In this document: piece after piece, positions 1 through 32,328 of the stretch
Numbering within the stretch: position 1 is the first letter of the stretch
Layout: each line of letters starts with the position of its first letter
DNA from: Methylobacter sp.
Lineage (GTDB): Bacteria > Pseudomonadota > Gammaproteobacteria > Methylococcales > Methylomonadaceae
Length of the DNA: 32,328 bases
Direction of reading: 5' to 3'
Assembly (NCBI GenBank): GCA_030653175.1
Contig: JAURZV010000068.1
Coordinates: 1 to 32,328 of the forward strand
The notes under the pieces: model-generated
The model's input: only the letters and a program-made list of their open reading frames with translations
Databases searched by the model: none
What the model was told of the DNA's origin: nothing
Made by a program: the position numbers and the translations under genes

Positions 1-201
1 ACCATCATGCCATAAGTCTCGAAGCGTCCGGTGTATCTGTTGTTTGTTTGGGATGCTCTTTAATTCTTCGTAGCCCTGCCACTTGTAATTTAAAGCGTTG
101 TCCAATGTATAGGCGATTGATGAAGCGGAATAAGGCGGCTCGTCACCATTGCCCTCTGATATTGCCAGCAAGGTTAATCTTCTATTCGTTGTCATTTTCA
201 T
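1..201 (-). CDS. Small element gene, 5' part only (possible winged-helix protein)
   Basis: An open frame begins at an ATG at 201 and runs 67 codons without a stop to base 1, so the gene leaves the window. A second ATG lies two codons in (195). The visible protein begins MKMTTNRRLTLLAISEG and has a stretch, QIHRTLRDLWHDG, that resembles the recognition-helix end of a winged-helix domain. That resemblance is weak. No strong Shine-Dalgarno sequence is seen. It is on the same strand as the primase, downstream of it, separated by a long inverted repeat, and has its own palindromic upstream region. Function unknown; a DNA-binding role is inference. Confidence 0.5.
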   Translation of the reverse strand, partial: MKMTTNRRLTLLAISEGNGDEPPYSASSIAYTLDNALNYKWQGYEELKSIPNKQQIHRTLRDLWHDG

Positions 202-213
202 AGGTTTCTAATC

Positions 214-250
214 GTATACTAACGCCGGTATACATTTAGATAACGGCGTT
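214..250. promoter_or_regulatory. Two interleaved inverted repeats upstream of the left-edge gene
   Basis: GTATAC occurs at 214-219 and again at 228-233. AACGCCG at 221-227 is mirrored by CGGCGTT at 244-250. They lie 13 to 49 bases upstream of the ATG at 201 on the minus strand, where an operator or promoter would be expected. No regulator can be named. Confidence 0.35.
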
Positions 251-273
251 TAAAGTTAGCGTGCTTTTCACTT

Positions 274-376
274 TTAGGGCGGATAGGGCGGATAAACCGT
301 GTTTTTATATTAGCTCCTATAAAATTTTTCCGTGGGGCAATATGAAAACGGGTTTTATCCGCCCTATCCGCCCTAA
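274..376. repeat. Long inverted repeat with tandem GGGCGGATA units; possible replication origin
   Basis: The 23-base arm at 274-296 is perfectly repeated in inverted orientation at 354-376, with 57 AT-rich bases between. Each arm contains GGGCGGATA followed by a second near-identical unit, so there are four direct or inverted iterons. The right arm ends one base before the primase stop codon. In P4-type elements the primase-helicase binds iterons at its origin and at a cis replication region, so an origin function is plausible. A transcription terminator for the primase operon is the main alternative, although the loop is long and no T-tract follows. Confidence 0.55.
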
Positions 377-377
377 T

Positions 378-2702
378 TCATCGACCGCTTGCCGTTCTGT
401 AGTCGTCTGAATAACTTAAATTTCCGACAGATAAACCAGACCAAAGCCTTGTACTGCTTGACTTACGACATGAAAAACCGCGCTCTGATAACCGCCGACC
501 TAGTGCAATATTGCTGTTTGGCCTTAAACCGTTTTCTACACACCAGTTTTTATAATTGGCATAAATATCTGTAGTCGATGCTTCATTCATTGGTGACAGG
601 TCGCAACATTCAGACAGCCAGTTACCGATTAAATCCTGCTCAACTTGATAAGTTCCGGTAGCCTGCTCGATGGTCTTGGGCGTGTCTTTCAATCCGCGTT
701 TCTGCCAATCAAGACAGCCCTCGACCATCCACGCCAGAATGTGTGGAGCTTCTGCCTTAAGTTTATCCGCAAGCCCCGCGTCCCGTTCTTCCGGCTTGAA
801 TGTGCGCTTGAACGGTATCAACCGAACACGCCGCCAGATTCCGTGGTCATTGCCTTTAATAATCGGCTTATGGTTACCCAGCATCATCAATTTAAACTGT
901 GGGGTGAACTGGAACGGGTCGCAATGCAACTTCCTTGCTGTCATGGTGTCGCCTGATACCAGACTCTTTACCAGTGATTCAGCCAATGCCGCGCCGTCCT
1001 CCGTTTCCGCGCACACTGCCATTCTTGCGCCTACCAGTTCGGCAAGGTCGGGCGTGGCGCTACCTGCTGCCCTCTTAGATTCCGTCAAAGTTTCCGAAGC
1101 AATAGCTCGTGCATAGTCACATAGGATGTAACGCAAAATATCCCCTAATACGCTTTTGCCATTAGCACCCAGACCGAAACAAAAAATAAATATCTGTTCA
1201 GCCGTGGAGCCGGTCAGCATATAGCCGCACCAGCGTTTAAGCCAATCTATCAGTTCCGCATCATCCCCGAAGATTTGCGTTAAAAACGCTTGCCAGCGTA
1301 CCGCCTTGGATGACTCGCCCAGCCGGTCAACACTCAATGACTTGGTGATTAAGTCGGACTGTAGCGCCAGTCTTGCCTTGCCGGTGCGTAGGTCAAGAAC
1401 CTGTTTGGCATTATCAAATCCAACTTTGAACAAATCGGCATCCACTAACGCAAGCGGTAAGCGTACCCGCTCGAAGTCTTGCAGTAATGACACGGTAGCC
1501 AAGACGGTTCTTTCTTTTTGGCTCGTCCTCGACCACTTAGCAAAATATTCTGCATCAGCTAAATGCAAGCCGCCCTCGTTGTAAATCTGTTGGGGTAATC
1601 TTGCCGCTAATCCTCGAATAGTTGCGCCGTCAATGTCCCAATTCCAAGCACCACCGCGCCATTGAAGCCACGCCTTAGCATCATGCACATAATGAATGTC
1701 GCCGCCGTGTGCGTCCTCCAATCGCGCCGCATTGCCTAATTCTGACAATGGGCGGGTGCTGTCCGTTCCATCCCTTGAGTCAGTACCCGATAAAGCCGGT
1801 GTATCAAAGGCAACATGCACAACTGGCAACTGCATCAACTTGAAGTGACCGCGTACCGCATCCAATCCGCTCGACTGTTCAAGGTCGTTAAAGTCGCCAC
1901 CACCAGCCGGAAAAACCGCTGTACCCGCTATGGCCTGCGCTGCCTCCTCTGCCTTGGTGCGTCCGGGATTGCCAGCGGTTTGTGTGTCATCATCGCCAGC
2001 AATAATAAAAGTCGCTTTGGGGTAACGCTTTCGCATCGCCTCCGCAACATTCTTTAGATTACCAGCCGAAAAGCACACACAAACCGCGTGGCCGGTTGCT
2101 CTGTGTAGCGTATCAGCCGTGGCGAACCCCTCACACAATAGCAAGGTGTTGCCGTTCTCAGGCGTACCAAGCCACACATGACCACCTCGCATTTTCCCGC
2201 CCTTGGCAAATCGTTTGCCGCCATCAGGTGCTATGCGCTGGAGTGATTGCAGGTCGTCGTCGGTCAGGCCGTAGGCAGGGATTAACAAATTTCCGTGGGC
2301 ATCAACACGCGCCATGTTTGGGCCAACACCCTTCTTCACCAAATAAGGATGATTTGCAGGGGCAGGCTGTGACGCTTCCCACTCCGTCAACGACTTGGCG
2401 GCCGCTTGCTGATAGTCGGCTTCTTTTTCCAGCTTCCGCGCATTATTCGCCGCGATACAATCCCGCTTGAATTTCGCCTGTTCCGCTTCATTGAACGGCT
2501 TATCCCGCGCCTCCTGCCATGTGTGCTGTTCACCGGTACGATTACAGCCAAAAGTCGCACCTTTGCCATCAGCGAATTTAAAAACCCATCCGGCCTTGTC
2601 TCCGTTCTTCCCATTGCTGGAAAATCTAACGATTTGACCGGTGGGAATAGTGTCGGGCGGTTCAAGTCCTGCCGCCCTCATTGCATCGTTTAAAGTAGGC
2701 AT
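378..2702 (-). CDS. P4 alpha-like primase-helicase
   Basis: A 774-aa replication protein, almost the length of phage P4 alpha (777 aa, from memory). An N-terminal part with GCNRTGEQHTW (52-62) precedes a TOPRIM primase core with LLLCEGFATAD around Glu191 and GDDD at 236-239. A D5-type region then leads into an SF3-like helicase: Walker A GLGANGKS (510-517), acidic Walker B AVCAETED (562-569), sensor Asn in MLGNHKP (610) and an arginine finger in GIWRRVRLIPF (621-631). All key residues are present. It probably primes and unwinds the element's own DNA. The start is uncertain: TTG at 2705 directly follows the preceding stop and ATG at 2702 is next; AAGGGG lies upstream of both. I chose ATG. It is the last gene of an overlapping four-gene operon. 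Confidence 0.92.
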   Translation of the reverse strand: MPTLNDAMRAAGLEPPDTIPTGQIVRFSSNGKNGDKAGWVFKFADGKGATFGCNRTGEQHTWQEARDKPFNEAEQAKFKRDCIAANNARKLEKEADYQQAAAKSLTEWEASQPAPANHPYLVKKGVGPNMARVDAHGNLLIPAYGLTDDDLQSLQRIAPDGGKRFAKGGKMRGGHVWLGTPENGNTLLLCEGFATADTLHRATGHAVCVCFSAGNLKNVAEAMRKRYPKATFIIAGDDDTQTAGNPGRTKAEEAAQAIAGTAVFPAGGGDFNDLEQSSGLDAVRGHFKLMQLPVVHVAFDTPALSGTDSRDGTDSTRPLSELGNAARLEDAHGGDIHYVHDAKAWLQWRGGAWNWDIDGATIRGLAARLPQQIYNEGGLHLADAEYFAKWSRTSQKERTVLATVSLLQDFERVRLPLALVDADLFKVGFDNAKQVLDLRTGKARLALQSDLITKSLSVDRLGESSKAVRWQAFLTQIFGDDAELIDWLKRWCGYMLTGSTAEQIFIFCFGLGANGKSVLGDILRYILCDYARAIASETLTESKRAAGSATPDLAELVGARMAVCAETEDGAALAESLVKSLVSGDTMTARKLHCDPFQFTPQFKLMMLGNHKPIIKGNDHGIWRRVRLIPFKRTFKPEERDAGLADKLKAEAPHILAWMVEGCLDWQKRGLKDTPKTIEQATGTYQVEQDLIGNWLSECCDLSPMNEASTTDIYANYKNWCVENGLRPNSNIALGRRLSERGFSCRKSSSTRLWSGLSVGNLSYSDDYRTASGR

Positions 2703-2705
2703 CAA

Positions 2706-2861
2706 TTACGCACCCCTTGCGATTGATACCCAGACAGCCAGCCGGATAAATTCAGCCTTTACGAGGCCAGCAATTTTGGTAAAATCATTTTGTGGTTTTT
2801 GGTATTGGGTCGCTGGTCTGGTCGTACAGTCAGCGGCCTTTTTAATTTCGGTCTGCATCAT
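2706..2861 (-). CDS. 51-aa ORF embedded in the primase operon
   Basis: ATG at 2861-2859 overlaps the TGA (2860-2858) of the upstream helix-turn-helix gene, and its TAA (2708-2706) is immediately followed by the TTG/ATG starts of the primase. It fills the gap exactly with 51 codons. The protein begins MMQTEIKKAADCTTRPAT and ends in an amphipathic, rather hydrophobic stretch (IRLAVWVSIARGA). I do not recognise it. The 4-base overlap at its start and zero spacing at its end indicate translational coupling and argue that it is translated. Roles such as primase accessory factor or a small Kil-like protein are speculation. Confidence 0.6.
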   Translation of the reverse strand: MMQTEIKKAADCTTRPATQYQKPQNDFTKIAGLVKAEFIRLAVWVSIARGA

Positions 2862-3112
2862 GCCCCCAATTCACGGGCTAAAACTCTATCTTCCTGCGTA
2901 AAACTGTAACGCCCCGGCCAGCAAGAATTGCCGTCTTTGTCGAACCGTTCTACTCGTTCGCATGGGACTGATAGACCTTTGCGCCTAAGCCCTGCCACAA
3001 GCTCTGGACTGTTTGAGCATCCAGCAATGAAGTCTAAGTTTTCCCGCATGACCGCACCGTTTAATAGGGCGTTAATGGCGCGTTGTTCGCGTTTGGTTAA
3101 TGGGCGGCTCAT
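2858..3112 (-). CDS. Small helix-turn-helix protein of the element
   Basis: An 84-aa protein beginning MSRPLTKREQRAINALLNG. The layout, a conserved-looking N-terminal helical region followed by MRENLDFIAGCSNSPELV and LRRKGLSVPCERV, resembles small winged-helix proteins found beside primases in prophages and satellites, where SNSPELVAGLRRKG would be the recognition helix. The open frame extends upstream to 3157, but ATG at 3112 is preferred because it overlaps the stop of the AlpA-like gene in an ATGA arrangement with GGGGGTG just upstream. It is the second gene of the primase operon. A DNA-binding regulatory or replication-accessory role is inference. Confidence 0.75.
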   Translation of the reverse strand: MSRPLTKREQRAINALLNGAVMRENLDFIAGCSNSPELVAGLRRKGLSVPCERVERFDKDGNSCWPGRYSFTQEDRVLARELGA

Positions 3113-3324
3113 ACTGCACCCCCATTTAACAGGGCTTTGATTCCGGCAATAGACCACGCAAGACGACCATTAATTCTTATAGGTCGAAGTGCGCCGTTTT
3201 CCAAACAAGCCCATGACCTTAATGTTTGTGGCTTGCGGTTCAGATAATGCGCTGCGGCATCGGTTGGAACTGTGGGGTTGGTAACTTGTTCTAGCGGGGT
3301 AAATTGATTTGTAACTGTTTTCAT
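3109..3324 (-). CDS. AlpA/excisionase-like DNA-binding protein
   Basis: A 71-aa protein. From about residue 19 it reads VPTDAAAHYLNRKPQTLRSW, then a loop and RPIRINGRLAWSIAGIKALL, the pattern of the MerR-like HTH_17 fold used by AlpA regulators and Xis proteins. In P4-like elements such proteins control integrase transcription or excision. It is the first gene of the operon that ends with the primase and overlaps the next gene by four bases. The upstream 147 bases carry repeated GCGAAAG motifs that could be its operator. Whether it acts as activator, repressor or excisionase cannot be read from the sequence. Confidence 0.75.
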   Translation of the reverse strand: MKTVTNQFTPLEQVTNPTVPTDAAAHYLNRKPQTLRSWACLENGALRPIRINGRLAWSIAGIKALLNGGAV

Positions 3325-3391
3325 TTTGTAAAGCCCATTTCTGTTGAAGTAGGCTATAGAATGAACGGGCGTTAAACGCTTACAAGTGAGC

Positions 3392-3464
3392 GCGAAAGTT
3401 TAGCGAAAGCCCCGCCGTTACTGGTATGTAAGAGCATTAATGTAAAAACTTTCGCTGAAAGTTT
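3392..3464. promoter_or_regulatory. Repeated GCGAAAG motifs upstream of the primase operon
   Basis: GCGAAAG occurs at 3392-3398 and 3403-3409, one helical turn apart. The octamer AGCGAAAG (3402-3409) is inverted at 3449-3456 (CTTTCGCT). GAAAGTTT is directly repeated at 3394-3401 and 3457-3464. The cluster fills the gap between the 287-aa gene and the AlpA-like gene. This arrangement suits a regulator or replication-initiator binding region; I cannot say which. Confidence 0.4.
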
Positions 3465-3471
3465 GAAAGAT

Positions 3472-4335
3472 TTACCCTAGAGATATGTTTGAAAGTGCTT
3501 TTTTTACCGTTCCTGAGCCAAAAGGTAATTTCCCACCCCGTTTTTTAAAACCGGCGGCAGTTAGCCGCTGGACAACCTTGCCAGCCAATAGGGTTTGTTT
3601 CGTTAATAAGGATGAGTCGTTTATGACAACCTGCCGGGCAAAATAACGCGCTGGTGTGTACCACGGTTGAATGGGCGGCGGGTCTTTTGGGTCATGGATT
3701 AACCACGGTTCCTTGTCGCGGTCATCATTAGTGTGTGTCGGTATCATTACCTCAGCGTCCATCATTGCGAATTTTAAGGCTAACTCAGCACATGCGTTTT
3801 TTATCGCTGTCGGTATCATTGCCTCAGCTTCCACCATTGCGGCGGGGGTGTCGGCTTGCTCGTAATCTATGGGCTTTAGGAATGGCCTTAGCATTTCATC
3901 TATACGGGCAAAAAATACGGCATCATCATCAGACATTATTTTGCTCATGTATCTTGTCAAGTGATCTGTTACATAGCCTTTTGACTCAGCCCATTCCAGC
4001 CACCGGGCAGGTTTATCGTTTTCCTTAAGTAAGCCTGCTTCAATAGCAATATTCGCCAAATTAACGAAAAATGAATAGGCATGTAAGCGTCCTTTTGCTT
4101 CGTCGCTTCGCTTAATTCCGGCGGGCAGTTCCTTAGCTTCTCGCTTGCAATCTTCAATATCCACATCAGGCCAGCCAATTGCTATTAGTTTTCCAGCAAG
4201 GTCTTTGCTCCATCCATCAACCAAGTGCCAGTTTTTACCATGAGGAGGAAGCCGCCCTACGACTTTATTCAGGTATTGATTCCGCGCGCCAGGCGCTGTT
4301 CTTTTTCTGCCGATTTCATCAAAGTATTCAATCAC
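3472..4335 (-). CDS. Unknown 287-aa element protein
   Basis: Begins at GTG (4335-4333) with a good Shine-Dalgarno AGAAGGA eight bases upstream. The product begins MIEYFDEIGRKRTAPGARNQ. It is soluble, with no signal peptide or membrane segment. Notable stretches are GRLPPHGKNWHLVDGWSKDL (27-46) and a C-terminal basic part ending KRGGKLPFGSGTVKKALSNI. A short internal near-repeat, VEAEAMIPT and MDAEVMIPT, lies near residues 168-200. I do not recognise the family. It sits between the C4-like RNA candidate and the AlpA-primase operon, the place occupied by early regulatory or kil/eta-type genes in P4. A three-codon ATG frame (ATG CGA TTG TGA) overlaps its leader and start. Confidence 0.7.
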   Translation of the reverse strand: MIEYFDEIGRKRTAPGARNQYLNKVVGRLPPHGKNWHLVDGWSKDLAGKLIAIGWPDVDIEDCKREAKELPAGIKRSDEAKGRLHAYSFFVNLANIAIEAGLLKENDKPARWLEWAESKGYVTDHLTRYMSKIMSDDDAVFFARIDEMLRPFLKPIDYEQADTPAAMVEAEAMIPTAIKNACAELALKFAMMDAEVMIPTHTNDDRDKEPWLIHDPKDPPPIQPWYTPARYFARQVVINDSSLLTKQTLLAGKVVQRLTAAGFKKRGGKLPFGSGTVKKALSNISLG

Positions 4336-4362
4336 AATCGCATCCTTCTATAATGCGCCCTC

Positions 4363-4440
4363 AAAATAAAATCCCCGTCAGGCCGGTGAAGGTGTCCGGC
4401 TTTTCCCTCTTGGTAATTACTCGCTGGGTAGACGGGGTTT
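4363..4440 (-). ncRNA. C4-like antisense RNA candidate
   Basis: On the minus strand, CCCCGTC (4437-4431) pairs with GACGGGG (4379-4373), which is followed by ATTTTATTTT, like an intrinsic terminator. Inside is a second hairpin, GCCGG (4400-4396) with CCGGC (4386-4382), whose loop reads ACACCTTCA. The loop pentamer CCTTC is complementary to GAAGG, the Shine-Dalgarno of the 287-aa gene 40 bases downstream. The nested stems, the anti-Shine-Dalgarno loop, and the position upstream of the replication genes in a P4-like element match the plan of C4/P4 CI antisense RNAs (Rfam RF01695 as I recall). I cannot run a covariance model, so the family call is provisional. Confidence 0.5.
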
Positions 4441-4446
4441 AACTCG

Positions 4447-4734
4447 TTATGCTGCTTGCCTATCAAGCGGCCTGATAGTCGGACGTGGTAGCTGCTCGGC
4501 TTGCCATAAATCCCATTGCGTTTGTATACCCAGCCAAACATCGGGGGACGTGCTAAGCCATATCGAAAGGCGCAAGGCCATTCCCGCCGTTATTCCGGCC
4601 TTACCGTTCAGCACCTTAGAAAGCGTGACACGGGAAACCTGCAATTCCTTTGCTGCTTCTGTTACGGTCATTCCTTCCGGTAGCCATTCTCGTAATACTT
4701 CGCCGGGGTGTGCCGGATTGTGCATTCTGCTCAT
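4447..4734 (-). CDS. higA: HigA-type antitoxin
   Basis: A 95-aa XRE-family helix-turn-helix protein. HPGEVLREWLPEGMTVTEAA near the N-terminus is the HigA/VapI signature, followed by the recognition helix VSRVTLSKVLNG and AGITAGMALRLSIWL. It is expected to bind and neutralise the toxin encoded just upstream and to repress the operon through the palindrome before higB. The toxin gene ends 11 bases before this start, and toxin-first order is typical of higBA. A type II toxin-antitoxin pair in a mobile element usually acts in stable maintenance or phage exclusion. Full length, with no missing parts. Confidence 0.9.
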   Translation of the reverse strand: MSRMHNPAHPGEVLREWLPEGMTVTEAAKELQVSRVTLSKVLNGKAGITAGMALRLSIWLSTSPDVWLGIQTQWDLWQAEQLPRPTIRPLDRQAA

Positions 4735-4745
4735 ATTAATTACTC

Positions 4746-5024
4746 CTAGTGGTAGTCCAAATAATCAACCAGTTCGGCATTTTCGCCTTCAAAGGTGAAA
4801 GTTAATCGCCAGTTTCCGTTTACTGTTATGGAATAATGCCCGGCAAGGTCGGCTGTCAAGGGATGCAGTTTCCAACCCGGTGCGTTCATATCATCCGCAC
4901 GCTTTGCGCTGTCCAATGTGGTCAACAATACGCGCAGTTTTCCAGCATGGTGCGGCTGTATGCCTGCCTTGCTGCCTGTCTCAAAAAAGGCTTGCAAGCC
5001 CTTATGCCGGAAAGTTTTTATCAT
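4746..5024 (-). CDS. higB: HigB-type toxin
   Basis: A 92-aa protein of the RelE/HigB superfamily. MIKTFRHKGLQAFFETGS at the start, LRVLLTTLDSAKRADDMNAP in the middle, and the strand pair YSITVNGNWRLTFTFEG near residues 65-80 are the usual HigB layout. Such toxins are ribosome-dependent mRNA interferases. The gene is first in the operon and is followed by the antitoxin. It lies between the integrase and the regulatory part of the element, the usual cargo or maintenance position. ATG at 5024 is preceded by a near-perfect palindrome rather than a strong ribosome binding site. Confidence 0.9.
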   Translation of the reverse strand: MIKTFRHKGLQAFFETGSKAGIQPHHAGKLRVLLTTLDSAKRADDMNAPGWKLHPLTADLAGHYSITVNGNWRLTFTFEGENAELVDYLDYH

Positions 5025-5025
5025 G

Positions 5026-5038
5026 ATACAAATTGTAT
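5026..5038. promoter_or_regulatory. Palindromic operator candidate of higBA
   Basis: ATACAA-A-TTGTAT is a perfect 6+1+6 inverted repeat ending two bases before the higB start codon. Position and symmetry fit autoregulation by the HigA dimer or the HigBA complex, which is general for this family. Confidence 0.55.
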
Positions 5039-5101
5039 GCTGTTAATTAACACTTATCAACACAAGTGAATATAATCCCGTGCTATTTTTTATAGACGCT
5101 T

Positions 5102-6472
5102 TCATTGATTCACGACTACACGTAAACCCAGCGGCACCGGCACAAATTCAATTCCGGCTTGCTCCAATATCCAGGCTTCTATTTTTACATGCCACAAGTG
5201 CAGCAAGTCGAGTTCACGCTGTATGTAGTGCTTCTCAGCAATTGCGCTTGGTTTATGCCCCATTATTTGTGCAACGATTCCGGCGGGGACTTCCACCCAC
5301 TCAGACAGTGAACTAAAGGAACGGCGCAAACCATGCAGGGACAGCGCGGGAAGTGCTGCGGCGGCTAGTGCCTTGTTGTGAGGGTTGCGCGGCTCCTCAA
5401 GCCTTCCAGAAGCGGCGGCAGGACTGCTAAAAACAAATTCATTGCGCCGTGGTAGCGTGGATATTAAATATTCAACATAGGGCGTTAAAGGAATAGTGCG
5501 TTCTCCTTCCACCTTGTCTCGTATGGTCAAACTTTTCCACTGAAAACCCACGTCCTGCCAGCGTAGCGCGGCCAATTCGTTACGGCGTGCTCCGGTCAAT
5601 AACAAGCATTGCAAATAGGCTGCGGTTACTGGGTTTCCAATCTTTTTCACTGATTCAAACCATGGGCGAATTTGCGCGCGTCTCAAGCTGTCGTTCTTTT
5701 TGGTTTGTGGTGTAGGGACTTTCTTTTTCACATCATCGGACTGGCACGCATTGGCATGTATTGCAGATTTGTATTTGTCATTCTTGGCGCACCATGTAAG
5801 AAAGGCTCTCAAGTGGCGAAAGGCTAACGCGGCGGCGGCAGGTGCTTGGGCGGCTTCCTTTTCCAGCCATGTTGCAATCGCTTTTGCATCAAGGTCGATA
5901 AGACGCATATTCATAAGCGGCACCAAAACGCCGGGTCTAGTTGTTTCCGGTTCGTTCGGGCGACGGCCACGGGTGCGCTTTACTCCGCCAGCTTGCACAA
6001 AATAATCATGTTGGGCTTTATGTTTCTCGCCCCATTCTGGTTTTCCGTCAACGATTGACGCGCTACGGTCAGCAACATAGGCTTTCCATGCTTCGCCTGC
6101 TGTCACCGATTCGCGGGCCTCCTGCATTATTTGCGCTGCGGCTTCTGCTGCTTTGGCTGTTTTAGCCGCAACCTTGGCGGCGGCTTTGTCGGCTTTCACT
6201 TCGCGCGGGTCGTTGCCGGTGTCTATAATTATTTGTAGGCGGCGGGCTTCGGCTTGAGCTTCTGGAATACTCCACATGCTAACCTTGCCAATCGTAACCC
6301 GCATTGACTGGCCTTTCACTTTTGACTGGAAAATGTAACCAGCGGCGCTTGAATTTGGCGTTGCTCGGACACCTAAGCCCGGCACTTCGGCGCACCATAG
6401 AAAAGCTTGAGCCTTTGATTCATCGCACTTGAAGCCTGCAATTCGTCCGGCGGTCAGTTTTACTTTTGCCAT
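5102..6472 (-). CDS. int: Site-specific tyrosine integrase
   Basis: A 456-aa P4-type integrase. The N-terminal DUF4102-like domain begins MAKVKLTAGRIAGFKCDESK, a SAM-like core-binding region lies around 120-240, and the catalytic domain has the full set: Arg296 in TGARRNEL, Lys320 in IRDKVEG, His380 and Arg383 in SLHGLRRSF, His406 in MGHKPS and the nucleophile Tyr416 in EKHYIQR. The frame is open to 6520, but ATG at 6472 has AGAGGG at the right distance and gives the usual N-terminus. The upstream extension would run through phased repeats. The gene ends the element next to the tRNA-derived attR and should catalyse integration into and excision from a tRNA-Thr gene. Confidence 0.95.
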   Translation of the reverse strand: MAKVKLTAGRIAGFKCDESKAQAFLWCAEVPGLGVRATPNSSAAGYIFQSKVKGQSMRVTIGKVSMWSIPEAQAEARRLQIIIDTGNDPREVKADKAAAKVAAKTAKAAEAAAQIMQEARESVTAGEAWKAYVADRSASIVDGKPEWGEKHKAQHDYFVQAGGVKRTRGRRPNEPETTRPGVLVPLMNMRLIDLDAKAIATWLEKEAAQAPAAAALAFRHLRAFLTWCAKNDKYKSAIHANACQSDDVKKKVPTPQTKKNDSLRRAQIRPWFESVKKIGNPVTAAYLQCLLLTGARRNELAALRWQDVGFQWKSLTIRDKVEGERTIPLTPYVEYLISTLPRRNEFVFSSPAAASGRLEEPRNPHNKALAAAALPALSLHGLRRSFSSLSEWVEVPAGIVAQIMGHKPSAIAEKHYIQRELDLLHLWHVKIEAWILEQAGIEFVPVPLGLRVVVNQ

Positions 6473-6490
6473 AAAATAACCCTCTAAATT

Positions 6491-6528
6491 TGTAACCAGT
6501 TTGTAACCAGATGTAACCAATTTGTAAC
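6491..6528. repeat. Four helically phased TGTAAC repeats upstream of int
   Basis: TGTAACCA occurs at 6491-6498, 6502-6509 and 6512-6519, and TGTAAC at 6523-6528. The spacings are 11, 10 and 11 bases, so all copies face the same side of the helix. They are 19-56 bases upstream of the integrase ATG and 130-170 bases from attR. This is what one expects for Xis or AlpA sites, or integrase arm sites, and could couple int expression to excision. Confidence 0.6.
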
Positions 6529-6659
6529 TTTTTTTACAGTATAACGATGAATACTTATCAACACAACAAATAGGGGTAAGTTATACAACTTACTGATTTA
6601 TTTAAAAAATAGGTGTATTATTGAATGGTAATCAACGGTAATAAATGCTTATATCTTAA

Positions 6660-6706
6660 GATTCGTAATCAGTAGGTCGCGAGTTCGATTCTCGCCATTG
6701 GCTCCA
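6660..6706 (+). other. attR: 3' fragment of tRNA-Thr(CGU)
   Basis: The sequence holds the anticodon loop TTCGTAA, the 3' anticodon strand TCAGT, variable loop AGGTC, a perfect T-arm (GCGAG at 6679-6683 pairing with CTCGC at 6691-6695 around TTCGATT), the 3' acceptor strand CATTGGC, discriminator T and CCA (6704-6706). The bases before 6660 do not pair to complete the anticodon stem and no D-arm or 5' acceptor (expected GCCAATG) is present. It is therefore a tRNA 3' end duplicated by integration; the intact tRNA gene should be at the other end of the element, left of this window. The 258 bases from 6707 to rnhA show no gene. Confidence 0.8.
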
Positions 6707-6964
6707 TTTAATCAATTAGGTTACGAGTTATGCATATTGGTTTTTTATTGTTGTGTCCATTAAAGTGTCCATATTCAGACAGACTCCTAGATAATGACTT
6801 GTTATAACCGTATTGAGCCAGGGCAATCGCGCTATGCCAAAAACACTTTATAAATCAATCTACTATGCTGCGCCACATAGTGATCTAAAACGAATACCCG
6901 ATAAGGCTGAGTTGAGTAAATTACCCTAAAACTTGTGCCCAAAGGCGAATTCGTTCTCAAATAC

Positions 6965-7420
6965 TCAAGTCATTTCGTGTTCATTCCTTAATGAATCAAT
7001 GCCAAGATTAGCCAGTTCATCCGCCCGGTCGTTATCTTTATGGCCTGAATGGCCTTTTACCCAAAACCATTCGATATTGTGCCGTTGAATGGCGGCATCC
7101 AACCTGCGCCACAGGTCTTCATTTTTAACCGGCGTTCTGGAGGCGGTTTTCCAGCCGCGTTTTTTCCAGTTGCTAATCCATTCGGTAATGCCCTGCATGA
7201 CATATTTCGAATCGGTATTGAGCTGCACGGAACAGGGCTTGGTCAGGATTTCCAGCGCCTGGATCGCCGCCATCAGCTCCATGCGGTTGTTGGTGGTGTC
7301 CGGGTCGCCGCCGTAGATTTCCTTAACGGTTCCCTTGTAACAGAGTATTACGCCCCAGCCGCCCGGTCCAGGGTTGCCACGGCAGGCGCCATCGGTATAA
7401 ATAATGACGGAATCAGTCAT
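6965..7420 (-). CDS. rnhA: Ribonuclease HI
   Basis: A 151-aa cytoplasmic nuclease that cuts the RNA strand of RNA-DNA hybrids, removing R-loops and lagging-strand primers. The active site matches E. coli numbering exactly: Asp10 in [16 protein letters not shown], Glu48 in NRMELMAA, Asp70 in NTDSKYV, His124 in KGHSGH and Asp134 in DRADELAN. Length is close to E. coli RNase HI (155 aa). Its ATG lies inside the end of the upstream methyltransferase gene (8-base overlap), so the two are co-transcribed, as yafS and rnhA are neighbours in enterics. It is the first intact chromosomal gene beyond attR. Confidence 0.97.
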
Positions 7421-8132
7421 GTCTGTTTAGTTGTGTAGTTGGTGAGTTAAGCGGGTTTGTCAGAATTAAGCGGGGGTTTAACGCTCGTACCGGTGTTAAT
7501 GGAATCAGGTTGTAACGGCGTTTGATAGCCTTAATCGCATAGGCGGTCGATGTGAGCGAGTGCCCTCGGGTTATAAACTTCCCATGAGTCGACTTTACCG
7601 TATCCAGATTAAACTCCGACGATACGGTTACTTCAAAATTTAATAACTTTAGCCAGTCCAAAATTCTTGAGCGGGAAATAAAGTGTCCTCCCCATGAATC
7701 GGCCATTTTTTTATCCCACAAATATTGGTATCTAACCCATAGGCTCCAAGGATTAAAATTCAGTACGACTAATATTCCCTCCGGCTTCAAAACACGTTCC
7801 ACTTCCCGCATGGTTTGAAACCGAAAGGCATCAAACTCCAATAAATGCGGCACTATAATCATATCGATGCAGTTGCTTTGCAAGGGCAGGCTGTAAGATT
7901 TGGCCTGAATTTTTCTTGCCTTATCGCAGCCCAGGTTTTTGGCGTCGAGTACCGTAAAATTCTTGTATAAAGTGCAGTCGATAAACTTGCTTTCCCAGTC
8001 TAATCCGCCAATCTGCAAGATGGTTTGCTGACAGCTGACGGTAATAGACCGTTGTAAATAGTCGGCTTCAAGCTGTTGTAGCAGCTTGCCTCTAGGGGTT
8101 TGATACCATGCAAATAAGAAATTACGATTCAT
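7413..8132 (-). CDS. YafS-like SAM-dependent methyltransferase
   Basis: A 239-aa class I methyltransferase. Residues 40-50 ([11 protein letters not shown]) stand where the glycine-rich SAM-binding motif I is expected, in the degenerate form typical of this family. [13 protein letters not shown] and the following [20 protein letters not shown] (about 110-130) are the later SAM-fold motifs. Position between rnhA and mltD is the same as E. coli yafS. The substrate is not known. It overlaps rnhA by eight bases and is divergent from mltD, with 96 bases between them holding both promoters. Confidence 0.85.
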
Positions 8133-8156
8133 GTCCGAATTCTACACTATCTGACT

Positions 8157-8187
8157 TTGATGATTTTCAATAAAAACAAGCTATAAT
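8157..8187 (+). promoter_or_regulatory. Candidate sigma-70 promoter of mltD
   Basis: A perfect -10 box TATAAT lies at 8182-8187, 42 bases before the mltD start. The best -35 candidate, TTGATG at 8157-8162, is 19 bases upstream, slightly long. The consensus -10 carries most of the weight. Confidence 0.5.
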
Positions 8188-8228
8188 GATAGCATCTTAA
8201 TAATAAACTTCATTCTTAAAAGGCTTAG

Positions 8229-9863
8229 ATGATGAGCGTTAACTTTAACAGATTAGTTAAATTTTTATTAGTGTTGGTCTTTTTAATCGCAACAGGCTGC
8301 TCTACAACCTCAAAAGACTCTTTTAACGATAGGCCGCCTGCCGGCGCTGAAATGGATAACAGTTATGTGAGACATGCTCTCCATCCGTTCGGCAAACAAA
8401 AATACAATGTACCATCAAAATACAAGAATACGGTTTGGGAGCGGTTAATATCGTTATATTCGCTACCCGAAATTGAAAATGAACGGATTGATCGCGAGAT
8501 AAACTGGTATTTACGACACCCGGCCTATCTTGCCAGGGTTCAGCAACGGGCGGAACCTTATCTGCATCTTATACTCGACGAAGTCGAAGCAAAAAATATC
8601 CCCGGCGAACTGGCTTTATTGCCTATCGTTGAGAGCGCCTTTCTGCCAGAAGCTTACTCAAAAAGCGATGCGTCAGGACTCTGGCAATTTATACCGGCTA
8701 CCGGTCGTCTGTATGGTCTTCAACAAAACGCCTGGTACGACGGTCGCCGCGATGTTTATGCCTCAACCAAAGCGGCAACCTCTTTTCTCAAACACTTGGG
8801 CGAGACTTTTGATGGCGACTGGCATCTTGCACTGGCTTCCTACAATTACGGCAAAGGTAATGTAAGAAAAGCTATCGAAAAAAATGAAAACCTCAATCTG
8901 GCAACCGATTACTGGTCATTAGATCTTCCCAAAGAAACGACGGACTATGTGCCGCGGTTGCTGGCTATCGCCAGAATATTTGGCAATGCCGACAAATACA
9001 ATATTGATTTACAACACATCCCCAATAAACCTTATTGTGAGCTTGTTGATGTCAAATCCCAACTGGATTTAAACAAAGCTGCCGAGCTGGCTAATACGCC
9101 GCTGAATGAGTTTTTAAAATTAAATCCCGGCTTTAACCACTCAAGCACTGCACCGCAGGGGCCGCATCACTTATTAATTCCCGTTGCCAAAGCACAATCA
9201 TTCAAACAAAACCTGGCTCAACTACCCTATGCTGAACGGGTCGATATGAAGCGTTATCATGATGAGACAATGGCGCAAATTCGGCATGATCAAATCCAGA
9301 CTATCCCAAGCCAACACAAAGTTAAGGCAGGGGAAAGCCTCGTATCTATTGCCGACAAAAATAATACAACACCCCAATCAATCCGTCAGGCCAATCACTT
9401 AGCCAGTAATTCTATCCACTCCGGCATGCTTTTAAAGATGCCGACGCCACAAAAAACAGCGGGTACACAGTTCACCGCCAAAACAACTAATAATAAACCG
9501 GGAAGCGCCCAGATCTATGTCGTAAAACAAGGCGACACATTCTGGAATATCGCGCAGAAGTTTTCGGTTAGCGTTACTGATATCGCGGGCTGGAACAACA
9601 TTACTTCAAAATCTGCGTTGGTTTTAGGCCAGAAGTTGACTATTAAGGCTGCCAATCAACAGGCTGTAGCCGTAGCTTCACAGGCTGTGGTTTCATCTGC
9701 AGTGATTCGTTCGATTAGTTACATCGTTAAGCAAGGTGATTCACTGGCACAAATTTCCCGTAAATTTAATGTCTCAATCGCAGACCTGCGTAAATGGAAT
9801 CCACCGACAATAAGTAATTCGCTTACTCCAGGTAAAAAACTGAAAGTGATTCTTAATACTTGA
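8229..9863 (+). CDS. mltD: Membrane-bound lytic murein transglycosylase D
   Basis: A 544-aa lipoprotein that cleaves the MurNAc-GlcNAc bond of peptidoglycan to form 1,6-anhydro ends. A signal peptide ends in lipobox IATGC (Cys24). The SLT domain holds catalytic Glu135 in LLPIVESAF, then SGLWQFIPATGRLYGL and the ALASYNYGKGNV motif (201-212). Three LysM repeats follow at about 363-405, 430-472 and 498-541 (YVVKQGDTFWNIA, YIVKQGDSLAQIS). E. coli MltD has 452 aa and two LysM, so this one is longer by about one LysM plus linkers. AAGG at 8219-8222 supports ATG 8229; ATG 8232 is equally possible. The neighbourhood (rnhA, yafS-like, mltD) matches E. coli. Confidence 0.95.
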   Translation: MMSVNFNRLVKFLLVLVFLIATGCSTTSKDSFNDRPPAGAEMDNSYVRHALHPFGKQKYNVPSKYKNTVWERLISLYSLPEIENERIDREINWYLRHPAYLARVQQRAEPYLHLILDEVEAKNIPGELALLPIVESAFLPEAYSKSDASGLWQFIPATGRLYGLQQNAWYDGRRDVYASTKAATSFLKHLGETFDGDWHLALASYNYGKGNVRKAIEKNENLNLATDYWSLDLPKETTDYVPRLLAIARIFGNADKYNIDLQHIPNKPYCELVDVKSQLDLNKAAELANTPLNEFLKLNPGFNHSSTAPQGPHHLLIPVAKAQSFKQNLAQLPYAERVDMKRYHDETMAQIRHDQIQTIPSQHKVKAGESLVSIADKNNTTPQSIRQANHLASNSIHSGMLLKMPTPQKTAGTQFTAKTTNNKPGSAQIYVVKQGDTFWNIAQKFSVSVTDIAGWNNITSKSALVLGQKLTIKAANQQAVAVASQAVVSSAVIRSISYIVKQGDSLAQISRKFNVSIADLRKWNPPTISNSLTPGKKLKVILNT

Positions 9864-9866
9864 TGG

Positions 9867-10232
9867 GTAACTATTCAGCCACAGATCAACACAGATTAAA
9901 CAGATTAAACAGATTGCTTTTTACCTACCTACGTAGTGCGCGTCGCTGCCATTAAGTTATGGATTTAATATAATATTGTGGTCGCGAATTTATTCGCGCG
10001 ACAGGTATTAAAAAGCGCGAATAAATTCGCGTCCACGACATTCAACCATAACTATTTCGGCTTAACTTAATGGCAGCGACGCGCTGCGTGGGAACGAGAA
10101 AACAGGCTGATTCCAGGAAGCCGCCATCTAACTCTTTGTAACCTGATAGAAACTCTTGATAAAAGACAAGTGAGTTCTTTATATTTCAGTTTATCAGTGT
10201 GCATCTGTGACAATCTGTGGCTGAGTAGTTAC
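9867..10232. repeat. Inverted copies of a dispersed repeat at the ends of mltD and the SulP gene
   Basis: The 30 bases at 9867-9896 (GTAACTATTCAGCCACAGAT and on), just after the mltD stop, recur in inverted orientation at 10203-10232 with about four differences. The right copy is coding: it encodes the last residues of the SulP-carbonic anhydrase protein. The left copy is extended by short tandem CAGATTAAA units to about 9915. Between the copies is the nested palindrome described separately, so the 330 bases between the two convergent genes are almost wholly repeat-derived and hold no gene. Confidence 0.7.
9931..10089. repeat. Nested palindromic element between convergent genes
   Basis: Outer arms are 9931-9959 and 10063-10089, with a 21-base perfect core (CGCGTCGCTGCC then ATTAAGTTA). 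Inner arms of 22 bases lie at 9978-9999 and 10015-10036, with one mismatch, built on GCGAATTTATTCGC. The whole 159 bases can fold into a cruciform or a long mRNA hairpin. It resembles a miniature inverted-repeat element inserted between mltD and the SulP gene and could serve as a bidirectional terminator. No coding capacity. Confidence 0.75.
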
Positions 10233-12422
10233 ATAGAATTTCACTTTTCCGGTTTCAATGTCGTACATCCCGCCGACTATGTCAATTTCACCGTTTTTTA
10301 ACATGGCGTCCAGTAAAGGGCTTTTGCTTTTGATTTGCTCGACGGTCAGTTGCACATTTTTATCGGCCACTTTTTGCACGAGTTCGTCATTACTGGCGGT
10401 GATTTCCACAGACTCTTCGGCATGTACGGCATCCACAGCCGGTTTTATTTTGTGCAATAGCCCGCTTAAATGATCCAGTTCAACATTATCGCAAGCGCCT
10501 TTGACTGCGCCGCAATGCGAATGGCCCAGCACCACGATCAACTTTGAACCTGCCAGCTTGCAGGCGTATTCCATGCTGCCCAAGATGTCGTCATTGATGA
10601 CATTGCCCGCGACCCGCGCACTGAACACATCGCCCAAACCCTGGTCGAAAATTAATTCGACCGACGTGCGTGAATCCATGCAGCTGAGAATAATCGCAAT
10701 GGGGAATTGCCCTTGCCGGGTATCGTTGATTTGCTCCAACAGATTCCGGTTGGATTTTAGATTATTAACAAAGCGTTCATTGCCTTCTTTCAGCAACGCC
10801 AACACTTTAGCCGGCGTTAGTGATTGCTGGGTATCGTAGGTAGGCGCCCTTGCATTCTCAACCGGTTTCAGCACGCCAAAACCGCGCAGGTTTTCAATGG
10901 TCAGCTTGATATGCTTTCGTTGCGCTTCAATTTTGAAGTTTTCAATGATTTCGAAGACATCGTAATCAATGTATTTTGAACGGGTTGCGTCAATCACTAC
11001 TTCCGAATAATCGGGTAACTGTTCAAGGGTTTGTTGAATATTGGCTTTATTCAGAAAAGAGATATGTTCGGATAACCTGAGTATGGTTTTATTGCCGATG
11101 TGTGACTCATTAAAATAAAAAGCGCTTTTATAATTTTCCAGCAATATCGAAAATAAGGCGGTGACCAGTCCGATTGCAAGACCGATAAGCAGGTTAGTAA
11201 AAATCATGCCCAGGATGGTGACGCAGAACGGGATGAAATGATACATGCCCGCTTTGTACATGATGGCAAACGATTTTGGCCTGATCAATTTATAACCGAC
11301 AACCAGTAACACGCTCGCCAAACTGGCTAAAGGGATTTTGTTGATCATTGTTGGAATAAAAATGACCGCAAACAGCAATAGCAGCCCGCCTATAACCCCT
11401 GTTGCTTTGGTTTTTGCCCCGGATTGAATGCCGATAGAACTGCGCACGATGACTTGCGCCAGCGGCAGACCTCCGAGCAAACCGCTACAGGTATTGCCGA
11501 TGCCCTGGGCAATCAGCTCCCGATTTGCGGATGTCACTCTTTTGTAAGGATCCATTTTATCAACCGCCTCCACAGAGAGCAGCGTCTTTAAACTCGCCAC
11601 TACAGCCAACGTTAACGCGGTCAGGTAAACATCGGAATTATTGAGTAGAGAAAAATCCGGGTAATGTAATTGACTCAATAAATCACCGGTGTTTTGCAGC
11701 ACAGGAATCATAACCAAATGATTGCCGCCCAACGCCAGTTCAGGATAAAAATTTTGCAGACCTTGATTGATCAGCACGGCGACTAAAATCGCGATTAAAA
11801 CGCCCTGGAACAATTGAAAAAACCGATATTTCTTCATGAACGGCTGTTCCCACAAGATAAGAATCGCCAGTGATATCAGCGCAATCATAATTGCCGTAGG
11901 CGAGCTGAAATCCAGCATATGCGTCAGTTCAGTAAAAGACGAGTAGCTATCGGCCTGAAAAAAGGAGGTATCGCCTTCGTAATCCCGGTCATAACCCATG
12001 GCATGGGGAATCTGTTTAAGAAAAAGAATAAAGCCCATACCCGACAACATGCCGTTAATGACGGATGACGGAAAGTAATAGGCAATGACCCCGGCTTTGG
12101 ACAGCCCCATAATAATTTGGAAAACGCCCGCCACGACCAGGGCGAGTAAAAAGCCATTGAAACCCAGTTTGTCAATGGCCGCCCAGACAATGATCGCGAG
12201 ACCGGCGGTTGGGCCACTGATGCCCAGCGAGGAGCCGCTCAATGGCGCCACTATGATTCCGCTGATAATACCCGCTATCAACCCTGAGAACAGCGGCGCA
12301 CCCGATGCCAGTGCTATCCCTAATGATAACGGTATGGCTATCAGGAAAACCGCAATACCTGCCGATAAATCGTATTTCAGATTGGCAAACAGGCTATTAT
12401 TAATTTTAGGGTTTGAATTCAT
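10194..12422 (-). CDS. SulP transporter fused to STAS and beta-carbonic anhydrase
   Basis: A 742-aa inner-membrane fusion. Residues 12-430 are a SulP anion transporter with about a dozen hydrophobic segments and the conserved ISGPTAGLAIIV (68-79). Residues 445-515 form a STAS domain (YSEVVIDATRSKYIDYDVF). Residues 535-730 are a beta-class carbonic anhydrase with all zinc ligands: Cys581 and Asp583 in SCMDSR, His634 and Cys637 in HSHCGAV. Such fusions are taken to move bicarbonate (or sulfate) while converting CO2 and bicarbonate at the cytoplasmic face. In a C1-using organism this could supply carboxylation, but that is inference. The last residues, VTTQPQIVTDAH, are encoded by a dispersed repeat, so the native C-terminus may have been changed. 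Convergent with mltD. Confidence 0.93.
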   Translation of the reverse strand: MNSNPKINNSLFANLKYDLSAGIAVFLIAIPLSLGIALASGAPLFSGLIAGIISGIIVAPLSGSSLGISGPTAGLAIIVWAAIDKLGFNGFLLALVVAGVFQIIMGLSKAGVIAYYFPSSVINGMLSGMGFILFLKQIPHAMGYDRDYEGDTSFFQADSYSSFTELTHMLDFSSPTAIMIALISLAILILWEQPFMKKYRFFQLFQGVLIAILVAVLINQGLQNFYPELALGGNHLVMIPVLQNTGDLLSQLHYPDFSLLNNSDVYLTALTLAVVASLKTLLSVEAVDKMDPYKRVTSANRELIAQGIGNTCSGLLGGLPLAQVIVRSSIGIQSGAKTKATGVIGGLLLLFAVIFIPTMINKIPLASLASVLLVVGYKLIRPKSFAIMYKAGMYHFIPFCVTILGMIFTNLLIGLAIGLVTALFSILLENYKSAFYFNESHIGNKTILRLSEHISFLNKANIQQTLEQLPDYSEVVIDATRSKYIDYDVFEIIENFKIEAQRKHIKLTIENLRGFGVLKPVENARAPTYDTQQSLTPAKVLALLKEGNERFVNNLKSNRNLLEQINDTRQGQFPIAIILSCMDSRTSVELIFDQGLGDVFSARVAGNVINDDILGSMEYACKLAGSKLIVVLGHSHCGAVKGACDNVELDHLSGLLHKIKPAVDAVHAEESVEITASNDELVQKVADKNVQLTVEQIKSKSPLLDAMLKNGEIDIVGGMYDIETGKVKFYVTTQPQIVTDAH

Positions 12423-13007
12423 TTGTATTTCTGTTGCTTACGTTTTCATGGCATTAACTTTATCGATGTTAATGTCTTACAGCGTTTTCAAATTCAGTTA
12501 ATTACTAAAACAGCTACGATGCTTATTGAAACTATGGCGTGACGGAAGTGCAAGCTTTGCCTACATGGATGTAGGTAAGGGGCGAGAGCAGGAGCGGAAG
12601 CTTTGCTTGCCGGCGCAGGCGAAGCCTGCACTCCAGCGACAATGATGACGACATAGCCTTTTAATGTTTAGTAACCCATTTAAATTGAAATTGCTGTAGG
12701 TGTTATGTGTGAAATAGAGCGGGACATTTCGTTTGCATACTGAAGAAAAAGTATCGAAGGGACGCTTCGGTTTATTATCAAGCTATAATTCTAGCCCTTT
12801 TCCCTTTCACTAACCTTTCACGATAGCTGTTTCAGTTTATGAATATTTTATAGTAGCCGAAGTTGTTTTGGCAGATGGGTTGATTCATACGTTGAGCGAC
12901 AGCGGTTAGCGGCAATACGCGGCGAAAGCCCGGCCGACCCGCAAAAAGATCAGCACTCATCTGCGATACATGACAAGTTGAGCACTAATTTGCCGGGCAT
13001 ACAGTCG
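12423..13007. other. 585-base gap with short palindromes, no gene seen
   Basis: No convincing reading frame. It holds a perfect short palindrome, CCTACAT-GG-ATGTAGG (12560-12575), and a tight hairpin, GCAGGC-GAA-GCCTGC (12615-12629). The latter's mirror form GCAGGC-TTT-GCCTGC recurs near 15310, so both belong to the family of dispersed intergenic repeats. The left part should carry the promoter of the SulP-carbonic anhydrase gene; I could not pick one box pair with confidence. Confidence 0.4.
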
Positions 13008-14425
13008 TCAGCGTATCTTATGACTCTGCAAATTCGGTTGGGCATTAATTGCAAACAGGTTTCGCATATGCCTATTGGCAAGCCATTTCAAGCTGGAAAA
13101 CAGCAGCATGGTCGGCGCCGCGTAAGCCAAGGCAACACCGGCCGAACCGTAACGGGAACCCAGCATAAAACTTAGGGCGATCATGCTAAGCGCAGCCAAT
13201 GACATTAAGCTGACAACCAGACGATTGCGCCCCATAAATTGCAAATAGTACGGCGAGTCGGAAAACAGTGTGCTAAACGCGGCGCCAGCTGCGCTGATCA
13301 ATAAAGCTTGGTAGCCCTGAGAAAAATCGGAACCGAACAGACCCAGTATTTCTTGCCCCCAAACGCCGATAATACTCAAAAAAACCGCGATAAAGCAGGC
13401 GATCAATTGCATACGTTTATCGAGTAAAGCTTTGATGCCGCGCTGGTCGCGGCGCTCCAACAAAACCACCAACATCGGCAGATAATATCGATTAGTCGAG
13501 GTGCCTATCAGCGAAATCAAGCTCGCTGTTTGCATGGCAACAGCGTAAGTGCCGACCACCGCTTGCGAAGGGTGTAGTACTTCCAGAATGATAGTCCCGG
13601 CGCTGGTGAGTAATGTCATCATTACACTGCTTACCAACAACGGCAGCGATTTTTTCAACCACCAGCGCCGACCCTTCGAGTCGGCCTTTACCTGTCTGAG
13701 CGCCTTTGGACGGGCAGCTAGCGCCGTGATTAGCATCAGTACAGCGTCAAACACCAGGCCGCGCCGAAACACAGCACCGCAGAAACAGCCGTTATCCCAA
13801 GCTGAAAATGGCGTACACCGATAATCAACAGTAAAAACACCGCAGGCAGAAAAAAACGATACAAAGCCAAAGCCAGGATTTGCATGCCGTAGACAGTAAT
13901 CACTTCAGTCAAAAATAGACAAAGCGCAATCACCGGTAGAAAGCCCGCATAAATCACAATCGCAATGTGAAAATCGACATTATGGAAGGCTAAAAAGCTT
14001 TCCAATCCCAAACCGAGTATGCCCAGCAGCAATACGCTGAAAAGGACGATAACGCGCACCGAGAACAGCCAGAACCCACGCAGACGCGGCCAGTTTTCGC
14101 GCTCGATATACAGGGCGATCAGGCGCAGGGCGTATTTTTCCAGTCCCAATGTTGCCAGCGTCGATAGCAATGTGACGATGGAAACCGCCACACTGTAATC
14201 ATCGAAAGCGTCGATCGCCAAATGCCGAGCCAGAAAAATATTCGCCCAATACATCAGCGCATAATTGCTAAGGCTCAAGCCGAACAGCATCAGGGAACTG
14301 AAATTATTGGGATGGACGGAAAAGTTGGGGTTCAATATAAATCCATTCAATTGATTGTTTTTGATGGAATCGAGTATATAGTGTTTGCATATCAAAATTC
14401 GGTTTTTTAAATCTCCTCTCCGCAA
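13008..14425 (-). pseudogene. Wzx-like polysaccharide flippase split by a frameshift
   Basis: Two overlapping frames together make one MOP-superfamily flippase of about 470 aa, the normal length. The N-terminal half (14425 to 13736) has FSSLMLFGLSLSNYALMYWA and FLARHLAIDAFDDYSVAVSI, a typical first helix pair, and ends AVLCFGAAWCLTLY before a stop. The C-terminal half (to 13008) resumes in the -1 frame with AVLMLITALAARPK and has the remaining helices. The shift lies near 13735-13765, consistent with a one-base loss; no slippery heptamer is visible. The N-terminal start is uncertain (TTG at 14425 or internal). A sequencing error would restore a functional lipid-linked saccharide exporter. No other polysaccharide genes are adjacent. 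Confidence 0.75.
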
Positions 14426-14572
14426 TTACTCCTGCATTGCCTTACTATCCACATCCGTATAAGAGAGAAGATAAAGGTGCCGAATTTTGAAGTGCGACGA
14501 GTATAAAACAACGGGACAGGGCGTACAAACAGCGCAGTGAACGGGTATTAACTTTATTATTGGGAATAGAAC

Positions 14573-15091
14573 ATGCAGCAATTTACATTTAAAACAAGTC
14601 GCACTTTGATCCTTGCAATCGCCGTAATGCTGGCGACCGGACCGGCGTTTGCCGACAAGCCTTCATGGGGCAGTCGCAATAAAGCCGATAAACATGAACG
14701 GAAGGAAAAACAAAGCCATGATCGGGATCGCAATGATCGGTCGTTTCATCAAAAAGACGAGCGTGACTTTAAAGAGCGCCGCTATTTTGATGACCGGCAT
14801 CAAGCCGTCATCCATGATTACTATGTCGAGCAGTTTCGTACCGGCCGCTGTCCGCCGGGCCTCGCCAAGAAGCACAACGGCTGTGTTCCGCCCGGACTGG
14901 CAAAAAAGTGGCAGATAGGCCGGCCGCTGCCTCGCAGCGTGGTTTACTACGACTTGCCGCCGGCGATCGTTATGCAGCTGGGGCAGCCGCTGCCAGGATA
15001 CCGTTACGCGCGCGTGGGAAGCGACGTTCTGTTAATCTCGATAGGATCGGGGCTGGTTGTGGACGCCCTTCTGGATCTGAGCAGGCATTAA
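14573..15091 (+). CDS. CigR/RcnB-like secreted protein
   Basis: A 172-aa protein with a signal peptide (LILAIAVMLATGPAFA, cleavage near residue 27). A highly charged segment rich in Lys, Arg, Asp, His and Glu (30-75) follows. A doubled CPPGLAKK / VPPGLAKK motif (94-112) comes next, then YYDLPPAIV and LPGYRYARVGSDVLLISIGS (143-162) and a hydrophobic end. This order matches the RcnB-fold family that includes Salmonella CigR and nickel/cobalt homeostasis protein RcnB. A periplasmic or membrane-anchored role is expected; ligand unknown. GGGA lies about nine bases before ATG 14573. It is divergent from the broken flippase. Confidence 0.75.
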   Translation: MQQFTFKTSRTLILAIAVMLATGPAFADKPSWGSRNKADKHERKEKQSHDRDRNDRSFHQKDERDFKERRYFDDRHQAVIHDYYVEQFRTGRCPPGLAKKHNGCVPPGLAKKWQIGRPLPRSVVYYDLPPAIVMQLGQPLPGYRYARVGSDVLLISIGSGLVVDALLDLSRH

Positions 15092-15444
15092 CTGCCGTCA
15101 TGTTTAAAGTCGCGATAGGTTGGGCACCAAAAGTAGGCGCTTTAGGCGACAGCTTTTCGTTGCCCAACATTTCGGCATCCGGTGATGAGAAAATCCGCCG
15201 CCATATCGAAACATCGCAATGTTGGGCATAAACAGCATGCCCAACCTGGACTGCCATAAATCAAGTTATATACGGTGTACCTGAGATAAACATCAACTTT
15301 AGGATAGCGTGCAGGCTTTGCCTGCAAGTTATGCAATGTATTAGCAGACATTGTAGGGGCGACCGGCCGGTCGCCCCTACTCCTGCTGTTATACGGAACC
15401 ATAATGAAAAATCCAAAAAATCTGCCGACCCTGCCTAACTATTT
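15092..15444. repeat. 353-base repeat-filled gap with a 28-bp perfect palindrome
   Basis: TGCCCAACATT (15161-15171) is inverted at 15218-15228 (AATGTTGGGCA), with further GTTGGGCA and GCCCAAC copies at the flanks. The 17-mer at 15132-15148 (AGTAGGCGC then TTTAGGCG) recurs inside the gspH leader at 27138-27154. A perfect 28-base palindrome built on GGGCGACCGGCCGGTCGCCC fills 15353-15380, and its 20-base core recurs in the recC coding sequence. No gene seen. The palindromes probably also terminate the two convergent transcripts. Confidence 0.75.
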
Positions 15445-18400
15445 TTAATGTGTTGCATCCCAAACCGGTTGCAAAAGGGTCTGGCATTGCCGCTCAAATG
15501 ACTCGCCCAACACCAGTCCCATATCCGCCACATTGCCGTAAAGCCGTCTGAGTTCCGGCTCGTACGACTGCTGGACGGCTCTGGACAATTGCTCTATTGC
15601 GGCATCCGGCGCCGACTTTGAGGCCCGGTTGCCGGTTTTGAGCTTGTGGGTCTGTTTGATGTACGCCAAGGCCGAATCCACAAAAAACGCATCAGGCTGT
15701 TTTTGGCCGAGTCGGTATATTTCTATCAATGCGGTCAAATGCTCCGGCTGACAATGTTCCGGCAACAAACTTAAGTCTTCATCGGTACTGAGTAAAAACG
15801 TCTGTTGTTCCTGAACCTGATTAATAATGAGGTGATGCAACAGCGCGCAGATAAAATCCCTGCCCTTAAGATCGGCGTAACGATAAAACAGGCTGCCGCA
15901 TTCATAAAGGTTGCCGAGTTTGCCGACCAAGCGGTATCCGTTGACGGTTATATCTATCGGCAAATCGTCCAAAGGCGCACCCAGATTTTTGGCCTTTATT
16001 CGTTCGACAAATTCATTAATCACACGCTGTTGCCGCTCAAACTCCAGCTCGCCCGGCACACCCGCCAGCCATCGTCCCTGCGCCTGAAGTTTTTTCACCA
16101 ATACCGGCTTGCCGTTTAACGCTTCCTGTATCCATTCATGGTAAATGGCATAACCCTCCAGCTTGGCAATGCTAAACGGCTCACGCTCTTCGGCATCGGC
16201 CCTCATACCGCTAAAGCGCAAATCCATTTGTCGTTGCATGAAATGACGTTGAGGATGCCGAAAAAAACTGAACAATTCGTTCAGGTCGATCACTTCCGTT
16301 TCTACAGTATCTTCAGGAATTGTTCCTTGCCACCATAAACCTGTAGGGGCTAACGATTGGGTATCCCTGCCGGATAATGCCTTGGCGGTTTCGCAATCGG
16401 CCTCGGAAAAACTGGACAAATTTTCTGTCCCGTCAAAATAGCGCCGACTGAACGGTTGCAACGGATGCCGGGTAATTGTGAGGGCGACCGGCCGGTCGCC
16501 CTCACATTGCAAAACCTCCAGCAATTCGCTGATGACCACCGACGGCGGAATGGCGTCGTTGTGGCTGATCGACTGGCCGATATAGGTCATAATCAGCTGC
16601 TGCCTGGCCGACAACAGGATTTCCAGGAACTGGTAGCGGTCATCGCTGCGATGCGAGCGGTCGCCTTTGCGAAAGTTTTGAGCCAACAAATCAAAGGTCG
16701 GATTACGGTCGATTTTGGGAAATTCACCGTCATTCATGCCCAACAACGCAATCACCTTGAACGGAATAGACCGCATCGGCAACATCGAACAAAAGGTCAG
16801 CTGTCCGCGCAAAAAGCCGTTGGCTGATTTACGCTCGGAGACCATGCCTTCCAGCCAGCTGATAATCACTTGCAGCTCGACATCATCATTATGCACTGAG
16901 GCCGGCTCGGCGGATAATTCCGCCAGCAGTTCGTTAAGCTGCTGGCGTTCGACCGGTTCCGCCGCCGCCAATAACTGGTCGGCGTAATAATAAAGCTGCG
17001 CGCTCCAGCTTTTTAGCGGTTTCGCCTGTTTAAGTTCCTTGCTCGCTTTAAACAGCAGCTGCATAAAATCGCACAAGCCGCCCAAGGCCAGTGCCGACGA
17101 GCCTTCAATATCCCGATAAGGCAACACATCGATAACAAAATCCTGATCGCTGCCTGCCGCATAACCCATCAGCAATCGGTCCAGCGTCGCCTGCCAGGTA
17201 TTTTCGCTCAGTTCGGGCAGGCCGAGTTCCTGTTTGTGTTGTGCCGATTTGCCCCAGCGCACATGGGTGTCTTGCACCCAGTGTTTAATCAGTTCCAGGT
17301 CAACCTCGGACAAACCGAAACCCGGATACACCACCGGCTGCTCCAGCAAATCCAGTACCGTCTGCCAGCCGAAACGGCTTTGGCTTAAGTCTAGAAAACG
17401 AATGAAGGCATCCAGCGCATTGTTGCTCAGGCGCAGGCTTCTATCGGCGATGGCGTGCTGTACGTCGTAGAACACGGCGGAAATAAACGGCTCGTACACC
17501 TGAATATCCGGCGCCATCACCACAATATCGCGCAGCTCCAGCGTTGAGTCATTTTCCAGTGCTTGCAGCAACTGGTTTTTTAGTACCTCCACCTCGCGCA
17601 TTCTGGAGTGGCAGGCATGAATGCTGATGGAGTTATCTGGTTGCAAAGTCTGTCCGTCCAACCGGTTATTCAAAATACCGTTTTGCAACTGTTGCAGATT
17701 ATTTTGCGCCTCGCTCAGCTCAAAACTTTCCGGTTCCAAATCGAACTGCGCCTGCTCCAGCAACATCTCCTGAAACTCGCGTCCCTGCTGGCCTAATGTT
17801 GACAACAAGGGATGTCCGGTAAAATTCTCATCATTCGCTCTCTGCCGTTTGCTTGCCAGATCGGCCCAAAAATCCTGCGCCGGATTAAGCAAATAAAGAT
17901 GCAGCTGACAATGTTTGGACAGGCCATCCAAATAACTTAAAAATAACGGCGGCATGGTATTAAGCCCGAACACTGAAATCCGTTCCGGTAATTGCTTGCT
18001 AAACTCGCCTTGCTCGGCGGCATTCAATTTGGCGATTACATCCAGCCATAACGAGCCCCGGTGCTTGTTGCCGGTCTGTTCGGTTATTTGCAGCCACAGC
18101 GCTTGTTGCCAACGTTCGGTTGCTGTTTGATACAAAAACCGGCCCTTTTGCCATGCCTCCAGCATATCCGGCCGCATCATCTGGTACTGGTCGAAAATCT
18201 GCGCCAGCTGCCGGGCCAGCTGATAGCGTTTTAAGGCGACATTTTCGCCCGACAGGTATTGCGTTAACGGCGAAAACACATCACCGTCCAGCCTGCGGAG
18301 CAATGCTTCAATCCGCCAGAGCATCAAATTACGCTCAAAAGCCGCATCGCTTAAGCGGCTGTCGATGTTCTGCGCCAGAGAACTGAAAAACTTGCCGGGA

Positions 18401-18591
18401 AATAAAAACTCGTAATTCCCCCAGACTTTAAATTGACTGGCTAACTGCTGAGATAACCATCGCTCCATGCCCTGACTTTGGATCAAAAAAACTTCCTTTG
18501 CAAAAGGCGATGCCAGCGGTGAGTTTTCAATGACTGTGGTCAGGTGAAAGACCAGATTTTCGGTTTTATTGGAGCTGTGCAGGATGAACAT
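15445..18591 (-). CDS. recC: RecBCD subunit RecC (exonuclease V gamma)
   Basis: A 1048-aa protein. The N-terminus MFILHSSNKTENLVFHLTTV and QSQGMERWLSQQLASQFKVWG (about 40-60) are the inactive SF1 helicase-like start typical of RecC. Conserved blocks ISVFGLNTMPPLFLSYLDGL (205-224) and IHACHSRMREVEVLKNQLL (325-343) follow, then RSIPFKVIALLGMNDGEFP. The C-terminus is the nuclease-like domain that reads Chi. E. coli RecC has 1122 aa. It works with RecB and RecD, which are not in the window, in double-strand break repair and destruction of foreign DNA. A dispersed palindrome sits in frame near residues 696-705. ATG 18591 matches the family start. Confidence 0.95.
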   Translation of the reverse strand: MFILHSSNKTENLVFHLTTVIENSPLASPFAKEVFLIQSQGMERWLSQQLASQFKVWGNYEFLFPGKFFSSLAQNIDSRLSDAAFERNLMLWRIEALLRRLDGDVFSPLTQYLSGENVALKRYQLARQLAQIFDQYQMMRPDMLEAWQKGRFLYQTATERWQQALWLQITEQTGNKHRGSLWLDVIAKLNAAEQGEFSKQLPERISVFGLNTMPPLFLSYLDGLSKHCQLHLYLLNPAQDFWADLASKRQRANDENFTGHPLLSTLGQQGREFQEMLLEQAQFDLEPESFELSEAQNNLQQLQNGILNNRLDGQTLQPDNSISIHACHSRMREVEVLKNQLLQALENDSTLELRDIVVMAPDIQVYEPFISAVFYDVQHAIADRSLRLSNNALDAFIRFLDLSQSRFGWQTVLDLLEQPVVYPGFGLSEVDLELIKHWVQDTHVRWGKSAQHKQELGLPELSENTWQATLDRLLMGYAAGSDQDFVIDVLPYRDIEGSSALALGGLCDFMQLLFKASKELKQAKPLKSWSAQLYYYADQLLAAAEPVERQQLNELLAELSAEPASVHNDDVELQVIISWLEGMVSERKSANGFLRGQLTFCSMLPMRSIPFKVIALLGMNDGEFPKIDRNPTFDLLAQNFRKGDRSHRSDDRYQFLEILLSARQQLIMTYIGQSISHNDAIPPSVVISELLEVLQCEGDRPVALTITRHPLQPFSRRYFDGTENLSSFSEADCETAKALSGRDTQSLAPTGLWWQGTIPEDTVETEVIDLNELFSFFRHPQRHFMQRQMDLRFSGMRADAEEREPFSIAKLEGYAIYHEWIQEALNGKPVLVKKLQAQGRWLAGVPGELEFERQQRVINEFVERIKAKNLGAPLDDLPIDITVNGYRLVGKLGNLYECGSLFYRYADLKGRDFICALLHHLIINQVQEQQTFLLSTDEDLSLLPEHCQPEHLTALIEIYRLGQKQPDAFFVDSALAYIKQTHKLKTGNRASKSAPDAAIEQLSRAVQQSYEPELRRLYGNVADMGLVLGESFERQCQTLLQPVWDATH
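16478..16505. repeat. Palindromic repeat inside recC
   Basis: A 28-base perfect palindrome with the core GGGCGACCGGCCGGTCGCCC lies in the recC coding sequence and is read in frame as CEGDRPVAL. The 20-base core is identical to that of the intergenic palindrome at 15353-15380, about 1.1 kb away. A repeat shared by an intergenic site and a conserved gene suggests in-frame insertion. Confidence 0.8.
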
Positions 18592-18776
18592 GGGCGATTT
18601 AATTTATCGTGAACATATTTAAAAAATCAGCTGAGTAATCTTTGTATAGCTATCGAGTAAGTCTTGTCCTGATTACGTAGGGCGTGCTGCGAGAGAACAA
18701 AACTTTTCCGGACAACACTATCTGCGGTATTATCACACACCCTTTACCTACCTATGACTAAAATCAGGATAACCTT

Positions 18777-19430
18777 ATGACTCAAGATGAATTAAAGCAA
18801 AAAGTGGCTCAAGCCGCTTTACACTATATTAAAGATGTTGCCATTATCGGCGTAGGCACAGGTTCTACCGTTAATCACTTTATTGATTATTTGGTCGATT
18901 TCAGGGCGGATATTGAGGGAGCTGTTTCCAGTTCGACCGCAAGTACCGAACGCTTAAAGAAAATCGGCATCCCCGTGCTTGATTTGAATGCGGTGGGTAC
19001 GCTGGATGTTTATGTGGACGGAGCGGACGAAGTCAATCCCCGTAAACAACTGGTCAAAGGCGGCGGCGGCGCGTTGACTCGCGAAAAGATTATCGCCGCA
19101 GCCAGCAGAAAATTCGTCTGTATTGCCGACGAAACCAAATGCGTCGATGTGCTGGGTAAATTTCCTCTGCCGGTTGAAGTCGTTCCCATGGCCAGAAGTT
19201 ATGTTGCCAGAGAGCTTGTTAAATTAGGCGGTCAGCCGGTGTGGCGGGAAAATTTTATTACCGATAACCACAATGTGATTCTCGATGTGCATAATCTGGA
19301 TATCATCGAGCCGATCAAACTGGAACAAATCATCAACAACATTACCGGCGTAGTCACTGTCGGTATTTTTGCGATGCGCCCTGCGGATGTCGTGTTAATC
19401 GGCAAGGGTAATGAAGTAACTACGCTTTAA
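18777..19430 (+). CDS. rpiA: Ribose-5-phosphate isomerase A
   Basis: A 217-aa cytoplasmic enzyme that interconverts ribose 5-phosphate and ribulose 5-phosphate in the pentose phosphate pathway, also needed for ribulose monophosphate recycling in methanotrophs. [13 protein letters not shown] (25-37) binds phosphate. Catalytic residues match E. coli: Asp81 and Asp84 in DGADEV, Lys94 in VKGGGGAL and Glu103 in LTREK. Length matches the family (219 aa in E. coli). AGGA seven bases before ATG 18777 supports the start. Divergent from recC with 185 bases between them. No frameshift or truncation. Confidence 0.97.
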
Positions 19431-19986
19431 AATATACTGCAAACGGTCATGAATTGCGCTTTTTAGAATCCCCTCATCCCAGCCTTCTCCCTGAGGGAGA
19501 AGGCGCTGACGCTCTAAAGTCAACAGTATTGACCCCAGCCCTCTCCCGCAGGAAGAGGGGACAAAAACCGCAATCCGTACCCGTGTCGAGTATAGTTGGC
19601 CGCCGGGTTCACACTGCGCCCGGTTTGCCCCTCTGCATAATACACACGCTTGCGATCGATAACGCCATGGATGGCGTGTAGTAGGCGCTTCACCCGACTT
19701 ATTTCCACTTGCTCTTTTAGAAGTGGATTTGTTCACATTATCCTAAAAAAATCAGTTGGAGCGCGTGGAAACCGTTCGTGCTGAGCCCTTCGGCTACGTT
19801 CAGGAAAGCCTTGTCGAAGCCTGTCATGAGCTTGTCGAATGGGGCGAACGGGGTTTGGAATGCTCAACTGCGGTTTTTAGGAGCATTTCCCGCCGGCAAT
19901 ACGAATTAATTCGCCATTTACCACAAGCCTTTTCATTCTCCAGCTTTCGTCACTTGTCGCCGTTCGTGTCTTTTAGTTTTCATCAA
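19431..19986. other. 556-base repeat-rich gap between rpiA and gspD
   Basis: No gene supported. From left to right it holds the 65-base repeat listed separately (19468-19532), then CCCCAGCCCTCTCCCGCAGG followed by AAGAGGGG, a second hairpin (19532-19560). A GCCATGGATGGC motif lies near 19667, and a stretch at 19785-19850 repeats TGAGCCCTTCG, CTTGTCGAAGCCTGTCATGAG and CTTGTCGAATGGGG in both orientations. The last family recurs at about 27184-27208 in the gspG-gspH spacer. The hairpins probably end the convergent rpiA and T2SS transcripts. Confidence 0.65.
19468..19532. repeat. 65-bp dispersed repeat, copy 1
   Basis: Contains a perfect 10+1+10 palindrome, CCTTCTCCCT-G-AGGGAGAAGG (19483-19503). 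The full 65 bases recur in inverted orientation at 27286-27350 with a single difference. Copy 1 is intergenic; copy 2 lies in the open frame upstream of gspH. Confidence 0.85.
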
Positions 19987-22137
19987 CTACTCTATTGCCG
20001 AACCTCTTGAAACAACGGGTCTGCTCTCGTAAATTCCGGTTAATTTACGTTTGAATTCGTCAGAAATCAGCCTGGAATCCTGCTTGCTTTTTACAACGCG
20101 CGGTGTGATCAGAACAACCAATTCGGTTTTGGCTCTACTAAAGGTTTTACCGCCAAATAATGGCCCTATCCATGGAATATCTTGTAAATAAGGAATCCCT
20201 GCATTACCTTCAGCATTATTATCGTCAATTAAACCGCCTAGTACTATCGTTTCCCCATCATGCACAGCCACAGAACTTTCAATTTCTTTTTTTGCAATGG
20301 TGACCGTCGTTGTGACACCCGTCGTTGATGGTTTTGCATTGCTGACAATTTGCTTGATTTCCATAATAACCATACCGTTCGCATTAACTCTGGGCGTAAC
20401 TTCCAGGGTAACACCGGTATCTATATATTGTATCGAACTGGATTGAGCTATGCTGGCATTATTCACCCCACCAGCGATAGGAACTTGTGTGGTGCTGGTT
20501 TGTACGGGCACTTGATCACCTACATTTATTTTCGCTTGCTGATTGTTTAACACCATTAACGACGGCGAAGAAATCACATTCAGGTTATTAGCGGTGGCTT
20601 GTGCATTTAAAAGGGCTTTCACCGCTCCCGAGCTGTATATGGCGCTAAATCCGCCTGTTGCGGCGGCAGCGGCAGCTTGAGCGGCAGTTCCTAATATATC
20701 CGCCACTTTGCCGGGAGGCGTCGAGGTGCCGGCAAGTGCATCGTTCCCTTGGGATAAATACCATGATATTCCGTACTTTAATTCATCGGTTAAAGCAACC
20801 GAGACTATTGTCGCGTCAATCAGCACTTGCAACGGTAATACATCAAGCTGTTTGATGACAGGAAGTATCACTTCGTAATCCTGCGGAGTGGCAACAATGA
20901 CTACCGAATTATTGGCCGCGTCCGAAATAATTCTTACATCGCCCACATTGGCAACTTCCGCATCTCCGGTTTGTGCGGATGTTTTTTGAACTTTTTGTTT
21001 TTCAGGCGCTTGTTTATTGGTTAATTCAGCCGCTTTTTGTCTAGGCGCAACTTTTGCAGATTTTTCTTTCTTGGCCGCGCCGGTAAAAATCTCATTTAAC
21101 GTGGATGCCAGCTCTTCTGCATCGACATGTTGAACCCGATAGACATTAACACCGCCGCCGGACGCTGTATTTGCGCGATCCAGACGAAATATCCAGTTTT
21201 CAATATCTTTCAAATAACTGGCCCGATGCGTAATCGCCATAACGGCATTCAATCTTTCAACCGCAATAAAACGAAAAAAGCCACTCTCTCCTTCCTTACT
21301 CTCTTTACTAAAAATTTCCTCCAGTTCTTTAATAATAGTGTCCGGCTCAACATGGGCTAATGGAAACAGGCCAAAAGATTGTCCTTTCAGCACATCAACA
21401 TCAAAAGTGCTGACCATATCCATGACTCGCGCCAGTTCATCAGGGGTACCGGAAGCGATCAGGATATTGCGCGTGCCATCGACATTGAGAATGGTCTTTT
21501 CCTGTACCAACGGTTTGATCACATCGACAATGTTTTGTACGGCGACATTTCTGACCGGAATAACCCTGACTTGAAAGCCGACTCTTCCGGCAGTATTGGG
21601 GGCTGCAAAACTGGAGCTGTACAGAGCTTCGCCGGCGGGTTCGATATGGTAAATGCCGGCGTCCTTAATCAGGACGGCATTGTTCATGCGCAGCAGCATT
21701 TCAAGGGTGGGAATTAGCTCCTCTTTGCTTAAGGGATCGGTCGTTTGCAAGGTGACTTTGCCTGCCACCTTGGGACTGAGTACGTAGTTTTGCCCAAGGA
21801 TGTCACTTAACACCACTTTGGCCACTTCCCCCAAATCGGCTTCATCAAAATTGAGACTGTATTCTCCTTCGCCCCGGCCCTTGGTTTTTCTATGCTGCGT
21901 TGTCGTATCCGGTACAAACCGGTTTGTGCCGGGAAATAACTCAGGCTTTGCCTGCATTGCCGCAGTAGCGGGCGCTTTGTTTTGCAGTTGTTCAATAGTC
22001 ACATCGGTTTGTTCCTTTTTCACCGGCGTCAACGGCAATTTGGGCGCGTGCCTGGGCGCTAGCGATTCACAACTTGACAGCGTTAAACCTAAGACCACCA
22101 AACAAGAAGTTGTTGTTACTTTTTTGACATTAATCAT
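19987..22137 (-). CDS. gspD: T2SS outer-membrane secretin GspD
   Basis: A 716-aa secretin forming the outer-membrane channel of type II secretion. ATG 22137 is chosen over the longer frame (to 22233) because GGAAGGA lies at the right distance and the N-terminus becomes a lipoprotein signal ending LTLSSC (Cys23). N0 domain: LNFDEADLGEVAKVVLSDIL; then N1-N3, with a low-complexity Lys/Ala linker in N3. The secretin core has VLIDATIVSVALTDELKYGI, the VPVQTST gate region and IPWIGPLFGGKTFSRAKTEL. A built-in lipobox, as in Xanthomonas XpsD, would let it reach the outer membrane without a separate pilotin. It is the last gene of the operon and overlaps the GspC/N-like gene by eight bases. Confidence 0.95.
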   Translation of the reverse strand: MINVKKVTTTSCLVVLGLTLSSCESLAPRHAPKLPLTPVKKEQTDVTIEQLQNKAPATAAMQAKPELFPGTNRFVPDTTTQHRKTKGRGEGEYSLNFDEADLGEVAKVVLSDILGQNYVLSPKVAGKVTLQTTDPLSKEELIPTLEMLLRMNNAVLIKDAGIYHIEPAGEALYSSSFAAPNTAGRVGFQVRVIPVRNVAVQNIVDVIKPLVQEKTILNVDGTRNILIASGTPDELARVMDMVSTFDVDVLKGQSFGLFPLAHVEPDTIIKELEEIFSKESKEGESGFFRFIAVERLNAVMAITHRASYLKDIENWIFRLDRANTASGGGVNVYRVQHVDAEELASTLNEIFTGAAKKEKSAKVAPRQKAAELTNKQAPEKQKVQKTSAQTGDAEVANVGDVRIISDAANNSVVIVATPQDYEVILPVIKQLDVLPLQVLIDATIVSVALTDELKYGISWYLSQGNDALAGTSTPPGKVADILGTAAQAAAAAATGGFSAIYSSGAVKALLNAQATANNLNVISSPSLMVLNNQQAKINVGDQVPVQTSTTQVPIAGGVNNASIAQSSSIQYIDTGVTLEVTPRVNANGMVIMEIKQIVSNAKPSTTGVTTTVTIAKKEIESSVAVHDGETIVLGGLIDDNNAEGNAGIPYLQDIPWIGPLFGGKTFSRAKTELVVLITPRVVKSKQDSRLISDEFKRKLTGIYESRPVVSRGSAIE

Positions 22138-22753
22138 TGTTGTTTCCTTCCGATGTATCTTCAGTAGTGTCTGTTGCAGGTTCTGGAATAGCTGCTGGAA
22201 CAGGAGCAGGCGCGGGTGTAACCTGTATTGCACTGTTTGCCCCCTGTGTTTTTAATTTTGGTTTTCGAAGCAGTAGTTCCTTCTCCTTACCACCTTGTTT
22301 AAGCACGGCCTTATCCTTGTTTATTTCAGTCAGTTTCCAGCCGTCAATATCATCGCCTACGGTTATTTTTCGATAATTGTCTTTGGCGACCTTTGATTTA
22401 GACCGGCTGAATAATGCCGATACGGTTTTTTTGATACTGTAAACTCCGTTCAGCTGCCAATCAAAGCTCTCCGATTTAGAGGAGGCTTGTGCCGCCTCCA
22501 TACTCGGCTCATCCACAGGTCTTCTGCCTTTAATAAATAACGGCCTGGCAACCAGATCAACGTAACTTTCTTCCGGCTGCTTGGTCAGTTCTATTTCGGG
22601 CAACTCATCTGTTTTATAGTCTTGCGGTTTTGCCGAGATAATCGATGTCAGCAAACGGTGCCGCATATAACTGGCATACAACCACTCTCCGGTAATAACC
22701 AAACACAGGCTGATGCAGGCAGATACCAGCAATTTCATGAGCTTACTATTCAT
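22130..22753 (-). CDS. GspC/XpsN-like T2SS coupling protein
   Basis: A 207-aa bitopic inner-membrane protein. One N-terminal membrane helix (LLVSACISLCLVITGEWLY, 9-27) is followed by a periplasmic region with VARPLFIKGRRP, the box typical of GspC HR and XpsN proteins, and a small beta domain (FDWQLNGVYSIKKTVSALF to TVGDDIDGWKLTEINKDKAV). The C-terminus is Pro/Ala/Glu-rich, with no PDZ domain. In Xanthomonas the protein in this position (XpsN, between M and D) links the inner platform to the secretin, as GspC does elsewhere. Overlaps gspM by four bases and gspD by eight. Confidence 0.8.
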   Translation of the reverse strand: MNSKLMKLLVSACISLCLVITGEWLYASYMRHRLLTSIISAKPQDYKTDELPEIELTKQPEESYVDLVARPLFIKGRRPVDEPSMEAAQASSKSESFDWQLNGVYSIKKTVSALFSRSKSKVAKDNYRKITVGDDIDGWKLTEINKDKAVLKQGGKEKELLLRKPKLKTQGANSAIQVTPAPAPVPAAIPEPATDTTEDTSEGNNND

Positions 22754-23337
22754 TCCGGCAGCCTTCTCATAAAGCTGACCGCCTGAAAATTAATATTTAA
22801 TTCGTTACTCGGTTCGATCTGGCGCGTTGTCCTGCTTCTTACGCCGCGCATCGGCCTTATCTCTATCTGATTGATAATAATCAGCGGAGTCGACGTTTCT
22901 ATTTTGTACAGCACCGCCCGCAACACTTCGCTATTACCCGTCATCCTTACGCTGACGGTTATCCGGCTAAATTCATTTTTGGTACTAAGAGGAAGCGCCT
23001 GGGTACTGCTCAATTGCCCGCCTGCCTCTGTAATTACTTTTTTAATGAACTCCTGAACCTCGGCGGACGCTAAAGCGCCGGTACTCTGCCTGTTCAAAAG
23101 TCCACGCTTTTGATACTGCTCTTTTATGGCGCTCATGCTTTCAATGACTGCGTCTTTTCTTGCCAGAACCCGCTCGTATTGCTGAAGCCTGAAAACAAGA
23201 TTATTTTTGGCCTCGTGCAGCTCCAAACCTTTGTTAACCACAGGTACTATAACAGCCAGACTGACAATCAGTATCGCCGCAACCAACAAGGCGACGGCCA
23301 ACCATCGCTGCATTTGCTGACTACCTACCTTGACCAT
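22750..23337 (-). CDS. gspM: T2SS platform protein GspM
   Basis: A 195-aa inner-membrane protein starting MVKVGSQQMQRWLAVALLVA. A membrane helix (13-35) is followed by a coiled-coil (LELHEAKNNLVFRLQQYERV) and a ferredoxin-like periplasmic domain, the GspM subtype b plan. It binds GspL and stabilises the assembly platform. The frame is open to 23466, but ATG 23337 has GGGAGG upstream and gives the proper cytosolic N-terminus. It overlaps gspL by 17 bases and the next gene by 4. Confidence 0.88.
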   Translation of the reverse strand: MVKVGSQQMQRWLAVALLVAAILIVSLAVIVPVVNKGLELHEAKNNLVFRLQQYERVLARKDAVIESMSAIKEQYQKRGLLNRQSTGALASAEVQEFIKKVITEAGGQLSSTQALPLSTKNEFSRITVSVRMTGNSEVLRAVLYKIETSTPLIIINQIEIRPMRGVRSRTTRQIEPSNELNINFQAVSFMRRLPE

Positions 23338-24517
23338 TGGCGCCTCCCTGTTTCGACGGCATGGATGGCGGCGCAACTGCCGGGGTAACGTCAACGGTAA
23401 TCTGGAACCGCTCCTGCCCGCTGGCTTTGTCTTGGGTGACCGGCGAAACGAATCGGGCGTCGGCAAACAATTCGGAGTCTTCCAAAACGCCGATCAATGC
23501 TGAAGCGGCGGGCGACTCGCCCTGTATTTGCAGATGCCCGTCCGAGTATTGCGCATAGGACAACCAGGTATTATCTTTGATTAGCGCGCTTAAGGTATTC
23601 AACATCTCAATTACTGTTGGAGCCGCATTTTTCTCCGCTATCAATAGCCGTGTTTCGTCTATCATCGCATCAATCTCCAGCTGCAAGGCCTTAACTTCCC
23701 TGGCGTCCTTTTCTATGGCATCGATTTTTTCCTGCAAGGCATTGACCGTTTGATATTCAAACAAGACCGGCAGCGCCAGCACAGCGCCCAGCAGTAAAAA
23801 TATCGCCGCAATCAACCCCGTATAAATCAAACGCTGTGCATTTGCGGGTTTTTCCCTTAGGCTTTCCGGTAATAAATTGTAACCCTCATAACGTTGCTCA
23901 AGATCATTCGGCGTCGCCTCATAATCGACGAATAGTGGCGACATATCCATTGCCTTGATGTCTTCATACAATGCATCAAGCGTTTCTCTTGGAGTTAACA
24001 CCAGCATGACCCTGATTTGTCCGGGCTCATGCTCACCTTCCAGCGGCTTAACCGCAAAATAAACCTGTTCCGCCTTAAACGGCGTATAGCGATCAAGTTC
24101 GTAGGCAACAACCTGGGACAGGTTTTCTTTTACGGCGACCGGCAAGGCAAGCTCTTTTTGAATGGCCTCTTGCGCTGTTAGCCGGAGTATTAGGTTTGCT
24201 TTAGCCAGCCGTTCATCTTTGGCTCGCAAGGCTTTATATTGCTCTATGCCCGAGGCGTTGCGCTCCAGTATTGCCAAAGGCTCGGCTTGCTCATTCGCCG
24301 CGCCGGTTCCTGACTGGCTTGCGGCATACACACCATCCCTGGCGATGAGCACGTAGGTCAACGCTAGCCGATTGTTTTCGGGGCGAACGATAATGAAGCC
24401 CTGCTTCTCATTAACCAGCCGCCTGATTTTTTCGGGCACCAAAAAGTCAAGTTCGCGCAGCCACCAGCGGAAGAATTTTTTAACATCCAGATCAATCGTT
24501 GAATTCAGGTTCGGCAT
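23321..24517 (-). CDS. gspL: T2SS platform protein GspL (with PilN-like C-terminus)
   Basis: A 398-aa inner-membrane protein. The cytoplasmic N-terminal half is the actin-like GspL/PilM domain (VVAYELDRYTPFKAEQVYFA, 136-155) that recruits the GspE ATPase. One membrane helix spans about 230-253. A coiled-coil (258-298) and a PilN/GspL periplasmic domain end the protein. Residues 59-71 (ARDGVYAASQSGT) are encoded by a dispersed repeat shared with gspJ; they lie in a loop between strands of the N-terminal domain. The gene overlaps gspK by 26 bases and gspM by 17, so translation of K, L and M is probably coupled. Confidence 0.9.
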   Translation of the reverse strand: MPNLNSTIDLDVKKFFRWWLRELDFLVPEKIRRLVNEKQGFIIVRPENNRLALTYVLIARDGVYAASQSGTGAANEQAEPLAILERNASGIEQYKALRAKDERLAKANLILRLTAQEAIQKELALPVAVKENLSQVVAYELDRYTPFKAEQVYFAVKPLEGEHEPGQIRVMLVLTPRETLDALYEDIKAMDMSPLFVDYEATPNDLEQRYEGYNLLPESLREKPANAQRLIYTGLIAAIFLLLGAVLALPVLFEYQTVNALQEKIDAIEKDAREVKALQLEIDAMIDETRLLIAEKNAAPTVIEMLNTLSALIKDNTWLSYAQYSDGHLQIQGESPAASALIGVLEDSELFADARFVSPVTQDKASGQERFQITVDVTPAVAPPSMPSKQGGANGQGR

Positions 24518-26003
24518 ACTGTCTCACTAGCAACTCATCTTTCTCATCTACAAACAATGAACCGTCAACTGCGGTATTGCGCTGCCATTTCAGGACCTGA
24601 AACGGCGACGTCCCCGCCGGACTATCCGGTTTTTTTATCAGCGCTTTGATGGTGGCCGTTGTGCCATCATCCAACTGCGCTTCGGCAACAACCGTAATCA
24701 CACCTTTTTGTTCTGTTCCGTCATTGATAGCTATTGCAGGTGCGTTCTCACCCGTTTGTCCGGACGCCACACCTGGATTAGCGACTACCGGAATTGTCGG
24801 GGCGGGCAAGCCGGTTATCGCACTTTCCCGCCTGGCCGCAATATATTGGTCTATCAATCCGGCATCCATTCCCGGTAATACATATAAAACCTCTTTGGCC
24901 GCCTGAGTCACATCAACCTTGGGCTGTCCCGAGTAGACCGTGACCAGATTTTCAATCCACTTGAAGGTCTGTTCATTCATGCCCAATACCAGCTGTAATT
25001 CCTCAATAGACTGAAACGGCTTGTTGCGCGGCCGGTAGCTTAAGCCTGCGTCTTTATATTCTTCTTTCTCCGCGCCCTCTATATGCACCAGATCATCCGC
25101 ATCGCGCCAATCGAGAATCGCATTAACCAATCTGGTTTGCAACTCGACATCAACAGGCGCGTGAAACATAAGCCCTTGTAACAGGGACTGGTCGGCACTA
25201 TTTAAATCCACTTTGCCTGTTTCAGATAGTAGCCGGACTCTGACCTTCGAATCCGCGTAATCTAGTTGGTAAATACTGCCATCGGTTCGCCAGCGCTGCC
25301 GCTGATCGGGATTCATTAACATCAGCTCTGCTATGGCAAGCCCTGATTCTGCAACAGCCATGGCCTGGGCATTATTACTGCTGCCGGTCACAATGCCCGC
25401 TTCCCGCCGCATACTAAGAGCAAAACTACCGGCCATAATGGCCAGCAGACTCAACACCCACAAAACCAGAACAAGGGCAAAGCCGCCAGACCTGATCAAT
25501 TGCCACCCTCTAACGATGCCGCGTTTACTCCAGTCTCTGCACCTGCAACTTTAAGCTCTATGATCATTTCCGGCCAAAAAACACCATTTGTAGTGTTGAT
25601 GTTGATTTTGACCAATTTAGGTTGAACGTCTTTTTCCAGCCATTCATCCTGCCAACTGTTTTTGCTAACATCATCATCGGCAGCGCCAAAATAAGCCAGC
25701 GTAAAACCGCTTACATGCCTTAACAAAACCGCCTCTTCCTGATGCCATTCTTCGCCCTCGCTTACCGGAAAAAACGGCGTCAGCGTCACTTTGATAACCT
25801 GCTCTTTATCTTGTTGCTGCTGCTGTATTGAAAACAGCTGCATGCCTGCTCTACCGACGCTTGCAGGAAAAACCGAGACAAACTGCAAGGACTTCTTTTT
25901 GCCTTGAAAAGAGAATGTTTTATCCTTGTTTTCCGTCGCCGCGGCATTCCCATCATCCCTGGCGGTTCCCGACCGGCTTGCGGCATACCCACCATCCCTG
26001 GCG
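24304..26003. repeat. 41-bp repeat shared by gspL and gspJ coding sequences
   Basis: The 41 bases at 24304-24344 (in gspL) and 25963-26003 (in gspJ) differ at only three positions and share CTTGCGGCATAC and CACCATCCCTGGCG blocks. Both are read in the same frame, giving ARDGVYAASQSGT in GspL and ARDGGYAASRSGT in GspJ. In gspJ a second partial copy follows in tandem (25941-25964). The span given covers both copies; the sequence between them is ordinary gsp coding sequence. Confidence 0.85.
24492..25499 (-). CDS. gspK: T2SS minor pseudopilin GspK
   Basis: A 335-aa pseudopilus tip protein. The short leader MIRSGG is followed by FALVLVLWVLSLLAIMAGSF, a prepilin helix lacking Glu5, as is normal for GspK. 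Helical saposin-like GspK domains follow: GKVDLNSADQSLLQGLMF (95-112), AILDWRDADD and YRPRNKPFQSIEELQLVLGM (155-174). The insert around 226-260 (Pro/Ala/Gly-rich) is longer than I expect and could be linker. It should cap the pseudopilus with GspI and GspJ. It overlaps gspJ by four bases (ATGA). Confidence 0.93.
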   Translation of the reverse strand: MIRSGGFALVLVLWVLSLLAIMAGSFALSMRREAGIVTGSSNNAQAMAVAESGLAIAELMLMNPDQRQRWRTDGSIYQLDYADSKVRVRLLSETGKVDLNSADQSLLQGLMFHAPVDVELQTRLVNAILDWRDADDLVHIEGAEKEEYKDAGLSYRPRNKPFQSIEELQLVLGMNEQTFKWIENLVTVYSGQPKVDVTQAAKEVLYVLPGMDAGLIDQYIAARRESAITGLPAPTIPVVANPGVASGQTGENAPAIAINDGTEQKGVITVVAEAQLDDGTTATIKALIKKPDSPAGTSPFQVLKWQRNTAVDGSLFVDEKDELLVRQYAEPEFND

Positions 26004-26293
26004 GTAAAATCATCCCATAAAGGTATGGCCGAGGATAAATGCCGCTGAAAAAAGTTATAGACTACGGCGACCTCGTTCACTTCGGCTATTTTGTTTTCTC
26101 CCTGCTCCCAGCTTTGGGCGCAAATTCTCAAGCTACTGAACAATAACACCACCATAATGCTTAATAGTGTCATTGCTATCAGAACCTCAATCAGCGTGAA
26201 GCCCATCGCATATCTTAAACCTGGGAAATGGTGCGCGATGCACACCCTGCCTTGAACCTTGACCCCTGATCCTTGCGCCTGAGCTTTCCTCAT
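25496..26293 (-). CDS. gspJ: T2SS minor pseudopilin GspJ, with repeat insertion
   Basis: A 265-aa pseudopilin. The prepilin site is AMG-FTLIEVLIAMTLL, with cleavage after Gly31 and Glu at +5. The 31-residue leader is long and partly made of simple repeats (KAQAQGSGVKVQG). ATG 26293 overlaps the gspI stop as ATGA, which supports it. After PLWDDF the repeat-derived segment TARDGGYAASRSGTARDDG (97-115) interrupts what should be a surface loop before FSFQGKKKSLQFVS, where GspJ homologues normally run on directly. It forms the pseudopilus tip with GspI and GspK. Confidence 0.92.
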   Translation of the reverse strand: MRKAQAQGSGVKVQGRVCIAHHFPGLRYAMGFTLIEVLIAMTLLSIMVVLLFSSLRICAQSWEQGENKIAEVNEVAVVYNFFQRHLSSAIPLWDDFTARDGGYAASRSGTARDDGNAAATENKDKTFSFQGKKKSLQFVSVFPASVGRAGMQLFSIQQQQQDKEQVIKVTLTPFFPVSEGEEWHQEEAVLLRHVSGFTLAYFGAADDDVSKNSWQDEWLEKDVQPKLVKININTTNGVFWPEMIIELKVAGAETGVNAASLEGGN

Positions 26294-26691
26294 AACACTT
26301 TGTTCGCCAGTTTCAATGTTATTAACTCAACCTGTCTGCCGGCGGTTCCGGCATCATCACCCCAGCTTACGATAACCTTAACCTTAAAAAGCACTGCGGC
26401 TAAGGTCGTGACATCTAAGTTTTCAGCCGTGAATTGGAACGGGCTAACGGACACCCGCCAATGGTATTTTTCATTTTCCAGCCCGGTAGTTTCGCCTTGC
26501 TGCAAGGGCGTTTCCACGCCTGTTCGGGCCATTAAAGATTCGGCAATCTGGACGGCTGCGGTATATTCCTCGGCAACGCCTGCGGTATTAATACCGGCAG
26601 AAAATACCTTCAGCAAAATCCCTAAGGAAAGCGCCAGAATTGAAAACGCAATCAGGATTTCCAGTAAAGAAAAGCCGCGCTGTTTATTCAT
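26290..26691 (-). CDS. gspI: T2SS minor pseudopilin GspI
   Basis: A 133-aa minor pseudopilin with a six-residue leader, MNKQRG, followed by FSLLEILIAFSILALSLGIL (Glu at +5). The rest, AGVAEEYTAAVQIAESLMAR and YHWRVSVSPFQF, matches GspI. ATG 26691 is preferred; the frame allows a TTG four codons earlier (26703). It overlaps the gspH stop by eight bases and the gspJ start by four. It nucleates the pseudopilus tip with GspJ and GspK. No anomalies. Confidence 0.93.
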   Translation of the reverse strand: MNKQRGFSLLEILIAFSILALSLGILLKVFSAGINTAGVAEEYTAAVQIAESLMARTGVETPLQQGETTGLENEKYHWRVSVSPFQFTAENLDVTTLAAVLFKVKVIVSWGDDAGTAGRQVELITLKLANKVL

Positions 26692-27175
26692 TTTCAAGTT
26701 CAACTTGGCCGGTTAACCAGTTTATATCCATTTTCCACGATGTCTGCCCCCGTTCCAGCGTGATTCTTCCTCCCGTGGAGGAGCCATCGGCAAAAAAACG
26801 GATGTTCGCTGTGCCTTTTCCGGTTAATTCGCTTTGCGCAGTCACCACGGCGATATCAATACCCTCGGGTATTTGATAAAGCTTGTCCCGACCGCTGACC
26901 GTGTAGTTGTTATTACCAAGATCAATGGCAACCGTGGTTTCCTGATGGGTCATTAAAGCCTGCCCTCTGGCATAACGTAGCGCTGAAACTATATCTCTTG
27001 CCGCCGCCTTGATTTGGGTAGAGTCGCTCCCTGACGACAGGTTAAGACCGATCACCGAAAAACCCAGAACAACGACAAAAAGCACTACGGTCAACTCCAG
27101 CAAGGTAAAGCCGCGCTGCGGTTTGCCTCTCGCCAACAGTAGGCGCTTTAGGCGGCGCGGCGATTGAAGCTGCAT
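26684..27175 (-). CDS. gspH: T2SS minor pseudopilin GspH with repeat-derived leader
   Basis: A 163-aa pseudopilin from ATG 27175. The 22-residue leader MQLQSPRRLKRLLLARGKPQ-RG precedes FTLLELTVVLFVVVLGFSVI (Glu at +5), then the usual IKAAARDIVSALRYARGQAL and the small beta-domain ending in WLTGQVELENE. The open frame continues 166 codons upstream to 27673, but that extension is a mosaic of repeats and would bury the prepilin site 188 residues in. RLKRLL of the leader is encoded by a 17-mer that is intergenic at 15132-15148, so the start of this gene has been rebuilt from repeats. Function: joins the minor tip to GspG. Confidence 0.88.
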   Translation of the reverse strand: MQLQSPRRLKRLLLARGKPQRGFTLLELTVVLFVVVLGFSVIGLNLSSGSDSTQIKAAARDIVSALRYARGQALMTHQETTVAIDLGNNNYTVSGRDKLYQIPEGIDIAVVTAQSELTGKGTANIRFFADGSSTGGRITLERGQTSWKMDINWLTGQVELENE

Positions 27176-27663
27176 TCCCACGCCTGTCCTGAGCTTTGTC
27201 GAAGGGCATCGCGTAGGAACGAGACGAACCTTCTGTGCTAGTTCCCAAGCTCCAGCTTGGGAATTCGGTGCGGGAAGCTGGAGCTTCAATACTGTTGACT
27301 TTAGAGCGTCAGCTCCTTCTCCCTCAGGGAGAAGGCTGGGATGAGGGGATACAAATAAGCTTTTTTCCTTATTTTGATTTCCCCTCGGCAACTGCTCCAT
27401 GCGTTGCTCTACCTCCTGCATCCCTGCAAGTCGTCCCGCTGGAGAGGGCTTTGCATTGCTTAATTCAACAGTATTGAGCTCCAGCTTCCCGCCTCGCGGA
27501 GCTAGAACTCCGTCATCCGGGTTCACAAGCTCCAGCTTGTGAACCCGCGTATAGGTAAAGCCGTGCTGCGGTTTGCCTCTCAGCGCAGCGCGCTGAGACT
27601 GCATTCCCACGCAGCGCGTAGGAACGAGACGAACCTTTTGCCTTTCGTCCTTCGCCTTGCGCC
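27103..27663. repeat. Mosaic of repeats between gspG and gspH, with a duplicated gspH leader
   Basis: The 488 bases between the gspG stop and the chosen gspH start are almost all repeats. AGGTAAAGCC-CGCTGCGGTTTGCCTCT-like segments occur at about 27103-27130 (real gspH) and 27553-27580 (a remnant reading RGKPQHGFTYT). GCATTCCCACGC and GCGTAGGAACGAGACGAACC flank both copies. Also present: palindromes TTCCCAAGCT-CC-AGCTTGGGAA (27242-27263) and GTTCACAAGCT-CC-AGCTTGTGAAC (27521-27544), the 65-base repeat copy 2 (27286-27350), and inverted arms at 27272-27298 and 27465-27490. CCTTTTGCCTTTCG-type sequence at 27634-27659 recurs at 28083-28108 in the gspG leader. No stop codon interrupts the gspH frame. 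Confidence 0.8.
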
Positions 27664-28128
27664 TCACTCCCAACTAACTATATCCTGATCTTCGCCTTCG
27701 CCGCCTTCCTTGCCATCCGCCCCTAAGGTGAGCAAATCGAATTTCCCGTGCTCGCCGGGAGATACGTAATGATATTCCTGTTGCCACGGATCCAGCGGCA
27801 TTTTGGCTTTACGCAAATAAGGGCCGTTCCAGCGTTTGGCGCTGTCGGGCGATTCAATCAAGGACTTCAAGCCTTGCTCGGAGGTCGGATAATTGCCCAA
27901 GTCCAGTTTGTACATATCCAGGGCGGCCGCCAGATCTTCAATTTGCACCTTGGCCGCTTTGGTTTTGGATTCGCCCATGTGCTTCATGACCTGCGGTCCG
28001 ACTATCCCGGCCAGCATCGCAATAATGCCCAGCACGACCAACAACTCAAGCAAGGTAAAACCCCGCTGACGCAAAGCCCCGGCCTTTTGCCTTTCGCCTT
28101 TCGCCTTGAATCTTAATATCTGTTTCAT
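27664..28128 (-). CDS. gspG: T2SS major pseudopilin GspG
   Basis: A 154-aa major pseudopilin forming the T2SS piston. Leader of 23 residues (MKQILRFKAKGERQKAGALR, then QRG), cleaved before FTLLELLVVLGIIAMLAGIV with Glu at +5. YKLDLGNYPTSEQGLKSLIE and the calcium-binding C-terminal loop LGADGKEGGEGEDQDIVSWE are diagnostic. Its leader is longer than usual, and KAKGERQK is encoded by a repeat that recurs just after the gene as KAKDERQK. GGAG lies 12 bases before ATG 28128. Followed by the repeat-filled spacer before gspH. Confidence 0.96.
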   Translation of the reverse strand: MKQILRFKAKGERQKAGALRQRGFTLLELLVVLGIIAMLAGIVGPQVMKHMGESKTKAAKVQIEDLAAALDMYKLDLGNYPTSEQGLKSLIESPDSAKRWNGPYLRKAKMPLDPWQQEYHYVSPGEHGKFDLLTLGADGKEGGEGEDQDIVSWE

Positions 28129-28146
28129 AATGTAGTATTTCTCCGT

Positions 28147-29364
28147 TTAAAAAGCCAAATCGTTAACACTCAGGATAGCCAGCAGAATCGACACGATGAT
28201 GCCCGCAATCATCAGTCCTAATGAAATTATCAAAGCCGGTTCCAGCAATGCCAGCATACGCTGTATCGCCACTCTAAGCTGTTTATCGTAAATAGTCGCC
28301 ACACGCAGCAGCATTTCTTCCAGGCGTCCTGTCTCCTCACCCATTTTTATCATTTGCATGGCCATTTTTGGGAATATTCCTTTTTCCAGTAACGCATCCG
28401 ACATATTTTTACCCTGCCTTAACTGCTCTTCGGTATCCTGAATGGCCGCCGCCAAAACCAGGTTGTCTACTGTTTCGCGGACAATCACCAGCGCCGCCAG
28501 TATCGAAACACCATTACCCAATAAAGTGCCCAACGTACGACTGATGTTGGCGGTTTCCTTGTTCAAAATAATCGTCCCGGCCAGCGGCAACTTTAAAAAA
28601 CGGCCGTCCCAGACCTTCTTTTTTACCGGATCGGCCATCTGAAGATTCATATAACCGGTGACTAATACAACACCCAAAATCAATAGCCACCAATAGCTTT
28701 GCAACCATTCGGCCAGTCCCACCACGATCTGCGTCGATACCGGCAGCGCCTTGCCTGCGCTTTCAAACATTTCGGAAAATTGCGGCACCACGAAAGTCAG
28801 CATCACAAACAAAGAGGCCAATGACATAATCAGCAAGATGGCCGGATAGATCAATGCTGTGCTAACCGTTTCTTTTAATTCCCGAGAACGCTCCAGATAT
28901 TCCGACAAACGCGTTAATACTTCGCCCAAACTGCCCCCGGCCTCACCGGCGCGTATCATGTTCAGGTAAAACTTGCTGAAAATGCCGGACTGCTTTTCCA
29001 ATGCATCGGCCAAGGTAGAGCCGCCTTTTACTTTATCCAGAACCCTGGCGATCAACTTGGTCACCCGCTCGTTGTCTTCAGTCAAGTCAATCAATACCAG
29101 CAAAGACTTATCCAAAGGCAAACCGGATTCCAGCAAAGTTGCCAATTCGCCGGTGAACAAGGAAATATCTTTTTGCGATAATCCGGACTGTTTTATACCC
29201 AGTCTTAAGCCCAAAAACGATTTGGCGCCGGCCGGTATAACACGAATAGGGATATAGCCTTCCGTCTGCAAGGCCGCAATCAACTGTCGTTCGTCAACCG
29301 CGTCCCTGACGCCTTCTTCAGTCTCGCCGAGACTATTAACCGCTTTGTAGGCAAATAAAGTCAT
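28147..29364 (-). CDS. gspF: T2SS inner-membrane platform protein GspF
   Basis: A 405-aa polytopic protein at the base of the pseudopilus. It starts MTLFAYKAVNSLGETEEG, the usual GspF start; the longer frame to 29430 runs through a palindromic repeat and is not used. Two GspF domains are seen, with LFTGELATLLESGLPLDKSL and AGEAGGSLGEVLTRLSEYLE in the first, and ISRTLGTLLGNGVSILAALV and MIKMGEETGRLEEMLLRVA in the second. There are three membrane segments (AILLIMSLASLFVMLTFVV, WWLLILGVVLVTGYM, ALIISLGLMIAGIIVSILLA). Separated from gspE by a 74-base hairpin-forming spacer. Confidence 0.95.
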   Translation of the reverse strand: MTLFAYKAVNSLGETEEGVRDAVDERQLIAALQTEGYIPIRVIPAGAKSFLGLRLGIKQSGLSQKDISLFTGELATLLESGLPLDKSLLVLIDLTEDNERVTKLIARVLDKVKGGSTLADALEKQSGIFSKFYLNMIRAGEAGGSLGEVLTRLSEYLERSRELKETVSTALIYPAILLIMSLASLFVMLTFVVPQFSEMFESAGKALPVSTQIVVGLAEWLQSYWWLLILGVVLVTGYMNLQMADPVKKKVWDGRFLKLPLAGTIILNKETANISRTLGTLLGNGVSILAALVIVRETVDNLVLAAAIQDTEEQLRQGKNMSDALLEKGIFPKMAMQMIKMGEETGRLEEMLLRVATIYDKQLRVAIQRMLALLEPALIISLGLMIAGIIVSILLAILSVNDLAF

Positions 29365-29374
29365 ACATTCGTTT

Positions 29375-29431
29375 TGTGGGGGCGACTTTAGTCGCCCAGT
29401 CAGCCAAGGGGCGACTAAAGTCTCCCCCACA
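29375..29431. repeat. Palindromic repeat in the gspE-gspF spacer
   Basis: Arms of about 23 bases at 29375-29397 and 29408-29431 with one mismatch: TGTGGGGGCGACTTTAGTCG mirrored by CGACTAAAGTC-TCCCCCACA. The GGGGCGAC...GTCGCCC frame resembles the palindromes at 15353 and in recC, but with a different centre. The transcript would fold into a strong hairpin between two cistrons and could set the gspE to gspF ratio. No T-tract follows, so it is not a plain terminator. Confidence 0.75.
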
Positions 29432-29438
29432 GATATTG

Positions 29439-31124
29439 CTAGGATTCCGCAGAAGTAACACGCAGCACTTCTTCCAAAGTGGTAATCCCCTGCAGGGCTT
29501 TGACTAGGCCGTTTTCATACATTGTGGTCATACCTTCCTCAATGGCCAGCCTCTGAATAGCCCCGGCCTCTTCATGTGCCATAATCAATTTACGGAGCGG
29601 ATCGGTCATCTGCAGAAATTCAATAATCGCCAGTCGTCCGCGATAACCCAAGCCCCCGCAAGACGGACAGCCGACCGGTTTGTATAAAACGATATCGCCC
29701 GTTGGAGCAAACCGTCGTAACTTCATGCCATCAATGATGTCCGAGGAAGGCGTATAGCGTTGCTTGCATTCAGGACACAGTTTTCTTACCAGACGTTGCG
29801 CCAATATGCCGTTGACGGTGGAGGTGAGCAGATATTCTTCGAGGCCCATATCCAGCAACCGGGTGACACCGCCGGCCGCGTCGTTAGTATGCAGCGTCGA
29901 TAATACCAAATGCCCGGTCAATGCGGATTGCACGGCGATTCTTGCGGTCTCCAGATCGCGCATTTCGCCGATCATGATCACGTCGGGATCTTGCCGCACG
30001 ATAGAACGCAACGCCGATGCAAAGGTCAAGCCTATTTGCGGTTTGGCCTGAATCTGGTTGACCCCGTCCATCTGGTATTCGACCGGATCTTCAACGGTGA
30101 TGATTTTTCGCTCGGAGGTGTTGAGCTGTTTTAGCGCGGCATACATCGTGGTGGATTTTCCGCTACCGGTCGGGCCGGTAATCAGGATAATGCCGTGCGG
30201 CTGAGACAGTACATCGATAAACTGCTGTAGATGCTTGCCGGAAAAGCCCAGCGCGGCAAAATCCAACACCGTAGTTTCCTTGTCCAGCAAACGGATCACT
30301 ACGCTTTCGCCGTACATCGTCGGTATCGTCGAAACCCGCAAATCCAGCTCCTTACCCAACATTTGCACCTTGATGCGGCCATCCTGCGGCAGGCGGCGTT
30401 CGGCGATGTTCAGCTTGGCCATGATCTTGATGCGCGAAATCACTGCGGCGGTGGATTTGACCGAAGGCGCATCTATTTCCTTTAAAACGCCATCGACACG
30501 GAGCCTGACCTTTAGCGATTGCTCAAAGGGTTCGATGTGAATGTCCGAGGCTCGGGTTTCAATCGCCCGTTGCATAATCAAATTGACCATTTTGATCACC
30601 GGCGCTTCGCTGGCCAAGTCTTTTAAATGCTCCAGATCTTCTTCGCGCAGATCATCGACGCTCAGGTCGTCAACAAGTTTATCCGTTTGTGGGTGGCTTT
30701 CGCCATACTGCACTTCCAGCGCTGCATCAATCTCTGAAAGCAGGCCGACTTTGGCGATGATATTTTTCCCTGTCGCCAGTTTTAACGCATCAATTACAAA
30801 CCGGTCTTCCGGGTCCATCAGGGCAACGGTAATGTCGTTATTGTTATTCAAGCCGATAACATGGTAGTTTTTTAAAAAGCGCAACGGCACGGTTTCCGGC
30901 AGTTGCATTTCCAGCGGATATTGATCCGGCGCAACCTTTTCAAACCGGCCCGATTCAACAAAAGCGTCGGCTACGTCCAGCTCCGAACACAGCCCGAGCT
31001 TAACCAGTAACTGCGGCACAGTTTCCGACACCGATGTTTTTTGCACGCGCTCAACTTTTTTTAATTCTGTGACGGAAAGTTTCTGCTTATCCTGCAAAAC
31101 AGTTAGCAACGATTCATATGCCAT
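29439..31124 (-). CDS. gspE: T2SS assembly ATPase GspE
   Basis: A 561-aa cytoplasmic ATPase that powers pseudopilus assembly. The N1 domain (1-140) binds GspL. Then come the Asp-box-like region RASDIHIEPFEQSLKVRLRV (191-210), Walker A GPTGSGKST (317-325), Walker B DVIMIGEMRD (381-390), His box SALTGHLVLSTLHTNDA and a four-Cys zinc site, CPEC (450-453) and CPSC (486-489). All are intact. Length is usual for the type with a long N1 domain (XpsE-like). It is the first gene of the operon. The ATG at 31124 has an AGGA only two bases away, so initiation may be weak. Confidence 0.96.
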   Translation of the reverse strand: MAYESLLTVLQDKQKLSVTELKKVERVQKTSVSETVPQLLVKLGLCSELDVADAFVESGRFEKVAPDQYPLEMQLPETVPLRFLKNYHVIGLNNNNDITVALMDPEDRFVIDALKLATGKNIIAKVGLLSEIDAALEVQYGESHPQTDKLVDDLSVDDLREEDLEHLKDLASEAPVIKMVNLIMQRAIETRASDIHIEPFEQSLKVRLRVDGVLKEIDAPSVKSTAAVISRIKIMAKLNIAERRLPQDGRIKVQMLGKELDLRVSTIPTMYGESVVIRLLDKETTVLDFAALGFSGKHLQQFIDVLSQPHGIILITGPTGSGKSTTMYAALKQLNTSERKIITVEDPVEYQMDGVNQIQAKPQIGLTFASALRSIVRQDPDVIMIGEMRDLETARIAVQSALTGHLVLSTLHTNDAAGGVTRLLDMGLEEYLLTSTVNGILAQRLVRKLCPECKQRYTPSSDIIDGMKLRRFAPTGDIVLYKPVGCPSCGGLGYRGRLAIIEFLQMTDPLRKLIMAHEEAGAIQRLAIEEGMTTMYENGLVKALQGITTLEEVLRVTSAES

Positions 31125-31164
31125 TATCCTGGAAAAGCCGGTAGGTATTGTATTTAGTGTATTA

Positions 31165-31193
31165 AGAATAGAATGTTAGCATTATTCAATCAA
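31165..31193 (-). promoter_or_regulatory. Candidate promoter of the T2SS operon
   Basis: On the minus strand, TTGATT (31193-31188) and TATTCT (31170-31165) are 17 bases apart, about 41 bases before the gspE start. Both hexamers are four of six to the sigma-70 consensus and the spacing is ideal. Confidence 0.4.
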
Positions 31194-31261
31194 TAGGCGT
31201 TATTACCTATCAAATGAACCTGCTATTTAGCTGAATATTTGATATTAAAGTCTCAAGTATC

Positions 31262-31294
31262 TTTTAATTCCAAGTGATTTTCTTGGGATTAAAA
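31262..31294. terminator. AT-rich hairpin upstream of gspE
   Basis: TTTTAATTCCAAG (31262-31274) pairs with CTTGGGATTAAAA (31282-31294), 13 pairs with one wobble, around a seven-base loop. The A/T-rich flanks would give U-tracts on either strand, so it could terminate transcription in both directions. No gene clearly ends here. Confidence 0.4.
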
Positions 31295-32122
31295 CTTTCT
31301 GCTTTTAGGTTGAACTGTCTTGTTGTGGAGCCAAAACCCTGTTTTTTGTTCATAACGACCATAAAAAATTTGCCTGCTCATTGATGCCTTAGTCGAATAA
31401 CATTTATATAGATTGAGGATTAAGACAGGCTTAAGCGCATTGTCGATACCGAAACGTAGTCTACCCCTGTCGCACCATGCGGCCCTTTGAGTCTATTATA
31501 CTCATTCCTCAACGCATCCGAGAAGTTCTGACAATTGATCCCGGCTGGGCAATACGTGGGATTATCCCGCTTGGGATTATATTATCCACAGCCTGCCTTC
31601 ATTCTATTGTCATCATAATTTGGACCATTAATTTCTCTTGCGACTCTTATCTGAACGGATATTTTCAACTTCCCCGTACATTGCCGGGCCTGGTTTTGTG
31701 CCATTTCCGGAAAAAATCCGGCATTATCGTTAGGGTTATCATCAAACCAAAGCTGTTCGTGCGCCATTTCAAAATTACCGGCTCCATCAGGAACATTATC
31801 CTGCGCGAAGGGTTCACTTCTCAATCCAAGGGATCTAAATCCAAATCAAAAGAAAGACGTCAGGTTACATTACTGCAAAAGGAAAAGTAACCTGATCAAC
31901 CTGCCCCTTTTTTTACCCTTCAAATAAACAAACACTTACGCTTCTATCGGCTTAGTTGGAATTGCCCGCGCAGCCGGCAAGTAGACTTGACAACCCATAA
32001 TAAGAGGGCGTAAAAATAAAATTCTTGCGTCATTACGCTCCTATAGGGTAATGATCGTTCATTGGATACGTAGGCCACCCGATAATCCGGTGACTGCTCA
32101 AACCGTTGAGGAGAAAGCGACC
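31295..32122. other. 828-base stretch without a confident gene
   Basis: Open frames exist on both strands over 31477-31890 (plus, 137 codons, hydrophobic) and 31582-31824 (minus, 80 codons, starting only at TTG and reading EMAHEQLWFDDNPNDNAGFF). Neither has a ribosome binding site or a family I know, and they overlap. The minus-strand frame has the more protein-like composition and could be a gene remnant. CAGGTTAC (31861-31868) pairs with GTAACCTG (31887-31894), followed after 12 bases by a run of T, a possible terminator. Confidence 0.35.
31987..32016 (+). promoter_or_regulatory. Candidate promoter for the intron-interrupted gene
   Basis: A perfect TTGACA at 31987-31992 is followed after 18 bases by TAAAAA (32011-32016), about 107 bases before the ATG at 32123. 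The -35 is strong and the -10 only fair. Confidence 0.35.
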
Positions 32123-32191
32123 ATGAGTAAAAAAGACGACATCGTTTTGCGAAGAAAAGAAGACCCGATAGAAGAAAAAGAACACACATAG
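32123..32191 (+). pseudogene. 5' end of a gene interrupted by a group II intron
   Basis: ATG 32123 is preceded by a strong Shine-Dalgarno, GAGGAG, at proper distance. Twenty-two codons follow (MSKKDDIVLRRKEDPIEEKE, then HT), highly charged, then TAG at 32189-32191, whose last base falls at the start of intron sequence. The stop therefore appears to be created by insertion of the intron in antisense orientation. The rest of the gene should continue beyond the intron, outside the window. I do not recognise the product. A complete 22-aa peptide gene is the less likely alternative. Confidence 0.5.
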
Positions 32192-32328
32192 GTAGAGTAG
32201 AGGACAGGCTCTCGCCTGCCCTCCCTCATCAAACCGTGCATGCGCTATTAACGCACACGGCTTTCCGATGTTCTTCACACCAAGGCATGCGCTGTTTTCC
32301 AGCCAGCCTTTGTCGGAACCTTGTATAG
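32190..32328 (-). mobile_element. 3' end of a group II intron (domains V and VI)
   Basis: On the minus strand, 32266-32233 is exactly 34 nt and folds as domain V. It has the AGC triad in AAAGCCGTG, paired with the CACGGTTT end, an upper stem TGCG/CGCA and the conserved two-base bulge (TG) on the 3' strand. Domain VI follows (32230-32191) as a GC-rich hairpin with a GAGA loop and a single bulged A, complement of T32198, the expected branch point, seven or eight bases before the 3' end near 32190. The bases from 32267 to 32328 precede domain V. The reverse transcriptase frame should lie right of the window. Splicing would proceed on the minus strand. Confidence 0.8.

What the first reader, a model, noticed from the sequence alone, without database searches (positions are those of the whole stretch)
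24304..26003. Same repeat-encoded peptide inserted in GspL and GspJ
A 41-base repeat with three differences gives ARDGxYAASxSGT in the same frame in two unrelated T2SS proteins, in likely surface loops, and is partly doubled in gspJ. This suggests a repeat family that tolerates or selects insertion in one coding frame.
Basis: partly seen in the sequence, partly recalled or inferred. Interest (0 to 1): 0.75.

Follow-up and report, generated by a model that had tools for sequence, protein, structure and literature searches.

The report
Tiny mobile element inside protein genes
A 51-letter mobile DNA element has spread through a methane-eating bacterium by inserting itself inside working protein genes, adding 17 amino acids without breaking the reading frame; similar elements were known mainly from Rickettsia and its relatives.

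Summary
The gspL and gspJ peptides are two copies of a dispersed 51-nt element (59 copies at 45 sites found in this 4.0-Mb Methylobacter genome). The unit is ATCGCC...GCGGCG, two adjacent hairpins with strong covariation. At 25 of 37 sites with a homologue in two near species, one of these has the exact empty site: a clean 51-nt insertion (102 for pairs) without target duplication, usually after T-W-T and before NNNG. Of 184 distinct sites in Methylobacter and close genera, 164 lie inside ORFs, among them dnaN and valS (two each), lptD, aceE and tsaC. Length changes inside intragenic copies are multiples of three in 11 of 12 cases, outside genes in 2 of 7, so the peptide is most likely translated. 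It is not 'one frame': five of six are used, with a strong bias. Closest known kind: Rickettsia palindromic elements; this family is shorter, built differently and lives in a free-living gammaproteobacterium. How it moves is unresolved: an enzyme acting in trans on a folded single strand fits best, but no Y1-transposase gene examined is flanked by it, and the replication-strand test was inconclusive.

The parts
24296..24346 (-). 51-nt double-hairpin element, full length, inside gspL; adds residues 58-74 (IARDGVYAASQSGTGAA)
   Evidence: exact empty site in G013 and G021
25937..26005 (-). fused and shortened double copy (39 + 30 nt) of the element inside gspJ; adds 23 residues (TARDGGYAASRSGTARDDGNAAA)
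   Evidence: direct reading (the stretch is 102 nt in G013, 72 in G021 and 90 here, flank included)
23321..24517 (-). host gene, gspL by position between gspK and gspM (PilN / weak PilM_2 domains)
25496..26293 (-). host gene, gspJ-like minor pseudopilin
   Evidence: NF006453 and TIGR01711 below their cut-offs; T2SSJ weak

Best explanation
A non-autonomous mobile element of exactly 51 nt, made of two adjacent hairpins (positions 3-16 and 22-50), inserts without target duplication, mostly after T-(T/A)-T and before NNNG, in either orientation. Because 51 is a multiple of three and the consensus itself has no stop in any frame, insertions into genes add 17 mostly small or polar residues that are translated and tolerated; those that break proteins or bring stops are lost. 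Copies then decay in frame, and 57 of 184 sites hold two or more in tandem. Shown: family, boundaries, empty sites, target motif, hairpin covariation, host genes, frame-preserving decay. Inferred: translation, near-neutrality, and movement as a folded single strand acted on in trans by an unidentified host- or IS-encoded enzyme (an IS200/IS605-like route is the best guess, about 0.4).
For: Copies: 59 at 45 sites in the own genome. Of the 45 sites 37 have a homologue in the fetched G013/G021 stretches; 25 of these show an exact empty site, with T at -1 in 21, A/T at -2 in 20 and G at +4 in 21 of the 25. Intragenic 164 of 184 sites against 82% of bases in ORFs of that size. Lengths that differ between orthologous sites: multiples of three in 11 of 12 intragenic cases, 2 of 7 outside genes; without whole-unit changes 8 of 9 and 1 of 6. 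dnaN: 22 of 23 genomes gave a protein; 10 of 22 carry inserts at one or both of two fixed sites (one diverged), 12 are empty. Host genes by Pfam (37 ORFs scanned): dnaN, valS, rnr-like, two lpd-like, aceE-like, Sua5/tsaC, lptD, glnE, recO, folP, squalene-hopene cyclase and others. Covariation in 192 unique copies: the six highest corrected-MI column pairs are all predicted pairs; 244 two-sided changes in the upper stem of hairpin 2 against at most 26 when slid. G-T outnumber A-C mismatches 108 to 51 (more in 9 of 15 pairs, fewer in 4), pointing to the + strand as the folded one.
Against: No moving enzyme found: none of the 55 distinct Y1-transposase places examined, of 141 matches, has this subfamily within the fetched flanks, and G001 has 24 copies but a single Y1 match, in a short ORF. 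Replication-strand bias: 113 of 184 against 97.6 expected with the gene-corrected proxy, but 100 of 184 against 98.5 with plain skew, 33 of 57 against 30.6 in larger windows, and no clear excess in SV96 by my reading. The +4 G has no counterpart in the IS200/IS605 scheme. Covariation in hairpins can also arise by template switching without selection (recalled). Translation is inferred from DNA only. Sites shared by species or paralogues (for example the two C15 sites) are not independent.
Confidence: 0.8

Rival explanations
1. REP/RAYT system: the units are unusual REPs moved by a REP-associated Y1 transposase, as non-autonomous partners.
For: Hairpin units in dispersed and tandem arrays; Y1_Tnp matches in 23 of 23 genomes; one sister-subfamily (C) copy lies beside a short RAYT-like ORF in G001; a GTAG REP hairpin takes the place of hairpin 2 in some copies.
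Against: No GT[AG]G head; mostly intragenic; 0 of 55 distinct Y1 places examined carry the subfamily, whereas RAYT genes are reported to be always flanked by their REPs (PMC2817692, abstract passage). G001 has many copies and one Y1 match in a short ORF.
Confidence: 0.15
2. Translational bypass or RNA removal: the insert is skipped or spliced, so the protein is unchanged.
For: Genes usually held essential carry it (essentiality recalled); the hairpins covary; bypassed hairpin inserts exist in yeast mitochondria (recalled).
Against: Lengths keep the reading frame inside genes (11 of 12) but not outside (2 of 7); frames with more stops are rarer.
Confidence: 0.05
3. RNA-mediated insertion: a folded transcript is copied into DNA by a reverse transcriptase at T-W-T/NNNG.
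For: Pair 4-15 is G-T (G-U) in 171 of 192 copies; orientation unbiased to the host gene, 85 to 79; no target duplication.
Against: No reverse transcriptase was sought; no evidence of a transcript.
Confidence: 0.15
4. Conserved peptide motif or chance similarity between two T2SS proteins.
For: Same frame in both window copies.
Against: Dispersed copies in unrelated genes, both strands, several frames; empty sites in relatives.
Confidence: 0.01

Closest known systems
Rickettsia palindromic elements (RPE) and Wolbachia palindromic elements
   Same: Short repeats with base-paired structure, inserted in frame into unrelated, conserved protein genes; also found outside genes.
   Different: RPEs are given as 105-146 bp with terminal inverted repeats and long stem-loops (PMC2229807, passages) or about 150 bp (PMC10969869, passages), and are described from Rickettsia; this unit is 51 nt with two hairpins, has exact empty sites and a target motif, and lives in a methanotroph genus. 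Sequences were not compared.
REP / REPIN / BIME with RAYT (TnpA-REP)
   Same: Hairpin units in many copies, in tandem or mosaic arrays; covarying arms.
   Different: REPs carry a GT[AG]G head and lie largely between genes (PMC6006769, passages); here no head, 164 of 184 sites inside ORFs, no flanking RAYT among those examined.
IS200/IS605 mini-elements (PATE-like; name recalled)
   Same: Two hairpins at the ends, sequence preference at the left flank, no target duplication.
   Different: The published scheme has a guide tetranucleotide 5' of each hairpin and insertion into the lagging-strand template (PMC6006769, passages); here there is almost no room for guides, a right-flank G preference, and the strand test was inconclusive.
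Intragenic ERIC/RU and other enterobacterial small mobile sequences
   Same: In-frame fusions with genes are reported (PMC10969869, passages; PMC2759123 seen in a listing only).
   Different: Mostly intergenic elements of 100-200 bp with, for several, target duplications (table passage).
Double-hairpin elements of mitochondrial genomes
   Same: Two adjacent hairpins in a very short mobile unit (recalled; a paper on sponge elements seen only in a search listing).
   Different: Mitochondrial; not compared here.

Membership tests
Rickettsia palindromic element | in-frame insertion into unrelated protein genes | tested here: met
   164 of 184 sites inside ORFs of 120 aa or more; Pfam host genes
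Rickettsia palindromic element | size about 105-146 bp, long stem-loop with terminal inverted repeats | tested here: not met
   unit 51 nt, two hairpins
Rickettsia palindromic element | sequence homology to RPE families | not tested
   no RPE sequence was compared
REP (RAYT-mobilised) | GT[AG]G head 5' of the hairpin | tested here: not met
   pair counts of 192 copies and column counts; flank counts
REP (RAYT-mobilised) | extragenic location | tested here: not met
   164 of 184 sites intragenic
REP (RAYT-mobilised) | copies flank a RAYT gene | tested here: not met
   65 fetched stretches, 55 distinct places of 141 Y1 matches: none with subfamily A, one with subfamily C
DDE-type MITE | target site duplication | tested here: not met
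   exact empty sites at 25 of 37 sites with a homologue, no duplicated bases
IS200/IS605-type non-autonomous element | hairpins at both ends | tested here: met
IS200/IS605-type non-autonomous element | preferred left-flank target sequence, no duplication | tested here: met
   T at -1 in 21 of 25 and A/T at -2 in 20 of 25 empty sites
IS200/IS605-type non-autonomous element | insertion biased to the lagging-strand template | tested here: inconclusive
   and the gene-corrected proxy positive; plain skew, and+83 not
IS200/IS605-type non-autonomous element | mobilised by TnpA (Y1) | not testable with these tools
   needs biochemistry

The most novel reading that the evidence does not exclude
A class of 'coding-compatible' transposons outside the Rickettsiales: the unit length (17 codons), stop-free frames and target motif together let a hairpin element, moved as a folded single strand by an unidentified enzyme, use the coding four fifths of a genome as its home, steadily adding short peptide loops to core proteins of a free-living bacterium.
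Probability: 0.45. Interest if true: 0.8.

Novelty: new variant of a known kind. Interest (0 to 1): 0.62.

Why it matters
In-frame palindromic elements have been known chiefly from Rickettsia and Wolbachia, that is from intracellular bacteria. A recently active, structurally defined family in a free-living methanotroph genus suggests that in-frame insertion of mobile DNA is a wider route to new protein loops. With exact empty sites in close species, a defined target motif and host proteins such as the sliding clamp, both tolerance of the insert and the moving enzyme become testable.

Tried and rejected
Chance or conserved-motif origin: rejected. Known RNA family: no Rfam match at gathering threshold in five loci, 15,270 bases. 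Phage or plasmid origin: no match to the 51-mer in either collection. Autonomous parent: of 323 copies with the 5' half, 13 lack the 3' half; four of these (and L218) carry a GTAG REP there; only about 75 bases downstream were read, so a distant parent is not excluded. RAYT flanking: negative for 55 of 141 Y1 places. Replication-strand bias: one proxy positive, others not. Arrays as pure slippage: adjacent copies are closer than random ones (52 outside pairs, median 5 against 8 differences; 7 own pairs, median 4 against 8) but rarely identical (6 of 52; 0 of 7), so not settled. Structure models of DnaN and GspL: mean pLDDT 43.0 and 42.5, too poor to use, though the inserts fall between predicted strands; no fold search was run. 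The first copy scan used a regex mode that skipped weaker copies; a Hamming scan replaced it and the counts given rest on that, except that the site list for the query came from the first scan.

Full report
What was checked. The two window repeats match at 38 of 41 bases and share a frame; the core has no chance expectation in the window. The genes sit in a type II secretion operon with gspE, F, G, H-, I-, J- and K-like genes, gspL by position, gspM and gspD.

A dispersed family. The own genome (4.0 Mb, 109 contigs) gives 54 BLAST matches and 50 pattern matches with 0 for the reversed control. A scan of the fetched loci gives 60 hits, one of a sister subfamily, hence 59 copies at 45 sites. An exact-pattern scan of named genomes reached its limit at 107 stretches; the 80 titles shown are Methylobacter, Methylovulum, Methyloglobulus or Methylococcaceae without genus. 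In the genus 22 of 23 genomes have it. In a sample of the order 30 of 201 genomes have it, 11 of 48 genera, all in the same family.

Anatomy. The unit is ATCGCCAGGGATGGTGTGTATGCCGCAAGCCNGYCGGGARCNGGCGCGGCG. Hairpin 1 pairs 3-7 with 12-16; hairpin 2 pairs 22-26 with 46-50 and, past a two-base bulge, 29-34 with 40-45. In 192 unique copies 98%, 95% and 94% of cells pair; two-sided changes are 10, 33 and 244 cells, while slid versions give at most 26; the six strongest corrected-MI pairs are all predicted pairs. Leaving out pair 4-15, G-T mismatches exceed A-C 108 to 51 (more in 9 of 15 pairs, fewer in 4); pair 4-15 is G-T in 171 of 192. This points to the + strand as the folded one. Cells count sequences, not events, and such covariation may also come from template switching between arms (recalled), so it is not proof of selection for movement.

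Insertion. 37 of 45 own sites have a homologue in the stretches fetched from the near species G013 and G021; 25 show an exact empty site. Of the 8 others, 6 were not in the query, one gave no match and one differs by more than the script allowed. The insert is exactly 51 nt, or 102 for pairs, with no duplicated bases. Empty sites have T at -1 in 21 of 25, A or T at -2 in 20 of 25 and G at +4 in 21 of 25, against base frequencies of 0.23-0.26. Over 152 full-ended sites the information is 1.73 bits at -1, 0.76 at -2 and 1.02 at +4; G is the commonest base at +4 in every frame class listed and outside genes.

Inside genes. Of 184 distinct sites (47 own by this merging, 137 other) 164 lie inside ORFs of at least 120 aa; 82% of bases in 40 sample windows lie in such ORFs, so genes are not avoided. 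Host genes by Pfam, 37 ORFs scanned, include dnaN (two insertions), valS (two), an RNase R-like gene, two lipoamide-dehydrogenase-like genes, aceE, Sua5/tsaC, lptD, two heptosyltransferases, glnE, recO, APS kinase, folP and squalene-hopene cyclase; that several are essential is recalled. In dnaN, 22 of 23 genomes gave a protein; 10 of 22 carry 17 to 38 extra residues at one or both of two fixed sites (one diverged), 12 are empty.

Translated or skipped. Comparing orthologous sites, lengths other than empty or own are multiples of three in 11 of 12 intragenic cases (the exception is 9 nt from a stop codon) and 2 of 7 outside genes; leaving out changes by whole units, 8 of 9 and 1 of 6. Frames over 164 sites are +0 74, -1 38, -0 36, +1 11, -2 5, +2 0. 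For 137 internal sites the 11-column target model predicts, in the same order, 42.5, 15.4, 35.7, 21.1, 14.5 and 7.8 against 66, 27, 28, 11, 5 and 0 observed (chi-square p 5e-8; two simpler models are rejected more strongly; orthologous sites not removed). Stops inside copies number 10, 4, 9, 24, 38 and 34 of 230, and the edge codon in frame -2 would be a stop at 94 of 152 sites. This fits translation with loss of harmful frames; protein evidence is lacking.

How it moves. No duplication, two hairpins, a preferred left flank and a folded + strand resemble IS200/IS605 single-strand insertion (PMC6006769, passages). Against this: 65 fetched stretches, 55 distinct places of the 141 Y1 matches, hold no copy of the subfamily and one of sister subfamily C; G001 has 24 copies but one Y1 match, in a 123-aa ORF covering profile positions 8-110 of 121; the strand test gave 113 of 184 (expected 97.6) with a gene-corrected proxy, 111 of 178 (expected 95.0) without host ORFs, 100 of 184 (expected 98.5) with plain skew, 33 of 57 (expected 30.6) in larger windows and no clear excess in SV96 as read by eye. 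The enzyme is unknown.

Relation to known elements. RPEs are the nearest kind (PMC10969869 and PMC2229807, passages; the original papers were not seen). Size and build differ. Two sister subfamilies (CCATGGATGGAGGAAATGCCG and GCCATGGATGGCGGAAGTGTCG) exist in the genus; 17 of 28 copies examined lie in ORFs. No paper holding any of five element words (two DNA, three peptide) was found; searches on coding palindromes, Methylobacter repeats and double hairpins listed nothing that I recognised as this family, within an open-access library and from titles and abstracts only.

Noticed in passing
window 19458-19532 and 27286-27360: Another dispersed repeat: 75-nt inverted pair, 95% complementary; not identified.
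   Followed up: no
window 27103-27640: Several further repeats, some palindromic, in the long 5' part of the gspH ORF; its GspH match starts only at residue 186-187, so the start may be set too early or the region is built of repeats.
   Followed up: no
window 29375-29431: Inverted arms of 23 nt, 96% complementary, at the start of the gspF ORF.
   Followed up: no
L013, L027, L145, L163, L218; L365 dnaN: A GTAG-type REP hairpin takes the place of hairpin 2 of the element; the L218 stretch is a multiple of three, and dnaN of G007 (L365) has a peptide that looks like such a chimera.
   Followed up: partly
L316, L320, L321, L322, L396: Sister subfamily B is repeatedly found after the same 'cttctg' flank, which looks like one place inside subfamily C in opposite orientation, as if C were a preferred target.
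   Followed up: partly
L198: gspL of G021 (SV96) lacks the loop insert but has a LAYTPSLAI stretch near its C-terminus, probably another copy read on the other strand.
   Followed up: no
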